In this document: positions 1 to 64,000 of the stretch, in pieces
Layout: each line of letters begins with the position of its first letter
Numbering within the stretch: position 1 is the first letter of the stretch
Assembly (NCBI RefSeq): GCF_013387455.1
Contig: NZ_VWNC01000003.1
Span: 124,001 to 188,000, forward strand
Length of the DNA stretch: 64,000 nucleotides
Direction: 5' to 3'
Source: Mariprofundus sp. NF
Lineage (GTDB): Bacteria; Pseudomonadota; Zetaproteobacteria; Mariprofundales; Mariprofundaceae
Translations under genes and position numbers: made by a program
Notes under the pieces: generated by a model
What the model was told of the DNA's origin: nothing
Databases searched by the model: none
What the model saw: the letters and a program-made list of their open reading frames with translations, nothing else

Positions 1-575
1 TGATGTGCGGTTTCCGTGTTGCTGCCGGTGGTGCACAGGAGCGCTTCGGCATCATGCCTGATCTGACATGCCTGGGTAAAATTATCGGTGGTGGTCTGCC
101 GGTCGGCGCTTATGGTGGCCGCGAAGAGATCATGCGCAAGATCTCTCCTGATGGCCCTGTCTATCAGGCAGGCACACTATCGGGTAACCCACTGGCTATG
201 CGTGCGGGCATTGAGACACTCTCTCGCCTGCGTGCACCGGGTTTCTACGAAGAGCTGGAACGCAAAACCACGCGTCTGGTGGAAGGGCTGCTGGAAGGTT
301 GTAAGGCTGCCGGTGTTCCCGCTGTTGCCAATCAGGTCGGTGCGATGTTCACCGTCTTCTTCACTGAACTTGATGCTGTCACCTGTTGTTCTGATGTAAG
401 TAACCACTGTGATCTGGCTTTCTTCGGCAAATTCTTCAACGCCATGCTCGATGAAGGCATCTATCTCGCCCCATCACAATACGAAGCGGCATTTATGAGT
501 GCAGCACATACAGATGCTGATGTAGAGAACACCATCGCAGCTGCCGGCCGTGCTCTCGCGAAGCTGACCGCATGA
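1..575 (+). CDS. hemL: Glutamate-1-semialdehyde 2,1-aminomutase, C-terminal part (5' truncated by window)
   Basis: PLP enzyme that converts glutamate-1-semialdehyde to 5-aminolevulinate in the C5 route to tetrapyrroles (cytosol). The reading frame is open to the left edge of the window and about 191 C-terminal residues are present. The first codons fit the family segment DEVM.GFRVA, here with Cys where Thr is usual. The stretch [16 protein letters not shown] carries the lysine that binds PLP in this family, and the C-terminal aminotransferase fold follows to the natural end (ALAKLTA, stop TGA). A short ACGCAAAG-type repeat separates it from hisI, so co-transcription with hisI-hisE is possible but not shown. 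Confidence 0.95.
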
Positions 576-576
576 T

Positions 577-616
577 TTTCTCACCGCAGAGGACGCAAAG
601 GGTCGCAAAGGAAAAA
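577..616. repeat. Half copy of a CACGAAG-type intergenic repeat
   Basis: The stretch reads as tandem 11-12 nt units of the type TCACCGCAGAGGACGCAAAG followed by GGTCGCAAAGG. It resembles the left arms of the longer inverted elements near 13.05, 34.64 and 55.81 kb, but no facing right arm is visible. It fills the hemL-hisI gap. Confidence 0.6.
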
Positions 617-639
617 CTATCTCCAAATGGAATAGGCGC

Positions 640-999
640 ATGATAACCCTGTTGAACCAGATTAAATTTAATGAAGCGGGACTTGTTCCTGCTATCGCAC
701 AGGACGCGACAACCGGTCGTGTGTTGATGATGGCCTGGATGAATGAAGAGGCCGTTGAGCAGACAGTGGCAACCGGTTTTGCCCACTACTACTCCCGCTC
801 TCGCAGCAAGCAGTGGAAAAAAGGTGAATCCTCCGGCCATATTCAGAAGGTGATCGACATGTTTCTCGACTGTGATGGTGATACAATGCTGCTGATCATT
901 GAGCAGACCGGACCTGCCTGCCACACCAACCGCAAATCCTGCTTTTATAAAAAGCGGCAGGATGATGAATGGGTAACCAACGAGGAGCCCCTGAAATGA
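640..999 (+). CDS. hisI: Phosphoribosyl-AMP cyclohydrolase
   Basis: Opens the purine ring of phosphoribosyl-AMP in the third step of histidine biosynthesis. At 119 aa it has the single-domain HisI length. It shows the family segments [29 protein letters not shown] and DCDGDTMLL, and the zinc-site pattern [13 protein letters not shown] near the C-terminus. The stop overlaps the start of hisE by ATGA (996-999), so the two are translationally coupled. HisI and HisE are separate proteins here, not the fused HisIE of enterics. Confidence 0.96.
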
Positions 1000-1313
1000 G
1001 TAACGATATTCTGAAAGAGCTGGCCGCTATTCTTGAAGCGCGCAAGTCCGAAGCACCCGATGCATCCTATGTGGCTTCACTCTACGCCAAGCCGGACAAG
1101 ATGCTGGAGAAGATCGGCGAAGAGGCAGTTGAAACCATCATCGCCGCCAAGAACGATGACAGTGAACAGATCATCTATGAAACAGCCGATCTCTGGTTCC
1201 ACTCCATGGTGATGCTGGCCCAGAAAGGCTTAAGCCCTGACGATGTTCTCAATGAACTCGCCCGCCGCTTCGGCGTTTCAGGGCACGAAGAGAAGGCATC
1301 GCGTAATAAGTAG
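996..1313 (+). CDS. hisE: Phosphoribosyl-ATP pyrophosphatase
   Basis: Hydrolyses phosphoribosyl-ATP to phosphoribosyl-AMP, the second step of histidine biosynthesis. About 105 aa, all-alpha MazG-like fold, with the family motif [15 protein letters not shown] followed by [13 protein letters not shown]. An upstream in-frame ATG (969) exists, but the ATG at 996 is preferred because it overlaps the hisI stop, follows a GAGGAG ribosome site (982-987) and gives the usual N-terminus (MSNDILKEL). The rest of the his pathway is not in the window. Confidence 0.95.
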
Positions 1314-1327
1314 AAACTGAGGTTCCA

Positions 1328-2197
1328 ATGGCAGACGACAAATACCTTTCAACATCAGCACTAGCTAAAGTGATCGGAATTCCAGCGAAGGAACTGTTTG
1401 CAAAATTCCTCTCTGATAGCTTGATTGAAAAGATCGATGAGCAATGGAACCTTACTCCTCTAGGCATGAAAATTGGCGGTAAATATTTGGAAAGTAAAAA
1501 ATTTGGCCGTTATATTGCCTGGCCAGAATCAATGTCCACAGCTCCAACGATTGAAAAACAAGCTGAGACACGATTGACAGCCAGAGCTCTTGGAACCAAG
1601 TATGATCTATCTGCCAACAAAATTAATTTCATTCTTTCGGAACTGGGCTGGATTCAGAAAAGTATCAAAGGTTGGAAGCTTACTCTACAGGGAGAGAAGC
1701 TTGGCGGAATTCAGGATGAAGACAGAAAATCAGGCATCCCTTTTGTTCGGTGGCCTGAGAACATTATAACCAACCGGGCTCTTCTCGGCTCAATTCAGGA
1801 TGTGAAAGGTGAGGCTGAGCTATCAATTGCCAAACAAGTTGATTTCAGAGAAAAATTTGAAGCAAAACACCGTGCTACAGATGGTCACTTTGTACGTTCA
1901 AAGGCTGAGATGCTCATTGATAACTGGTTGTACATGGCAGAAATCGTCCATGCTTATGAACGCAAACTTCCTGTTGAAGAAAATGTATATTGTGACTTCT
2001 ATATCCCTACTGGAAAGGTATATATCGAATACTGGGGTTATGAAAATGATTCAAAATATCTCAATCGTAAAAAAGAAAAAATTTCAATCTATGAAAAATA
2101 TGGTTTCAATCTTATTGAACTGAACGACAAAGATGTGCAAAACTTGGATGATATTTTACCTCGTCTGCTTCTTAAATATGGCGTTCAAGCCTACTAA
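1328..2197 (+). CDS. Orphan protein: duplicated winged-helix-like modules plus PD-(D/E)XK nuclease-like C-terminus
   Basis: 289 aa; I do not recognise a named family. The first half holds two related units, about residues 6-70 and 83-146, each running from an LT/LS..AL helix-turn-helix-like start to W.LT..G.K.GG and ending in WPE. The C-terminal third (about 190-285) looks like a restriction-fold nuclease: KAEMLIDNWLY, then CDFYIPTGKVYIEYWG, then YLNRKKEKISIYEKYGF and LIEL. That is an Asp, an E-x-W-G and a delayed Lys, as in helicase-IV-associated nucleases (recalled, not searched). No operon partner is evident; it starts 14 nt after hisE but is more A+T rich than its neighbours, suggesting acquisition. 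The ATG follows a GAGG site. Function in DNA processing or defence is inference. Confidence 0.7.
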   Translation: MADDKYLSTSALAKVIGIPAKELFAKFLSDSLIEKIDEQWNLTPLGMKIGGKYLESKKFGRYIAWPESMSTAPTIEKQAETRLTARALGTKYDLSANKINFILSELGWIQKSIKGWKLTLQGEKLGGIQDEDRKSGIPFVRWPENIITNRALLGSIQDVKGEAELSIAKQVDFREKFEAKHRATDGHFVRSKAEMLIDNWLYMAEIVHAYERKLPVEENVYCDFYIPTGKVYIEYWGYENDSKYLNRKKEKISIYEKYGFNLIELNDKDVQNLDDILPRLLLKYGVQAY

Positions 2198-2248
2198 CAG
2201 ATGACAAACAAAGGGATAGAGTTAAAGATATATAGCTAAGGAGAAAAC

Positions 2249-2317
2249 ATGGACAACATCTGTTCTAAAACCATACCTCCGAGACCTTTAGCGCACTGGC
2301 TGCCCAATTGTGCCTGA
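2249..2317 (+). CDS. Possible 22-aa micro-ORF with strong ribosome site
   Basis: ATG at 2249, preceded by AAGGAG at 2238-2243, opens a 22-codon frame (begins MDNICSK, ends LPNCA) that stops at TGA 2315-2317, 31 nt before the antiporter gene. The near-perfect ribosome site is the only support. No homology is recognised; it could be a leader peptide for the downstream gene or chance. Confidence 0.25.
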   Translation: MDNICSKTIPPRPLAHWLPNCA

Positions 2318-2348
2318 TTGTATGCCACTGAACATTTCACGATAGATT

Positions 2349-3950
2349 ATGGAACCAATACTCCTCTCGATTCATTACAGTGACCCGCTCTGGATAGCTG
2401 CCGCTTTCCTCTGCGGACTGGTGATCAGTCGAGTGGGGCTACCTCCAATGGTCGGCTTCCTGGCAGCAGGTTTTTTGCTCAATGCTCTGGGGGTAGAGGG
2501 CGGCGATTTCCTCAATGTCATGGCCGATCTTGGCATCACCCTGCTGCTATTCTCCATTGGTCTCAAGCTTAAGATAAAATCGTTAGTCAGGCCCGAAGTT
2601 TGGGGGGTGGCTACACTGCACATGGGGCTGATTACGATGCTGGTCGCCACCATCATCGTGGTGCTCTCCTATACCAGCCTGCCGCTGATTTCCGGCGTTG
2701 ATATGGGTACAGCCCTGCTCATCGGTTTCGCTGTCTCTTTCTCGAGTACCGTATTCGCAGTAAAAATCCTCGACGAACTGGGGGCAACCAATGCCAGACA
2801 TGGGCAGATCGCAATTGGTCTGTTGGTGGTGCAGGACATCGCGGCAGTCCTGTTTATTGCCGCCTCAATGGGCAAATTACCTACGCCATGGGCTCTGGCG
2901 TTGATTGGACTGATTCCCCTGCGCTTCCTGATTTACAGGATACTCGACAAAGTCGGTCATGGTGAACTCCTGATTCTCTTCGGCATTGCTCTGGCACTGG
3001 TCGGCGCGGATATCTTTGAACTGGTCGGTATCAAGGCAGATGTCGGAGCGCTGGTATTCGGGATGCTGCTTGCCAACCACACCAAGGCCGGCGAGCTGTC
3101 AAAAGCCCTGCTGGGGCTGAAGGAGCTGTTTCTGGTCGGTTTCTTCCTCAGCGTCGGCATGACCAGCCTGCCGGGTTGGAATGAACTGCTTATTGCATTG
3201 CTTTTCATTTTGATCCTGCCATTGAAAACAGCGATCTATTACGGGCTCTTTAACCTGTTTCGGCTTAGATCCAGCACCTCACTTCGTGCCTCATTCAACC
3301 TCGCAAACTACAGTGAGTTCGGCCTGATCGTCGGCGCTATCGCCATCTCATCGGGATGGTTGCCAAAAGAGTGGCTGGCAGTTTTTGCCGTGATGATGTC
3401 GATCTCTTTTATCGTTTCAGCACCATTGGTGAATGTCCGGGACAAGTTATATCAGAGATGGCGTCCACGGCTCAAGCGATCCGAACGCTCCGAGCGCCTT
3501 GCCGGTGAAGAGAATCTGGAACTTGCGGGCATAAAGGTGGTGGTATTCGGCATGGGGCGGATGGGTATTGCCGCCTACAACGCATTAGAGGCGGACTACG
3601 CAGGCAGTCTGGTCGGCGTGGAAATTGATCAGGAGAAGGCTAACAAACACTCTACAGCGGGGAGAAATGTCGTCAGTGGTGATGCGACCAACCCCGATTT
3701 CTGGACACGTGCGCCCCAGTTGCTCGACGAACTGGAGTGGGTATTGCTCACCCTGCCGTCACAAAAAGCCAACATGGATGCAGCATTGCGACTTAAGGAG
3801 ATGGGGTATCATGGGCGTATCGCAGCCACGACAAAATTCCGGGATGAGGAAGATGCTTTGAAGGCTATTGGTGTCGACCACACTTTCAACATCTATACAG
3901 AAGCTGGCTTGGGGTTCGCCAATGAACTACAGACTTTCGTGGGTAAATAG
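2349..3950 (+). CDS. CPA2-family monovalent cation:proton antiporter with TrkA-N (RCK) domain
   Basis: Inner-membrane exchanger of the KefB/KefC/YbaL type, which exports K+ (or another cation) against protons. 533 aa: about 12-13 hydrophobic segments up to residue ~370, with the family stretches GFLAAGFLLN, LLLFSIGLKL, SSTVFAVKIL and LVVQDIAAVLF. A C-terminal Rossmann domain follows (about 393-533) with the nucleotide loop VVFGMGRMG, typical of RCK/TrkA-N gating by NAD(H). It lacks the second TrkA-C domain of some relatives. No ancillary KefF/KefG partner is adjacent. Substrate ion cannot be told from sequence. Confidence 0.88.
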   Translation: MEPILLSIHYSDPLWIAAAFLCGLVISRVGLPPMVGFLAAGFLLNALGVEGGDFLNVMADLGITLLLFSIGLKLKIKSLVRPEVWGVATLHMGLITMLVATIIVVLSYTSLPLISGVDMGTALLIGFAVSFSSTVFAVKILDELGATNARHGQIAIGLLVVQDIAAVLFIAASMGKLPTPWALALIGLIPLRFLIYRILDKVGHGELLILFGIALALVGADIFELVGIKADVGALVFGMLLANHTKAGELSKALLGLKELFLVGFFLSVGMTSLPGWNELLIALLFILILPLKTAIYYGLFNLFRLRSSTSLRASFNLANYSEFGLIVGAIAISSGWLPKEWLAVFAVMMSISFIVSAPLVNVRDKLYQRWRPRLKRSERSERLAGEENLELAGIKVVVFGMGRMGIAAYNALEADYAGSLVGVEIDQEKANKHSTAGRNVVSGDATNPDFWTRAPQLLDELEWVLLTLPSQKANMDAALRLKEMGYHGRIAATTKFRDEEDALKAIGVDHTFNIYTEAGLGFANELQTFVGK

Positions 3951-3997
3951 CCAGAGTCTGTTAGACAATTTCAGCTTGTACATTACACTACACCCTC

Positions 3998-4294
3998 ATG
4001 CTAAAAGCGTTCAGAATTATCAGTTTTATTGAAGGGCTATCTCTGATCGCCCTGTTCTTTATCGCCATGCCTGCCAAACACCTGTTTGATATGGATATGG
4101 TGGCCATAGCCGGGCCTGTTCACGGCGTGCTCTGGCTGGCTTTTTTGCCCATGCTTGAGATGGTCAGCCGTAAAGAAGCATGGTCCAAATCGACATGGAA
4201 CTATGCCCTGATTACCTCCGTGCTGCCTTTCGGCTGTTTTTTCCTTGAAAACAGATTCAGGAATAACTCACTTCAGCCAAACGGCACTGCATAA
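3998..4294 (+). CDS. DUF3817 small membrane protein
   Basis: 98 aa with three hydrophobic helices. It matches the DUF3817 pattern: an N-terminal F R.ISF.EG.SL segment, a central GPVHGVLWL, and a C-terminal P.G.FFLE.R. Function unknown; these proteins are inner-membrane and often stand alone, as here (47 nt after the antiporter). Confidence 0.75.
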   Translation: MLKAFRIISFIEGLSLIALFFIAMPAKHLFDMDMVAIAGPVHGVLWLAFLPMLEMVSRKEAWSKSTWNYALITSVLPFGCFFLENRFRNNSLQPNGTA

Positions 4295-4441
4295 ACGCCC
4301 CTCTCTTTATCAAAGCCTTAATCTGTTTCTTGCGTAAATTAGTCAAAACCAAACCCCGTATGTAGGATTACCATCCCACGTAGTGAATCTGTTGACTCAC
4401 GCATGCTGCGTATGTCGAAACCATCGACAGAGCAGGTATTC

Positions 4442-5095
4442 ATGTCATCGCTACGCGTTCGCTACCAGACCCTCGAATTTGACAATGTCGATATTCATCT
4501 GCGCACCCTGCGTGATAATCAGGAATTCTCTGATGATAAAGGTGAAGCTGAAGCGCTCGGCATCTCATCAGCCACATGGCCGCTGTTTGGTATCGTCTGG
4601 CCATCCGGTGAGGTGCTCGCCCATCTGATGGCTGACTTCGATATTAAGGGAAAACGCATACTTGAGGTTGGTTGCGGCATCGCCCTCTCCAGCCATGTGC
4701 TCAATCAAAGGGATGCCGATATTACTGCCACCGACTACCACCCGGAAGCAGGTGCATTCCTTCAGGAAAACACAGCGCTAAACAATGCCAATGACATCCC
4801 CTATGTACGTACTGGCTGGGCGGATGAAACGACTGACCTGGGTAAGTTTGATCTGATTATCGGCAGTGACATTCTCTATGAGCAGGAACATGCCGAGCTG
4901 CTCTCAGTATTCATAAACCAACATGCCAAAGAGCAGTGTGAAGTGATCATTGTAGATCAGGGACGCGGCCATCACGCCAGCTTCAGTAAAAAAATGGTGA
5001 AGCTCGGTTTTTCACATAGCCAGAGCAGACCTGAAAACACCGACTACCTGGCCAAATCCCTACCCAAAGGACAAGTGCTTCGCTACCGGCGTTAG
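4442..5095 (+). CDS. Class I SAM-dependent methyltransferase, METTL21/Methyltransf_16-like
   Basis: Putative protein-lysine or small-molecule methyltransferase. Motif I (ILEVGCGIAL, about residues 73-82) binds S-adenosylmethionine, preceded by the family's WP.FG..WPSG lead-in. Later come ATDYHPEAGAFLQEN (acidic residue for the ribose) and IIGSDILYE, the D-x-x-Y segment typical of the Methyltransf_16 group. About 217 aa from ATG 4442, which has a GCAGG site 6 nt upstream; ATG 4403 is an alternative that adds 13 residues. No neighbour reveals the substrate. Confidence 0.75.
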   Translation: MSSLRVRYQTLEFDNVDIHLRTLRDNQEFSDDKGEAEALGISSATWPLFGIVWPSGEVLAHLMADFDIKGKRILEVGCGIALSSHVLNQRDADITATDYHPEAGAFLQENTALNNANDIPYVRTGWADETTDLGKFDLIIGSDILYEQEHAELLSVFINQHAKEQCEVIIVDQGRGHHASFSKKMVKLGFSHSQSRPENTDYLAKSLPKGQVLRYRR

Positions 5096-5282
5096 TCGCC
5101 AGACTTCAATTCAACAGTCCCTGCTTAAGCCTCTGAACAGAGCGATATGGCCACCATTTAATGGTAATTCTTCCATCCAAATATCGGGCACTATTACAAC
5201 GGAACAATTGACTTCGGTTGCTTCAGACTCATGCTTCGCCACCATCAAAGCCATTGGCTGAACCCACAGGAAATAACAAGTT

Positions 5283-5852
5283 ATGAGCATAGAAACAGAA
5301 CTGCAGGCACGTAGCGAATCCAAATGTGAATTATGCGGAGCAAGCGACAATCTGGGCGTTTATGAAGTGCCTCCGACTTACGATGGAAGTGCCGATCAGT
5401 GCGTGCTGATCTGTGGAACATGCAGTGGTCAGATCGATAATCCTGATACCGTTGATGCCAACCACTGGCGTTGCCTGAATGACAGCATGTGGAGTCAGGT
5501 GCCTGCGGTGCAGGTTGTAGCATGGCGTATGCTCACCCGCTTGCGTGGTGAAGGCTGGCCGCAGGATCTGCTGGATATGATGTATCTGGAAGATGAGACA
5601 CGTGCCTGGGCAGAAGCCGGTAGCAGTGATGATGAAGAGAAGGTGATTCATCGCGACAGCAACGGTGCAGTGCTTGAAGCGGGTGACACCGTTACCCTGA
5701 TCAAGGATCTGGATGTAAAAGGCTCATCGATCACCGCCAAGCGTGGTACTGCAGTACGCAATATCCGTCTGGTACAGGATAATGCCGAACAGATAGAAGG
5801 TCGTGTTGATGGTCAGTTGATCGTTATTCTCACCAAGTTCGTTAAGAAATAG
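5283..5852 (+). CDS. yjdM: PhnA/YjdM-domain zinc-ribbon protein
   Basis: 189 aa. The N-terminus has a zinc ribbon CELCGASDNLGVYEVPP followed by CGTCSGQI (two CxxC pairs). The C-terminus has the PhnA domain: D.NG..LE.GDTVTLIKDLDVKGSS, K.GT.VRNIRL and a final ILTKFVKK. It was once linked to phosphonate use but no phosphonate genes are nearby; its role is not established. Stand-alone gene, followed by a half-repeat element. Confidence 0.88.
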   Translation: MSIETELQARSESKCELCGASDNLGVYEVPPTYDGSADQCVLICGTCSGQIDNPDTVDANHWRCLNDSMWSQVPAVQVVAWRMLTRLRGEGWPQDLLDMMYLEDETRAWAEAGSSDDEEKVIHRDSNGAVLEAGDTVTLIKDLDVKGSSITAKRGTAVRNIRLVQDNAEQIEGRVDGQLIVILTKFVKK

Positions 5853-5857
5853 CTAAT

Positions 5858-5895
5858 ACTCACCACAAAGAGTACGAAGGACACAGAGAAAAACA
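5858..5895. repeat. Half copy of CACGAAG-type intergenic repeat
   Basis: Directly after the yjdM stop the sequence runs CTCACCACAAAGAGTACGAA then GGACACAGAGAA, the same stepped 11-12 nt unit as the left arms of the larger elements. No right arm is visible in the 135 nt before hinT. Confidence 0.6.
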
Positions 5896-6030
5896 ATACA
5901 AACGGTTAAGAGTCACATACTTAGCTGGATAGCACTAAACAGCGTTATCAGTAGGTATTTACCCCACTCTATTCTTCCTTTGTTGTGAAAAATGATTATG
6001 GTATTGCTGCCAAAGCAAGGAGAGATCAAG

Positions 6031-6366
6031 ATGAGTGACTGCCTGTTTTGTAAAATAGCTACCGGGGATATCCCCTCCAACAAGGTCTACGAGGATGACG
6101 ATTTCTTCGCCTTTCACGACATTCACCCCAAAGCACCAACCCATGTACTGGTCATTCCTAAGTTTCATCTGGCTACTTTGGCTGATGCCACAGAAGAGGA
6201 TGCAGCTTTTCTTGGTCAGATGATGGATCGCGTGCGCCATATTGCCGATGAACTGCTCAAGCTTGATGCCGGATACCGTGTGATTATTAATGTACGCGAA
6301 GGTGGTGGGCAGGTGGTATTCCATATTCACGTGCATATTCTGGGCGGCAAGACTCTGCCGTTTTGA
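6031..6366 (+). CDS. hinT: HIT-family purine nucleoside phosphoramidase (HinT-like)
   Basis: 111 aa histidine-triad hydrolase that cleaves AMP-lysine and other adenosine phosphoramidates in the cytosol. N-terminal CLFCKIATGDIPS and the catalytic triad stretch VVFHIHVHILGG (H-x-H-x-H) are intact. The start is the ATG at 6031 with AAGGAGAG at 6017-6024; an earlier in-frame ATG (5992) lacks both a ribosome site and family similarity. The DUF721 gene follows 13 nt downstream. Confidence 0.93.
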   Translation: MSDCLFCKIATGDIPSNKVYEDDDFFAFHDIHPKAPTHVLVIPKFHLATLADATEEDAAFLGQMMDRVRHIADELLKLDAGYRVIINVREGGGQVVFHIHVHILGGKTLPF

Positions 6367-6379
6367 ACAGAGTGATAGA

Positions 6380-6883
6380 TTGAGCTTTCGCCCCAGACGT
6401 CCCCGTTCCAAACTGACCGCCATCAATGGTGGCCTCTCCGAAATTCTCGGTGAGGAGTCTCTTGGTAAGCTGATGGGTATGGCGCGCCTGCGTCGTGCAT
6501 GGCCCGATATTGTCGGACCGATGATGGCGCTGCGCACTGAGCCGATCCAGATCGAACCACTGCCTGATGATGGTGTCTGCCTATGGGTTGCCGTCGATCA
6601 CCCGATCATGGGGCAGCAGATCCGCTTTCTGCGCGATGAGATTCGCAAGGCCTGTTTCAAGCACGCCAAAGTAACCAACCTGTATAAAATAAACACCCGT
6701 GTGCAACCTGGTGCAGGCATCAAAGCCAAAGCCCCCAAACCGGTTGGCAGAGCCTTGAGCTTCACTGAAAAACGCAGGGTTGCACGAGACGTCGCTGGCA
6801 TTAAGGATCGCACCTTGCGCAAAGCAGCCTTTCAGGCTCATATTGCGCAAGTTGCATTTGCAAATGACGAGGAGAATAGATGA
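6380..6883 (+). CDS. DUF721 (DciA-like) protein
   Basis: About 167 aa. The core carries the DUF721 pattern: ILGEESLGKLMGMARLRRAW.DIVGP, L.V.VDHP..GQQIRFLRDEI. DciA proteins load the replicative helicase in bacteria without DnaC; this role is inferred from family only. No ATG lies between the hinT stop and the conserved region, so TTG at 6380 (LSFRPRRPR) is the likely start; an upstream ATG at 6290 would bury it inside hinT. The stop overlaps the next ATG as ATGA (6880-6883). Confidence 0.72.
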   Translation: MSFRPRRPRSKLTAINGGLSEILGEESLGKLMGMARLRRAWPDIVGPMMALRTEPIQIEPLPDDGVCLWVAVDHPIMGQQIRFLRDEIRKACFKHAKVTNLYKINTRVQPGAGIKAKAPKPVGRALSFTEKRRVARDVAGIKDRTLRKAAFQAHIAQVAFANDEENR

Positions 6884-7776
6884 AAAAACTGATGACAATT
6901 ATGATGATCGCCATCTTTGGTATCATGATTTCAGGCGTGGATTATGCTGATGCCAAACGCTTCGGCATGGGTTCAAGCTTCGGCAAACAGCGCATGAGCC
7001 AACCAAAATCAAACAGTTTCTCACAGCAGAAGGCAGCACCGCAGAAGCAGCCTGCTGCAGCGGGCCAGCGTGGTTCAGCCCGTACCGGCATGATGGGCAT
7101 GCTCGGTGGCTTAGCCCTTGGCGGCCTGCTTGGTGCAATGTTCTTCGGCGGCGCATTTGAAGGCATTAACCTGTTCGATATCCTACTCATCGGTGGCGGC
7201 ATCTTTCTGATCATGTATTTCCTGCGCAGACGAGCAGTGCCACAACAGCAATCATTTGCCGGACAAGGGTATAGCCATGAGCCTTCGGCAAACAGCTTCC
7301 CGGGTAGCCATGCAGAACCTGATGCTGTGCAGGAGGAGTTTGATTTCCAGGATCAGAACCGTGAACCGGTTGGCAGCGCTCTGCGTCCTGAGATCGATGA
7401 CAAACATTTCATCCCGGCAGCCAAAGATATTTACGTGCGCATGCAGAAGGCGTGGGATTCGGGTGATATCGAAGATATCCGCCAGTTCTGCACCCCTGAA
7501 ATTGCCGAGCGCATAGCCCGTGATATGTCTCCCAACAGTTCCAACCATACTGAGGTTGCTACGCTCAATGCTGAGATAGCCGATAGCTGGATTGAATCAG
7601 ATCTGGAGTGGGTCGCGGTAAATTACACTGCCATGCTGCGTGAGCAGCAAACTGATCACACCGGCGCAACGGTTGAAGACCAGAGTACTGAAGTGAATGA
7701 GGTATGGATTTTCCAGCATGCCCCGAATTCAGATGATCCGACATGGTATCTGGCAGGTATTCAGCAAACCGGATAA
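6880..7776 (+). CDS. Tim44-like domain membrane protein
   Basis: 298 aa. Signal-like N-terminus (about 1-25, ending ADA), a Gln/Ser/Ala-rich linker, then hydrophobic segments rich in Gly/Met (MMGMLGGLALGGLLGAMFFG and LFDILLIGGGIFLIMYFL, about 72-115). A soluble Tim44-like domain closes the protein (about 165-298) with the AKDIYVRMQKAWDSGD..., ...FCTPEIAERI pattern. Bacterial Tim44 relatives bind membranes; function is poorly known. Ribosome site GAGGAG (6869-6874). It ends the hinT-DUF721-Tim44 run, 24 nt before a terminator. Confidence 0.82.
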   Translation: MKKLMTIMMIAIFGIMISGVDYADAKRFGMGSSFGKQRMSQPKSNSFSQQKAAPQKQPAAAGQRGSARTGMMGMLGGLALGGLLGAMFFGGAFEGINLFDILLIGGGIFLIMYFLRRRAVPQQQSFAGQGYSHEPSANSFPGSHAEPDAVQEEFDFQDQNREPVGSALRPEIDDKHFIPAAKDIYVRMQKAWDSGDIEDIRQFCTPEIAERIARDMSPNSSNHTEVATLNAEIADSWIESDLEWVAVNYTAMLREQQTDHTGATVEDQSTEVNEVWIFQHAPNSDDPTWYLAGIQQTG

Positions 7777-7800
7777 TATTTTACAGCGCATAAAAAACAA

Positions 7801-7836
7801 AAAGGCTGGCGGGGAAACCCGGCCAGCCTTTTTTTA
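7801..7836. terminator. Bidirectional Rho-independent terminator
   Basis: The stem AAAGGCTGGC / GCCAGCCTTT closes a short G/C and A rich loop and is followed by seven T on the + strand. The A-rich stretch on its left (AAAAAACAAAAAG) supplies the U-tract for the minus strand. It sits between the convergent Tim44-like gene and the 58-aa minus-strand gene. Confidence 0.88.
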
Positions 7837-7862
7837 TTCTTACAGCTTACCTAACAGAGATC

Positions 7863-8039
7863 TTATTTAGACAACCAGTTTGCGACTTCGTCCGCTTCAG
7901 AGAGCGGCGCTTCAGCTTCAGACTTATCCTCTTCGTTCTCATCAAGTAACCCCAGCTTACGCAGGCGTTTCTCTTCATTCTTCTTCTGTTTGGCGATCTC
8001 TTTTTGTCGCTTCTCAAACTTGAAATTTGTCCTGGCCAA
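7863..8039 (-). CDS. Small conserved basic/acidic protein (58 aa), TTG start
   Basis: From TTG at 8039 the protein reads MARTNFKFEKRQKEIAK then a Lys/Glu/Arg-rich helix and an acidic C-terminus ending NWLSK. The N-terminal ARTNFKFEKRQ form is common to short uncharacterised proteobacterial proteins (recalled). The TTG is chosen because GGAGGT lies six nt upstream; the ATG codons further up would place this ribosome site inside the gene. It is the last gene before the shared terminator, about 220 nt after pabB. Confidence 0.65.
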   Translation of the reverse strand: MARTNFKFEKRQKEIAKQKKNEEKRLRKLGLLDENEEDKSEAEAPLSEADEVANWLSK

Positions 8040-8257
8040 TGGGGCACCTCCAATCATGTCATGTCCGATCCACGCAATCTGAATCGCTGCTGGTGCCTTA
8101 GAAACGGACAAGAGCGCAACTCTGCCTATATTTACGACTTCCGTCGCGCTAATAATATCTTGCCACTGGTTTTAAGGGTCTTTCCTGTACTATTTCACCT
8201 TCTCTTAACTGGATCAGAGGTGCTGAATAGGTTTATGACGACGCATATAGAGTACAG

Positions 8258-9571
8258 TTAAAGGGTGGTAGAGAGAGCCCTGAGAAGACCTTCGGCTTTG
8301 TGTTCGGTTTCGATCAGCTCATGTTCGGGATCGGAATCAGCAACAATCCCGGCACCGGCCGCCCAGCAGAGCTCGCCTTTATGGTGCCAGAAGGTGCGAA
8401 TGAGGATATTCATATCGGCTGTGCCATCCCATGCCACATAACCCAGGCCGCCGGTATAGGGGCCACGGGCACGGTTCTCCAGCTCATGGATAATCTCCAT
8501 GCAGTGAACCTTGGGACAGCCGGTAATGGTACCGCCGGGGAACATCGCTTTGAACAGATCAACGACATCCCTCCCCTGTTGCAGTTTTCCACGCACATTG
8601 GAGACGATATGCTGCACGGTGGCGTACTGCTCGATGACCATGCGTTCATTCACCTCAACACTGCCGGGAACACAGACGCGTCCGAGATCATTGCGCTCAA
8701 GATCAACGAGCATAATGTGCTCTGCACGCTCTTTCTCCGACAGCAGCAGTTCTGCCCTTAGTGACTCGTCCTTATCGCCTTCAGCACGCCTTCTGGTGCC
8801 TGCAATGGGCCTTGTATCCACCTCACCATCAGGATGCATGCGAAACAACCGCTCCGGTGAAGAGGAGATCAGCGTCAATTGCTCTCTGCCACTGCCTATC
8901 GATACAAAAGAGGAGAATGGTGCCGGATTCACCCGGCGCAACTGATTATAGAGGCCAGCCAGATCAGTGCGATCAAACGACATCGACCAGAAACGGGCGA
9001 TATTGGCCTGAAAGATATCACCTGCGCTGATATATGACTTCACCTGCTCAACAGCCTGTTTATAGGCGTTGGCAGAGGTGACTGCAGGTGTGGCCAGCAG
9101 TTGCAGAGATGTGTCTGGAACCAGTGACTCCCCCACTTCATCGAGCAGCATCAGCACCGTCTGCACTGCTGATTCATCCCTGGCCGCCAGATAGATCGAT
9201 TCGTTATCAAAACAGAGGGAGAATGTAGGGTAGAGCGTCCACAGCACCGGACCGGCAAGGGCTGTTTTGGAGGGTGGCAGATTCTCGATCAGGGAGGCCG
9301 CTTCATAGGCGGCATAAAACAGACAGCGAATGGCTGGCGAATTTGAATTGTCAGAGGCAACAGCAGATTTCCAGCTGTTGAAAAAGAGCGCCACATGCTC
9401 ATCTGTTGCATCCTGCTGTAGAGAGACCGATTGCCCGTGTTGTGAAACAATGAACTGGCGGCCGACACCGGATGGATCCTCCAGAATAGCGGAGAACTGA
9501 TGCGGAAAAGCAGAAAAAAGGCCGTAAGCGGAAAGCTTACGGCCCTGATTCGATATGACGCGGAATATCAC
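8258..9571 (-). CDS. pabB: Chorismate-utilising enzyme, aminodeoxychorismate synthase component I (PabB) type
   Basis: Aminates chorismate for folate (PabB) or tryptophan (TrpE). 437 aa, PabB-like length (TrpE is usually near 500). The catalytic half holds SAGDIFQANIARFW, SSSPERLF, RPIAGTRRR, EHIMLVDLERNDLGRV, FPGGTITGCPK and GPYTGGLGY. The PIAGT motif has Ala where classical PabB has a catalytic Lys (PIKGT); Ala is the anthranilate-synthase state and also occurs in many annotated PabBs. Location next to fabF, where pab genes often sit, favours PabB. GTG start; 17 nt after fabF. Confidence 0.78.
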   Translation of the reverse strand: MIFRVISNQGRKLSAYGLFSAFPHQFSAILEDPSGVGRQFIVSQHGQSVSLQQDATDEHVALFFNSWKSAVASDNSNSPAIRCLFYAAYEAASLIENLPPSKTALAGPVLWTLYPTFSLCFDNESIYLAARDESAVQTVLMLLDEVGESLVPDTSLQLLATPAVTSANAYKQAVEQVKSYISAGDIFQANIARFWSMSFDRTDLAGLYNQLRRVNPAPFSSFVSIGSGREQLTLISSSPERLFRMHPDGEVDTRPIAGTRRRAEGDKDESLRAELLLSEKERAEHIMLVDLERNDLGRVCVPGSVEVNERMVIEQYATVQHIVSNVRGKLQQGRDVVDLFKAMFPGGTITGCPKVHCMEIIHELENRARGPYTGGLGYVAWDGTADMNILIRTFWHHKGELCWAAGAGIVADSDPEHELIETEHKAEGLLRALSTTL

Positions 9572-9588
9572 GTCAAATGACTCGCCAG

Positions 9589-10833
9589 TTAATCGAACTT
9601 GCGAACGATGACTGTTGCGTTGGTACCACCAAATCCGAATGAGTTGGATACAGCCACCTTGATGTTAGCGTCTCTTGCTTCATGTGGCACATAATCGAGA
9701 TCACATTCAGGATCAGGATTGTCCAGATTAATCGTTGGAGGAACCACACCGTTAAACACGGCCAGTACCGAGAACGCAGCCTCAATGCCACCGGCGGCTC
9801 CGAGCAGATGACCGGTCATCGATTTCGATGATGAGACCATCAGCTTTTTGGCGTGATCACCGAATACCGATTTGATACCCTGAGTTTCAGCCACATCACC
9901 CGCAGGTGTGGATGTACCGTGAGCATTGATATAATCCACATCTTCAGGATTGATACCGGCACGGTTCATCGCAGCCTTCATACAGCGACCACCACCTTCG
10001 CCACCCGGAGATGGAGAGGTCATATGATAAGCATCGCCGCTCATGCCATAACCGATCACTTCAGCAAGGATCACAGCACCGCGTGCTTTGGCTGACTCTA
10101 GCTCTTCAAGTACCAGTACACCTGCACCTTCACCCATCACGAAACCATCACGATCAACATCCCATGGACGGGATGCGGCCTGAGGATCGTCATTGCGTGT
10201 GGAGAGTGCACGGGCAGCTGAGAAGCCACCAATTGCCAACTCACAGACTACCGCTTCGGTACCACCAGCTACCATCGCATCGGCATCACCGCGTGCAATG
10301 ATCTCAAAGGCATCACCGACAGCATGTGTACCTGTGGCACAGGCAGTTACCGCTGCAGTATTCGGACCCTTAGCACCGGTTAGCATCGATACCCAGCCGG
10401 ATGTCATATTAATGATCGTCTGCGGGATAAAGAATGGTGAGATTTTACGGGCACCACCGGCTTCATAAGCACGCATGGTATTCTCAATGCTCACCAGACC
10501 ACCCATACCGGCGCCGACAGCGACACCGACACGTTCAGCATTGGATTCATCAATGGTCAGGCCCGACTGCTCAAGTGCCATCATCGAAGCAGCTACACCG
10601 AACTGGATAAATTTATCCATTTTGCGCGCATCTTTGCGATTGATGAAATCTTCAACATTGAAGTCAGGCACCTCACCGGCGATGGTACAGGCCATACCCG
10701 TCGCCTCAGCATCAAAGTGGCTGATGCGACGGATACCTGATCTGCCTGCGGTCAGGTTTTCCCATGTTACATTAGTACCGGTGCCGAGCGGAGTAACCAG
10801 CCCAACACCAGTGACGACTACGCGTCTGGTCAT
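9589..10833 (-). CDS. fabF: 3-oxoacyl-ACP synthase II (KAS II)
   Basis: Condenses malonyl-ACP with growing acyl-ACP in type II fatty acid elongation. 414 aa. The catalytic Cys is at about residue 165 (TACATGTHAVG) and the two His lie in NAHGTSTPAGD and SMTGHLLGAAGG. C-terminal NSFGFGGTNA is intact. It follows acpP by 6 nt; the gap shows no clear Shine-Dalgarno, so translation may be coupled to acpP. Confidence 0.97.
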   Translation of the reverse strand: MTRRVVVTGVGLVTPLGTGTNVTWENLTAGRSGIRRISHFDAEATGMACTIAGEVPDFNVEDFINRKDARKMDKFIQFGVAASMMALEQSGLTIDESNAERVGVAVGAGMGGLVSIENTMRAYEAGGARKISPFFIPQTIINMTSGWVSMLTGAKGPNTAAVTACATGTHAVGDAFEIIARGDADAMVAGGTEAVVCELAIGGFSAARALSTRNDDPQAASRPWDVDRDGFVMGEGAGVLVLEELESAKARGAVILAEVIGYGMSGDAYHMTSPSPGGEGGGRCMKAAMNRAGINPEDVDYINAHGTSTPAGDVAETQGIKSVFGDHAKKLMVSSSKSMTGHLLGAAGGIEAAFSVLAVFNGVVPPTINLDNPDPECDLDYVPHEARDANIKVAVSNSFGFGGTNATVIVRKFD

Positions 10834-10839
10834 AGGAGA

Positions 10840-11079
10840 TTATTCAGCTTTAGCAGCGATGTAGTCGATAGCGTTCTGTACGCTCTGGATGCCTTCAGCA
10901 TCTTCGTCTGGAATTTCAACACCGAACTCTTCTTCAAAAGCCATGACCAGCTCAACAGTATCCAGTGAATCTGCGCCCAGATCATCTACGAAAGATGAAT
11001 CAGGATTGATCTCTTCCTCATCAACATTGAGCTGATCGGAAACGATTTTAATGATTTTAGCTTCGATTTCTGCAGACAT
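10840..11079 (-). CDS. acpP: Acyl carrier protein
   Basis: 79 aa acidic carrier of acyl chains as 4'-phosphopantetheine thioesters. The attachment Ser is at residue 38 in [13 protein letters not shown]. Start at 11079 is fixed by GGAGGACTTT just upstream and by the family N-terminus (MSAEIEAKI); an upstream in-frame ATG is discarded. Its mRNA leader is unusually rich in hairpins (11101-11335). Confidence 0.97.
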
Positions 11080-11100
11080 AAAGTCCTCCCGAAAAAAATA

Positions 11101-11335
11101 GATGCGGCTTCTATCATAAGGTTCATAGCCGCACAAGTCTGAACCTTCACCTAGCTTCTGCTAATGCAGAAGATAGTGAAATTGTTACCAATTAGATAGC
11201 ACTCCATGTGCTCTCTAATTTACGCAAAAGCAAAAACGTGGTTTTGCCTTTGCTCACAATTTCAAGCAGTTCCCAGCTTGAAATTGGCAGCACATCCATG
11301 TGCTGCAGCAACCCCTCTGAAATTCATCAGAGACA
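11101..11335 (-). promoter_or_regulatory. Array of about seven hairpins between fabG and acpP
   Basis: On either strand the sequence folds into successive stem-loops: CTCTGA/TCAGAG (11315-11332); GCAGCACA/TGTGCTGC (11287-11306); CAATTTCAAGC/GCTTGAAATTG, perfect 11 bp (11257-11286); GCAAA.GCAAAA/TTTTGC.TTTGC (11224-11253); AATTAGA.AGCAC/GTGCT.TCTAATT (11190-11220); TTCAC...CTTCTGC/GCAGAAG...GTGAA (11146-11180); and TGCGGCT/AGCCGCA (11103-11133). The last conflicts with an alternative AAGGTTCA/TGAACCTT pairing (11118-11147). No coding frame is evident. It would form the acpP 5' leader or the fabG-acpP intercistronic RNA. Function unknown. Confidence 0.8.
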
Positions 11336-11341
11336 TTACTA

Positions 11342-12082
11342 TTACATATACATGCCACCATTTACATGCAGCACCTGACCGGTGATATAACCGGCGGCAT
11401 CGCTGGCCAAAAATGTTACTGCAGCAGCGATATCTTCAGGCTGGCCAAGGCGACCGAGTGGGATCTGGCCAGTCAGTTTTGCATGCGCATCTTCACCCAG
11501 ATCGGCAGTCATGTCAGTAGCAATAAAACCCGGTGCCACAGCATTAATAGTAATGCCGCGCGAGCCCACTTCACGCGCCAGTGAACGGGTCATCGCTTCC
11601 ACGCCGCCTTTGCTGGCGCAGTAGTTGAGCTGTCCGGGATTACCCATACCAGCCACAACTGATGAGATATTAATAATACGACCACCACGCGCACGCATCA
11701 TCGGCTTAAGCGCCGCCTGCATGGCATGAAATACAGAGGAGAGATTGGTATCGATCACCGCACTCCACTCATCCGGCTTCATACGCATCGAGAGATTGTC
11801 GCGGGTGATGCCGGCATTATTGACCAGCACATCGAGACGGCCGAAATGTTTGGCGGCCTCCTGAACAAAACTCTGCATCTGATCGCGATCGGAAACATCT
11901 ACAGCCCTGGCCAGAACTTCTACGCCGTGCGCTTCTCGAATGGCTTCAGCTGCCTTATCAATTGTGCCCTGCGTTGTACCGCAAATAGCCAGATTGAAAC
12001 CTGCTGCTGCAAGCTGCCCCGCAACCACATTGCCAATACCACGGCTTGCGCCAGTTACCAGTGCTGTTTTTCTATCGCTCAT
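11342..12082 (-). CDS. fabG: 3-oxoacyl-ACP reductase
   Basis: NADPH-dependent SDR that reduces 3-oxoacyl-ACP in fatty acid elongation. About 246 aa with TGASRGIG cofactor loop near the N-terminus, NNAG, the Ser of ISSVV and the Y-x-x-x-K of NYCASKGG, and C-terminal GQVLHVNGGMYM. ATG at 12082 is chosen over an in-frame GTG four codons upstream because AGGGGA precedes it. It lies 8 nt after fabD. Confidence 0.96.
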   Translation of the reverse strand: MSDRKTALVTGASRGIGNVVAGQLAAAGFNLAICGTTQGTIDKAAEAIREAHGVEVLARAVDVSDRDQMQSFVQEAAKHFGRLDVLVNNAGITRDNLSMRMKPDEWSAVIDTNLSSVFHAMQAALKPMMRARGGRIINISSVVAGMGNPGQLNYCASKGGVEAMTRSLAREVGSRGITINAVAPGFIATDMTADLGEDAHAKLTGQIPLGRLGQPEDIAAAVTFLASDAAGYITGQVLHVNGGMYM

Positions 12083-12090
12083 GTTTCCCC

Positions 12091-13032
12091 TCACTCGCCT
12101 GCCATCAGATTGATACTGCTTTCAAGCTGATCCGGCGTAACACTCACCCCAACAATCATACCACGTTCGATGCGTTTGACGAGTCCGGAAAGAACCTTGC
12201 CCGGCCCCATCTCAACACCCCTGCTCACACCTGTTGCAGCAAGTTTCTGAATCGTTTCAGTCCAGCGTACCGGTGAGATCAACTGTGCGACCAGTGCCTC
12301 CCGGATCTTCTCCACATCCTGTTCAGTCGTAGCAGAAGCATTGCCCCATACCGGACAGTTCGGTGCACTGAATGTAATATCCTGAAGACGCAGTGCCATG
12401 GCATCAGCAGCTGGCTGCATCAGAGGCGTATGGGATGGTGCACTTACTGCCAGGGGCAGTGCGCGCTTGGCACCGGCCTCTTTGGCCGAGACCATTAGAC
12501 GATCCACGGCAGCGGCATGCCCTGCCACCACCAACTGCCCAGGACAGTTGTAGTTGGCAGCCCACACCTTGTCGCTATCATCGGAAGCGTTTACGCAAAG
12601 CTCTTCAAGTACATCATCAGCAAGGCCAAGAATAGCAGCCATGCTGCCAATACCTGCAGGCACAGCCTGAGTCATGACCTGCCCGCGGAATGCAACCAGC
12701 TGAACTGCATCAGAGAAATCGATCACACCAGCTGCAACCAGTGCTGAGTACTCACCGAGCGAGTGGCCTGCAACCTGAGTTGGCTCAGCACCACCCTTCT
12801 CGCGCCACAGACGCATTAAAGCGGTGGAAGCGGTTAAGAGAGCCGGCTGGGTAAACTCAGTCTGGCCAAGCTTATCCTCGGCATCATCACGAATCAGTGC
12901 AGCCATATCGTAACCCAGCGCATCAGATGCCTCTTCAAGGGTACGGGTTACTACATCAATGCCATCAAACGCATCGAGCATACCTTTGGATTGAGATCCC
13001 TGACCGGGAAAAAGAAGTACAAAATCACTCAC
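12091..13032 (-). CDS. fabD: Malonyl-CoA:ACP transacylase
   Basis: Loads malonyl onto ACP for fatty acid synthesis. 313 aa with the N-terminal FPGQGSQ loop, catalytic Ser in GHSLGEYSAL and catalytic His in SAPSHTPLM. GTG start at 13032 with AAGGA eight nt upstream. Separated from fabH by an inverted repeat element of about 100 nt rather than tight packing. Confidence 0.96.
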   Translation of the reverse strand: MSDFVLLFPGQGSQSKGMLDAFDGIDVVTRTLEEASDALGYDMAALIRDDAEDKLGQTEFTQPALLTASTALMRLWREKGGAEPTQVAGHSLGEYSALVAAGVIDFSDAVQLVAFRGQVMTQAVPAGIGSMAAILGLADDVLEELCVNASDDSDKVWAANYNCPGQLVVAGHAAAVDRLMVSAKEAGAKRALPLAVSAPSHTPLMQPAADAMALRLQDITFSAPNCPVWGNASATTEQDVEKIREALVAQLISPVRWTETIQKLAATGVSRGVEMGPGKVLSGLVKRIERGMIVGVSVTPDQLESSINLMAGE

Positions 13033-13049
13033 GGTATTATTCCTTATTT

Positions 13050-13153
13050 AAACCACGAAGTTCACGAAGCTCACGAAGAAACAGAAATAATGGAAACAGA
13101 GTCAAACAACTCTACATTATTGATCTTCGTGGCCTTCGTGTTCTTCGTGGTGA
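13050..13153. repeat. Inverted intergenic element made of ACGAAG units (full copy)
   Basis: The left arm (13051-13080) is CCACGAAGTTCACGAAG then CTCACGAAGAA. The right arm (13124-13153) is the reverse complement type CTTCGTGGCCTTCGTG then TTCTTCGTGGTGAA. The arms pair over about 30 nt and enclose about 43 nt. It lies between fabH and fabD within the fab transcript. Related copies occur at 34.64 and 55.81 kb, and half copies at 0.58 and 5.86 kb. Confidence 0.85.
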
Positions 13154-13164
13154 ACATAATAATT

Positions 13165-14184
13165 TTATTTTGACCAGCGGAGCAGATTAGCGCCCCAGGC
13201 AAATCCGCCTGCAAATGCCTCAAGTAGAATCAACTGCCCCTTTTCAAGACGTCCTGAGGTATAGAGATCATTCAACGCCATAGGCACACTGGCCGATGAT
13301 GTGTTGCCGTGTTTCTCAACAGTGAGCGCCACACGATCCAGATCCATCTTCAACTTCTTCGCTGTCGCCTGAATAATGCGAATATTGGCCTGATGCGGAA
13401 CCAGCCAGTCGATATCGGAATCCTGCAACTCATACTTGGCCAGGATCTCATTGACCACACCGCCAAGCTTGGAGACCGCCACGCGGAATACTTCGTTGCC
13501 TTTCATCTCAACGGCGGCAGCACCGGCTGAATCAATACGGAAGTCGACAGGCTCATGATGCATTTCAGGTGTCATCGGAGCATGCGGGTGATGCGCTTTC
13601 AAGAGATCGCGGTAGGCACCATCGGCATGCAGTACTGAACCTATCAAACCATTGGCATCATCGGCTGCACCCGCTTCAAGGATAACCGCACCGGCACCAT
13701 CACCAAACAGCACGCAGGTATTACGATCCGTCCAGTCGACAATACGACTCATTGATTCGGCACCAATAAGCAGTACACGCTTGAACATACCGCCGCGCAT
13801 CATGCCTTCGGCCTGGGCCAACCCGTAAACAAAACCTGAACAGACCGCCTGAATATCCCAGGCCGGGAAATCCTTGCCGCCCAGCTTGGACTGCACCACG
13901 GTAGCAGTAGATGGAAAAATCATATCGGGTGTGGTGGTGGCTACAATCAGTGCATCAATATCATCAATAGTGATACCGGCATCAGCCAGAGCAACCTTGG
14001 CCGCCTCTACAGCAAGATCTGATGTCATCTGATCGGCTGCAATAATATGACGCTGACGAATGCCTGTACGATCGGCGATCCACTCATCCGTGGTATCTAC
14101 CAGTTTCTCAAGATCGGCATTGGTCATGATGCGTTCAGGCAGATAACCACCGATTCCTGTAATATGAACAGAAGGGTAACTCAT
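13165..14184 (-). CDS. fabH: 3-oxoacyl-ACP synthase III
   Basis: Starts fatty acid synthesis by condensing acyl-CoA with malonyl-ACP. 339 aa; catalytic Cys in QAVCSGFVYG, His in WLVPHQANIRI, Asn in KHGNTSSASVP; C-terminal GGFAWGANLLRW. The start ATG overlaps the plsX stop as ATGA (14181-14184), implying coupling. Confidence 0.97.
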   Translation of the reverse strand: MSYPSVHITGIGGYLPERIMTNADLEKLVDTTDEWIADRTGIRQRHIIAADQMTSDLAVEAAKVALADAGITIDDIDALIVATTTPDMIFPSTATVVQSKLGGKDFPAWDIQAVCSGFVYGLAQAEGMMRGGMFKRVLLIGAESMSRIVDWTDRNTCVLFGDGAGAVILEAGAADDANGLIGSVLHADGAYRDLLKAHHPHAPMTPEMHHEPVDFRIDSAGAAAVEMKGNEVFRVAVSKLGGVVNEILAKYELQDSDIDWLVPHQANIRIIQATAKKLKMDLDRVALTVEKHGNTSSASVPMALNDLYTSGRLEKGQLILLEAFAGGFAWGANLLRWSK

Positions 14185-15242
14185 GCCTCTACCATCTCCT
14201 GTACAGACTGGGTAATACGGTCGGTAAGATTTGCATCAACCTCTTTGCAGGCTACGGCAACCGCACTGACAAAGGCCTCGGCATCGGCCCCACCGTGGCT
14301 CTTCACAACAATGCCATTAAGCCCCAACAGTGGTGCGCCGTTATACTTGCCCGGATTGACACGATCTTTGAAGCGATTCAAGGCCTTGCGCGACAGTAGC
14401 GCACCGGCTTTAGCCACAAGGCCACTGGTCAGCTCTTTTCTCATACTACTGGCCAGAAAACGGGCCGTGCCTTCCATCGTTTTGAGCGCCACATTACCCA
14501 CAAAACCGTCACAAACTACAACATCAACATCGTTACCGAACAAGTCGGTACCTTCGACATTACCGATATAGTTCAAATCGGTTTCAGCAAGCTTGGTTGA
14601 GGTGAGTTTAATGACATCGGTACCCTTGATATCTTCACTACCGATATTAAGCAGTCCGACACGCGGTGTTTGCAGGCCTTCGGTCGCCTGCATGTAGCAG
14701 GAGCCCATAATGGCAAACTGGATAAGATGATCTGAGGTACATTCAGAGTTGGCACCGGCATCAAGCATTAGTGTGCAGCCATCATCCACAGCAGGAATCA
14801 TCGATGCGATAGCCGGACGATCAATGCCCGGCAGTGTTTTAAGAATCACCTTGGAGATCGCCATCAGCGCACCGGTATTACCGGCAGAGACCAGCGCATC
14901 CCAGAAACCGTCGCGCACCATGCGTGCACCGACATGAATCGAGGACTCTTTTTTACGGCGCAGCGCATGCGATGGTGAATCACTCATGCCGATCACGTCT
15001 GTAGAGGGAACCAGAGAGACCTGCGCTTCAATACCGCGTTCACGCAGCAGTGGCCGCAGAAGCTCCTCCTGCCCGACAACACCAAAGGTCAACGAACCGG
15101 AAAACTGTGCTGCGAACTTTGCCGTGAGCACCATCTCCAGTGCATCAAGCACCATGTCAGGGGCGGCGTCTCCACCATGCGCATCGACCAGGATACGAAT
15201 ATCCCGGCCGTTATCGCTGTTCGTGTAAGCAGGGTCAGGCAA
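14181..15242 (-). CDS. plsX: Phosphate acyltransferase PlsX
   Basis: Makes acyl-phosphate from acyl-ACP for phospholipid synthesis. 353 aa. The conserved opening ILVDAHGGDAAPDMVL follows a short N-terminal extension; family stretches SDSPSHALRRKKESS, AGNTGALMA and VVCDGFVGNVALKT are present. No ATG is available before the conserved core, so TTG at 15242 is taken as the start; its ribosome site is weak. Placed between rpmF and fabH as in many proteobacteria. Confidence 0.94.
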   Translation of the reverse strand: MPDPAYTNSDNGRDIRILVDAHGGDAAPDMVLDALEMVLTAKFAAQFSGSLTFGVVGQEELLRPLLRERGIEAQVSLVPSTDVIGMSDSPSHALRRKKESSIHVGARMVRDGFWDALVSAGNTGALMAISKVILKTLPGIDRPAIASMIPAVDDGCTLMLDAGANSECTSDHLIQFAIMGSCYMQATEGLQTPRVGLLNIGSEDIKGTDVIKLTSTKLAETDLNYIGNVEGTDLFGNDVDVVVCDGFVGNVALKTMEGTARFLASSMRKELTSGLVAKAGALLSRKALNRFKDRVNPGKYNGAPLLGLNGIVVKSHGGADAEAFVSAVAVACKEVDANLTDRITQSVQEMVEA

Positions 15243-15282
15243 TGGAATTGCTTAGTCTGCTGATCGCTGACAAAAGACTATT

Positions 15283-15465
15283 TTAGTCTTCGCTGGAAGA
15301 GGTTACTTCACGGCCTTTGTAGGTGCCGCAATGTGGACATGCATGGTGTGGACGCATTGTTTCGCCGCACTCGGGGCATTCACTCATGCCAGCCGGTACA
15401 ATACGATCATGTGAGCGACGCATATTGCGCTTGGACGCGCTTGTTTTTCTCTTTGGAACTGCCAT
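15283..15465 (-). CDS. rpmF: Ribosomal protein L32
   Basis: 60 aa large-subunit protein, zinc-ribbon form: MAVPKRKTSASKRNMRRSH then CPECGETM and CPHCGTYKG (two CxxC pairs). Strong AAGGAG ribosome site. Order yceD-rpmF-plsX-fabH is the classic proteobacterial arrangement linking ribosome and lipid synthesis. Confidence 0.97.
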   Translation of the reverse strand: MAVPKRKTSASKRNMRRSHDRIVPAGMSECPECGETMRPHHACPHCGTYKGREVTSSSED

Positions 15466-15496
15466 TTCTTACTCTCCTTTCACCAGTGGTGAAAAA

Positions 15497-16030
15497 TTAA
15501 CCATCAAGCTTCAAATTACGTAGTGCAGCAAATGGATGATCACTCTCATCCCGCTCGCACTTGCAGGCGCTTGTATTAAGATTGTTGCCACAACCCTGAC
15601 ACAAGCCTCTGCAGGTTTCACTGCAAATCACATCAGCCTTCCACGCCAGCCAGATATCCTCGCGTAGCACATCAACCAAATTCACTTCGCCGGGCGCTGC
15701 AACAAACTCACAGAGGCTATCACTCTCGTCATCAGCCGACTCCAGGCCAAGCTGAAACTGTCGTTCAGTCTGCCCTGTCACCTGCCAGTTGAATGCCGCA
15801 TTACAACGCGAACAGTGACGCGGCATCTCTGCCTGCCACTGGCCAGTCATGTGAAACAGATTGGCCTGACGTTCAAGCAACATACTCCAGTGCACATCAG
15901 CGCACAGACCGGAAACCACATCAACTTCACCGAACTCACTGTCCTGCAACAGTTTTTTCGGCACGTCGACATCCCATGCCCTGCCTGCCGCCGGAAGATT
16001 CTGCAAAATCACGAACCACTGCCGCTGCAT
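15497..16030 (-). CDS. yceD: YceD/DUF177 protein
   Basis: 177 aa cytosolic protein always found upstream of rpmF; the E. coli protein is linked to 23S rRNA accumulation. Shown by the segment CSRCNAAF in the middle and CSETCRGLCQGCGNNLN near the C-terminus, typical DUF177 Cys pairs. ATG at 16030 chosen: GGAGG lies five nt upstream, whereas the GTG two codons earlier overlaps that site. First gene of the fab run; the 270 nt to the divergent cytochrome gene must hold both promoters. Confidence 0.92.
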   Translation of the reverse strand: MQRQWFVILQNLPAAGRAWDVDVPKKLLQDSEFGEVDVVSGLCADVHWSMLLERQANLFHMTGQWQAEMPRHCSRCNAAFNWQVTGQTERQFQLGLESADDESDSLCEFVAAPGEVNLVDVLREDIWLAWKADVICSETCRGLCQGCGNNLNTSACKCERDESDHPFAALRNLKLDG

Positions 16031-16300
16031 GCTCACCTCCAGACGATTTAAAGCAGGCGCGCATTATCAATAATGGTGGTAGCCGGTCAAGCACCACTTT
16101 CAGGATATAATTGAATGATTCCCTTACTTTTTCAGAGTTATCAAGTAATCAAGGGCACGATGGGACAGGGATAAAACCAATATCCCCTCCAGCTCCCATT
16201 ACTTTCAACTGCCCACAATCACATCATGACATTATTATTTGCTTATATTGTAATACCATGTATTATGCCGTCGAAATAGTTTTGCTAAACTGGAGGAATC

Positions 16301-17011
16301 ATGCCCAACTGGACATTCACAAACATCAATACATCGCTAAAGGTACTATTCACCAGCTATCTAATCGTAGTCGGCATCGGATATATGATGGCATTCACTC
16401 AGATTCTATTCACCCACGGCATGGCAGATGGCAAGGTCGGCCTGTCGGTAGATGACATCGTCTACAGCTACTACGGCAACCGCAACGGCTCCCTGATCGA
16501 GAATAAACTTAACGGCTCCATGAAAGAGAATGCTTCCGATGAAGAACGCTTCAAGATTATCAAATGGGTACGTGAAGGTGCAGATGAGACGCAGTTTAAG
16601 ACCACCATTAAACCGATCTTTGAAAACAGCTGCCTGATGTGCCATAACGCAGACTCAGGCCTGCCTGATTTCAGTACATTTGAATCGGTCAAACATGTTT
16701 CAGAGACCGACAGCGGCGCAAGTTTCGCTTCGCTAACCCGCGTTTCTCATATCCACCTCTTCGGGATCGCCTTTATCTTTATGTTCGTCGGCCTGATCTT
16801 CTCCTTCGCGACAGGCATACCTACATGGTTGAAGGCCTCTGCCATTGCCATGCCCTATATTTCACAGGTACTGGATATTGCATCGTGGTGGTTAACTAAA
16901 TTCGACCCCGCCTTTGCCTGGCTGGTGATGTTCGGTGGTGCAGGCATGGCCGTCGCATTCGCATTTATGTGGGTGGTATCGATCTACGAGATGTGGCTCA
17001 AGAAGAGCTAA
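16301..17011 (+). CDS. Membrane-anchored monohaem c-type cytochrome
   Basis: 236 aa. One hydrophobic helix (about 14-37), a periplasmic-type soluble stretch with a single haem c motif CLMCH (residues 111-115), then three hydrophobic helices (about 150-172, 178-200, 205-230). No cleavable signal peptide is obvious; the first helix probably anchors it. Four-helix cytochromes of this type are uncharacterised in my knowledge; electron transfer in the inner membrane is inference from the haem motif. Good ribosome site (GGAGG, seven nt). Monocistronic: a terminator follows at 17062. Confidence 0.75.
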   Translation: MPNWTFTNINTSLKVLFTSYLIVVGIGYMMAFTQILFTHGMADGKVGLSVDDIVYSYYGNRNGSLIENKLNGSMKENASDEERFKIIKWVREGADETQFKTTIKPIFENSCLMCHNADSGLPDFSTFESVKHVSETDSGASFASLTRVSHIHLFGIAFIFMFVGLIFSFATGIPTWLKASAIAMPYISQVLDIASWWLTKFDPAFAWLVMFGGAGMAVAFAFMWVVSIYEMWLKKS

Positions 17012-17061
17012 GCCACCTGTAACCTCTGCGCCACCTCTCCCCCCCCCTTGGCGCAGAGTAG

Positions 17062-17091
17062 AAGGCCGGCTGAAAAGTCGGCCTTTGTTTT
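17062..17091 (+). terminator. Rho-independent terminator after the cytochrome gene
   Basis: AAGGCCGGCT/AGTCGGCCTT (one G-T pair) closes a GAAA tetraloop and is followed by TTGTTTT. It lies 50 nt after the stop codon and just upstream of mtgA. Confidence 0.88.
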
Positions 17092-17154
17092 GCGCGGTTA
17101 AAACTGTGACCCACCTCATTGGATCAGCAGCCGACAAAGCCAAGCCTCCGGCCC

Positions 17155-17907
17155 ATGAATCACATCTCTCCATCCATGCCCGATCAGCTTGCCCCTGCAA
17201 TAGCCACCACTCCTGCCCCGTCCCCTGATTTTAAATACCGCCGGATCAGGCAGGTCCTGTTTGCACTACTGTTCATGGTTATCGGCTGGCACCTCTGGAT
17301 CTTCTCGCAACTGCTAGAAATGCGCGGTTCAAATCCGGAGATGAGTGCATTCATGCAGCAGGCATCGGAGAACAACCCCAAGGTCAGATTAAGGCAGCAG
17401 TGGGTGAACTACAGCCGCATCTCCTCGCATCTCAAACGTGCGGTCATTGCCGCTGAAGATGCAGCCTTTGTGAATCACAGCGGTTTCGACTGGCAAGGCA
17501 TCCAGCTGGCACTGGAGAAGAATATGGAGCAAGGCCGCATTGCTGCAGGCGGCTCAACCATTTCACAGCAACTGGCCAAGAATCTATTTTTATCCGGTGA
17601 ACGCTCCTTCATACGCAAAGCAGAAGAGACACTGATTACAATCATGATGGAGACCACCCTCTCCAAACAGCGCATTCTTGAGCTCTATCTTAACTATGCC
17701 GAATGGGGCCATGGCATCTACGGTGCCGAAGCTGCTGCACGCCATCACTACGGTGTCTCCGCTGCCAGACTCACCTCATGGCAGGCGGCAAGGCTAGCCT
17801 CAATCCTGCCCAACCCCCGCTACTACGATGGTAATCGCACCGACTGGATGTATGAAAAAACAGATATCATCCTCAACCGCATGCCAAAAGTCCGCATTCC
17901 CCGCTGA
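17155..17907 (+). CDS. mtgA: Monofunctional peptidoglycan transglycosylase
   Basis: Polymerises lipid II glycan strands at the inner membrane (GT51). About 250 aa: cytoplasmic N-terminus, one membrane helix (VLFALLFMVIGWHLWIF), then the GT51 motifs AAEDAAFVNHSGFDW (catalytic Glu), GGSTISQQLAKNLFL, RKAEETLITIMMETTLSK and ILELYLNYAEWG. Start uncertain: ATG 17155 or 17176; a TTG at 17119 also keeps the frame. No strong ribosome site at any. Confidence 0.92.
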   Translation: MNHISPSMPDQLAPAIATTPAPSPDFKYRRIRQVLFALLFMVIGWHLWIFSQLLEMRGSNPEMSAFMQQASENNPKVRLRQQWVNYSRISSHLKRAVIAAEDAAFVNHSGFDWQGIQLALEKNMEQGRIAAGGSTISQQLAKNLFLSGERSFIRKAEETLITIMMETTLSKQRILELYLNYAEWGHGIYGAEAAARHHYGVSAARLTSWQAARLASILPNPRYYDGNRTDWMYEKTDIILNRMPKVRIPR

Positions 17908-17964
17908 TAGTTGCGAGGCATTTTATAGACGTGGCTCTAATATTGATAAAGCAACCGGCTCGAG

Positions 17965-19089
17965 CTAGAGCAGCTCTTCCACCATATCAACAACACCTGT
18001 AGCGGCGTGCTTATCGCCAAGAATGCGGCGTAGTTCGGAGAATTCATCACGTTGATTCTGCGCTGCAGCTTCGTTGCGCAGCAGTGGCATAAGCTCGCTC
18101 ATGATATGATCGAGTGTGCACTGTTCCTGAATCAACTCAGGCATTACAGGGCGATCACCAAGGATGATGTTGGCCAGACCTGCACATGTCAGATTGACCA
18201 GTCTTCTGGCCAGAAAAATCGTCACCGGTGAGGATCTATAGACCAGTACTGTCGGTGTATTCCACAGTGCCAACTCAAGCGTAGCTGTACCTGAAACAGC
18301 TACAGCGGCATCGGCGCGCATGGCATAGCCATTGGCAGTTCGATCAATCTGTTTTGCTCCCTGCTGCCAGAGCGGCTCAAGGAGCTCTCTATCCACACCG
18401 GGGGCCACCGGCACCACACAGCTCAGATCGGGGATTTCAAGACGAATATGCTGCAGCAGTTCCGTCAGAATTGGCACATGCATACGCAGCTCCTGTGGCC
18501 GACTGCCCGGCAGCAGGGCGAGAAGCTTCTTCTCCTCCCCGATTTCAAGCTTTGCCTTAAGCTCGGCCATCGTCCAGCCACCTGCACAACCTACTGCACT
18601 GGGGTTACCGACATAACGAACATCTTTAATGCCACGTTTTGCAAACCACTCCGGCTCAAAGGGCAGAATACAAGCCAGCCTGTCCTGCGACTTTCTCAGT
18701 TTCCTGACCCGCCAGCTGCCCCACGCCCACAGTTTGGGCGCAACAAAATGAACAACAGGAATTCCGAGTGCACGGAGTTTACGGCCAAGGCGCATATGGA
18801 AACTGGAGAAATCGACGAGAATAGCGACATCAGGCTTTTGTGTGCCGCACCAACCGATAACGGAGGCTTCGACATCTTTGATTCTGGATAGTGAACGCAA
18901 TACATCGCCAAGCCCCATCACATTAAGCTCACTCATATGACGCACGGGCTCACACCCCTGGACGACCATCTGAGTACCGGCAATACCGTGGATGGGTGCA
19001 TCGGGAAAACGGGTTTTGAGTGCTTTTACAACGGTAGCAGCGTGCAGGTCACCCGAAGTCTCTCCAGCACTGATAAAAAAGCGGGTCAC
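17965..19089 (-). CDS. lpxB: Lipid-A-disaccharide synthase
   Basis: Joins UDP-diacylglucosamine and lipid X to form the lipid A disaccharide (GT19, inner-membrane surface). 374 aa with the opening FFISAGETSGDLHA, then VDFSSFHMRLGRKLRALGIPVVHFVAPKLWAW, LLPGSRPQEL and SGTATLELAL. GTG start. Last gene of the 15-gene rpsB-lpxB run; its substrate lipid X is made by LpxI encoded just upstream. Confidence 0.96.
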   Translation of the reverse strand: MTRFFISAGETSGDLHAATVVKALKTRFPDAPIHGIAGTQMVVQGCEPVRHMSELNVMGLGDVLRSLSRIKDVEASVIGWCGTQKPDVAILVDFSSFHMRLGRKLRALGIPVVHFVAPKLWAWGSWRVRKLRKSQDRLACILPFEPEWFAKRGIKDVRYVGNPSAVGCAGGWTMAELKAKLEIGEEKKLLALLPGSRPQELRMHVPILTELLQHIRLEIPDLSCVVPVAPGVDRELLEPLWQQGAKQIDRTANGYAMRADAAVAVSGTATLELALWNTPTVLVYRSSPVTIFLARRLVNLTCAGLANIILGDRPVMPELIQEQCTLDHIMSELMPLLRNEAAAQNQRDEFSELRRILGDKHAATGVVDMVEELL

Positions 19090-19119
19090 AGGATTATACC
19101 CACGACGAAACGGGGATGA

Positions 19120-19926
19120 TCAATCCTCTGCATATCCATAGACGGAAATCCCGTACTGCCCGGCCAGTTCGATAAAACGCTGCCGTTCGATCATCAGGGT
19201 TTTCCCAGCCTCAACCACCAGCAGATTACAGCCCGAAGCTTTCATGGTCTCCAGTGTATCCGGGCCAACAGCAGGCACATCGAAACGCAGATCCTGATTG
19301 GGCTTGGCCACCTTGATCACCGCTGCTTCACCACTGCCCAGAGAGCCTCCGCGTTTGATCGACTCATCAGTTCCTTCAATCGCTTCAACCGCCAGTACCG
19401 CCTGCTTCTGCACTACAACGGTCTGACCAATATCCAGCCCGGCAACGCCTTTGGCCTGCGAGAATCCAAACGCCATATCCGGCACTCTTTTTTTAGCAGC
19501 TGGTCCTGCCAGATGCCCCTCACCGGCCAGCATCTCACCGGCATAGCGCGTCTGATCAATCAGCGTCAATCCACCCTCATGCAGAAGATCGGCAATGGTA
19601 TTTAAAATCGAGTCATCTCGTTTGTCTTTGAGGCGCAACAGCCCTTTCATGGCAGTGAGATCGGGTCTGAAATTACGGAACAGGTGAAGCTTGCGCACCT
19701 TGCCGGCCATCACTACTTCGCTGACACCGGCACGTTTGAATGCTTTGATCATACCGCCAATCTGGCCGACATGCAGCCAGCAGGTAGAGGCGGTTATTTT
19801 TTCAATTTCGGGATATGTCTCTTCACGTGCAGCAACGGTGTGTACTTCATAACCAGCCTGATGCAGTGACCGGGCAAGCTCTAAAGGAAAGTGACCATAT
19901 CCGGCGATCAGACCGATTTTCTTCAT
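19120..19926 (-). CDS. lpxI: UDP-2,3-diacylglucosamine pyrophosphatase LpxI
   Basis: Hydrolyses UDP-2,3-diacylglucosamine to lipid X, replacing the unrelated LpxH of E. coli; best known from Alphaproteobacteria (formerly DUF1009). 268 aa. Starts IGLIAGYGHFPLEL, central GGMIKAFKRAGVSEVVMAGK, later KRVPDMAFGFSQAKG and IEGTDESIKRGG, C-terminal VEAGKTLMIE. Its place between lpxA and lpxB is the standard LpxI position. Confidence 0.94.
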   Translation of the reverse strand: MKKIGLIAGYGHFPLELARSLHQAGYEVHTVAAREETYPEIEKITASTCWLHVGQIGGMIKAFKRAGVSEVVMAGKVRKLHLFRNFRPDLTAMKGLLRLKDKRDDSILNTIADLLHEGGLTLIDQTRYAGEMLAGEGHLAGPAAKKRVPDMAFGFSQAKGVAGLDIGQTVVVQKQAVLAVEAIEGTDESIKRGGSLGSGEAAVIKVAKPNQDLRFDVPAVGPDTLETMKASGCNLLVVEAGKTLMIERQRFIELAGQYGISVYGYAED

Positions 19927-19939
19927 AATTTATGACACG

Positions 19940-20743
19940 TTATTCTGAGTCGCGACCGTGGGTCATCAGCCCACGCTTGGCACCACGAACAAACTCAATG
20001 ATCTCACGAGCCACATCATCACCATCCTGCAGCAGAGCTTCAGCTTCAAGCAGACGCACATCACGTTTACCACTCTCCAGAAGTAGAATGCGATAGATCT
20101 CTTTCAAGCGGGTAATCTGGGTCGTATTAAACCCTTTGCGTTTCAGACCGATCAGATTCAGCCCCGAGAGACCGGCACGATAACCGCCTGCCAGCAGGCA
20201 GTAAGGCGCAACATCCTTGGTTACACCGCTCATACCACCAATCATCGCCAGCTTGCCGATGCGAACAAACTGCTGAATTGCGGAGAGGCCACCGATAATA
20301 GCCTGATCATCCACTTCAACATGTCCAGCCAGCGTGGCGCAATTGGCCAGTACGATACCGTTACCAAGAATGCAGTCGTGGGCTACGTGGGTATAGGCCA
20401 TCAGCATATTGTTATTGCCGATACGGGTGACCATACCACCACCTTCAGTACCGGCGTTGATGGTCACATTTTCACGAATCTGGTTATTGTCACCAATAAT
20501 GACTTCAGATGGTTCACCGTGAAATTTTAGATCCTGGGGAATCTGGCCGATGGAGCTGAATGGAAAAATTCTATTGCCCGAGCCCATGGTCGTGTTACCG
20601 GTAATCACGGTATGGCTCAGTAACTCACAGTTATCACCAATCTTAACATTCGGCCCGACAACGGAGTAAGGCCCGACGCTTACGCCCTCACCAAGTTCCG
20701 CACCTGTATCAATAATTGCGGTTGGGTGAATCACGGGACTCAT
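19940..20743 (-). CDS. lpxA: UDP-N-acetylglucosamine acyltransferase
   Basis: First step of lipid A synthesis: 3-O acylation of UDP-GlcNAc. 267 aa left-handed beta-helix made of hexapeptide repeats; opening HPTAIIDTGAELGEGVSVGP, catalytic His region AYTHVAHDCILGN and the C-terminal GLNLIGLKRKGF helix region are present. Start overlaps the fabZ stop by ATGA (20740-20743). Confidence 0.97.
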   Translation of the reverse strand: MSPVIHPTAIIDTGAELGEGVSVGPYSVVGPNVKIGDNCELLSHTVITGNTTMGSGNRIFPFSSIGQIPQDLKFHGEPSEVIIGDNNQIRENVTINAGTEGGGMVTRIGNNNMLMAYTHVAHDCILGNGIVLANCATLAGHVEVDDQAIIGGLSAIQQFVRIGKLAMIGGMSGVTKDVAPYCLLAGGYRAGLSGLNLIGLKRKGFNTTQITRLKEIYRILLLESGKRDVRLLEAEALLQDGDDVAREIIEFVRGAKRGLMTHGRDSE

Positions 20744-21186
20744 GCGCTCTCTTGCGGCACCAGTGTTGCCGTCAGGTCACCTTCACAGACCAGTTTGCCA
20801 TCCACAAAAGCTTCTCCACGCAGCTTCCAGAGGAAACCGCGACGCCTCAGGCAGGTCAGTTCAAAGATCACCTGGTCTCCCGGCCGCACAGGTTTACGGA
20901 AACGAACACCATCAATACCTGTGAAATAGACAAGATATTCGCGGTCATCTTCAACTGACTGAAATGCCAGCATACCACCAGCCTGCGCCATCGCTTCGAT
21001 AAGCAAGACACCCGGCATCACCGGATGGTTAGGGAAATGACCGGTAAACTGCGGCTCATTGATCGTCACATTTTTCAGCGCACGAATGGTCTTTTCCTTC
21101 TCGAAGTCGAGGATGCGATCAATCAGCAGAAATGGATAACGATGCGGCAGATGCTGCATGATCTCTTCAATATTTAATTCAGGCAT
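20740..21186 (-). CDS. fabZ: 3-hydroxyacyl-ACP dehydratase
   Basis: Dehydrates 3-hydroxyacyl-ACP in fatty acid synthesis. About 148 aa hotdog fold with PHRYPFLLIDR, the catalytic His in GHFPNHPVMPG and Glu in LIEAMAQAGG. ATG at 21186 is preferred because GGAGAG sits just upstream; an ATG at 21198 overlaps that site and one at 21216 is a further option. Within the lpxD-fabZ-lpxA cluster. Confidence 0.96.
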   Translation of the reverse strand: MPELNIEEIMQHLPHRYPFLLIDRILDFEKEKTIRALKNVTINEPQFTGHFPNHPVMPGVLLIEAMAQAGGMLAFQSVEDDREYLVYFTGIDGVRFRKPVRPGDQVIFELTCLRRRGFLWKLRGEAFVDGKLVCEGDLTATLVPQESA

Positions 21187-21232
21187 ACCACTCTCCATGG
21201 GTATATGATTATTCAACGGGTGAAGCGATGGC

Positions 21233-22240
21233 TTACTTCTGCTGCGCCTTTATGATCTCCGGCAGCTTCATCATCAATGCCGATACCTTCAGCCACATAC
21301 GGTGCGGCATGGCAGGTGAACCGGCATAGACGCCACCTGCTTCAAGGTCGCCAAGCACGCCGCTTTTACCTGCCAGTTTACAGCCATCACCAATGACCAG
21401 ATGTCCGGCAGCACCGCTCTGGCCGCCAAACTGACAACCCTTACCAATGGTCGTCGATCCGGATATCCCAACCTGACTGGCCATCACCGAGTAGGCTCCA
21501 ACACGAACGTTATGGGCAATTTGAACCAGATTATCGAGTTTGACGCCGCGCTCAAGCACAGTGTCACCAATGGCACCACGATCAACCGATGCATTGGCAC
21601 CCACTTCAACATCATCCTCAAGAATAACACGACCAGCCTGTGGAATTTTGAGAAACTTGCCACCATCCCAGGCATAACCAAAGCCATCTGCACCGATGGT
21701 GGCTCCAGGTTGCAGGATTACTTCATCACCAAGTATACAGTCATAGGCAACCACACTATTGGCATTAAGAATACAGCGTTCACCAATCTGCACATTCTCA
21801 CCAACCACACAGCCAGGCCCGATAATCGTTCCGGTACCGATAGTGGTATGTGCTCCGATCACCGCGTTAGGACCTACATCCACATTCTCAGCAAGCGTAG
21901 CACTCTCATCAATCACAGCCGAAACGTGCTGTTGACCTGTTCCTGATGGCAGCGGATAAAAGTGACGCTGAAGCCTGGCAAATGCGAGATAGGGATCATC
22001 GACGCGAATAACGCCCATAGTTTCAGGCGCACTCTGGTTAGCAGTGAGAAACACAGCGGCAGCGCCGGTTGTCTCAAGCTGCCCCTTATAACGTTTATTC
22101 GCTAAAAATGAGAGCTCACTACTGCCCGCATCGGCAAGAGAATTGACGCCGCTGATCAGATGATCGGGCGTATCCATAACCGGGCCAGCAAGTTCACCGC
22201 CGACAATGTCAGCAGCTTCAGCTATCGTAATTGAGTTCAA
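21233..22240 (-). CDS. lpxD: UDP-3-O-(3-hydroxyacyl)glucosamine N-acyltransferase
   Basis: Third lipid A step, N-acylation by acyl-ACP. 335 aa: N-terminal substrate domain (about 1-100) and a hexapeptide beta-helix with repeats such as VGPNAVIGAHTTIGTGTIIG; catalytic His in VQIAHNVRVG; C-terminal helical tail. TTG start at 22240, 9 nt after the skp stop. Confidence 0.96.
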   Translation of the reverse strand: MNSITIAEAADIVGGELAGPVMDTPDHLISGVNSLADAGSSELSFLANKRYKGQLETTGAAAVFLTANQSAPETMGVIRVDDPYLAFARLQRHFYPLPSGTGQQHVSAVIDESATLAENVDVGPNAVIGAHTTIGTGTIIGPGCVVGENVQIGERCILNANSVVAYDCILGDEVILQPGATIGADGFGYAWDGGKFLKIPQAGRVILEDDVEVGANASVDRGAIGDTVLERGVKLDNLVQIAHNVRVGAYSVMASQVGISGSTTIGKGCQFGGQSGAAGHLVIGDGCKLAGKSGVLGDLEAGGVYAGSPAMPHRMWLKVSALMMKLPEIIKAQQK

Positions 22241-22249
22241 AAGAGGCTC

Positions 22250-22774
22250 TTACTTTTTAGCATCCAGAAGTTTGGTGATATCACCAGTAATATCAAGTTT
22301 CGGATCGATATAGAGAAACATCGGCCTTGGCATGATCATATCAAAACCACCTTTTTTGCCATAAGCGGTTACCACAGCCTGGAATTTCCCACCAACAGCC
22401 ATATCCAGACGATTCTTTTCAGCTGAAAGGGCTTCCTGTGCATCCTGCTGCTTACGCTGGAACTCAGTCCGCATAGACTTAAGATCCTGCTGTTTCTGTG
22501 CCAGACGATCAGGGGACATCGCCATAGACTGGCCCAGAAGATCTTTCTCCTGCTTACTGATCTGAGCACCGAGTGCCTGCAGCTCTTTCACCTTCTGATC
22601 CTGCATGCCTTTCAATCGCTTCATGCCTCTCTGGTAATCAGCAGTATTGTCGATAGCACTTTTCATATCGACATAACCAACTTTCAGACCTTCAGCCTGT
22701 GCTACAGAAAAACCGAACACAAATACGGCTCCCACTGTTAGCAGCAATGATCGAACACCTATCTTCTTTAACAT
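22250..22774 (-). CDS. skp: Periplasmic chaperone Skp/OmpH
   Basis: 174 aa. Signal peptide (SLLLTVGAVFVFGFSVAQA, cut before EGLKVG) and then the OmpH pattern: VGYVDMKSAID, a long charged helix pair rich in Gln/Lys (about 40-130), and a final segment around FDMIMPRPMFLYIDPKLDIT. Delivers unfolded outer-membrane proteins to BamA, encoded just upstream in the same run. Ribosome site GGAG before ATG. Confidence 0.93.
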   Translation of the reverse strand: MLKKIGVRSLLLTVGAVFVFGFSVAQAEGLKVGYVDMKSAIDNTADYQRGMKRLKGMQDQKVKELQALGAQISKQEKDLLGQSMAMSPDRLAQKQQDLKSMRTEFQRKQQDAQEALSAEKNRLDMAVGGKFQAVVTAYGKKGGFDMIMPRPMFLYIDPKLDITGDITKLLDAKK

Positions 22775-22803
22775 TGAAATCTCCTTTACTATTATTAAAA
22801 ACT

Positions 22804-25125
22804 CTAAAATGTTCCGCCCATCATAAACTCAAAACTTCTTAACCGGTCATTAGGTAACTTGTGAATCGGCAGCGCCCAGACTATACCAATAGGCCCTACC
22901 GGTGATAACCACTCAAGTCCGAAACCCGCTGAAGAGCGAATTCTACCTAACGATAACTTTGTTGGCTCAACCGATCCGGGAGTATAACCCCAGACTGAAC
23001 CCGCATCACCAAACACAAAACCTCTGATACCGGCAGTCTGCATATATGGTATGGGAAAGAAAAGGTTCATGGAGATCACCATCTTCTTATCACCACCCAG
23101 CGCATCGTTGGTTGCAGCATCATGCATGGTAATTCCCAAGGTATCGAAACCTCTCACAGAGCCAATGCCACCGAGAGAGTATCGACGATACAGTGGAATC
23201 GTTTTATTGGAGTAACCTCTAATCCATCCAAGCGAAAACAGAGGATTCAAGACAAACTGATCATCCTCACCAAAACCGTAGTAATATTTACTGGAGAGCG
23301 CAGTTTCATAAAACTTGTTTGCTCCACCAAGGCCTGCAACGGAAACCCGGAACTGCTCGATATGCCCTTCGGATGCAGCCGCGAACCTGTTGCGACTGTC
23401 CCAGGTCAGTGTCTGACTAAATTCACCAGTAGTCTGGCGGCCCAGCTGAGAAGCTAACAGTGCGGATATTGTGGTCAGACCATTTACCTGCAGGTTAGTT
23501 CTCTCATACCTATAATTCAGACCGTAACTGATGTGGTCGGTTACAGGAAAACCAAAGCCAACACCTCCGCCAATAGAGTCACTGCTGTAATTAGTGATGT
23601 CCAACTGATCTGACTGGGTCTTAAACAGATTTACAGAGGCACTCATATTTTCCCCCAGGAAGAAGGGGTCAGTCAAACCAACATTGTAATTCTTGGTAAG
23701 AGCGCCCAAAGAAGCTTCCAGATGCGCCTGATAACCCTTACCAAAGGCATTATCCTCTTTAACTGAACCTGTAAGGGTTAATTTCTCAAGGGCTGAATAA
23801 CCTACACCGGCGGTGAATGAGCCAGTTTTCTTCTCGGTCACATCGATCTTCATATTGACCTTATCGGCAGCACTGCCTTTTGGAAAGGAGACGCGAACAT
23901 CTTCTGTATAGACGGCGCGTCCAATTTCCTCCTTACTTCTCTTTACCTGAGTTCCTGAATAGCGAGAACCCTCTGTCTGCAAGACAATACGGCGAACAAC
24001 TTCATCATCGGTCTTACTGTTACCGGTGATTTCAACACGTTCAACGTAGACCTCTTCCCCCTTCTCAATATCAAAGACAACAGCAACGGTATCCTCCTCA
24101 ATATTGCGGGTCAGGAGCGGGGTGATTGATGCAAAAGCGTAACCTTCATCACCGACACGTGCAGTGATCTCATCAATGGTCTCCCTGAGATCATTAAGTT
24201 CGTAGATACGCCCCTCTTCAAGTTTAATCAGCTCCAGCAGTGTCTCCTTATCCGGAACAATATCACCCTGAATACCAACAGATGAAATCCGATACTGATC
24301 ACCCTCGCTTAGGCTAAAGGTCAGGTTAAAACTTCTTTTATCAGGGGCCATAACCAACTGTCTGGATTCAATACGAATATCGAGATAGCCGTGGTTGAGG
24401 TAAAACTGTTCGATAAGCTGCGTATCAGCACCCAGTCGTTTCTGATCAAACACATCTTTGTTGCTAAACCAGCTGATAATGGATGATTCTCTGGAAGCGA
24501 TCTCATCCCTCAGCTCACCATCACTGAAAGCGTCATTACCGATAAAACCGATGCGTCTAATAGTGGTGATCTCACCCTCAATAATCTCCACCAGCACATC
24601 AACACGGCCATCCTCTCGGGGTGTGGCAGTAAACTTCACATCAACCTGATAATAACCATCCTTCAGATAACCTTTGCGAATCATATTAAGATCTGATCTC
24701 TGATTGAATGGGTTGAAAATACGCCCTGGACGAACCTTCATCTGCAGCTGCAGATCCTTGGTTGGATGCTCCTCATTGCCTACAAGCTCAACCTTGGCAA
24801 TCAGCGGATACTCTTTGACCTGACAGACCAGATGAATACCCTGCCCGGTTCGAGTGCCACTAAAACGCACATCGGAGAAAAAACCGGACTTATGAATGGC
24901 CAGCACATCGCGGCTTAGCTGTTTTCGGTTTAGAAGCTGCCCCACCTTGGTTCCCATCTTGGCAAGAACCATCTCATTTTCCACATAGCGATTGCCCTGA
25001 ACATCAATAGAGAGGATTTTTGCGGCAGATGACTGCCCGTCTATCTCAGCCAGAGCAATACCTGCAACTGAACACAGAGACAGTAGCAGACCAAAACCAA
25101 ACACCAATTGCCTTAAGCCAAACAT
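22804..25125 (-). CDS. bamA: Outer membrane protein assembly factor BamA
   Basis: Beta-barrel core of the BAM complex. About 773 aa: signal peptide ending GIALA, five POTRA domains (about 25-420; e.g. ILSIDVQGNRYVENEMV), and a 16-strand barrel with the loop-6 motif GSVRGFDTLG and a C-terminal Phe. The ATG at 25125 is chosen (AGGGGAT upstream, clean signal peptide); the frame extends 14 codons further back into rseP. It sits one nt after the rseP stop. Confidence 0.97.
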   Translation of the reverse strand: MFGLRQLVFGFGLLLSLCSVAGIALAEIDGQSSAAKILSIDVQGNRYVENEMVLAKMGTKVGQLLNRKQLSRDVLAIHKSGFFSDVRFSGTRTGQGIHLVCQVKEYPLIAKVELVGNEEHPTKDLQLQMKVRPGRIFNPFNQRSDLNMIRKGYLKDGYYQVDVKFTATPREDGRVDVLVEIIEGEITTIRRIGFIGNDAFSDGELRDEIASRESSIISWFSNKDVFDQKRLGADTQLIEQFYLNHGYLDIRIESRQLVMAPDKRSFNLTFSLSEGDQYRISSVGIQGDIVPDKETLLELIKLEEGRIYELNDLRETIDEITARVGDEGYAFASITPLLTRNIEEDTVAVVFDIEKGEEVYVERVEITGNSKTDDEVVRRIVLQTEGSRYSGTQVKRSKEEIGRAVYTEDVRVSFPKGSAADKVNMKIDVTEKKTGSFTAGVGYSALEKLTLTGSVKEDNAFGKGYQAHLEASLGALTKNYNVGLTDPFFLGENMSASVNLFKTQSDQLDITNYSSDSIGGGVGFGFPVTDHISYGLNYRYERTNLQVNGLTTISALLASQLGRQTTGEFSQTLTWDSRNRFAAASEGHIEQFRVSVAGLGGANKFYETALSSKYYYGFGEDDQFVLNPLFSLGWIRGYSNKTIPLYRRYSLGGIGSVRGFDTLGITMHDAATNDALGGDKKMVISMNLFFPIPYMQTAGIRGFVFGDAGSVWGYTPGSVEPTKLSLGRIRSSAGFGLEWLSPVGPIGIVWALPIHKLPNDRLRSFEFMMGGTF

Positions 25126-25126
25126 A

Positions 25127-26485
25127 TTATCCCCTGAATAGACGCGAAAGATCATTATAAAACGCAAACACCATCAATGTGATAATCAGCGCCAGCCCTA
25201 CCACCTGCGTCATCTCCAGAAAACGTGGTGATAGTGGTTTTCCTCTCAACTTCTCCAACCCCAGATAAACCAGAAGACCACCATCCAGAATGGGAATTGG
25301 CAATAAATTTAATACCCCGAGGTTCACTGAGATCAATGCCAGGAAACTCACAAAATAGACCAGCCCCAACTCAGCAGTTTTTCCTGCCAATTGGGCAATG
25401 GCTATCGGGCCGCCGAGGTTATCGGGTGATATCGCTGATGTCACCATCTTGGCAAACACGCCAAGGGTCAGAGCCGTCATCTCCCAGGTTCTGACAAAAC
25501 CGTACTGCACCCCTTCAAAAATACCCATGCGATAGAGTTCAGTACCATGCAGTGACTGGGATGCCAGACGCACACCCAGACGACCCTTCTGATCACTATC
25601 GGCCACAGGTATCACAGTAAGGCTCAGCATAGTTCTATCGCGTTTAACCACCAGCGTTACATCTTCTCCAGCACGCTGCTGCACCTGAGTGATAAACTGA
25701 TTGACATTACCAATGGCAATCCCGTTGATCTGCTTGATCACATCACCCTTCTGCAAACCGGCTCGCTGCGCAGCAGATGAATCCATAATCTCTTCAATGG
25801 AGACAACCAGTCCGGGATTAAAACCGAGCACCTGATCTGCCACATCAATCAGCAGTGCGTCCTTCTCCTGAGCTGGTAACTGCATGTGCAGAGAGATATC
25901 TCTCTCATCCCGATTCACGTTCACTGTGGCGGAATCACCAACATAACCCTTAAGCCGCTCTTCCATCTGCTGCCACGAATGCACGTCGCGACCCTCGACT
26001 TTCAGAATCCGGTCTCCCGATTGCAATCCGGCCTGCTCAGCAATCGATGCCGGTGCCACGTAACCCACGGTCGGTGGAAGTACGGATTGCCCAAGCCAGG
26101 CCACAAGCATGTAGGCAAAAATAGCAAAAATAAAGTTGTATGCAGGCCCTGCAGCAGCAACTGCAGCCCGCTTCCAGACTGGCTGAAGATTAAATGCCCT
26201 TGCTCTATCTGCTTCGGAGAGGGTTTGCTGAGAATCTTCGCCCTGCTGATCCGGATTCTCACCCAGCATCTTCACATAGCCACCCAGCGGAATGGCGGCA
26301 ATCACATAGAGCACCTCTCCATCACGGCTGCGCCATGAAAGCAGTGCCGGACCAAAACCGATGGAGAACTTCTCCACTTTGATGCCAAGCCGGCGGGCAA
26401 CAGAAAAATGACCATATTCGTGCACCGCTATCAGCAGTGCTATTGCTACAACAAAAGCAAATGTTGTATGCAGAATTTCCAGCAT
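25127..26485 (-). CDS. rseP: Site-2 intramembrane metalloprotease RseP
   Basis: Cleaves membrane-bound anti-sigma factors in envelope stress signalling. 452 aa: zinc motif AVHEYGHFSVARRLG in the first helix, two PDZ domains (about 125-300, e.g. AGLQSGDRILKVEG), and the second active-site motif NLLPIPILDGG in a late helix. Starts one nt into the dxr stop (TGATG). Confidence 0.96.
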   Translation of the reverse strand: MLEILHTTFAFVVAIALLIAVHEYGHFSVARRLGIKVEKFSIGFGPALLSWRSRDGEVLYVIAAIPLGGYVKMLGENPDQQGEDSQQTLSEADRARAFNLQPVWKRAAVAAAGPAYNFIFAIFAYMLVAWLGQSVLPPTVGYVAPASIAEQAGLQSGDRILKVEGRDVHSWQQMEERLKGYVGDSATVNVNRDERDISLHMQLPAQEKDALLIDVADQVLGFNPGLVVSIEEIMDSSAAQRAGLQKGDVIKQINGIAIGNVNQFITQVQQRAGEDVTLVVKRDRTMLSLTVIPVADSDQKGRLGVRLASQSLHGTELYRMGIFEGVQYGFVRTWEMTALTLGVFAKMVTSAISPDNLGGPIAIAQLAGKTAELGLVYFVSFLALISVNLGVLNLLPIPILDGGLLVYLGLEKLRGKPLSPRFLEMTQVVGLALIITLMVFAFYNDLSRLFRG

Positions 26486-27627
26486 CAGGATATCACCTCA
26501 TTGGCCAATCTTCTGGCATGTTCGTCATGCAACCACACATCGTTGAGCAGAGCCACGGGTATATTTTCCACCCGGGCAAGCACCTTTTCGACTGTTGTCA
26601 CGATATCTGTAAAAGCGATACGCCGCTCCCTGAACGCGGCATTGGCCACTTCATTGGCAGCATTGAGTGCAATGGAGAGTGAATCCTCTCCCTGCAAGAC
26701 ATCATTAACCAGGCGCATAGCCGGAAAGCGTTGTTCATCGATCTGCTGAAAGTGAAGCGTCCCGGTTTTAGCCAGATCCAGCCACGGGATACCTGTTGAT
26801 AATCTTGGCTCCGCCTGCATTGCATAAGCGATAGGCATACGCATATCGGGCATGGCAAGCTGGGCCAGTACAGAGCCGTCCTGATACTCCACCATAGCGT
26901 GAATAATGCTCTCAGGATGGATGATCGCCGACAATTTCTCAGCTGGCAGATCAAACAACCAGCGCGCCTCAATCAACTCCAGCGCTTTATTCATCATGGT
27001 TGCCGAATCCACGCTTATCTTTGCCCCCATATCCCAGTTGGGATGGGCAATAGCCTCTTCAGGTGTCACATGCTGCAGCGTTGCCGGATCACGATCCCTG
27101 AACGGGCCACCTGAAGCAGTCAGAACCACCCGTGACACTGATCCCTTATCATGGCCATGCAGGCACTGATGCACTGCGGCATGTTCTGAATCGACAGGCA
27201 CAACCTCAGCACCGGAGTGGCGCGCCGCATCCATAAAGATGCGACCGGCCGTTACCAGACACTCTTTGTTGGCAAGGCCAACCCGTTTACCGGCTTTTAC
27301 AGCGGCCAGTGTTGCAGGCAGACCTGCTGAGCCAACCATCGCAGCCATCACCATCTCGGTCTCAGAAGCTGCTGCCAGCTCAGTGGCCGCATCCATACCC
27401 ACTTCAAGCCGCACTCCGGCAGGTAGTCGGCCTTTAAGCCGATCTGCTGCAGCCACATCGGTCATCACCACCCATTGGGGTTTCAACTGTTCGGCCAGCT
27501 GTAGCATTTTATCATCATTGCGATGACCAACCAGAGCAAAAGCGGAAAATTTATCAGGATGTTGCAGCATCACATCAGCCGTACTGCATCCGATGGAACC
27601 TGTCGCTCCCAGCACAGTCAGCTTCAC
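26485..27627 (-). CDS. dxr: 1-deoxy-D-xylulose-5-phosphate reductoisomerase
   Basis: Second step of the MEP isoprenoid pathway, feeding the undecaprenyl synthase encoded upstream. About 380 aa with NADPH loop [37 protein letters not shown] and the [20 protein letters not shown] region. GTG at 27627 is preferred: it overlaps the cdsA stop as GTGA, follows GGGGGAT and gives the family N-terminus (MKLTVLG); an ATG five codons earlier is possible. Confidence 0.96.
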
Positions 27628-28403
27628 GAGATCATCCCCCATAGCAGCCAGGTGACCGGTATAGCCATGATTATCGCATCAATACGATCAAGGATGCCTC
27701 CATGACCCGGTAGCCAGCGACCACTATCCTTTACGCCAGTCAGGCGTTTGACCGCTGATTCTGAGAGATCTCCCAACACACCTGCAAAAACGGTTACAAT
27801 GGCCAGAAGAATTGCCGGAATCAAAGCCAGCACATCCCACGTCAGCCAGCAGATCACAGCTAAAGGCACAGAGAAAACAACACCGCCAATCAACCCCTCA
27901 ACAGATTTTCCAGGGCTGATTGCAGGGCACAACTTATGTTTACCGATAGCACGACCAACAAAATAGGCAGCAATATCCGATAGCCAGACAGCAAGGCAGG
28001 CTCCGATAATCAAACCCTGACCAAGCTCTGAAGTATGGGTTTGAGCAATCGCCAAAGTGAAGAGATAGAGCCAGCAAAAGAGCCAGATAAAGGCAAAGAA
28101 ATGGCTGAAGGAAGCCTCCTGATTGCGTGAAATCACAACAAAAGCAGCGAACCAGAAGAGTGTAGCAAACAATAGCCACTCAACTTGCGGGGAATTTAGA
28201 AATGCCAACCACAACAACAGTGATGAGACCATATAGACCATTGAACCGCGCAGCTTCACCATCAGAATCAACTCACAGGTTGCACCCCAGCCAATCAGAG
28301 CCAGCACTGTTTCAAACCATGGCGATGGCAGATTGAAGTACCAGGCCCAGACCAGAACAACCAGAACCAGTGCGGTAATGATACGTTTACTTAACTCACT
28401 CAT
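27624..28403 (-). CDS. cdsA: Phosphatidate cytidylyltransferase
   Basis: Makes CDP-diacylglycerol for phospholipid synthesis; integral membrane protein with about seven helices. 259 aa with the signature [20 protein letters not shown] near the C-terminus. ATG at 28403 overlaps the uppS stop (ATGA). Confidence 0.95.
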
Positions 28404-29152
28404 CGACACACCTGTTCACTGGTTTTACCAAAGCGTCGCTCGCGTGCTGCATAATCCTCGACAGCTATCTGCAGATCATTTTCAGTGAAATCGGGCCAGA
28501 AGAGATCACTGAAATAGAGCTCAGCATAGGCTGCATCCCAAAGATGGAAATTGGAGATTCGACACTCACCACCTGTTCGAATCAACAGATCGACAGGTGC
28601 CATATCATGGCGCCAGAGCATAGAACGGAATGTTTCAGGGGTTAATTCGGCCAATGCCTTTTCAGAATCCGACTGAGACTCAAGCCACTTAACGGTCTGT
28701 TGAACGCCGGCAACGATCTCCTGCTGACCGCCATAATTAAGGCATAGAATCAGGTCGATAGCACTGTTATCACAGGTTTCAGCACAGGCCTGTTCAACTG
28801 CTTTGCGAGCTTTTGCAGGCAGTGGTGAAATATCACCCAAAACGCGAAATCGAACACCATTCTCTTTCATTTCAGGCAGTGTTTTCGGCAACATCATGGC
28901 CAGCAAGCCCATTAAAGCGCGCACTTCCAACTTGGGGCGGTCCCAGTTTTCTGTAGAAAAAGCGTAAAGAGAGATATGTCTGATGCCAAGTTTCTGAGCC
29001 CAGCGAACCACCTGTCGGGCAACATCAGCACCTTTTTTATGCCCCTCAAGGCGCACCTTGCCCTGAGATTTAGCCCAGCGACCATTACCGTCCATGACAA
29101 TGCCGACATGATTTGGAATCCCAGGCTTGGTCGCCTGCTTGGATGAAGACAT
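28400..29152 (-). CDS. uppS: Undecaprenyl diphosphate synthase
   Basis: Cis-prenyltransferase making the C55 carrier lipid for peptidoglycan and LPS. 250 aa with the diphosphate-binding start [43 protein letters not shown] and WPDFTENDL. Overlaps the frr stop by one nt (TGATG). Confidence 0.96.
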
Positions 29153-29697
29153 CAGACGGTCAGGATTTCAGCTTCTTTATGTTCAATAATTTGGTCGATT
29201 TCGGCGATAAATTTGTCGGTGACTTTCTGAACCCGGTCCTGCATACGTTTACTCTCATCTTCAGGGAGTCCGTCATCCTTTACCTGATGTTTGACACTGT
29301 CGTTGGCATCACGACGGATACTGCGAATGGATACTTTAGCTTTTTCACCGACAGCTTTAACCTGCTTCACCAGATCCCGACGACGATCTTCTGTTAACTC
29401 AGGCAACATGATACGAACCACTTCACCATCACTGGTTGGTGTCAGGCCAAGGTCCGATTTCATGATCGCCTTCTCAATCACTGCAATCTGGGTTTTATCC
29501 CATGGCGTGATCATCAGCATACGCGGCTCAGGCACGGAGAGGTTGCCCACCTGATTCATCGGCACTTCAGAGCCATAGTAGGAGACCCTTACATGATCGA
29601 GCAGCGCAGCATTGGCGCGGCCTGTGCGAATCGATGCCAATTCAGTCTTCAACGCACCAATCGATTTCTGCATTCTGTTATCAAGATCTTCGAGCAT
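29152..29697 (-). CDS. frr: Ribosome recycling factor
   Basis: Splits post-termination ribosomes with EF-G. About 181 aa with ASIRTGRANAALLD, NLSVPEPRMLMITPWD and the C-terminal helix segment. ATG 29697 is preceded by GGAGGGG, which includes the pyrH stop codon; a GTG two codons earlier is rejected. Confidence 0.96.
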   Translation of the reverse strand: MLEDLDNRMQKSIGALKTELASIRTGRANAALLDHVRVSYYGSEVPMNQVGNLSVPEPRMLMITPWDKTQIAVIEKAIMKSDLGLTPTSDGEVVRIMLPELTEDRRRDLVKQVKAVGEKAKVSIRSIRRDANDSVKHQVKDDGLPEDESKRMQDRVQKVTDKFIAEIDQIIEHKEAEILTV

Positions 29698-29699
29698 AT

Positions 29700-30443
29700 T
29701 CACCCCTCCTGAACCAGTGTGCCAACAGGCTCACCGGAGACTGCTCTAAGCATCTGACCCGGTGTTGTCACATCAAACACCACAATCGGCATATGATTAT
29801 CGCGACAGAGTGACATCGCAGTCGCATCCATCACACCCAGACGTTTGGTCAGAGCTTCGGTAAATGTAAGTGTATCATAACGTGTGGCATCAGGATTTTT
29901 AGCCGGATCGGATGTATAAACACCATCCACCTTAGTTCCCTTCACCACAGCATCAGCCTGAATCTCCATAGCACGGAGACTGGCGGCAGTATCAGTTGTA
30001 AAATACGGATTACCAGTGCCTGCTGCAAAAATAAGAATACGTCCCTTCTCAAGATGACGCACTGCACGACGGCGAATATAGGGCTCCGCGATCTCCCTGA
30101 TATGCAGTGCGGAGATAACACGCACCGTTGCACCGTTGCGCTCAATTGCATCCTGCAGGGCGATAGAGTTCATTACTGTTGCCAGCATGCCCATATAGTC
30201 TGCACTGGCACGATCCATGCCCGAAGCAGTACCACTCATGCCACGGAAGATGTTGCCGCCACCGATCACGATAGCCAGCTCAATACCTGCCTGCTGAACT
30301 TCGATAATCTCTCTGGCCAGTCGGTTAATAGTGTCAGGATCAACGCCGAATGCCGTCTCCCCCATAAGTACTTCGCCGGAAAGCTTGAGCATCACCCGTT
30401 TATAAGGGCGATCCTCACTGCTTTCGCGACGAATACCGGACAT
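29700..30443 (-). CDS. pyrH: UMP kinase
   Basis: Phosphorylates UMP to UDP. About 247 aa amino-acid-kinase fold: [40 protein letters not shown] and [10 protein letters not shown]. Standard place between tsf and frr. An in-frame TTG lies two codons upstream of the ATG used. Confidence 0.96.
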
Positions 30444-30449
30444 CTGCAA

Positions 30450-31316
30450 TCAGCCTGCCATCTGTGCCGCAACTTCTGCAGCAAAATCTTCTTCTTTCTT
30501 CTCGATACCTTCACCAAGTGCAAAACGGGCCATAGCAACTACAGTTGCGCCAGCCAGTGCTTTGCCAACCTTCTGGTCGGTATCCATGACAAAATCCTGC
30601 TCCAGCAGGCAGATGTCGGAGTAGAATTTATTCAGCTGACCGGTGACGATCTTATCAACAATCGCTTCAGGTTTGCCACTTGCGATAGCACGCTCAGAGA
30701 GAACCGCACGCTCACGTGCCACGGTATCAGCATCCACATCATCACGAGAGATAAACAGCGGGTTAGCCGCTGCCACATGCATCGCAATGCTACGAGTCAG
30801 ATCCGCTGCAGCATCACCGTCAACACCGATCAACACACCGATCTTACCAACACCGTGCACATAAGAGGCTACGCCAGCAGCCTCAATGCGCTCGAAGCGG
30901 CGAATACTCATGTTCTCGCCAATGGTAGCGATCAGCTGAGAGAGTGCCTGCTCAACATTATGTTCACCATCAAAATCCATCGCCTTGAGTGCTTCCACAT
31001 CAGCAGGATTATTATCGAGGATCAGCTGTGCAACAGCATTCACGAAACCGACAAACTGATCATTCTTGCTTACGAAGTCAGTCTCAGAGTTCACTTCCAG
31101 AACAACACCTACATTGCCTTTGGAAATGGAGACAACCAGACCTTCAGCAGCGATACGGCCAGCTTTTTTGGATGCAGCACCCAGACCTTTCTTACGCAGG
31201 AAATCAACTGCAGCATCAACATCACCATCAGTTTCAGTCAATGCTTTCTTGCAATCCATCATGCCAGCGCCACTCAAGTCACGCAGTTTTTTTACATCTG
31301 CAGCAGTAATAGCCAT
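30450..31316 (-). CDS. tsf: Elongation factor Ts
   Basis: Nucleotide exchange factor for EF-Tu. 288 aa; N-terminal UBA-like domain (VKKLRDLSGAGMMDCKKALTE), then the EF-Tu-contact motif NSETDFVSKND. Follows rpsB by 30 nt. Confidence 0.97.
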   Translation of the reverse strand: MAITAADVKKLRDLSGAGMMDCKKALTETDGDVDAAVDFLRKKGLGAASKKAGRIAAEGLVVSISKGNVGVVLEVNSETDFVSKNDQFVGFVNAVAQLILDNNPADVEALKAMDFDGEHNVEQALSQLIATIGENMSIRRFERIEAAGVASYVHGVGKIGVLIGVDGDAAADLTRSIAMHVAAANPLFISRDDVDADTVARERAVLSERAIASGKPEAIVDKIVTGQLNKFYSDICLLEQDFVMDTDQKVGKALAGATVVAMARFALGEGIEKKEEDFAAEVAAQMAG

Positions 31317-31346
31317 TCTAAATTACCCTCGTATCCTTTTAATTAA

Positions 31347-32111
31347 TTACGCGTCAGCCGCTGTCTCTTCAGCAGCGACAGTCATAGCTTCAACAACATC
31401 CGCATCATCTTCAGCATTTTCCAGAGTCCAAGCTTCAGCACCTTCAAGCAGGGCATCCGCAACCTTGCTGCAGAACAGACGCACAGCACGAATCGCATCG
31501 TCGTTACCTGGAACAACATAATCGATACCTGTTGGGTTGCAGTTGGTATCTACAACAGCAACAACCGGGATACCCAGCTTCTGAGCCTCTTTCACAGCCA
31601 GCTCTTCCTTACGCACGTCAACTACGAACAGGCAGTCAGGCAGCTCAACCATATCCTTGATACCACCGAGTGAACGCTCCAGTTTATCCAGTGAACGCTG
31701 CAGGCCCAGGGCCTCTTTCTTGGTCAGCAGTTCAAACACGCCCTCTTCCTTCTGACGCTGCAGATCTTTCATCTTACGAACAGACTGCTGAACGGTTGCG
31801 AAGTTGGTCAGGGTACCACCGAGCCAGCGGTGATTAACATAGAACTGACCGGCACGCAGTGACTCTTCTTTGACTGCATCACGAGCCTGACGCTTGGTGC
31901 CAACGTAGAGTACGCGGCCACCGGCTGCTGCCAGTGCATTCATGAATGAGTAGGCCTCGTTGGCCAGACGCAGAGTTTTCTGCAGATCGATAATGTGGAT
32001 GCCATTACGCTGACCGAAAATATACGGTGCCATTTTTGGATTCCAGCGACGGGTCTGATGACCAAAGTGTACGCCTGCTTCAAGCAGTTGCTTCATAGTA
32101 AACTGAGACAT
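31347..32111 (-). CDS. rpsB: Ribosomal protein S2
   Basis: Small-subunit protein, 254 aa: [41 protein letters not shown] and [13 protein letters not shown]. Head of the large rpsB-to-lpxB gene run, which links translation with isoprenoid, phospholipid and lipid A synthesis. Its upstream region can fold (see leader). Confidence 0.97.
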
Positions 32112-32215
32112 TTAAGTTCTCCAATTGTTATTTTCTTCCACCATCCCTCACCCTTTCGGGCACAATAGTTGGGTCGGTGTGCGAATTCGCCCTTTTGAGC
32201 GGGCGCGCTTTCTAG
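32112..32215 (-). promoter_or_regulatory. Possible structured rpsB mRNA leader
   Basis: On the minus strand the leader contains a CGCCCGCTCAAAAGGGCG hairpin (around 32189-32207) and a GCCCGAAAGGG tetraloop hairpin (around 32150-32162) followed by GTGAGGGATGGTGG before the start. S2 is known to repress its own rpsB-tsf mRNA through a structured leader in several bacteria; assignment here is by position and folding only. Confidence 0.35.
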
Positions 32216-32397
32216 CTAAAAGAAGACGAAAAAGCAAGCAGGCATCCACTGCTTTCTACTCTGCATTACCAGATCTACCTGCGGCTGTTTTTTAAAATTC
32301 ATTTGCTTATAAAGCAATTTTACTGAATGCTGGCTACTTGGAATGCGTGGAAAAACAGATAAAAGGGGACAAGCTCGAACATGTAACAGGGGGAAAT

Positions 32398-32631
32398 ATG
32401 AATACAAAAGATTTAGCAACCGTAGTCGGATACACATCACTATGGCACTCTGAAAACAACAATGTATCCATTGAACTGGCTCTGCTCGGTGGTGGGCGAA
32501 AACCGTTAGGTACGATGGATTGTGAACAGGCCAACATGATCATCGGCATGCTCACCAAAAATGGTAAAAAATCAGTCTCTTATAAAGATAATGAGTACCT
32601 TCAGGTCAGCGAATTCTACCAGTTCAAATAG
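32398..32631 (+). CDS. Hypothetical 77-aa protein
   Basis: Begins MNTKDLATVVGYTSLWHSEN after an AGGGGG ribosome site at 32388-32393; an in-frame ATG at 32338 is less likely. The protein is small, soluble and slightly beta-rich in appearance, ending SEFYQFK. No recognised family. It stands alone between the rpsB promoter region and the convergent pentapeptide-repeat gene. Confidence 0.5.
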   Translation: MNTKDLATVVGYTSLWHSENNNVSIELALLGGGRKPLGTMDCEQANMIIGMLTKNGKKSVSYKDNEYLQVSEFYQFK

Positions 32632-32698
32632 AAACGTCGTCTCAGCAGTAGTGATACCCTCTACTCTTCAAGGGCAGCAGCCTGTTTTCAATCAGGAT

Positions 32699-33316
32699 TT
32701 AATTGTCGAGATAAGCAATATCACCGGTAATGAAAGCCCGCTTCAGCGCCCGTCTGGATACCTGAGTGCCTGTACGGTTGGCTTTGGTCAGGTTGGCCCG
32801 TTTCAGACTGGCACCACGCATATCTGCATTCATCAGGTTTGAACAGGCGAGGTTGGTCTCATAAAGTACAGCACCGCGCAGATCCGCTCCCTCCAGATTA
32901 CAGCCCTGCATATTGGCATAGGTAATTTTAGCGTAGCGAAGATTCTCACCAGCCAGATCCATGCCTGAGATATCAACACCATCAAGCGTCCAGCCACTGC
33001 GAACACGGGAGATCAGGCGATCACGGTCAATCCGCAGACCTGTCTGCTTCACATTAATCATCTCACTGCCATCGAGATTCGCACCGCTGATATCGGAACC
33101 ACTCATATCAGAACCACCAAAATTACAGTGACCGAGATTGGCTCCTGTGAAATTCACATTGTGCAGCTTTGCACCATTGAATTTGCTTCCGTGCAGGTCA
33201 GCGCCGGAGAAATCAGCACCGGAGAGATCCTGATTAGAAAAATTGAGGTTGGTAAATTCACCGCCAGCCAGGCTTTTTCCCTCTTTAATCTGTGCGATCA
33301 CATCTGCAACGCTCAT
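32699..33316 (-). CDS. Pentapeptide repeat protein
   Basis: 205 aa made almost wholly of A(D/N)LXX repeats forming a right-handed quadrilateral beta-helix: first block about residues 20-90 (e.g. LSGADFSGADLHGSKF), a break at about 90-110, second block about 113-190 (LEGADLRGAVLYETNLA). Members include gyrase-protecting DNA mimics, but charge and function here are not diagnostic. Ribosome site AGGAGGGG before ATG. Confidence 0.85.
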   Translation of the reverse strand: MSVADVIAQIKEGKSLAGGEFTNLNFSNQDLSGADFSGADLHGSKFNGAKLHNVNFTGANLGHCNFGGSDMSGSDISGANLDGSEMINVKQTGLRIDRDRLISRVRSGWTLDGVDISGMDLAGENLRYAKITYANMQGCNLEGADLRGAVLYETNLACSNLMNADMRGASLKRANLTKANRTGTQVSRRALKRAFITGDIAYLDN

Positions 33317-33397
33317 AGTCCCCTCCTATTGTGCGGGCTGTTATGGTAGAAAAACCGAGCCAAATCGCAAGCTATAATCTTCCGTCGCCGGATCAGT

Positions 33398-34633
33398 TCA
33401 ACTTGCAATAAGCAACGGGTATTGGAAACGCGGACGATTCTGTCGCTGTTTGATCTTCCTCACCGCAGCAAGTGAGATGGTGCGATCACCATATTTTCTG
33501 TTGATGTGATTCACCGTCAGCATCAAATCCATCTGACGGTCATCCTCATGCATCAGGCCGAACAGATCGGGGGTGGCTGATGCAGCGCGACTAATATGGG
33601 TCGCCACAATGCCGCAGCCGCGATAGCTCTCCTCTGCTCTGAACAGCTTCATAAAACCCTCTTTCACCGCTGCTGTGATCCGCTTCAGACTACTACTTGG
33701 AAGATCAAGCCGGATATCAGCACCCCGCTTCTCAAATGTAGCAAGGGTGAGAAAAACATGGATACGGCGGGTAAACAGCTGTTTGGCGACCAGGTCTGAG
33801 ACCAGCCGCATGGTGTGATAACTCAAATGTGCAGCCACAAGCTGAGACGAGGTAGTCACCTCTCCCATCGAGGCAGTGCGGGCGATACTTTTCGCCAGCG
33901 GCGGATCGGTCTCCAGCCCCATCACAGAGATGCCGGACAACTCCTGTTTGAGAATCATACCGTGACGCCCCAGCAATCGCTGCATGAGACCATCCTCAAT
34001 GTGGGCAAACTGCAGGGCCGTATAAATATTACATTTATGCAGCAGCGCGGCACGGTTCCTGCCGATACCCGGAATATCAGAGACTGCAATATCAGCCAGA
34101 AAACGCTCGACCCGTTTACCCGGAATCACCGTGCTACCATTGGGTTTGTTCGATTCCGATGCCAGCTTGGCCAGTATGCGCGTCACACTGATACCGACGG
34201 AAACGGTAATACCTGTTTCACGTTCAACACTCTGGCGAATCTCATCTGCAAGCTGCCGAAAGGGTTTACGCCACAAGGTTCGGATGCCATTCATATCCAT
34301 AAATCCCTCATCAATGGAGTAGATCTCAATATCGGGACTGTAACGTCTGAGAATGGAGAAGAGCTTATGCGATAGCTGGCCATAATAACGAAAGTCAGCG
34401 GCAAGAAAGACCGCCTGCGGGGCAAGCTTTTTCGCCTCCCAGACCGGCATGCCTGTGGTGATACCGAGCGCCTTGGCATCGTAGGATTTGGCGACAACAA
34501 TGGCATTCTGACTCGATAACACACAGATCGGCCTGCCCTTCAGATCAGGCCTGCGCGCCGCCTCGCACGATGCATAAAAGGCATCGCAATCAATGTGCGC
34601 AATCGCATTGGGCCAGTTGCTCGTTGTTTTCAC
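33398..34633 (-). CDS. umuC: Y-family DNA polymerase, UmuC type
   Basis: Error-prone translesion polymerase (Pol V catalytic subunit). 411 aa: AHIDCDAFYASCEA (metal-binding Asp), YSIDEGFMD (catalytic Asp-Glu), GISVTRILAKLASESNKP, the helix-hairpin-helix VSDIPGIGRNRA, and the little-finger domain to the C-terminus. GTG start. It lies 161 nt downstream of a LexA/UmuD-like gene, separated by an inverted repeat element. Confidence 0.93.
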   Translation of the reverse strand: MKTTSNWPNAIAHIDCDAFYASCEAARRPDLKGRPICVLSSQNAIVVAKSYDAKALGITTGMPVWEAKKLAPQAVFLAADFRYYGQLSHKLFSILRRYSPDIEIYSIDEGFMDMNGIRTLWRKPFRQLADEIRQSVERETGITVSVGISVTRILAKLASESNKPNGSTVIPGKRVERFLADIAVSDIPGIGRNRAALLHKCNIYTALQFAHIEDGLMQRLLGRHGMILKQELSGISVMGLETDPPLAKSIARTASMGEVTTSSQLVAAHLSYHTMRLVSDLVAKQLFTRRIHVFLTLATFEKRGADIRLDLPSSSLKRITAAVKEGFMKLFRAEESYRGCGIVATHISRAASATPDLFGLMHEDDRQMDLMLTVNHINRKYGDRTISLAAVRKIKQRQNRPRFQYPLLIAS

Positions 34634-34640
34634 CTGATTA

Positions 34641-34786
34641 ATTCACCACGAAGAACACAGAGATCACAAAGAAGAAAGACAGAATAATGCGCCAGAACCT
34701 CTGAAACACGGCTCATTGCCAGCTGCATATTCCATATCTACTCCTTGATATGCTTTTCTTCGTGCTCTTCGTGTTCTCTGTGGTAA
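34641..34786. repeat. Inverted intergenic element made of ACGAAG units (full copy)
   Basis: The left arm ATTCACCACGAAGAACACAG then AGATCACAAAGAAG (34641-34674) faces a right arm CTTCGTGCTCTTCGTG then TTCTCTGTGGTAA (34758-34786). It occupies the lexA-umuC gap, so its hairpin would lie within the SOS transcript. Confidence 0.8.
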
Positions 34787-34794
34787 AAATAGTT

Positions 34795-35367
34795 TTAGAA
34801 TTTTCGGAACTGACCGACCACTTCACCGTAGATATCCAGTGACATTTCAGGATAGATATCCGGGAAGTCCTCATTGGCCGGCTCGAGGTACATCCCCTCT
34901 TTGCCGCTGCGCAGATATTTGATGGTGAAATCGCCATCGACAATAGCCACAACGATCTTGCCAATGGAAGGGTTCCTGTTGCGCTCAACAATCAGAAAAT
35001 CGCCATCGTTAATACCGGCATTGATCATCGATTCACCCGTAACTTCAACCAGCACCGTCTGCGAAGGATGCTCAACCAGATAATCGTCGATAGTGATCGC
35101 ATCACCAAGCAGTTCTGTAGCCGGAGAGGCGAAACCTGCAGGTGCGACGCCAACATGTGGGCGGGCAAAGAACATATTGGCAGGGCTTAAACGTCCGCCC
35201 GGCCCTTTGCTGATGTAACCGGCAAAGATCATGCGATCGATAAATTTAACAGCCCCCTGTTTACTCACACCAACAAGGGCAGCGATCTCCGCATAGGAGG
35301 GAATCAACCTGTGCAGCGCATAATAATCCTGCAGTCGTCCGAGGTAAAAGGGGTCTTTATTAATCAT
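34795..35367 (-). CDS. LexA/UmuD-like S24 repressor-protease
   Basis: About 190 aa. N-terminal winged helix (about 10-62: IPSYAEIAALVGVSKQGAVK), a self-cleavage site Ala77-Gly78, and the S24 domain with nucleophile Ser113 (TGESMINAGINDGD) and Lys150 (DFTIKYL). Having a DNA-binding domain, it is LexA-like rather than a bare UmuD; paired with umuC it may do both jobs. ATG 35367 has no Shine-Dalgarno and lies 7 nt after a -10 box, suggesting a leaderless message. It probably represses itself through the operator at 35380-35397. Confidence 0.85.
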   Translation of the reverse strand: MINKDPFYLGRLQDYYALHRLIPSYAEIAALVGVSKQGAVKFIDRMIFAGYISKGPGGRLSPANMFFARPHVGVAPAGFASPATELLGDAITIDDYLVEHPSQTVLVEVTGESMINAGINDGDFLIVERNRNPSIGKIVVAIVDGDFTIKYLRSGKEGMYLEPANEDFPDIYPEMSLDIYGEVVGQFRKF

Positions 35368-35374
35368 AGGGCAG

Positions 35375-35403
35375 AGTATGGTGTACGTTCGTACACCGTA
35401 CAA
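35375..35403 (-). promoter_or_regulatory. Promoter with palindromic SOS-type operator in its spacer
   Basis: Read on the minus strand: -35 TTGTAC (35398-35403), a 17-nt spacer, -10 CATACT (35375-35380), then seven nt to the ATG. The spacer is filled by the palindrome GGTGTACG-TT-CGTACACC (35380-35397, + strand), 8-bp perfect arms. It differs from the E. coli CTGT-N8-ACAG box. Binding by the LexA-like product is inference. Confidence 0.75.
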
Positions 35404-35427
35404 GAAAATATTTTTAACATCACAATA

Positions 35428-35796
35428 TCAGTCAATAATTGAACGGATATCTTCACCTAACTCTTCGGGATAAAAAGGCTTATTAAGAAGATAGTAGTTT
35501 TCAAAAGCTCCTATCCGTTTTGAGGTCTCATATGCATCAAGGTCTGTAACAAACAATACCGGTATGTTTTTATCGATGCGGCGAACCGCATTGACTGCTC
35601 TTTCACCGACATGCAAACACGACATCACTTCACTCACCACAAGGTCAATCTCACTGCAACATGCAGTGAATAGCTGAACTGCCTGCTCGCCACCGTTAGC
35701 CTTTAATATCCTGAAACCATCCAGACTCAGTATCTCAGCAATACGCTCCAGAATCTCGCTACAATCATCAATCAAAAGAACCGTCTGCTGGCTCAC
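35428..35796 (-). CDS. Stand-alone receiver domain with Glu in place of the phospho-acceptor Asp
   Basis: About 122 aa CheY-like domain, no output domain. The acidic pair (LLIDDCSE), the Thr (LFVTD) and the Lys (LLNKPF) are kept, but the phosphorylation position reads DLVVSEVM, i.e. Glu where DLVLLDVM is normal. Glu may mimic the phosphorylated state. GTG at 35796 overlaps the upstream stop as GTGA; a GTG four codons earlier also fits. Last gene of the nine-gene exbB run. Confidence 0.8.
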   Translation of the reverse strand: MSQQTVLLIDDCSEILERIAEILSLDGFRILKANGGEQAVQLFTACCSEIDLVVSEVMSCLHVGERAVNAVRRIDKNIPVLFVTDLDAYETSKRIGAFENYYLLNKPFYPEELGEDIRSIID

Positions 35797-36434
35797 AGGG
35801 AGATCCACCCCATACCAACCCCTACCCCGACAAAGGCCAGTACCGAGGCTCCTATTCTGGCCATCTGCTGCTGCCTGCCTCTGAGTTGTGAACGTATCTC
35901 ACCACCTGCTTTTCCCAGACCGTAACCGAAGACAAGCTGGGGGATGATGATCGCACCTGCACCAAAGGAGAGGCCAAGAAGCAATCCGTAAGCACCTGAG
36001 CCAGTTGCTGCAGATGCTGCCATGACACCGGCCAGCGGCGCACATGGCCTCAAACCCATAGCGAAACCGATCCCGAACAGCCCTGCCCTGATCTGCTTCT
36101 GCTTGTGGCTGGCACACCCCGCCACTCTCCCCTTGCGCCACAACAGCACGGCAGAGCCGAGCAGCATGGCGGCAAAGATATAGTTGGCATGACTCATATC
36201 GAGCAGGCCGACCAGTGAAGCACCAACCAGACCCGAAACGGCAGCAAGCAGTGCATAAGCCGCCATGCGACCGAGATTAAAACGCAGTGTCTGCAGTGAG
36301 GTCTCTCTGGCTCCGATATCCTGCGCCAGCAGCATCACACCGAGTGTCGGAATACAGGTAAACATACATGCACCGGCCCCGAATGAGAGGCCGATGATGA
36401 ATGTTGTCAGCATAGCGGAGAATAGAACCTCCAC
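35793..36434 (-). CDS. SafE/CcdA-like polytopic membrane protein (DsbD_2 type)
   Basis: 213 aa with about six hydrophobic helices in two similar halves. Each half has a Cys-Pro motif: FGAGACMFTCIPTLG (about 18-32) and GLRPCAPLAGV (about 127-137), as in CcdA/DsbD-type thiol or metal transporters. GTG start with AAGGAT upstream, 2 nt after the NapH-like gene. Transfer of reducing equivalents or a metal across the membrane is inferred from the Cys pattern and the ferredoxin neighbour. Confidence 0.7.
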   Translation of the reverse strand: MEVLFSAMLTTFIIGLSFGAGACMFTCIPTLGVMLLAQDIGARETSLQTLRFNLGRMAAYALLAAVSGLVGASLVGLLDMSHANYIFAAMLLGSAVLLWRKGRVAGCASHKQKQIRAGLFGIGFAMGLRPCAPLAGVMAASAATGSGAYGLLLGLSFGAGAIIIPQLVFGYGLGKAGGEIRSQLRGRQQQMARIGASVLAFVGVGVGMGWISL

Positions 36435-36436
36435 GT

Positions 36437-37465
36437 TTAATCCTTTTTAACACGGCGAGATGGCTTCTGCTTGCCCTCCCACCTCTTCTGCGCCTTGTTG
36501 CGTTCTTTAAAATACGCGGGATCAGAGACCTTAATCGGAATCACCGCATACTTCAGTGCCATCACACCCTTATCCGGGCAGAACTCCACACAGCGCCCAC
36601 ACAGGGTGCAGTCGGGCATAAGAATATCCTTCTCTTTGGATGTATGAATCTCACGGATATCCATCGGGCATGCTTTGGCGCAGAGGCCGCACTTATCGCA
36701 GCGTGGCGTGTAGTTCTTCACAAGCTTAACCAGGCCAACCTTCTTAAACAGCGCATGCATCGCCAGCAGCGGGCAGATGCGGCAGAAGGGCTGACGCATG
36801 GTCAGTGAGAGCACAAGAATCAGACCAAACAACAGATCGGCAATAATCGAGAGGATCATATAACCGGTTGATGAGGTATCGATATAGAGCTGGTTAAGCT
36901 GCCCTGCAAAGAGTGAGGTCAGTATCCGGCTCGGACAGATCTGGCAGAAGGGATCGCCCAGTTCATGGCCGACAAAACCGAGACCCGAAGCCAGTGGCAA
37001 GAGAATCACCAACAGCCCCAGCATCAGCCATTTGGCAGGCCTGATGCGATCCACCAGATTATCATCCAGCGACTCAGTGCGATTCAGCCGCAGCTTCTGA
37101 CCGATCATACCCAGCACCTCCTGGAAGAAGCCCAGCGGGCAGAGCCAGCCACAGAAAGCCTTATTCAACAAGATGAAAAGAAGAAGGAAGGTTCCCAGGG
37201 TTGTCAGGATAGGCAGAAGCAGACTGAGTGTGAATTTTCCGGCCGCAATCGCTGGCCCTAAACCATGTCCGAGCTGATGCTGCAGTGGAATCAACACACA
37301 GTAGTCTGCTGTTTTGGCATCATAAGCACAGGAGAGCACCGGAAATGCACCCGACAACTTATCGGCAGAGTAGAAGCCTACAAAGACTGAGCCATAGACA
37401 AGAAACAGAAAGGCCAGCAGCTGAACAAATTTGCGGATGACCGATAAATTTTTCCAGATAGGCAT
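36437..37465 (-). CDS. NapH/CcoG-like membrane polyferredoxin
   Basis: 342 aa inner-membrane iron-sulfur protein. About five helices; membrane-flanking CP motifs FCGWLCPLG, FCQICPSR and FCRICPLL; then two 4Fe-4S motifs of the C-x2-C-x2-C-x3-CP type (CDKCGLCAKACP and CTLCGRCVEFCP), followed by a basic tail. Relatives pass electrons from quinol or cytosolic donors to periplasmic partners (NapH, NosR-like) or reduce copper (CcoG). Start overlaps the previous stop as TAATG. Suggests a reductive step for the metal taken up by the receptor encoded upstream. Confidence 0.82.
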   Translation of the reverse strand: MPIWKNLSVIRKFVQLLAFLFLVYGSVFVGFYSADKLSGAFPVLSCAYDAKTADYCVLIPLQHQLGHGLGPAIAAGKFTLSLLLPILTTLGTFLLLFILLNKAFCGWLCPLGFFQEVLGMIGQKLRLNRTESLDDNLVDRIRPAKWLMLGLLVILLPLASGLGFVGHELGDPFCQICPSRILTSLFAGQLNQLYIDTSSTGYMILSIIADLLFGLILVLSLTMRQPFCRICPLLAMHALFKKVGLVKLVKNYTPRCDKCGLCAKACPMDIREIHTSKEKDILMPDCTLCGRCVEFCPDKGVMALKYAVIPIKVSDPAYFKERNKAQKRWEGKQKPSRRVKKD

Positions 37466-38277
37466 TACTTTTTCTCCCTGCGACGACGCTTTCTCAAGGT
37501 AATAAAACCACCGATGAACATGCCGCCACCAATGACCGCCAGACCGAGCTCTGTGGACTGCCAGTGCTCAGGATTGATGTGATAGCCATATGAAAAGGTG
37601 GTAATATGTCTCTCTGTGCCGACATGATGCTCAGCGGTTAATACAAATTCAGACGGTGGATTTGCCATGCGGCCGGGTTTCTCGTAGGTAAAATCCTCAG
37701 GCAGCGGGATAGTCACCAGACCTTCGGTATTGGCTGCAAATTCAGCACTGCTACCATTGCCTGTCTGCATGTGCACCTTCGCTCCGGCAAGCGGCTCACC
37801 CTGAAAACGTACGATGAACTGTGCATCTGTATTGGAGTAGTAACGCCAGTGCTCTCGCGCCAATGGAGCTGGTTCTATCTCCAGTGCCGATTTCTCGTGC
37901 CCTATCAATAGTGATGGTGACACGCCGGATGGTTTGCCGTTCATATAGATATAACGAACAGCTGACTCATGCAGATCACCCACGCTACGTTTAGCTACCA
38001 GCGCATGATAATTGCCGGTGCCCATCGCTTTCACACTGACCCTGCCATGCTCCAGTGTTAATGGTTGAACAACCTTGCTCGGGCTCATCAGTTGGACCTC
38101 TGCACCTTCACCAGCATGCAACAGGAACGGTTTGCCTGCATGGCGATCATGGCCACCGTGTCCACCATGACCATGACTCTTCTCTTTCGGAACCGGGGAC
38201 CAGTGCATCGCTGCCTCTGCGTTGATACTGAAAAGAGCCACGGCAAGCGTGGCCCCTATCCATATTTCCCGCTTCAC
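37465..38277 (-). CDS. His-rich periplasmic DUF4198-like protein with C-terminal membrane helix
   Basis: 270 aa. Signal peptide (ends AEA), a His-rich stretch at residues 35-46 (HGHGGHGGHDRH), then beta-rich domains including a transthyretin-like segment (GEPLAGAKVHMQTGNG ... TNTEGLV-type) as in NikK/DUF4198 proteins of nickel and cobalt uptake. A hydrophobic helix (about 243-262) and basic tail (KRRRREKK) anchor it in the inner membrane. Metal capture in the periplasm is inferred. Starts inside the stop of the LTxxQ gene. Confidence 0.65.
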   Translation of the reverse strand: MKREIWIGATLAVALFSINAEAAMHWSPVPKEKSHGHGGHGGHDRHAGKPFLLHAGEGAEVQLMSPSKVVQPLTLEHGRVSVKAMGTGNYHALVAKRSVGDLHESAVRYIYMNGKPSGVSPSLLIGHEKSALEIEPAPLAREHWRYYSNTDAQFIVRFQGEPLAGAKVHMQTGNGSSAEFAANTEGLVTIPLPEDFTYEKPGRMANPPSEFVLTAEHHVGTERHITTFSYGYHINPEHWQSTELGLAVIGGGMFIGGFITLRKRRRREKK

Positions 38278-38810
38278 TTCTTAGCACCCATGGCTTTTTT
38301 GCCTGCATAGAGCCTGGATTTCTGCTCATCAGTGAGCAGGCGTGAAGCTTTTACCGAGGCCATCAGGTTGGCTTCGTATTTGGCTGCACGCAGCTCACCC
38401 ATGCGTTGGCTATAGGCTTTGATATCACTATCTTTCAAGTTGCCGCCGTGCAGTTTGCCACGGAATTCAGCCACTTCGATCTGAGCTTCGGCATGGGCTC
38501 TGGCAGCACCGGTTTCGGCCGCCACCAGCAGTTCACCGATCTGTTTGCGCTGCTTATCACTCAAAGCGATGGCATCACCCTTCTTGAGAATCTTGCGAAT
38601 ATAGTCAGGGCTGTTGCCCGGAATGTTATGGTGCCCCGATTTCTTATAACCCGATCCTTTGGCATCACCTTGCACACACTTTTCTGCCTTGGCTCCCTTA
38701 AAATCGCAGCTTTCGGACGCACACGGTTTACCACCACAGGCCAGCGCCGGGCTTGAGAGCAGCAGTGCAGTCGCTGCCGCGATAATCAGCTGTTTCATCT
38801 GTTTGTTCAT
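38274..38810 (-). CDS. Periplasmic LTxxQ (Spy/CpxP/ZraP-like) protein with Cys-rich N-terminus
   Basis: 178 aa. Signal peptide (ends PALA), then four cysteines at 25, 30, 35 and 45 (CGGKPCASESC...C), a helical body and two LTxxQ-type repeats (ALSDKQRKQ and LLTDEQKSRL). The Spy/ZraP family are periplasmic chaperones and metal sensors. Cysteines are not typical of Spy and suggest metal or thiol chemistry. 24 nt after the TonB receptor gene and overlapping the next gene by ATGA. Confidence 0.7.
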   Translation of the reverse strand: MNKQMKQLIIAAATALLLSSPALACGGKPCASESCDFKGAKAEKCVQGDAKGSGYKKSGHHNIPGNSPDYIRKILKKGDAIALSDKQRKQIGELLVAAETGAARAHAEAQIEVAEFRGKLHGGNLKDSDIKAYSQRMGELRAAKYEANLMASVKASRLLTDEQKSRLYAGKKAMGAKK

Positions 38811-38834
38811 ATCTTCTCCCTCGGTATGGTTTGA

Positions 38835-41045
38835 TTAAAAGGTTGCTGTAATGCCGGCGGTATAACGACGGCCCGGATTGACCACGATAGAGAGGTCTTC
38901 AGCGTTGTAGGTGAAATCGCCATTGCTGTCGTAATAACCGCGTGCGGTGTTGTAAACGGTGCGATCCAGCACGTTATCCATGCGTCCAAACAGTGCCCAC
39001 TTCACACCGTTATTGGCTCCTGTTGTGAAATCATAGTTGGCCACCAGATCAAACAGAGCATGACCTCCAATCTTCTCCTGATTAATCTCATCGGCAAAAT
39101 AGGAGGATTGCGCATTCATCTCACCGGTCAGTGTGAATCCTGCAAAGGGCTTAACGCGAGCGGCCAGAAAGACTTTATGCTTGGGGGCACGCGGCACTGT
39201 TTTACCGCTATTATTGTAGGTCACGATTCTGCTTGCACCTGGTGCGGGGCTGAAGCGGTTGCCAAGCAGCAGGTTGTAGTTGTCATAGCGGGTAAATTTC
39301 GCATCCAGCAGTGTGTAGGCAAGATCCATCGAGAAGAGCTGTTGCTGATCACTTTTCACTGCCAGCTCAACACCGCGATTGCGCATGCCACCGATATTCT
39401 GATACTGATCGGTCACACCGGTTGCCGGATTGGCATACTGACCGGCCACATTGAGGATAAAATCCTTACGATCAATCTGGAAGGCAGCGACATCCCACTC
39501 CAGCCCGCCGACAATATCGAGCCTGCCGCGCAGACCCACCTCATAGTTGATCGCCCGTTCTGTTTTAAGGTTCGGGTTGGCCGCCACGTTACCGGTCAGA
39601 CCCGCTGAGCCGGCAAACAGCTGCTGCACAGTCGGTGCCCGGAAACCGGTTGAGACATTAGAGTAGAGCGACACTGAGTCGCTGAAGTCATAGTTGATGC
39701 CACCACGGTATGAGCCGACATTAAAGTGTTTGGCCAGCTGCGGGCCGGCGGCCGGAAGATAGGAGTCATAGGTCAGCTTCACATGGTCATAGCGACCATT
39801 CATGGTCATGGTCATATCTTTAGTCAGACGGTATTTCAGCTCACCATAACCGGCATACATGCGCTCTTTTGTTTTGTCATCGGTAATCACCGTACCTGCA
39901 GTAACACCGGAGAAGGGGCTTGGACTGGCGCGATGGCTCTGCAGAATTGTCACTTTGTTCTTGTAGCTGTTATCGCGCAGATCAACGGCACCCATCCAGC
40001 CCAGGCTCTCGCTGCTGCCTCGCCATTCGCCCTTGATGCCACGCTGAACCTGTTTGTAGTCATTACCATTGGCATAGGCATTCACATCGGTCACAACTGC
40101 ACCTGTTGTGCTGTAACGAATAGGAGAGGACCAGAATTTAGTGTGATCACCAAACTGGTAGATATTGAGCATCAGGTTGCTGGTTTCAGAGATATCGTTG
40201 GCATAGGTGAGATAGAACTTACCCAGATCAACATTATAGTGACGGGCAAAATCGCGACCATTTACACTGGTCGGATCAACTGCAGCCTGTGTCACACCGG
40301 TCACCGTACCGTGACTATCCTTAAAGCGTTTGGCCACCTCCCAGCCGAAGGTGAGATCGCTGGAATCTGAGAGGTAACCCTGCAGTTTTCCGTTGAGATA
40401 ATCGGCTTTGTACTGCCCCTGAAAGTAGTAGCTGTCAGCCTCACGACGACTTACCTGCAGATGACCTGAAACCTTATCGGTAGCAAATCCGGCACGTGCC
40501 AGACCACGTTTGGAGCCGAAACTTCCCCCCTCTGCCGAGATTTGACCACCAGCCAGTTTGGCACCGCGTTTGGTGGTAATGATCACCGCACCGGCCAGAG
40601 CATCATCACCGAAGAGATAGGAGGCACCACCCTTGACCACCTTGATCGATTCGATGTCATCCATATTGATATTCACGCGCCCTGTGCGCTCAAATACCGG
40701 CACACCATCAATCACCACGGCCACGCCCGGCTTCTCACCCATAAAGCGCTGATTCTCCACACCACGGATATGAATTTTCAGTGAGTCCTGACTCTGTAAT
40801 TCAGCCGTCACACCCGGAATAGCATCAAGGATCTGTTTGATATTCTCGGCATGCGCCTTCTCCACCTTGTTACCGCTGATCACTGAGATATTGGATGGTT
40901 CACCGCGTTTGGACTCAAAGCGATCATCAATGGTAGTGGAATCCACCCGCATCAAACCCATATCTTCGGCAACGGCCATATTTGGTAGCAGCAGCATGGC
41001 AAATAGTGAGGCTGCCACGTGTGTTTTTATCTTCGGATTCATCAT
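38835..41045 (-). CDS. TonB-dependent outer-membrane receptor
   Basis: 736 aa. Signal peptide (ends MAVA), plug domain about 50-160 (ISVISGNKVEKAHAENIKQ, DAIPGV, IHIRGVENQ, GVAVVIDGVPV, IKVVKGGASYLFGDDALAGA), then a 22-strand barrel ending in Phe (YTAGITATF). The ligand is unknown. Encoded directly after its own exbB-exbD-tonB and before genes for metal-handling-type proteins, so a metal or metal complex is the best guess. A TonB box may lie near residues 31-40. Confidence 0.88.
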   Translation of the reverse strand: MMNPKIKTHVAASLFAMLLLPNMAVAEDMGLMRVDSTTIDDRFESKRGEPSNISVISGNKVEKAHAENIKQILDAIPGVTAELQSQDSLKIHIRGVENQRFMGEKPGVAVVIDGVPVFERTGRVNINMDDIESIKVVKGGASYLFGDDALAGAVIITTKRGAKLAGGQISAEGGSFGSKRGLARAGFATDKVSGHLQVSRREADSYYFQGQYKADYLNGKLQGYLSDSSDLTFGWEVAKRFKDSHGTVTGVTQAAVDPTSVNGRDFARHYNVDLGKFYLTYANDISETSNLMLNIYQFGDHTKFWSSPIRYSTTGAVVTDVNAYANGNDYKQVQRGIKGEWRGSSESLGWMGAVDLRDNSYKNKVTILQSHRASPSPFSGVTAGTVITDDKTKERMYAGYGELKYRLTKDMTMTMNGRYDHVKLTYDSYLPAAGPQLAKHFNVGSYRGGINYDFSDSVSLYSNVSTGFRAPTVQQLFAGSAGLTGNVAANPNLKTERAINYEVGLRGRLDIVGGLEWDVAAFQIDRKDFILNVAGQYANPATGVTDQYQNIGGMRNRGVELAVKSDQQQLFSMDLAYTLLDAKFTRYDNYNLLLGNRFSPAPGASRIVTYNNSGKTVPRAPKHKVFLAARVKPFAGFTLTGEMNAQSSYFADEINQEKIGGHALFDLVANYDFTTGANNGVKWALFGRMDNVLDRTVYNTARGYYDSNGDFTYNAEDLSIVVNPGRRYTAGITATF

Positions 41046-41075
41046 CTCTCCCTTGGTTATATAAAAAACTTAAAA

Positions 41076-41768
41076 TCAGGACGCATTGAGGTTAAACGCC
41101 ATGCGAAACTCACACTCAAGCGGGCAGTGAATTTTTGCCGGTGGCGTTGGCATCGGTATCGCCTTCTCCACAGCCTGCCTTGCTGCAGCCACCAGCAGGG
41201 ACGGGCCATTTTCCACGATCAGGTGCTGAGCGGTGCCATCGGGAAACAGCGTGAAGCGGACATGCACCTCCCCCTCAATGCCACGGCGTCTGGCTGCCTT
41301 CGGATACCATTTATGCTGCTCGATATGTGCCATCACCTCGGTGAGGTAGCGTTCGGTTTCGCGCTTGATCAGCCCCTCATCAATCTGTGGTGTAGCTACC
41401 GCGGCTGCGGCCATTGGTTGTGCAACGGCTACCGGTTGCGGTTCACTGACCTGCTCTTGAACCACCTCTTTCACTGGCTCAGCAACCTTTTTACGCACCT
41501 TTTTTTTCACCACTTTTTTCACCGGTTCCGGTGTCGGTTCCACAATCTTCTTCTCAGGTTTGATCTCGGGAACAACTTCCGGAGTCAGAACAGGTTCAAC
41601 AGCTGGTGTTAAAAAGCTAAGGCGTGTGATCGATGGGTTTGGCGGCTGCACCACCCCTGCCGGTGCGCCTCCGAAATTTGCAAACAGTGCCCCGTGCAGC
41701 AGCAGTGAGAGGCCGATTGCGCCATAACGAACGGCTCTGCCTGAGGGGGTCACCACAGCAAGACTCAT
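41076..41768 (-). CDS. tonB: Energy transducer TonB
   Basis: About 230 aa: short cytoplasmic start, one membrane helix (AIGLSLLLHGALFANFG), a Pro/Lys/Val-rich periplasmic spacer (about 65-115), and the C-terminal TonB domain with YPKAARRRGIEGEVHVRF. ATG 41768 chosen; the longer frame would overlap exbD. One nt after the exbD stop. Confidence 0.93.
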   Translation of the reverse strand: MSLAVVTPSGRAVRYGAIGLSLLLHGALFANFGGAPAGVVQPPNPSITRLSFLTPAVEPVLTPEVVPEIKPEKKIVEPTPEPVKKVVKKKVRKKVAEPVKEVVQEQVSEPQPVAVAQPMAAAAVATPQIDEGLIKRETERYLTEVMAHIEQHKWYPKAARRRGIEGEVHVRFTLFPDGTAQHLIVENGPSLLVAAARQAVEKAIPMPTPPAKIHCPLECEFRMAFNLNAS

Positions 41769-41769
41769 A

Positions 41770-42180
41770 TTAAGGTCGATCCGGCTGCTCAGTGACAATA
41801 TCGACACCCGCCGCACCAGCTAAGCGCGCTGCATCAATCACCTTCACCGAGTCACCAAAACCGGCATCTTTGTCACCACGAATAAGTACGCGTTTCTCTA
41901 CTTTTTCGGCAAGCAGTGGTCGCAAATATTCCTGCAGCGAGTCAATCGTAATCTGTTGATCTGCAACCATGATCTGGCCTGTGCCGGTCAGCTTGATCTC
42001 AAGCGGTGTCTGATCTTCGAGTGATAGCGCACTTTCCGCTTCCGGTAGCTCAATCGGCAGCCCCTGATCCTTGACGAAGTGGGCAGTGAGCATAAAAAAG
42101 ACCAGCAGCAGAAAAACAATATCGATCAGCGGTGTCAGGTTCGGGGCCTGACCACTTCTGCGTGCTCCCTCAAATTGCAT
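41770..42180 (-). CDS. exbD: ExbD/TolR-family biopolymer transport protein
   Basis: About 136 aa. One membrane helix with the proton-path Asp in NLTPLIDIVFLLLVFFM, then a periplasmic domain with VLIRGDKDAGFGDSVKVIDAARLAG. Start at ATG 42180 (MQFEGARR), overlapping exbB by 11 nt. Partner of ExbB in the TonB motor. Confidence 0.94.
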   Translation of the reverse strand: MQFEGARRSGQAPNLTPLIDIVFLLLVFFMLTAHFVKDQGLPIELPEAESALSLEDQTPLEIKLTGTGQIMVADQQITIDSLQEYLRPLLAEKVEKRVLIRGDKDAGFGDSVKVIDAARLAGAAGVDIVTEQPDRP

Positions 42181-42799
42181 GGGCCAGAGAGTCCCTGTGT
42201 TTAACCTGATCGTTTTCACTGTTGAGAGAGACATGTGGCAGCTGCTCAATCACCATCGAAGCGACCCGCTGCATCGACTTGGCACGTTTATCGACCAACC
42301 CTTCAAGAAAGTGCAGCAGAAACAGCACAGGAATCGCTACGGCCAGCCCTGCCCCTGTGGTGACCATCGCTTCCCAGATGCCACCAGCAAGTACCATCGC
42401 ATCCACCTTGCCACCGGCAGCCTCAATCACCTGAAAGGCTTTGATCATACCTGTGATGGTGCCAAACAGACCTAATAGCGGTGCTGTATTACCCAGCCAG
42501 GCCAGCGTACGCAGGCCAGACTCCATGCGGGCCAGTTGGTCTGATCCTATTCGTGAAGCCACACGCACCAGATCTTTCACACCTTCGGCAGCAGCCTGTT
42601 GCACACCCATGGCAATTGCCGCTTCAGGTGCAATACGTTTACCCGTGCTCTGATAGAGGGAGTCCAGATCACCACTGACTTTGGGCAACAGGTTGAGATG
42701 AATAAGCCGCTCTACCACAATAGCAACAGCCACCACGGAGTAACCGAGCAGCACCCACATCACAGGCCCGCCCTTATCAATCAGCGTAGTAATTTCCAT
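42170..42799 (-). CDS. exbB: ExbB/TolQ-family proton channel
   Basis: 209 aa with three membrane helices; the channel signature around GLFGTITGMIKAFQVIEAAGG and GIWEAMVTTGAGLAVAIPVL is intact. ATG 42799 is chosen because GGGAGGGG lies five nt upstream; an ATG five codons earlier overlaps that site. First gene of a nine-gene run to 35428; tandem RegA-type sites lie 63-93 nt upstream. Confidence 0.94.
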   Translation of the reverse strand: MEITTLIDKGGPVMWVLLGYSVVAVAIVVERLIHLNLLPKVSGDLDSLYQSTGKRIAPEAAIAMGVQQAAAEGVKDLVRVASRIGSDQLARMESGLRTLAWLGNTAPLLGLFGTITGMIKAFQVIEAAGGKVDAMVLAGGIWEAMVTTGAGLAVAIPVLFLLHFLEGLVDKRAKSMQRVASMVIEQLPHVSLNSENDQVKHRDSLAHAI

Positions 42800-42861
42800 G
42801 GCATCCCCTCCCATCCGAAAAACTGGAGGCGAAGCTTATGCTCAGCTGAAAAAGTGAAAAT

Positions 42862-42892
42862 TAGGCAAATTGTCGCGCGGCAGATTGTCGCA
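42862..42892. promoter_or_regulatory. Tandem RegA/PrrA-type binding sites upstream of exbB
   Basis: GCGGC-AGATT-GTCGC (42877-42891) fits the GNGRC-N5-GNCGC half-site pattern known for RegA/PrrA/ActR. A second, weaker site AGGC-AAATT-GTCGC ends at 42876, its GTCGC 15 nt upstream of the other. The 13-mer CAAATTGTCGCGC recurs exactly in the regB promoter. Confidence 0.6.
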
Positions 42893-43041
42893 GGCAGCTG
42901 CGGCTATTAGCTCATAATGGTCTGAACAACCAACTCACTGAAAATGCGCATTTCTCATATGTGATCTACTCTATGGTAGATAACATGATCAACATTATTA
43001 AATTACAAATCAATGGGGTCAGACTCGATTGATTTACTGAC

Positions 43042-44445
43042 TTATGGCTGTTCTGAACTCCAGCCGCCACCAAGTGCTTTATAGAGTTGAGAGAGGCTTG
43101 AAAGAAGGTAGACCTCGCTATTGATGATATCAGTCTGTGTTGTGATTAGTGATCGCTCTGCATCAAGGATGACCATGAAATCCTCTTCACCAGCCTCAAA
43201 GCGCAGCTTGGCAATCTCAAAGGCCTGCTGCCGTGACTTTTCTGCCAGACGCAACTGTTTGAGCCTCTGCCAGCCATGCGCATATCGCATGAGTGCATTT
43301 TCAGAATCTTCCAGTGCCAGAAGCAGACTCTGCTCATAACGGGCAAGAGCGATCTTCTCATCGGCTTTGGCCACATCAACAGCAGCATGCAATGCCCCTC
43401 CGGCAAACAGTGGCCAGTTAAGAAGACCTGCTAAAGAGCGGGTCAGGGTGGCAGGTGTAAACAGATCACTGAACCGACGTGCACCTGAACCGACAGAACC
43501 TGTTAAAGAGAAGCTGGGAAACAGATCAGCTTGAGCAATGCCAATGCCGGCGGTTGCTGCTGCCAGCTCTCTCTCAGCCTGATAGACATCAGGGCGCCGC
43601 TTCAGCACCTCGGAACGCAGGCCAACTGGCACAGAGTCACGAATGAGAGGCAGCGCTTTTTGCTCTGATAACTTCGCGACATAAAACTCCGGAGCTTGCC
43701 CTGTCAGTACCGAGATGCGATAGATGCGAGCCATCATATCTGCTTTCAGATTAGGGATGTTTGCCTGCATACTTTCACGCTCGCCACGCGCACGCAGCAG
43801 ATCCAACTCACTGGTTACACCCTGCTCAAACTGGGCTCTGACAATATCTTCAACCTCAGCAAGCAGTGCAATACTGCGCCTGCTCATGGCCAATTGGCGT
43901 TGAACACCTCGAAGTTCGAAATAGTTACCAGCCACTTCGGCAACGACAGAGAGTTTCACCCCGTGGCGAGCTGCCTCAACGGCCCCGATCATCGCCTCAT
44001 CCGCCTCAATAGCACGACGCGTGCGACCAAACAGGTCCAGCTCCCAGCTGGCATCCAGTGAAGCAGAAAAACTGTTGCGAATTCTGCTATTGGTCGCAAA
44101 AGCTGTCTGGCTGCTATAGCGATTGCGACTGGCTGTGCCGCCAGCATCCAGTGTTGGGAACAGGCCAGACCGGGAGCTGCGTCTGGATGCCCTGGCACGC
44201 TCGATATTGGCAAAGGCAACTGCCAGATCACGGTTATGCTGCAGACTATGGGTGATCAACTCAGTGAGCAGCGGATCTTCAAACTGCTCCCACCACTGTT
44301 CGGATGTCGGACTGTGAAGATTTTGATCGTCGATGCTTTTGCCCTGCCACTGGTCGTTATAGCTAAACTCCGGCTTTTGATAATCCGGCCCCACGACACA
44401 GGCAGAGATAAGCATGCTAATCAGACAGAGAAGTAGCGGTTTCAT
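43042..44445 (-). CDS. RND efflux outer-membrane lipoprotein (NodT/OprM family)
   Basis: Trimeric TolC-like exit duct. 467 aa; lipoprotein signal with ISACVVGPDYQKPE (lipid-anchored Cys at about 16), then two repeats of the OEP fold (long helices around AFANIERARA and AERELAAATAGIGIAQADLFPSFSLTGSVG). Third gene of the MFP-pump-OMF operon; overlaps the pump stop by ATGA. Confidence 0.92.
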   Translation of the reverse strand: MKPLLLCLISMLISACVVGPDYQKPEFSYNDQWQGKSIDDQNLHSPTSEQWWEQFEDPLLTELITHSLQHNRDLAVAFANIERARASRRSSRSGLFPTLDAGGTASRNRYSSQTAFATNSRIRNSFSASLDASWELDLFGRTRRAIEADEAMIGAVEAARHGVKLSVVAEVAGNYFELRGVQRQLAMSRRSIALLAEVEDIVRAQFEQGVTSELDLLRARGERESMQANIPNLKADMMARIYRISVLTGQAPEFYVAKLSEQKALPLIRDSVPVGLRSEVLKRRPDVYQAERELAAATAGIGIAQADLFPSFSLTGSVGSGARRFSDLFTPATLTRSLAGLLNWPLFAGGALHAAVDVAKADEKIALARYEQSLLLALEDSENALMRYAHGWQRLKQLRLAEKSRQQAFEIAKLRFEAGEEDFMVILDAERSLITTQTDIINSEVYLLSSLSQLYKALGGGWSSEQP

Positions 44446-47400
44446 ATCTTCTTCTCACATTGATCCAGCTCTTGCTCAAGCCGCTGCCCGGTAGCTTTGG
44501 GAGAAGCTGTGCCCTGTGCCCATAATCTGTAGATCATCGGCACAACAAACAGGGTGAACAGTGTAGTTACCAGTACACCGGCCAGGATCACGGTGCCAAT
44601 CACCAACCGAGTTTCCGCACCCGCACCCGATGAAAAAATAAGAGGCAGTGCTCCGAAAGCGGTGGTGAGTGCCGTCATCAAGATCGGGCGAAAACGTTTA
44701 CCGGTTGCCTCAATAATCGCCTGCTGGAACTCCACGCCCTCATCGCGCAGCTGATTAATGAACTCAACAATCAATATGCCGTTCTTGGCAGCAATACCAA
44801 TCAGGATAATCAGCCCGATCTGGCTGTAGATATTCAGACTCATACCAAAGACCCAGAGTGCAGCCAGTGCGCCGGTAATTGCCAGTGGTACAGTCAGCAT
44901 GATGGTCAAAGGATGAACCAGGCTCTCGAACTGCCCCGCCAGAACCAGAAAGGCCACCATCAGTGCCAGTACAAACACCAGATAGATGGATGATTCACTG
45001 TCGATAAAGTCAAGTGACGGGCCTTTATAATCTATTGTGGCACCTGCAGGCAACTCAGTACGCACGATCTCCTCAAGATAGTTCAACGCCTCCCCGAGAG
45101 GATAATTGCCAACCAGATTAGCCTCCAGCGTAATGGCACGCTGGCGGTTATAGCGATTGAGCGTTGCACTATCGGCAAACTCCTGAATCTCAACCAGATT
45201 GGAGAGAGGAATCAGCTTGCCACTGCGTTCGGATCGTACCCGGCTATTGAGGATATCTGAGGGCTGCTGCTTCAGAGACTTCTCGCTCTCCAGTAACACA
45301 TCATACTCTTTTCCACGATCAATATAGGTTGTCACCCGGCGAGAACCCATCAAGGTTTCCAGCGTGCGATTGATCTCTACCACAGAAACACCAAGTGCAT
45401 CCGCCCGATCACGCAGAACACGGACACCGATCTGCGGTTTGGTTTCCTTATAATCGTGATCCAGGTCGATCAGGCCAGAATTAGAGCCTGCTTTGCGCAA
45501 CACCTTATCGCGCCAGCCAGCCAGCTCATCGTAGGTCGGGCCAGCCAGTACAAACTGTACAGGTTTACCCTCACCGCGGCCGAATGCCTGACGCACCATA
45601 CTAAATACAACCACACCCGGAATATCCGCTGTAAGCTTTTGCACCTGAGCGATGTAATAGCCAATCGGTTTGCGCTTGCTCCAGTGATTAAGTACGACAA
45701 TAGCGCGTGCATTACTGTAGTCAGATGTGGCGCCAAAACTACCTGGTGCACGTAGTAACAGACGCTGAATCTCTCCTGTCTCAGTAAATGGCATCAAACG
45801 CCTTTCAACTTCATCCATATGTTCACGGATATATGCGTAAGACGCCCCTTCCGGCCCTTTGATCATGACAAAAAACACACCACGATCCTCTTTTGGCGAA
45901 TACTCCTGTGGAATCTCACGCAGCAACAACATCGATGCTGCCAGCATCAGGGCAATCACGATCAAGGCCAGCCATGGGCGTTCCAGCATAGAGATCAGTC
46001 TTGCCAGATAACGATCCCGAAGCCTGTTGAAAAAATGATCAAGTCGCTGACTCAGAGCTCCGCGCTGGCTACCCTTGCCAAGCAGCTTGGAAGCAATCAC
46101 CGGAGCAATGGTCAGGGCTGCAAAACTTGAGAAAATCACCGCCGCAGTAATAGCGATAGCAAACTCACTAAACAGGCGTCCGACATCACCCTGCATAAAA
46201 GTGATGGGTACAAATACAGCAGCCAGGACAGCGGTGGTGGCAAGCACGGCAAAACCGACCTGACGGGTACCGCGAAAAGCTGCCACCAGCCTGCTCTCCC
46301 CCATCTCCATACGTCGATGAATATTCTCAACTACAACAATTGCATCATCGACCACCAGTCCGATTGCCAACACCAGAGCCAGCAGTGTTAATAGATTGAT
46401 CGAATATCCAAACAGATCGAGCACGGCAAAAGTGGCAATCAGAGAGATCGGCACGGTAACAGCCGGCACCAGCATGGCTCGCGCATTGCCCAAAAATATA
46501 TAAATCACTGCCACCACCATCAGAATGGCAAATAGCAGGGTCTTGAATACCTCATCAATGGCATTATCAACAAACAGACTGGAGTCATAACTCTGCTCCA
46601 TATGCATATGCGCTGGCAGCACCTTATTGACCTGTGCCATCTCCTCTTTTGCCAGCCGGGCAACTGTCAGCGTATTGGCCTTGGACTGCTTGACGATGCC
46701 AACACCTACCATCGGTATGCTGTTGCCGCGCAATATGCTGCGCTGCTCAGTAACACCGGTCTCTACACGCGCCACATCAGCAAGGCGAACCAGATAGTTA
46801 TTGCTACCGGCTTTGAGCACCAGCCCCCGAAAATCATCGATATTACTGTATCTTCGTTGCATACGAACAGTAAAATCACGTCGGTTCGACTCCAGCACAC
46901 CAGCGGGAAGCTCCACATTCTCCTGACGCAGAACCCGCTCCACATCGATAACCGTCAGTCCAAAAGCGGCCAGCCTGTTACGATCCAGCCAGATGCGCAG
47001 AGCCTGCTCCTTACCGCCACCGATACGTACACGAGCCACACCATCAAGCGAAGAAAATCTATCCTCGATATAACGCCGTGCATAATCGGTGACCTGCATC
47101 GTGGTCATGCCTTTGCCGGTCAGGTGAACCCACATGATGACCCGTTCGTCTGCATCGGTTTTGCGGATTTCCGGGGCATTCGCACCATCGGGAAGATCAT
47201 CCATAATACGTGATACTCGATCACGAATATCATTAGCTGCGGCATCGATATCACGATTAATGGAGAAGCGGATCGAGATATCCGAACGTCCATCCCGACT
47301 TTTCGAAGTGATAGAGCGTATGCCCTCAATACCGGCAATACGTCCCTCAATCACTTCGGTGATACGCGTCTCCACCACATTGGCTGCAGCTCCGAGATAA

Positions 47401-47549
47401 CTGGTTGTAATGGAGACAATTGGCGGATCAATGTCCGGATATTCGCGTAGCGGCAGACTGGAAAAGGAGAGAATGCCAAACACAATCAGCAGCAGATTCA
47501 TAACCAGAGCCAGTACCGGACGGCGAACACTGGTATCAGATAACCACAT
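44442..47549 (-). CDS. RND multidrug efflux pump, AcrB/HAE1 type
   Basis: 1035 aa inner-membrane drug/proton antiporter: 12 helices and two large periplasmic loops. Start WLSDTSVRRPVLALVMNLLL, the proton-relay Asp pair in GLVVDDAIVVVENIHRRM (about residue 405), PAVTVPISLIATFA and GIAAKNGILIVEF in the second half. Two Asp in helix 4 and sequence style place it with multidrug (HAE1), not heavy-metal (CusA/HME), pumps. Substrate unknown. Confidence 0.94.
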   Translation of the reverse strand: MWLSDTSVRRPVLALVMNLLLIVFGILSFSSLPLREYPDIDPPIVSITTSYLGAAANVVETRITEVIEGRIAGIEGIRSITSKSRDGRSDISIRFSINRDIDAAANDIRDRVSRIMDDLPDGANAPEIRKTDADERVIMWVHLTGKGMTTMQVTDYARRYIEDRFSSLDGVARVRIGGGKEQALRIWLDRNRLAAFGLTVIDVERVLRQENVELPAGVLESNRRDFTVRMQRRYSNIDDFRGLVLKAGSNNYLVRLADVARVETGVTEQRSILRGNSIPMVGVGIVKQSKANTLTVARLAKEEMAQVNKVLPAHMHMEQSYDSSLFVDNAIDEVFKTLLFAILMVVAVIYIFLGNARAMLVPAVTVPISLIATFAVLDLFGYSINLLTLLALVLAIGLVVDDAIVVVENIHRRMEMGESRLVAAFRGTRQVGFAVLATTAVLAAVFVPITFMQGDVGRLFSEFAIAITAAVIFSSFAALTIAPVIASKLLGKGSQRGALSQRLDHFFNRLRDRYLARLISMLERPWLALIVIALMLAASMLLLREIPQEYSPKEDRGVFFVMIKGPEGASYAYIREHMDEVERRLMPFTETGEIQRLLLRAPGSFGATSDYSNARAIVVLNHWSKRKPIGYYIAQVQKLTADIPGVVVFSMVRQAFGRGEGKPVQFVLAGPTYDELAGWRDKVLRKAGSNSGLIDLDHDYKETKPQIGVRVLRDRADALGVSVVEINRTLETLMGSRRVTTYIDRGKEYDVLLESEKSLKQQPSDILNSRVRSERSGKLIPLSNLVEIQEFADSATLNRYNRQRAITLEANLVGNYPLGEALNYLEEIVRTELPAGATIDYKGPSLDFIDSESSIYLVFVLALMVAFLVLAGQFESLVHPLTIMLTVPLAITGALAALWVFGMSLNIYSQIGLIILIGIAAKNGILIVEFINQLRDEGVEFQQAIIEATGKRFRPILMTALTTAFGALPLIFSSGAGAETRLVIGTVILAGVLVTTLFTLFVVPMIYRLWAQGTASPKATGQRLEQELDQCEKKI

Positions 47550-47604
47550 AGAAACCTGCTTCCGTATTTTTCAAGATTGGGTTACAGCTACAGCTCATAA
47601 AAGG

Positions 47605-48696
47605 CTATTGAGCATGAGCGCTGGAGGCATGCCTGTCATCAATCGATGTCCAGATTTGCTTGATCGTGACAAGCTGACCAGATCTGACAAAACCCATACC
47701 GCGCACAACCACTTGCTCACCTGCAGTCAGACCCCGGCGAATCTCTACCAGTCCATCTTCACGCAGACCAATTTCAATTACCCTGAGCTCAACTTTGTTG
47801 TTCTCATCCACCAGCGTCAGGAAATGCTTCCCCTGCCTCTGGGTAATACTCTCTTCCGGAACCACCAGCGCTTCCCGCGATGCACTCTTTAGCACGACCC
47901 GCATCAGCATGCCGGGAATCAATCTGCCCGTTTGATTGTCGATTTCAGCACGCAACAATAACGAACGTGTCAATGGATCGATACGTGAATCCACACTGGT
48001 TAACCTGCCGATGAATTGCTCTCTAGGCAGTGCTGTGGTGCTCGCTTCAACTATTGCACCGACAGCTATGCCACTAAGCTCTGTAGAGGGGATGGTAAAG
48101 TCGAGTTTGATCTTTTCCGTTGCATCCAGCGTGGTGATCATCGTGCCCGGCTGAATCATCGCCCCCGGACTGACCCGACGGATGCCTAACTTGCCATCAA
48201 AGGGTGCGATCAGTGTTAACTCATCAATTTTTGCCTTGATCTCCTTAACCCTGCTTGCAGTTACTGCAAGCAACGTTTTGCGTTCATCGACTGTACGACT
48301 GGCTGTTGCCTTACGTGTCAGAAGTGTTTTAAGTCGTTTCAGCTCACGCTGATGTTCATGCAGCTGCGCCTGACTGGCAATCAACTGTGCCTGTTCCGCT
48401 CTCTGATCCATGCGTGCGATCACGTCCCCTTTGTTGACCCGCTGACCATCTGAAAAAGCGATCTCATCAAGCCTGCCTGCAACTCTGGCGGTAATGGTAA
48501 CCGATTCTTCAGCCTGTGCAGTGCCAAGCGCTTCGACCCTGTGACTCAACATTAGCGTATGCGCCTTTAGCACAACAACAGGGGCTGCGACGCTAGCTGG
48601 CAGCTTATTATCCTGATTGTCACACGCAACCAGCAATATACCGGCTAGCAGTATCATTGAGAGGCGATAAAAAGGAGATTGATTAAATCCAAGCAT
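47605..48696 (-). CDS. RND efflux membrane-fusion lipoprotein
   Basis: Periplasmic adaptor of the pump. About 363 aa; lipoprotein signal SMILLAGILLVACDNQ, then barrel-sandwich and helical hairpin (ITARVAGRLDEIAFSDGQRVNKGDVIARMD, coiled helices about 100-150, IAPFDGKLGIRRVSPG) and C-terminal beta domains. ATG 48696 is taken as start; a longer frame exists upstream but runs through the RegA-type site. 55 nt before the pump gene. Confidence 0.92.
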   Translation of the reverse strand: MLGFNQSPFYRLSMILLAGILLVACDNQDNKLPASVAAPVVVLKAHTLMLSHRVEALGTAQAEESVTITARVAGRLDEIAFSDGQRVNKGDVIARMDQRAEQAQLIASQAQLHEHQRELKRLKTLLTRKATASRTVDERKTLLAVTASRVKEIKAKIDELTLIAPFDGKLGIRRVSPGAMIQPGTMITTLDATEKIKLDFTIPSTELSGIAVGAIVEASTTALPREQFIGRLTSVDSRIDPLTRSLLLRAEIDNQTGRLIPGMLMRVVLKSASREALVVPEESITQRQGKHFLTLVDENNKVELRVIEIGLREDGLVEIRRGLTAGEQVVVRGMGFVRSGQLVTIKQIWTSIDDRHASSAHAQ

Positions 48697-48731
48697 ATGC
48701 GAACTGTATCTCCATTCATAGTGAACTGAAT

Positions 48732-48790
48732 CGCGGCAAATGGTCGCAACCCGGAGTATGAACAATAGTCTGTTCCGACAATTTGGCATT
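48732..48790. promoter_or_regulatory. RegA-type sites upstream of the RND operon
   Basis: GCGGC-AAATG-GTCGC at 48733-48747 is a full match to the GNGRC-N5-GNCGC pattern, 37 nt before the adaptor start. A weaker inverted copy, GCC-AAATT-GTCGG read on the minus strand, lies at about 48774-48789. Confidence 0.58.
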
Positions 48791-48861
48791 GGCAAGTCAG
48801 CGCTAAAAAGGTGTAGCTATGATCGTCCTCAAAGTTAGCGGACCAACATAGCAAGCGCGAA

Positions 48862-48900
48862 AACTTCGGGGCTGGTCTACTTTTGTACCACTCCAGCCCC
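48862..48900. repeat. Copy 1 of a repeat flanking pilZ, with stem-loop
   Basis: AACTTCGG ... GGTCT..TTTT...ACTCCAGCCCC. GGGGCTGG (48868-48875) pairs with CCAGCCCC (48893-48900). It is about three-quarters identical to 49340-49378 on the other side of the PilZ gene. It could act as a terminator-like structure after pilZ but lacks a T-run. Confidence 0.5.
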
Positions 48901-48957
48901 TTAGTTATTGAAGCGCCCATTCATCAGGTTTGAATGTTGAAACTTCCATTTTCCAAC

Positions 48958-49263
48958 TTACAGAATGATTCCGGTCATGAATAAATCAGGCTCATCTGCG
49001 TCAAGCAACGCACCTGCTGCCGGTACACACCAGGCCACATCACCATAGAGATGAAAGTGGTCTCTGCCAAAGTTAAGCTTGAGACGAACCAACTCTCCCT
49101 GTGGCAAAAAACCATTCACCTTCAAGCCGATACCCGCGCAGGTAATATCGCGCACACCTTCCACTTTGAGGCTTCGCTTGGTTTCCAGAATACAGAGCTT
49201 GCCGATTGACAATTCCGGAGCAGCAAGACGCTCTTCTCTGCGTTGTTCCTGTTCTGTTTCCAT
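48958..49263 (-). CDS. PilZ-domain protein
   Basis: 101 aa, a bare c-di-GMP-binding PilZ domain: RREER (the RxxxR element) at the N-terminus and DITCAGIGLKV in the place of (D/N)xSxxG, with Cys-Ala instead of Ser, followed by a beta-barrel. ATG 49263 chosen because GGGGGTG precedes it. No effector domain. Sits between the RND operon and regBA, flanked by a short direct repeat. Confidence 0.82.
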   Translation of the reverse strand: METEQEQRREERLAAPELSIGKLCILETKRSLKVEGVRDITCAGIGLKVNGFLPQGELVRLKLNFGRDHFHLYGDVAWCVPAAGALLDADEPDLFMTGIIL

Positions 49264-49339
49264 GATCACCCCCATGACTCATGAAACAATATCTTAAAAC
49301 CATTATAGACTGAAAACAGGAAACTGATAGATCGAACAT

Positions 49340-49378
49340 AACTTCGGACAGAGGTCTGATTTTATGCGACTCCAGCCC
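49340..49378. repeat. Copy 2 of the repeat flanking pilZ
   Basis: AACTTCGGACAGAGGTCTGA then TTTTATGCGACTCCAGCCC, aligned with 48862-48900 in the same orientation. Here the long stem is lost because the GGGGCTGG arm is not conserved. Confidence 0.5.
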
Positions 49379-49408
49379 TTCAACCACAAGGATGAAGATA
49401 AATTAAAC

Positions 49409-49954
49409 TCAGGACTTTGACGGGCGTTTGGCCAGTTTTCGTTGCAAAGTTCGCCGGTGCATACTGAGTCTTCTGGCGGTTTCGGAAATATTGCCATCGC
49501 ACTCCATCAGTACCTTCTGGATGTGTTCCCACTCCAGGCGTTTGGTGGACATCGGCTGACCGGAAACCTCAGCAGCGGCATCACCACTGTTTTTCTGCAG
49601 TGCGGCAACCACCTCATCAGCATCGGCGGGTTTAGCAAGATAGTGTGTTGCACCAAGCTTGATCGCCTCTACTGCTGTGGCAATGGAGGCGTAACCGGTT
49701 AATACAACGATACGGGTATGTTCATCCAGTTGATGCAGCTTCTCGACCAGCACCAGACCGGAATCACCCGGCATGCTCAAATCAACCACGGCATATTCAG
49801 GTGCGGCATCACCAATCAGTTCGATGGCATCAGCCACATTATGCGATACCTGCACGGCAAAACCGCGCTTCTCCAGCGCAGAGGAGAGAATGCGACAGAA
49901 GAGTTCATCATCATCAACCAGCAGCAGATTCGGCAGATCCCTGTTTGCTTCCAT
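49409..49954 (-). CDS. regA: Redox response regulator RegA/PrrA/ActR
   Basis: 181 aa. Receiver with phospho-acceptor Asp58 (YAVVDLSMPG), Thr in VVLTGYAS and Lys in YLAKPAD, then a Gln/Ala linker and the compact Fis-type helix-turn-helix SETARRLSMHRRTLQRKL that is highly conserved in RegA. Controls respiration, photosynthesis and fixation genes in Alphaproteobacteria according to quinone and oxygen state. Follows regB by two nt with GGAGT ribosome site. RegA-type sites occur at three promoters in this window. Confidence 0.93.
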   Translation of the reverse strand: MEANRDLPNLLLVDDDELFCRILSSALEKRGFAVQVSHNVADAIELIGDAAPEYAVVDLSMPGDSGLVLVEKLHQLDEHTRIVVLTGYASIATAVEAIKLGATHYLAKPADADEVVAALQKNSGDAAAEVSGQPMSTKRLEWEHIQKVLMECDGNISETARRLSMHRRTLQRKLAKRPSKS

Positions 49955-49956
49955 AG

Positions 49957-51264
49957 CTACTCCGTTTTCAACTTCTGCAGTGGCAGGCGAATATTAACAA
50001 GTGCCCCACCCTCTGCGTGATTGCTGATATTCATCTCACCGCCAATACGGCGCACCACCTCACTGGCCAGGTAGAAACCGAGGCCGTGGCCATCCTTCTT
50101 GGTGGTAAAAAACGGTTTACCCAGCGCTTCCAGCGCAGCAGGACTTAAACCGTCACCAAAATCGCGAATATCAAGATTCAGTTCAACAGCAGACCACTCT
50201 GCATTCAACTCAATGCTATTCGGAGAGGCATCAGCAGCATTATTCAGCACATTGATCACGGCCTGATTCAGGGTTTCATCAACAACAATGGTTGGAGCCG
50301 GTTCAAGTCCTTTCAGGGAGATCGCTATTGATGTTGCCGGATGCAGCTCCTGCCAGCGTGCTATGCAGTGGTTCAGGCAGCTCTTCACATCTTCGCTATG
50401 GCCACTCTCAGCCTTCATCTGTCCGGCACTGGCACTGATCTGCCCAAGTGTCGCCTTACAGCGATCCACCTGCGAACGCAGAATAACAATGTTTTCCAAC
50501 AGTTCGGGTTGCTGCCGATACTCCTTTTCCATCTCTTTGGTCAGTACAGCCATCGTCGCCAGCGGTGTACCCAGCTCATGGGCGGCACCGGCAGCAAGTG
50601 TGCCGAGAGAGACCATATGCTCATCACGCAGATTTTTCTCACGTGCTTCGGCCAGTTTCTGATCACGCTGGCGCAAAGCTTCAGCCATGGAGACGACGAA
50701 AAATAGAATCAGACCCACGGCAAGCAGAAAACTGAACCACATACCCAGCACATGCAGACTGAAATCACCTGCAGGGGCAGCACCATGGCCGGCATGAGCA
50801 CCGTGATTATGGCCTGTCATCTCCTGCGTCAGCGGCACATTGATCAACATCAATAGCGAGTAGCAACCCAGCGTCACCGCCGCCATGCCCCAGACATAAC
50901 GCTTGGGCAGTGTTGCCGCCACAATCACCAGCGGCAGTAGAAACAGCGAAACAAACGGATTACTGGAGCCACCGGCAAAATAGAGCAGTGCGGCCAGTGC
51001 CAGCACATCCACAACCAGATGTAGGAAAAATTCATTGGCACTGGCCGATGGGCTTTTGCGCAGCCGCAACCAGACGTAAGCGTTAAACAGCGTATAGAGA
51101 GCAATCACTGAAAGCATATAGTGAAGAGGCAACACGACAGAGAGCCCGTAAACAGCCAGACCAACAGCCGCCAGCTCACTTGCGATCACTGCAGTTCTGA
51201 ACACAAACAACCGTTTCAGGTTATAAGTACCCACCATCTCCTCAATGGAGCCTTGAATAAACAT
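49957..51264 (-). CDS. regB: Redox sensor histidine kinase RegB/PrrB/ActS
   Basis: About 435 aa. Six hydrophobic helices (about 18-195) with the quinone-linked motif GGSSNPF (98-104); H-box AAGAAHELGTPLATMAV with phospho-His229; Cys269, exactly 40 residues later (VDRCKATLGQ), equals the redox Cys265 after His225 in Rhodobacter; C-terminal ATPase (NNAADASP, GDGLSPAALEALGKPFFTTK). A His-rich loop HNHGAHAGHG (152-161) between helices is unusual. ATG 51264 is chosen (AGAGG upstream). Confidence 0.93.
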   Translation of the reverse strand: MFIQGSIEEMVGTYNLKRLFVFRTAVIASELAAVGLAVYGLSVVLPLHYMLSVIALYTLFNAYVWLRLRKSPSASANEFFLHLVVDVLALAALLYFAGGSSNPFVSLFLLPLVIVAATLPKRYVWGMAAVTLGCYSLLMLINVPLTQEMTGHNHGAHAGHGAAPAGDFSLHVLGMWFSFLLAVGLILFFVVSMAEALRQRDQKLAEAREKNLRDEHMVSLGTLAAGAAHELGTPLATMAVLTKEMEKEYRQQPELLENIVILRSQVDRCKATLGQISASAGQMKAESGHSEDVKSCLNHCIARWQELHPATSIAISLKGLEPAPTIVVDETLNQAVINVLNNAADASPNSIELNAEWSAVELNLDIRDFGDGLSPAALEALGKPFFTTKKDGHGLGFYLASEVVRRIGGEMNISNHAEGGALVNIRLPLQKLKTE

Positions 51265-51380
51265 CGTTGCCTCTTCGATTCGCATGAGAACTTAAGCTAC
51301 GGTCTGGCTAGCGATCAAACAAGCCGCGTCTCTGCGCCATTTCTGATCGCGAAAGTTATATGATTTGTAAACCGTCGGAG

Positions 51381-51397
51381 TGTGACAAATTGTCGCG
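51381..51397. promoter_or_regulatory. RegA-type site upstream of regB
   Basis: GTGAC-AAATT-GTCGC (51382-51396), about 118 nt upstream of the regB start, fits the RegA half-site pattern and suggests autoregulation. It shares CAAATTGTCGCGC with the exbB promoter. Confidence 0.58.
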
Positions 51398-51472
51398 CAA
51401 CAAAAGCTCATTGACCATTAGCGGGAAATATCAACTTGTGCCAGCTGTTCAGCGTAACTCAAGGATAAAAAA

Positions 51473-51666
51473 ACCAGCCACGAATACACACTGATTTTCA
51501 CGAATTACAAGATGCTCATTAATTCACTTTCCTCGCTAATACGAGATGTGAAAAACATCCACCATTAGGTGGATACTTCTATGGCAGAGAGAGTGCCTTG
51601 AGGCAATAATGCAAATATTCACTGACTATTATTCGTGTTGATTCGTGTGTATTCGTGGTTGGCTTA
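51473..51666. repeat. Long inverted element of ACGAAT units with internal hairpins
   Basis: Left arm (51473-51509) CCAGCCACGAATACACACTG then ATTTTCACGAATTA; right arm (51629-51664) ATTCGTGTTGATTCGTGTGT then ATTCGTGGTTGGCT. Inside lie ATCCACC-ATTA-GGTGGAT (51557-51574), GATGT-GAAAA-ACATC (51545-51559) and TGCCTTGAGGCA. It differs from the ACGAAG elements by unit (ACGAAT) and length. It fills the space between the dapB end and the regB promoter; I see no gene here. Confidence 0.75.
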
Positions 51667-51697
51667 TCTATTATGTCGCAGCCATTTTTCTCTGCAG

Positions 51698-52507
51698 TTA
51701 ATCGCGCAGATTGAGTACATCCTGCATGTCATACCAGCCGGTAGATTGCGATGCCAGCCAGCCAGCTGCACGAACTGCACCTTTGGCGAAGACCATGCGG
51801 TCAGCAGCGACATGATTGATCTCAATACGCTCCTCATCGGCAATAAACATCGCCTGATGCTCACCGACAATATTACCACCACGCACTACGGAGAAACCGA
51901 TCGAACCCGGTTTACGGGCTCCGGTAATGCCTTCACGGGCGTAAACAGCGGTTTCATCCAGATCCACTTCACGACCTGCTGCCAAGGCTCGGCCCATAGC
52001 CAGCGCTGTACCGCTCGGCGCATCAACTTTGTGTTTGTGATGCGCCTCAAAAATCTCGGCATCATAATCATTCCCCAGCACAGCTGCTGCGCGCTCAATA
52101 AGATTGAGAGCCAGATTAACACCAACCGAATAGTTGGCAGCCATCACCACTGGAGAGGCGGCAAGCGTATGTTTCAATGCAGCCATCTGCTGGGCATCAA
52201 AACCGGTAGTTCCGATCACCATACCCATACCCTTACTGGCCGCAAAAGCTGCATGACTTAACGTCGCTACAGGTGCTGTGAAATCAATAATTACATCAGC
52301 TTCAGAGCAGGTGGAAATATCATCAACGATTCTCACGCCCAATGTCTCTACACCTGCAAGTTCACCGGCATCACGGCCGACAAACTCAGAACCGGATCGC
52401 TCAGTTGCGCCAGCCAGAACTACACCATCAGCCTGACTCACCGCACGCACAAGCATGCGGCCCATACGCCCTGAAGCACCTACAATCACGATCCTCATAT
52501 CAGCCAT
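51698..52507 (-). CDS. dapB: 4-hydroxy-tetrahydrodipicolinate reductase
   Basis: NAD(P)H reductase of lysine and diaminopimelate synthesis. 269 aa with IVIVGASGRMGRMLV, DFTAPVATLSH, VIGTTGF, ANYSVGVNL and the signature EIFEAHHKHKVDAPSGTA. Start overlaps the dnaJ stop as TAATG, so it is the tail of the heat-shock operon. Confidence 0.96.
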   Translation of the reverse strand: MADMRIVIVGASGRMGRMLVRAVSQADGVVLAGATERSGSEFVGRDAGELAGVETLGVRIVDDISTCSEADVIIDFTAPVATLSHAAFAASKGMGMVIGTTGFDAQQMAALKHTLAASPVVMAANYSVGVNLALNLIERAAAVLGNDYDAEIFEAHHKHKVDAPSGTALAMGRALAAGREVDLDETAVYAREGITGARKPGSIGFSVVRGGNIVGEHQAMFIADEERIEINHVAADRMVFAKGAVRAAGWLASQSTGWYDMQDVLNLRD

Positions 52508-53652
52508 TATTTGCCCTCCTGGGAGAGATCTTCCCAGAAATCCTTCACTTTGCCCAGAAATGAGGAGCGTTCAGGATAGACATCATCACCCGCCTCATCG
52601 GCAAATTCGCGCAGCAGCTGCTCCTGTCTTGCACTCATCTTCTTCGGCACAGCGATCTGTACACGCACATAAAGGTCACCCTTCTGGCTACCGTTACGCA
52701 CATCAGGAACACCGTGACTGCGCAGTCGGAATACACGCCCAGCCTCAGTTCCAGCCGGAATCTTGATCTTGATCTTACCATCCAGCGTTGGTGCATCCAC
52801 TTCAGAACCCAGTGTCGCCTGCGGGAATGTCACCGGCATCGTGCAGTAGAGGTCGGCACCATCGCGTTCAAAGATCTTGTGCGGTTTCAGCGAGATGACA
52901 ATGTAGAGATCACCGGATGGCGTTCCATATTCACCAGCTTCACCTTCACCGGTAACACGTACCTGCGCACCTTCATAGACACCGGCAGGCACTTTCACCT
53001 TCAGCTTCTTATTGATCTTTTTACGCCCTGCTCCACCGCATTCAATACATGGTGAATCAATACGTGAGCCCTTACCATGACAGGTCGGGCATGTACGACG
53101 CACAGCAAAGAAACCCTGCTGCATCTGCACCTGACCATGACCGCCACAGGTGTTACATGGCACCGGATTAGAGCCGGGACGAGCGCCACTGCCTTTACAG
53201 TTGTTACAGCTCTCATGCCTTGGAATATCCAGTTCCACCTCTTTGCCACTGGCCGCCTCTTCAAGGCTTATAGAGAGGTTATAACGCAGATCAGCACCGC
53301 GCGTTGCATGGCCGCCACCACGACCACCGAACATATCGCCGAACACGTCGCCGAACATATCGCCAAAGTCGCGGAAGGCGTGTGAATCCTGCGCCCCACC
53401 ACGGCCCCAGAAGTCCTGCATCTGCTCATCGACACCGGCATGACCATACTGATCAAAACGCGCACGTTTATTGCTATCGGTTAATACTTCGTAGGCTTCG
53501 GTTACTTCACGGAAATTTTCAGCCGCCTTCTCATCATCCGGATTACGATCCGGGTGATATTTCATCGCCAGCTTGCGGTAAGCCCGTTTGATGGTGTTTT
53601 CATCGGCATCTTTAGCCACACCCAGCACTTCATAATAGTCGCGTTTAGACAC
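52507..53652 (-). CDS. dnaJ: Chaperone DnaJ
   Basis: Hsp40 co-chaperone. About 381 aa: J domain with HPD (KYHPDRNP), Gly/Phe region, four CxxCxGxG-type zinc repeats (CNNCKGSGARPG, CNTCGGHGQV, CPTCHGKGSR, CIECGGAGRK), and C-terminal substrate domains. GTG at 53652 follows GGGAG by five nt; the GTG two codons upstream overlaps that site. Confidence 0.97.
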   Translation of the reverse strand: MSKRDYYEVLGVAKDADENTIKRAYRKLAMKYHPDRNPDDEKAAENFREVTEAYEVLTDSNKRARFDQYGHAGVDEQMQDFWGRGGAQDSHAFRDFGDMFGDVFGDMFGGRGGGHATRGADLRYNLSISLEEAASGKEVELDIPRHESCNNCKGSGARPGSNPVPCNTCGGHGQVQMQQGFFAVRRTCPTCHGKGSRIDSPCIECGGAGRKKINKKLKVKVPAGVYEGAQVRVTGEGEAGEYGTPSGDLYIVISLKPHKIFERDGADLYCTMPVTFPQATLGSEVDAPTLDGKIKIKIPAGTEAGRVFRLRSHGVPDVRNGSQKGDLYVRVQIAVPKKMSARQEQLLREFADEAGDDVYPERSSFLGKVKDFWEDLSQEGK

Positions 53653-53670
53653 TCTCACTCCCTATAAAAA

Positions 53671-53793
53671 AAGGTAAGGCGTAAGGGGTAAAGAGAAAGG
53701 AGAACAGACTCCTCACACCTAACACCTTACGCCTCACCGTTAACACTTCACGCCTTACGTTTCACGCCTTGCACTTCACGCTTCACGCCTCAC
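53671..53793. repeat. ACGCCTTAC-type intergenic repeat between dnaK and dnaJ
   Basis: Left arm AAGGTAAGGCGTAAGGGGTA (53671-53690); right part many ACGCC/ACACC units (CACACCTAACACCTTACGCC, then TTCACGCCTTACGTTTCACG and so on) to the dnaK stop. CCTTACGCCT pairs with AGGCGTAAGG-type sequence. It would fold in the dnaK-dnaJ message. Confidence 0.75.
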
Positions 53794-55706
53794 TTTTTAT
53801 CGTTTTCATCCACAACTTCAGCATCAACAATATCAGCATCCTTGGCAGCATCAGATTCCGGTGCAGCTGAATCAGCGCCTTCTGCCTGAGCCTGCTCATT
53901 CTGCATATCCTTGTAGATCGCTTCACCCAGCTTCTGCGCCTTCTCAGCCAGATTGGTTTCAGCCGCAGTGATGGTCTCAGCATCGCCACCTTCAATCGCT
54001 TTCTTCAGCTCTTCCAGTGCAGCTTCAATCGCTGTGCGAGTCTCTTCATCCACTTTATCACCATGCTCTTTGAGTGACTTCTCGGTTGAATAGACCAGTG
54101 CATCAGCACGGTTCTTCGCTTCGATCTGCTCTTTCAGTTTCTTATCTTCATCAGCATTGGCTTCCGCATCTTTCTTCATGCGCTCGATCTCTTCCTCGGA
54201 GAGGCCGGAACCGGACTCAATACGAATGGAGGTCTCTTTACCGGTACCTTTATCCTTGGCATGCACATGCATAATACCGTTGGCATCGATGTCGAAGGTT
54301 ACTTCAACCTGTGGCATGCCACGTGGTGCCGGTGCAATGCCTTCGAGATTAAACAGGCCGAGCTGTTTGTTGGCAGAGAAGAGCTCACGCTCACCCTGCG
54401 CCACTTTAATGGTCACAGCCGTCTGGTTATCAGCAGCCGTGGTATAGGTCTGGCTCTTCTTGGACGGGATGGTGGTGTTCTTCTCAATAATCTTATTGAA
54501 CAGACCACCCTCTACCTCAATACCGAGCGAGAGAGGTGTAACATCCAGCAGCAGTACGTCGGTCACATCACCGGTCAGTACCGCACCCTGAATCGCAGCA
54601 CCAATAGCCACCACTTCATCCGGGTTCACGCCCTTGTGCGGCTCGCGACCGAAGAACTCCTGCACCTTCTGCTGCACCAGCGGCATACGAGTCATACCAC
54701 CCACCAGTACCACTTCGTGAACATCACCGGCTTTCACACCGGCATCCTTGAGCGCCTGCTTGCAAGGTTCGATCGACTGATCAACCAGATCACCAACCAG
54801 AGATTCAAACTTGGCACGTGAAAGCTTGATCAGCAGATGTTTAGGGCCGGATGCATCAGCCGTAATAAACGGCAGGTTCACTTCGGTCTGATTGCTTGAT
54901 GAGAGCTCGATCTTCGCTTTCTCCGCAGCCTCTTTCAGACGCTGCAGGGCCAGCTTGTCGCTCATCAGATCAACGCCGTGCTCTTTCTTGAACTCAGCGG
55001 CCAGATATTTAATCAGCACCTGATCGAAATCTTCACCACCGAGGAAGGTATCACCATTGGTCGCTTTTACTTCGAATACGCCATCACCGATCTCAAGGAT
55101 CGAGATATCGAAGGTACCACCACCGAGATCGTATACGGCAATCAGATGATTCTCTTCAGTTTTATCCAGACCATAAGCCAGTGCAGCAGCAGTTGGCTCA
55201 TTCACAATACGCAGCACGTTCAGGCCGGCAATGGCACCGGCATCCTTGGTGGCCTGACGCTGGGAATCGTTAAAGTAAGCAGGTACGGTAATCACCGCAT
55301 CTGTCACAGATTCACCGAGATAATCTTCCGCAGTCTTCTTCATCTTCTGCAGTGTGATCGCAGAGATCTCCTGCGGGCTCATCTTCTTACCATCAACTTC
55401 CAGCCATGCATCACCGTTATCGGCAGCTACCAGCGGGTAGGAGACCAGATCTTTATGATGTTTCGCCTCTTTCGAGTCGAACTTGCGACCGATCAAACGT
55501 TTTACCGCGTAGAATGTTTTATCCGGATTGGTCACCATCTGACGTTTGGCCGATGCACCAACCAGACGCTCATCGTTGGCAAATGCCACAACCGACGGGG
55601 TGGTATTATCACCTTCGCTGTTAGCAATTACCTTGGCTTTATCGCCTTCCATGACGGCTACGCACGAGTTGGTGGTACCGAGGTCAATTCCAATTACTTT
55701 TGCCAT
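53790..55706 (-). CDS. dnaK: Chaperone DnaK (Hsp70)
   Basis: 638 aa ATP-driven chaperone. [41 protein letters not shown] and the substrate-binding domain with [11 protein letters not shown] are intact; C-terminal acidic tail ends DENDKK. Has its own sigma-32-like promoter at 55765-55790 in addition to read-through from hrcA-grpE. Confidence 0.98.
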
Positions 55707-55764
55707 GTTTTCCTGCTCCTGATTATACGTTAAAAACTGTTATTCAAACTCTCTTGAACTGTTT

Positions 55765-55790
55765 ATGGGGGGTGCCATTTCCACTTTCAA
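55765..55790 (-). promoter_or_regulatory. Sigma-32-like heat-shock promoter of dnaK
   Basis: On the minus strand TTGAAA (55785-55790), 14 nt, then CCCCATAA (-10, CCCCAT at 55765-55770), followed about 58 nt later by the dnaK ATG. Matches the CTTGAAA-N13-15-CCCCAT pattern of RpoH promoters. Confidence 0.72.
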
Positions 55791-55809
55791 CCCCTGAAGT
55801 TGATTTTTT

Positions 55810-55880
55810 TTACCACAGAGTACGCGAAGAGCACGAAGAGAAACCCATACTCTCTTATTCTTCGTGAACTTCGTGGCGAA
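55810..55880. repeat. Inverted intergenic element made of ACGAAG units (short copy)
   Basis: Left arm TACCACAGAGTACGCGAAG then AGCACGAAGAG (55811-55841) faces TTCTTCGTGAACTTCGTGG (55858-55876), enclosing about 16 nt. It lies between the grpE stop and the dnaK promoter. Confidence 0.8.
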
Positions 55881-55890
55881 TGCCCTCGAC

Positions 55891-56442
55891 TTAAGCAGCC
55901 GGACCGCTGGATACGAGCACTTTGGCCGGGCGAATCAATCGCCCGTGCAGGGTGTAACCCGCCACATGCTGAGCAATTACAGTGCCTTCAGGCTCCTCAC
56001 TCGGCATCTGTGATAGCGCTTCATGGTGATGCGGATCAAACGCTTCACCCACTGCATCAATACGTTTCACTTCAAAACGGCTCATCATCTCGTGCCAGCT
56101 ATTGAGGGTAAGCTTAACGCCCTCACGGAAGGCCTGCTCGTTACCCTCTTCCACGGCCAGTGCGCGCTCCAGATTATCCATCACATCCAGTAGTGAGGTG
56201 GCAAACTTTTCGACACCGAACTTATGCGCATCAGCCACTTCGCGCTGGGTACGTTTACGCAGATTATCCATCTCGGCATAGGTGCGCAGCAGCTTGTCTT
56301 TCAGTTCAGCGATCTCAGCCTGTGCGGCTTCCAAAGGATCAACCTCAGGCTCGGTGACTACCTCATCACCATTTTCATCCAGCTGAATATTCTCTTCCAG
56401 TTCAATCTCAGCTTCAACGTCCTTTTTCTTCTTTCCAATCAA
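55891..56442 (-). CDS. grpE: Nucleotide exchange factor GrpE
   Basis: 183 aa DnaK exchange factor: acidic N-terminus, long coiled-coil helix (about 45-100, RTYAEMDNLRKRTQREV), and beta domain with FDPHHHEALSQMP and VAGYTLHGRLIRPAKVLVS. TTG start with GGAGC five nt upstream. Between hrcA and dnaK. Confidence 0.95.
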   Translation of the reverse strand: MIGKKKKDVEAEIELEENIQLDENGDEVVTEPEVDPLEAAQAEIAELKDKLLRTYAEMDNLRKRTQREVADAHKFGVEKFATSLLDVMDNLERALAVEEGNEQAFREGVKLTLNSWHEMMSRFEVKRIDAVGEAFDPHHHEALSQMPSEEPEGTVIAQHVAGYTLHGRLIRPAKVLVSSGPAA

Positions 56443-56478
56443 TGTAAGCTCCTTCTATCCAGCTATTTATGAATTCAA

Positions 56479-57510
56479 CTATTTTGTCTGCAGGCCACCG
56501 GCAAGCATTCGGCTCACCCACTTGGCTGTACAATCCACTATCGGCACTACCCGTTCGTAATGCATGCGCCTTGGTCCGATCACACCGAGCGTACCAACAA
56601 GATTGGCCGGCCCCTCATAACGCGACAACACCACTGAAACCTGTTCCATGTTCACCAGTGCATGCTCGCTACCGATAAACACCTTCACGCCACTCTCTTC
56701 ACTCTCCACCTGCTCAACCAGATGCAGGAGCTGCTCGCGCTCTTCAATGGCACACATCAGCGAGCGGATCGTGTCTACCACGGCAAACTCAGGCATCTCA
56801 AGCAGCTGGCGCTGGCCACTGACAAACATCTCTGTCTGCCCCTCTGTAGGGGCATCGGCCCAGCGTTTCAAGTCCTCAACCAGATGACGGACTTTCAGTC
56901 GATCTGTCTCCATCTCCCGCTGCAGTCTTAAGCGTGCCTCTTCAAGATTGCAGCCGGAGAGCAACTCATTGAGTCGCAGTGAAATCTCATGCAGCTGTGT
57001 ATCACTGATATCCCGGGGGCGTGCTATCAGACGATTCTGTACTTCACCCGAATCGGTCACGATGACCGCCAGCAGCTTCTCGGAGGAGACCGGCACCAGC
57101 TCGATTTTACTGATACGATTAAAGCCCTGTTCATGCACCCATACCATGCCGGCAAAATGGGTCAGGCTCGCCAGCTCATCGGTTGCTCTTTTCAAGAGAA
57201 TGTTTCGCTCAGGCGTGCTCGAAAGATGGCCTGCCACAGAGGCTGCAAGCTGCTGATTCACATCCGGATCAACCGCCATCAGCGAATCGACAAAATAGCG
57301 TAGTCCACTATCGGTAGGTACTCGTCCGGCGGATGTGTGTGGAGAGCTGAGCATGCCCTGCCGCTCCAGCTCAGCCATCACATTACGGATCGATGCCGGA
57401 CTCAGGCTCAGCTCACCCTGTTCCGAGAGCGTGCGCGATCCGACAGGAGTGCCTGTATTCAGGTAGGCCCGTACCACTTCGCCGAGTATATGTTCGTGTC
57501 GATCTTTCAT
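56479..57510 (-). CDS. hrcA: Heat-inducible repressor HrcA
   Basis: 343 aa repressor that binds CIRCE and needs GroE to fold. N-terminal winged helix (GTPVGSRTLSEQGELSLSPA, ASIRNVMAELE), GYVSSPHTSAGRVPTD-like segment here as GMLSSPHTSAGRVPTDSG, and C-terminal IGPRRMHYERVVPIVD. A CIRCE-type repeat lies 31 nt upstream, consistent with autorepression. Confidence 0.95.
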   Translation of the reverse strand: MKDRHEHILGEVVRAYLNTGTPVGSRTLSEQGELSLSPASIRNVMAELERQGMLSSPHTSAGRVPTDSGLRYFVDSLMAVDPDVNQQLAASVAGHLSSTPERNILLKRATDELASLTHFAGMVWVHEQGFNRISKIELVPVSSEKLLAVIVTDSGEVQNRLIARPRDISDTQLHEISLRLNELLSGCNLEEARLRLQREMETDRLKVRHLVEDLKRWADAPTEGQTEMFVSGQRQLLEMPEFAVVDTIRSLMCAIEEREQLLHLVEQVESEESGVKVFIGSEHALVNMEQVSVVLSRYEGPANLVGTLGVIGPRRMHYERVVPIVDCTAKWVSRMLAGGLQTK

Positions 57511-57540
57511 GCGTATGGGATATCGCTCCGTTTGAGGTCA

Positions 57541-57563
57541 AGCACTCTAGCGAAGAGAGTGCC
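57541..57563. promoter_or_regulatory. CIRCE operator
   Basis: AGCACTC-N9-GAGTGCC; the consensus is TTAGCACTC-N9-GAGTGCTAA. Inner six bp of each arm are perfect and the spacer is nine nt. It sits between divergent hrcA and the L,D-transpeptidase gene, 7 nt before the latter's likely ATG. Confidence 0.85.
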
Positions 57564-57570
57564 GGAAACA

Positions 57571-58077
57571 ATGGAACATGTACTCGCGAATCCGACAGGT
57601 TACACTGACGCCATGATCATCGTTTCCGTATCCGAGCAGATGTTATACCAGCGTCGCAAAACCGGCGTCTGGTACGCCTACCCTGTCTCCACTGCTAGCA
57701 GAGGCACCGGCAACCTCTCGGGTAGTTTCCAGACACCACTGGGCAGGCACCGCATTGCCGAGAAGATCGGACACGGCCTGCCACTGCGCACTGCATTCAG
57801 GGCACGCCAACCCTTCTGCATCTACGACCCCGAAACTGATGACCCGAAAAAAGATTGGATTCTTACCCGTATTCTCTGGCTATCGGGATGCGAAACCGGC
57901 AAAAACCGGCGTGGCAGAGTGGATACGCATAACCGCTATATCTACATCCACGGCACCCACGAAGAGGAGAAAATCGGTACTCCCGCCTCGCACGGCTGCA
58001 TCCGTATGTGCTGTGAAGATATGCTGGAGCTGTTTGAGAACAGTTATGCCGGTGAGTCCGTTCGAATCGGCAAATAA
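57571..58077 (+). CDS. L,D-transpeptidase (YkuD domain)
   Basis: 168 aa from ATG 57571 (or 154 aa from ATG 57613). YkuD core: MIIVSVSEQMLYQRRK ... GSFQTPLGRHRIAEKIG, and the catalytic HGTHEEEKIGTPASHGCIRM (His, then Cys in SHGCIR). No signal peptide or membrane helix is visible from either start, unusual for an enzyme acting on peptidoglycan; several short bacterial members share this. The CIRCE site overlaps its promoter region. Confidence 0.85.
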   Translation: MEHVLANPTGYTDAMIIVSVSEQMLYQRRKTGVWYAYPVSTASRGTGNLSGSFQTPLGRHRIAEKIGHGLPLRTAFRARQPFCIYDPETDDPKKDWILTRILWLSGCETGKNRRGRVDTHNRYIYIHGTHEEEKIGTPASHGCIRMCCEDMLELFENSYAGESVRIGK

Positions 58078-58350
58078 CTCCACTCTGGCGCTATACATCC
58101 CCTCATTATCACAGTGCAAAAACAGAGCTAACTATTTGAAAAGATAGAGCAATAGCACTCCCGTGTCACAATGGCACAGTTTTTGCAAAAGTAAGCCAAC
58201 TCACATCAACAGTAGTCATCGGCTGCCAGCGTTGCGACCATGAATACCTCAAAGTGTGAAGCAAAAATGAGCAGTAGTAAGGCTTTAGGTTGTCCAAACA
58301 GCAACAGTATCGCTACACTGCGCCAAAGATTGGGGTATGGAGGTAGAGAA

Positions 58351-59316
58351 ATGAAAACAAAACTTGCCTTAGCCCTCTCTTGCGCCGCTCTGCTGGCAAC
58401 ATCACAGATGGCCACTGCCGGAGACTCTTTTAACAAACCTCTGCGCCAGCAATCCAACCCCCAGATTCAGCAGCTTCTTGAGCAGAGTATTGCCGATCTC
58501 CACCTGACAAGAGCCACCCGCAACAAACAACTCTCTGTTGCTCTGGTTGATATCACCGATCCGAATACGCCTGCCATGGCTCAGATCAATGGCGATGAGA
58601 TGATGTATGCTGCAAGCCTGCCCAAGATTGCCATTCTGCTGGCTGCATTCGAGAGCATCCGCGAAGGCAAACTCAAACTCACCGATGATATGCGTCAGAC
58701 TATGACCAGCATGATTCGCCGCTCATCCAACCGGGCTGCAACCAAGATGATCAGGACTGTAGGTATCAACTACATTAATCAGGTTCTGAAATCAGACAAA
58801 TACCGCCTCTACGATCCCAAACACAATGGTGGCCTCTGGGTCGGTAAAGAGTACGCCTCCGGCGTAGCAAAACATCGCGATCCTCTGCATAACCTATCCC
58901 ATGGTGCTACCGCCCTGCAGACCGCCCGTTTCTACTACATGCTGGAGTCAGGCAAGCTGGTTTCACCTGAATATTCACGCCAGATGAAAACCATGCTCGG
59001 CAATCCCGGCATCAATCACAAGTTTGTTAAAGGTTTGAGCAAGAGCTCTCCTGATGCGCTGATCTTCCGCAAATCAGGCAGCTGGCGTGACTACCATGCC
59101 GACAGCGCCCTGATTGAACACAATGGCCGTCGTTATATTGCTGTGGCACTGGCCAATAACCCTAAGGGTGGCGAATGGATGACCCGTCTGATTCAGGCGA
59201 TGAACGAGATCATTGTTGATCTGCATCCCGGTGTAGTTGCAGGATCAGTTCATGCAGACGCGTCGCAAGCTGCTGGTGTTGCAGGGCCGCGTTCTTCTTC
59301 AAAACATTTGATGTAA
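58351..59316 (+). CDS. Exported serine hydrolase, class A beta-lactamase fold
   Basis: 321 aa. Signal peptide (ends ATA), then nucleophile tetrad Ser89-Leu-Pro-Lys92, S-x-N at 125-127 (RRSSNRAATK) and KSG at about 241-243 (FRKSGSWRDYH). The omega-loop Glu of true beta-lactamases is not obvious, so D,D-peptidase-like or other activity is as likely. GGAGG ribosome site before ATG 58351. The last 107 nt overlap the opposite-strand hydrolase gene. Confidence 0.82.
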   Translation: MKTKLALALSCAALLATSQMATAGDSFNKPLRQQSNPQIQQLLEQSIADLHLTRATRNKQLSVALVDITDPNTPAMAQINGDEMMYAASLPKIAILLAAFESIREGKLKLTDDMRQTMTSMIRRSSNRAATKMIRTVGINYINQVLKSDKYRLYDPKHNGGLWVGKEYASGVAKHRDPLHNLSHGATALQTARFYYMLESGKLVSPEYSRQMKTMLGNPGINHKFVKGLSKSSPDALIFRKSGSWRDYHADSALIEHNGRRYIAVALANNPKGGEWMTRLIQAMNEIIVDLHPGVVAGSVHADASQAAGVAGPRSSSKHLM

Positions 59317-60472
59317 TCGTCACCATATAGTGGAGATCTCTCTCAGGAGTCTCCACTATGGCTACTGAATTCATCACATTCAGTTTGTTACCGGCATATT
59401 TTCGACAGACAAAACCCTCTTCCGCTTCACACTTGTAGAATGAGCCTGACTTGAAATAGAGGGCTGAATCACTCAGCACTTCGGCAGAGGCGTAACGGAT
59501 GCGGCGCTCGGTCATATAGAGTAGTCGTTTAAGCTGCAGGCTGGACCAGCTATCCACCAACTTCCCCTGCTCCATACGCAGCAAAAATCGCATCAGTTCA
59601 CGTGTCGTACAGACACTGTCAGTGCCGGCCACACGCCTTTTACCTTCACGCGAAAAGAAGCCACCCTGGCGCAAGCGCTCAGGATCAAGGCCATTGCGTT
59701 GCACAGCCTGCTGTAGCAACCAGGTCAGGCTCCTGCCCAGATCCCGTCTCGAAGTCTGATTGAAATAGGCCTCTTCTCTCTCCTTGCTGACCGGATAATC
59801 GCGTCCGAAACGGTTTAACAGCATAATATGTTTGAGCACCATGCTGGCTGCAGCATTGGAGCTGGCCGAGAGCATCCAGTCCAGATAACTCCAGAAGTTA
59901 GCACTATCACCCTCAACAATCGGACGCTTGAGCAGACGCTTCTTCTCCGGCTGCCAGAATGGCACCCTGTGATGATCTGTTCGGATAAATGCATCAGCTG
60001 TTATGATGCTGTTACGCAACAACGCCTGCCGGGCCTCGACATCTTCAGGATAGATATCAGCAAGGGTCTGAAACAGAGCCAGTGCCAGCACCAGTTTCCC
60101 CAGGCTGCCCGGATTACGTATCCGGTCAGCATGCACCTCAGCGTAGTGTGGCCGCTGCACATCGGTGAGATCAAGCAGACTGACGCTGTAGTGAACAGCA
60201 TCCTCACCCAATAGTTTGATGATCGACTCACTCAGCCGGGCATCGGGATGAAGCAGCGGGTCATCCCTGAATCCCTGCAGATGCAACCGCACCTGCTTCT
60301 GATCCAAAAGTGCACCACCGGGCAGTTTGTTACCCGCCACCGCACCCTGCTGAGCCAGTTGATAACCCTGCAGCCGGCTAATGCCGGTCTGCTCAGCACC
60401 ATCAAGGGGATAGGCGTTGAGCAATCCCGGTAGTGAGAGTAACAACGGCATCAATAACATAAGCGGTTTCAT
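59210..60472 (-). CDS. Exported serine hydrolase, beta-lactamase fold (second copy)
   Basis: 420 aa. Signal peptide (ends LLNA), nucleophile Ser123-Leu-Gly-Lys126 (NPGSLGKLVL), S-x-N at 204-206 (SASSNAAAS) and a KSGSFYKC motif at about 340. Same layout as the convergent gene but longer, and encoded with the exported PEP-synthase-like gene (stop/start overlap ATGA at 60469-60472). Two nearby Cys (YKCEAEEGFVC) may form a disulfide. Substrate unknown. Confidence 0.8.
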   Translation of the reverse strand: MKPLMLLMPLLLSLPGLLNAYPLDGAEQTGISRLQGYQLAQQGAVAGNKLPGGALLDQKQVRLHLQGFRDDPLLHPDARLSESIIKLLGEDAVHYSVSLLDLTDVQRPHYAEVHADRIRNPGSLGKLVLALALFQTLADIYPEDVEARQALLRNSIITADAFIRTDHHRVPFWQPEKKRLLKRPIVEGDSANFWSYLDWMLSASSNAAASMVLKHIMLLNRFGRDYPVSKEREEAYFNQTSRRDLGRSLTWLLQQAVQRNGLDPERLRQGGFFSREGKRRVAGTDSVCTTRELMRFLLRMEQGKLVDSWSSLQLKRLLYMTERRIRYASAEVLSDSALYFKSGSFYKCEAEEGFVCRKYAGNKLNVMNSVAIVETPERDLHYMVTITSNVLKKNAALQHQQLATRLHELILQLHRDADQQ

Positions 60473-63399
60473 GGCTGCCACGCCTCCTGCGGTTTCATTC
60501 TCAAATCAACACGTCTGTAGGCGAACCTCTCCAGCTCCTTGTCCATGGCAATCAGCAACTGGCTCTGCATGGCACGCCTGCTCTCAACAAAAGGACGCAG
60601 CTGGAACAGGGCAAGCTTGCCGTGGGCAAAACCGAACTCGATATCTGCCGCCATTTTTTTACCTGAAATATCCCGTGGCATTGGGAAACGTTTTTCGACA
60701 TCGGCTGCAAGATGGCGCAACTGTTCGGTTTCATCACTGCTAAGCAGCCTCTCCCGCCCACTGGCCTGCACCCTCTCGATACCACCAGCCTCAATCAGTC
60801 GTACCTGAACCGGTGCCGAAGCCTGCGCCAGCAGACGCACCCGGCCTGAACTGCGCTCTACCCTGATCTCTTCAGCAGCCTGCCCCTCTACTGCACCGCC
60901 AACACCCTCGCTGACTGCGATGGAGAGCCAGCCCCGATCACCCCGGTCAACATCGGCTGTCACCATCACACCCGACTTCTCCGAAGCAAAACTCTGTAGC
61001 AGAAGCACGGCAGGATAGAGGTGCTGTGGCTCAGCCATATGCGCCTGCCGCCAGGCATAGGCGCGTTCACTAAAGGGAGAGGCCCACACCTGCTGCACTG
61101 CCGCCACAATCGCATCTATGCCCACCACATTGGCAACAGTCAGGTTCAGTCCGGCACCACTAAAACCGGGAAGATCCTCGACATTGGTATCACTACGCAC
61201 AAAAACACCGCGGTCGCCTGACTTGCGGAATATGCGTACATAGGCAAAACGCAGCTGTTTTCGGAACTCATGACCGGGATCAGTGCTAACAATCCATCGA
61301 CGCAGCTTGCTCAGAAAAACGCTGGTCTGCTTCGCCTTGCTCTTTTTATCATCAATCAACTTCAGCCGCGCATATTCTGACTGCATCCATGCAAAGACAG
61401 ATGGCCCATCATCATACAGTGGTTTGTCGAGGTGGCGTCGGAAAACACCAAATGGGATCACCAGCCCGGGTGGCACAAGTTTTGGATAGTGATGGCGCAA
61501 CTCGCCGAGATTGGCGGCCTTTGGTCCTGCAATCACACCTGAATCCCTGCCCCTCAGGCTGCCAAGCGAATGCATTCTGCGATCATCCAGATTCAACCTC
61601 TCCAGATCAGTTTTAATCAGGGCATGAGCAGTCATCGCCTGGCTGCCAAACAGCTTGTCCCACTTCGGGCTATCCCGCTCAATAGAGACCCTGCCGCGCC
61701 GACTCACAGCCAACACAACAGTTTCACCAACATGACCATCGATCGCTGCCAACAGCTTCTCATCGGCAACAAGATTGGGGATCCCCATATTACGTGCCAG
61801 CAGCTGCACATGCGAAAGAGAGCTACCTTCTCCACTGGTAATGATGCCTGCCACCGGCGTCAGTTCCTGCGTGGTTGAGGGTAGAATATAGATGCCATCT
61901 CTGCGCAGTGGCTCGCCATGGGCAGGAGCCCGCAGCAGAACCCCGCGTTTCAGGCCGGGATTAAGAGCGCGCAAGCGGCTATCAATTTGACGGCCAAAGA
62001 GGGTGTGTCTGATACCGGCCAACCGGTCGGCATCAGCCATAAGCTGATCGCTTATACGTGAGAAAGGCAGCAGCGGACTCTCCCGCAACCGATCCGGCAC
62101 CAGCCGGCCAGTTAGCGGCGTGAGTGCATACCAGCGGTTCACTGCAGCAGAGAAGTGAAACGCCAGTAACTGTTGTGACCACTGCGGCACGCGCGCCAGA
62201 TAACTGAGCCGATCATAATAGTCGGCTGCAGGGAGAGAGCTCTTCGATAACAACGCATCCAGCTCTCCATGAAAGGCCCGCCACTGTCGCTCAGACAGAA
62301 GTCCTGTGCCATAAAGTGCCGCCCCAAGCTGGCGCAACCAGCCTATGCGGGAGGCTCGGCTGGCATCAGGATAGGCCTGCAGCAGACGGTTGCCGCGAAC
62401 AAAGGTCTCCCTCTCCACGATCAGTGAACCTTGCAGCAGGCGCAGACGATCATATTTGGAGTAGTCGTGATCTCCCTGCAACAGCTGCCGCCAGAACTGC
62501 AGTTTGGCTGCCAACTCCGCCACTGTGACGGCATCATCACGACCAGCATCGAGCAGATCTCTTGTCTCTTTTAATTGCTGAACAAGATCAGGATTTGAGG
62601 ACTCTCTGGCCAGTTGTGCCAACTGTCTCAAACCTGTGCGCGGGGCATAAAAAACATCCAGAAGTTCAGCCAGCTGCGCATAGGAATCCAGCAGCTCCGG
62701 CAATCCCGCACGTTCGGCATAGGCTCGAACACGAGTCGCATCCTGATCATCGGGAAGCGAGTGAATTTTGACACGTAGATTCTGAAAACCCGGATCCTGA
62801 TTGCCGAGATCAGTTGCTGCCTGTCGAATATTCGTGGCCAACCGCTGTGGACCCGGCAGTGGCAGTCTGCGTACCGACTCGCGCAACAGAAGAAAGCGTT
62901 CAGGTGTTCGCCATAACGGGTCAGCCAGCAGTGCCAGCAAGATTCTTGTCGCTGCCACCTGCTCATCCTCAATCTGTACAGCACCACGGTGAAAAAAGCG
63001 GGAACGGCGAAAAACCCAACCATCATCAACACGAATCAGGAACTGCTCCAACAGAATCTGACTAAGCTCATCAAGCTGCGCATCAGAACCTATAAACTGC
63101 GCTGGCGAGGCTGCTGCCAACACATTGGCAATCAGATAACCCCGGTTGCGCATCTCGACAGCGCGACTATTTAATAGACCGTACTGCCTGCCACCACCGC
63201 GCTTGCTGCATACATTTTCTCCGGGCGGCAACACCGAACCATCCTTGCAAAACCAGCGGATATGCGTGAATGGGCCGTAATTATCACTCTTGAATGAATC
63301 TACCCAGTTGCGGAATTTGCCGCTCTCAGCCTCCCCTGCATGGGCTGAACCGGCACCCATAAGGAGCAGAGAGATCACGACGCATATCCGTAGAGTCAT
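60469..63399 (-). CDS. Exported PEP-synthase-like protein (phosphohistidine plus ATP-grasp domains, permuted order)
   Basis: 976 aa. Clear signal peptide (ICVVISLLLMGAGSAHA, cut before GEAES). A novel-looking N-terminal region (about 25-470) starts with a Cys pair and GGGRQYGLLNSRA. Then the swivelling PEP-utiliser domain with His about 530 (SGEGSSLSHVQLLARNMG), and only then the PPDK/PEP-synthase ATP-grasp domain (about 618-965): GPKAANLGELR, RSDTNVEDLPGFSGAGLN, SGVMVTADV, ADIEFGFAHG and LFQLRPF. Both catalytic parts look intact, yet the protein should be exported where ATP is scarce. Function unknown. Confidence 0.8.
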   Translation of the reverse strand: MTLRICVVISLLLMGAGSAHAGEAESGKFRNWVDSFKSDNYGPFTHIRWFCKDGSVLPPGENVCSKRGGGRQYGLLNSRAVEMRNRGYLIANVLAAASPAQFIGSDAQLDELSQILLEQFLIRVDDGWVFRRSRFFHRGAVQIEDEQVAATRILLALLADPLWRTPERFLLLRESVRRLPLPGPQRLATNIRQAATDLGNQDPGFQNLRVKIHSLPDDQDATRVRAYAERAGLPELLDSYAQLAELLDVFYAPRTGLRQLAQLARESSNPDLVQQLKETRDLLDAGRDDAVTVAELAAKLQFWRQLLQGDHDYSKYDRLRLLQGSLIVERETFVRGNRLLQAYPDASRASRIGWLRQLGAALYGTGLLSERQWRAFHGELDALLSKSSLPAADYYDRLSYLARVPQWSQQLLAFHFSAAVNRWYALTPLTGRLVPDRLRESPLLPFSRISDQLMADADRLAGIRHTLFGRQIDSRLRALNPGLKRGVLLRAPAHGEPLRRDGIYILPSTTQELTPVAGIITSGEGSSLSHVQLLARNMGIPNLVADEKLLAAIDGHVGETVVLAVSRRGRVSIERDSPKWDKLFGSQAMTAHALIKTDLERLNLDDRRMHSLGSLRGRDSGVIAGPKAANLGELRHHYPKLVPPGLVIPFGVFRRHLDKPLYDDGPSVFAWMQSEYARLKLIDDKKSKAKQTSVFLSKLRRWIVSTDPGHEFRKQLRFAYVRIFRKSGDRGVFVRSDTNVEDLPGFSGAGLNLTVANVVGIDAIVAAVQQVWASPFSERAYAWRQAHMAEPQHLYPAVLLLQSFASEKSGVMVTADVDRGDRGWLSIAVSEGVGGAVEGQAAEEIRVERSSGRVRLLAQASAPVQVRLIEAGGIERVQASGRERLLSSDETEQLRHLAADVEKRFPMPRDISGKKMAADIEFGFAHGKLALFQLRPFVESRRAMQSQLLIAMDKELERFAYRRVDLRMKPQEAWQP

Positions 63400-63643
63400 A
63401 GAATGAGTATAGATTCAGAGCAGATCTCTTACCACGATGAATATTCCCCTATGGTCCATTCTTTTATAAAACCGGTAAAATCTGCAAATCAAGCAGCCTC
63501 ACATTGACAGCAGATCTATATCTTTGTTACCTGACTACTCGACAGGGAGATGATGTAAATTCTACCTTATGGCTACAAACAATTGCTTTCTATCATCTTT
63601 TTTTCAATAATAGAGGTTCATCGTCAAGGCCTGAGGAGGGGAA

Positions 63644-64000
63644 ATGACTGCACAATCGAAGGAAACCAAGAGCACACAAGAGAGCCCTGAACTCGCTTCA
63701 GCCGGCAACGTCGACCAGATCAGAGATATTATTTTCGGATCACAGATGCGTGATTATGAAAGTCGCTTTCAGCGTCTGGAAGAGCGACTGCTAAGTGAAC
63801 TCGCCACGGTTCGCAAAGAGGTTAACAACAGGGTTGAAGCACTGGAAACCTATATGCGCGGTGAAGTTGATGCACTTAATGAGCGTCTCATCTCCGAGCG
63901 CGATGAACGAGAAACCGAGACAAAGAATATTGAGGATGAGATCAAGAACCTATCCAAAGAGCTGCTGCGTAAGATCAGCCAGTTGGATGAGTCGATGGCC
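63644..64000 (+). CDS. Coiled-coil protein, 3' truncated by window
   Basis: ATG 63644 follows GAGGAGGGG. 119 residues are visible with no stop before the edge: a Ser/Glu/Thr-rich start, then QIRDIIFGSQMRDYESRF and long heptad helices rich in Glu/Arg/Leu. The IIFGSQMRDYE segment resembles uncharacterised coiled-coil proteins (recalled). The 244 nt upstream contain no other gene; a TTGACA at 63504-63509 is a possible -35 but no good -10 follows. Confidence 0.75.
   Translation, partial: MTAQSKETKSTQESPELASAGNVDQIRDIIFGSQMRDYESRFQRLEERLLSELATVRKEVNNRVEALETYMRGEVDALNERLISERDERETETKNIEDEIKNLSKELLRKISQLDESMA

Follow-up and report, generated by a model that had tools for sequence, protein, structure and literature searches.

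The 64,000-nt stretch of DNA analyzed here (the window) comes from a zetaproteobacterium of the Mariprofundus type, an iron-oxidizer-type bacterium, and carries acpP (10840–11079) and fabG (11342–12094), both on the minus strand. The two genes are separated by a gap of 262 bases (11080–11341) that is likewise transcribed from the minus strand, with the acpP ribosome site, GGGAGGAC, at 11083–11090 (minus). An earlier note on this DNA had read the plus strand; with fabG and acpP on the minus strand, the gap transcript is the reverse complement of the sequence it considered. Its central observation, a run of about seven hairpins between the two genes, is real: seven hairpins fit on the coding minus strand, among them the perfect 11-bp and 8-bp stems that it had singled out (H3 and H2 below). 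The 235-nt stretch quoted there, folded as the plus strand, has a minimum free energy of −89.3 kcal/mol (z = −9.2 versus dinucleotide shuffles) and ranks first of 426 segments of 235 nt on both strands once GC content is regressed out, and the complete gap, folded as the minus strand, reaches −101.3 kcal/mol (z = −7.1 versus dinucleotide shuffles). A search of the window against Rfam returned zero matches.

The hairpins of the gap form two unrelated parts, a copy of a dispersed element (H1 to H5) and an ancestral part of about 105 nt next to acpP. All on the minus strand, the element copy comprises H1 (11307–11340), whose 5′ arm is the left terminal inverted repeat in the family; H2 (11287–11306), with the perfect 8-bp stem and a loop, ACAUGGAUGU, that contains A-N-GGA; H3 (11257–11286), with the perfect 11-bp stem; H4 (11224–11253), with the conserved family core GCAAAACCACG[C/T]TTTTGC; and H5 (11190–11220), whose loop, ACAUGGAGUG, again contains A-N-GGA. 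The motif CCATGTG, described previously as shared by two loops, is present but was given in the wrong sense, the RNA reading CACATGG, an A-N-GGA loop.

Evidence that H1 to H5 belong to a repeat family came from a BLAST search of the gap against its own genome, which returned ten further dispersed matches (73–95% identity, E < 1e-4) that fall within gap positions 30–139 and have the H1–H5 order in common; H4 is the part closest to the other copies in sequence. A covariance model, R1, was built from ten aligned copies, an alignment in which 25 of the 51 predicted pairs already had two-sided changes. The copy at acpP matches R1 at 11189–11339 (minus; 120.6 bits, E = 4e-40), and the element as a whole spans 11187–11341, with approximate ends. 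R1 has 41 matches in the same genome, where at least 25 sense copies remain after opposite-strand matches of the palindromic stems are dropped, and 0 to at least 75 matches per genome in 40 others; at least one match was found in 29 of the 41 genomes, own genome included. Mariprofundus erugo P3, Mariprofundus sp. KV, and other Mariprofundaceae carry the repeat, and across 299 Pseudomonadota genomes R1 copies occur in 47, mostly Mariprofundaceae but also several distant families (70 matches in genome G142, 38 in G102, 16 in G057, and 7 in G140, counts that include some opposite-strand echoes). The distant copies retain all five hairpins with quite different sequence. Members of the family are approximately 150 to 160 bp long, occur as many dispersed copies, and have no coding capacity. 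Plasmids, phages, and IMG/VR yielded no match to the element, and an Rfam search of 15 element loci with E values up to 1 returned nothing except a tRNA. We found no published description of the family in the literature that can be searched without subscription, a weak negative.

Two arrangements within the family deserve mention. In M. erugo (locus L277, genome G001, 495–1025), three copies lie head to tail, separated by about 12 nt, an arrangement such as would arise if copies inserted into the YTAR at the end of another copy. One copy, L039/L096 (G000 C2 391103–391321), has an insert of about 70 nt with a hairpin of its own (CAATCCGGCAGGAGAGCCGGATTG) between H2 and H3; the same type of insert is present in copies L134, L074, and L128 of other species, which marks it as a sub-module.

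The fold of the dispersed copies is strongly supported by covariation. Across 105 distinct matches, standard pairs fill 93.9% of cells compared with 71.8% in shuffled controls and fall to 34–46% when the partner is slid; changes on both sides are seen in 50 of 51 base pairs, and the covariation score is 0.517 versus 0.149. The alignment had been fitted to the model, and a dozen of its matches are weak ones from the opposite strand; neither point can explain margins as large as these. The structure covaries strongly, across scattered copies of the element rather than across the fabG-acpP gaps in which the earlier note had proposed to seek covariation. On the sense strand, G-U pairs outnumber A-C mismatches 182 to 71, and 36 to 7 in a set dominated by other lineages, an excess that favors a single-stranded form in the sense direction, with the proviso that the model itself favors G-U. 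In 29 independent nearest-copy pairs, single changes broke a pair 97 times and kept it 60 times, so single copies seem to erode once they have landed; the same comparisons contain 56 pairing-keeping double changes, whereas chance would give about 15 double changes in total, pairing or not. The most economical interpretation is a fold that is maintained in the propagating lineage and decays in copies after insertion. A transposon needs only its ends, and mobility alone therefore does not account for the conserved interior, a point that weighs against the MITE explanation given below.

Several features point to mobility of the element. Copies are intergenic, with only 3 of 95 inside an open reading frame, and many start exactly at a TAA stop codon. 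They are unoriented: where both neighboring genes lie within 300 nt, both are antisense in 24 cases, both are sense in 15, and the two mixed arrangements number 14 and 11. A cis function of the element in mRNA was rejected on this absence of orientation bias. The family has terminal inverted repeats (TAAGGATNCTCTGAA and, inverted, TCAGAGNTTCCTTA), and 34 of 77 copies are flanked by a 4-bp direct duplication, placed at a constant offset from each end, compared with 8.0 expected from mismatched flanks. The duplication has the form YTAR (TTAA, CTAA, TTAG, or CTAG), which is the target duplication of IS5 (PMC10359306). In G015, a close relative and sister species, only 1 of 15 copies has a counterpart in the orthologous place among the G000 copies, and that single pair is 88.6% identical over 2 kb. 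The gammaproteobacterial genome G140 carries IS5-family transposase genes (NF033581, 274.5 bits against a cutoff of 140) whose ends are YTAR followed by CAGGCTGTTGAAAT, the first 14 bases of that genome's own element copies; with up to 1 mismatch, this 14-mer was found elsewhere only once in 0.95 Mb of sequence. One G140 insertion sequence copy, L211, has TTAA and CTAG as flanks and no perfect duplication. A search of the Mariprofundus genomes found no transposase with matching ends, and mobilization there is accordingly inferred; the copy-rich genomes G001 and G142 have no DUF772 transposase. The sole DDE_Tnp_1 transposase of the genome that contains the window is of the IS1182 type and was rejected as a mobilizer because its ends do not match those of the element.

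Taken together, we consider it very probable that the fabG-side portion of approximately 155 bp is a copy of an IS5-type miniature transposable element (MITE), with actual movement read from sequence. According to the proposed mechanism, an IS5-family DDE transposase would recognize the terminal inverted repeats and move the element in trans, presumably in Mariprofundus as well, with insertion at YTAR and often at a TAA stop codon. The stems of the five-hairpin body change with compensation, but the overall architecture is constant and so are the loop motifs of H2, H4, and H5; the fold would act as a constraint on the propagating lineage, probably on the element's own propagation, with landed single copies tending to decay. 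One such copy would have inserted behind fabG, beside the ancestral acpP leader of about 105 nt, which was left whole, with a presumably near-neutral effect on acpP.

Comparison of acpP loci in relatives bears directly on this insertion. Among 30 genomes, the element is at acpP in only two, the genome studied here (120.6 bits) and G007 (65.2 bits); the other 28 acpP loci are without H1 to H5. In relatives L002, L003, L005 to L007, L009, and L010, the gap measures 105–109 nt from the fabG stop codon and aligns with the acpP-side remainder of the gap in the window. The fabG stop codon is the likely site of the insertion join, and GTAA flanks the element on either side. The terminal repeats and target duplication of this copy are worn, GTAA on both sides being the best that can be discerned, and we make no firm claim of a target duplication here because the ends have deteriorated too far. 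The H2 core CACATGGATGTG is common to this copy and the G007 copy and is otherwise found only in a weak copy, L115, and the insertion may thus be an old one common to both genomes; the other stems of the G007 element differ.

Next to the element copy is an ancestral acpP leader, real but simpler in design, made up of a hairpin, a covarying stem, and a conserved block. The hairpin behind fabG, HA (11146–11180, minus), has kept its position while its sequence has changed in most relatives; over 25 loci, the hairpin at this position has a median z of −2.4, with 60% of values below −1.64. Within the genus, 5 of the 6 pairs between the arms of stem HB (11118–11147, minus), formed by AAGGTTCA and TGAACCTT, show covariation, and an alternative stem can be drawn at 11103–11133. 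The acpP-proximal block CTTGTG-N13-TATGATAGAAGCCGCA (11103–11137, minus) has fixed spacing in 28 relatives, with its CTTG columns conserved in 27 to 28 of 28 and AGAAG in 28 of 28, and occurs once in the window. A sigma-70 promoter scan of the block gave no match; TATGAT is present in it, with the conserved CTTG only 13–15 nt upstream. The block is possibly a promoter with unusual spacing or an RNA element, a short pseudoknot or a promoter may be contained in the ancestral part, and HA, HB, or the block may affect acpP expression.

The distribution of GGA among the loops of the element is uneven. In 95 copies, GGA is in the apical loop of H2 in 82 and of H5 in 72, compared with 3, 10, and 0 for H1, H3, and H4. 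A second set of 28, in which other lineages dominate, gave the same picture (25 for H2, 22 for H5, and 0, 9, and 1 for H1, H3, and H4). A-N-GGA in a hairpin loop is the signature of CsrA/RsmA binding; the H2 loop of the acpP copy, ACAUGGAUGU, fits the CsrA consensus, and two csrA genes are present. A typical H2 core, GCCATGGATGGC, greatly outnumbers its reversed control in many other Pseudomonadota genomes (93 versus 0 in G048). In G048, G152, G285, G198, G184, and G117 it is 30- to 90-fold above that control; these genomes have few or no R1 matches and may contain other GGA-hairpin arrays.

Two other accounts of the hairpin run concern its role at acpP and its mobilizer. The earlier note had suggested an RNA control element, and such an element, conserved at acpP and adjusting the high expression level of acyl carrier protein through a two-state switch before the ribosome site, would fit the strong folding, the covariation of HB, and the high conservation of the acpP-proximal block. 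What holds of that suggestion is the non-chance, strongly covarying structure. Conservation at the same gene in relatives, as expected of a riboswitch or attenuator, was seen for H1 to H5 in only 2 of 30 genomes, and the same five hairpins lie at dozens of unrelated sites and have no Rfam match; with about 155 of its 262 bases belonging to a transposable-element copy that has no counterpart at 28 of 30 loci, the gap cannot as a whole be a conserved acpP control element. Both stems of the proposed switch can be drawn in the sequence itself, but among 14 relatives the central pairs of the competitor, TGCGGCT/AGCCGCA, are disrupted in 6 and 8, and its outer pairs occupy near-invariant columns that are uninformative either way. 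With HB conserved but its competitor not, the switch is unsupported, and the control-element account is highly improbable. Less probable still is mobilization of a REP-like element by a Y1 (RAYT) transposase: clustered intergenic hairpins do look like BIMEs, and Y1 genes are present in 18 of 20 genomes tested, but they are also present in element-free genomes, Y1 transposition is not expected to leave a target duplication, and the element lies within about 1.5 kb of 0 of 30 Y1 loci, an absence of association on which Y1/RAYT was disfavored as the mobilizer.

Two further alternatives address what maintains the fold. Compensated double changes might arise by templated rewriting of imperfect palindromes during replication, with the hairpins as a by-product and no selection on the fold. 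The near-perfect palindromes of the stems, the surplus of pairing-keeping doubles, and the many single breaking changes are all in keeping with such a process, which does not by itself lead one to expect a hairpin number, order, and size that are constant across classes, or a GGA that is kept in two specific loops while the stems change. As a full explanation it is unlikely, and we regard it as a rival for part of the double-change excess. The other alternative, which can be combined with the IS5-type MITE explanation, is that a functional RNA travels with the transposable element: the A-N-GGA loops of H2 and H5 would bind CsrA/RsmA, and copies located in transcribed regions would serve as CsrA-binding modules or sponges. 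The confinement of GGA mainly to these two loops in both copy sets, the H2 loop of the acpP copy together with the two csrA genes, the excess of G-U over A-C on the sense strand, and the enrichment of GCCATGGATGGC are consistent with it. Against it stand the lack of orientation bias relative to neighboring genes, a consensus scan that found no promoter-like site in the gap and no sense-strand terminator-like site at the acpP copy, and a search of the openly accessible literature (a weak negative) that found no publication linking MITEs and CsrA. This GGA pattern is a lead, not a demonstration, and we hold the carrier reading to be unlikely. With the same reserve, an IS5-mobilized MITE with a candidate pair of CsrA-type loops might seed sites for CsrA or another GGA binder across proteobacterial classes; if so, the acpP copy would put the fabG-acpP mRNA under such a regulator.

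The IS5-type MITE favored here resembles known systems in part. Like IS5-related MITEs, the element is short, non-coding, multicopy, and intergenic, with terminal inverted repeats and a YTAR duplication (reviewed in PMC10969869), and in one genome (G140) it shares its ends with an IS5-family transposase. It differs from them in that its interior consists entirely of five ordered, covarying hairpins whose loop motifs are fixed and which are conserved from one proteobacterial class to another. Correia and ERIC elements are mainly one long hairpin of terminal repeats, whereas this element has five successive local hairpins. As with Correia and ERIC elements, for which RNase effects have been described (PMC10969869), the element is mobile and intergenic, and its transcripts fold, with possible effects on mRNA processing. 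CsrB/RsmZ-type small RNAs likewise have hairpins in succession with A-N-GGA loops, but GGA is in only two of the five loops of the element, which is dispersed and unoriented and has no promoter-like site (in this copy) or Rfam match. REP/BIME sequences with RAYT are also many-copy clusters of intergenic palindromes, but the element shows target duplication and no link to a Y1 transposase.

The earlier observation was accurate and its reading partly wrong: the run is mostly a copy of a structured MITE from a family for which we found no description. The case shows that even a conspicuous series of hairpins ahead of an essential gene can have arrived by insertion, and that covariation among dispersed copies gives no evidence for a switch at any one locus. 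Whereas bacterial MITEs are generally regarded as the decaying ends of insertion sequences, the whole body of this family covaries strongly and has been kept across proteobacterial classes with almost every stem sequence changed, and one short motif is held in two of the loops. This raises the question of why a parasite that should need only its ends maintains so elaborate a fold inside them.

Other inverted repeats were seen in the window. In the fabD-fabH gap (13040–13170), CACGAAG units are arranged as a long inverted repeat (z = −7.6 for the RNA); its sequence bears no relation to that of the acpP element, and it is probably another dispersed palindrome. At 51474–51660, upstream of the gene at 49957–51285 and downstream of a dapB-like gene, CACGAAT-type units (CCACGAATACACACTGATT ... 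ATTCGTGTGTATTCGTGG) form another large inverted repeat (z = −5.2), which resembles the repeat at 13040–13170 in style.
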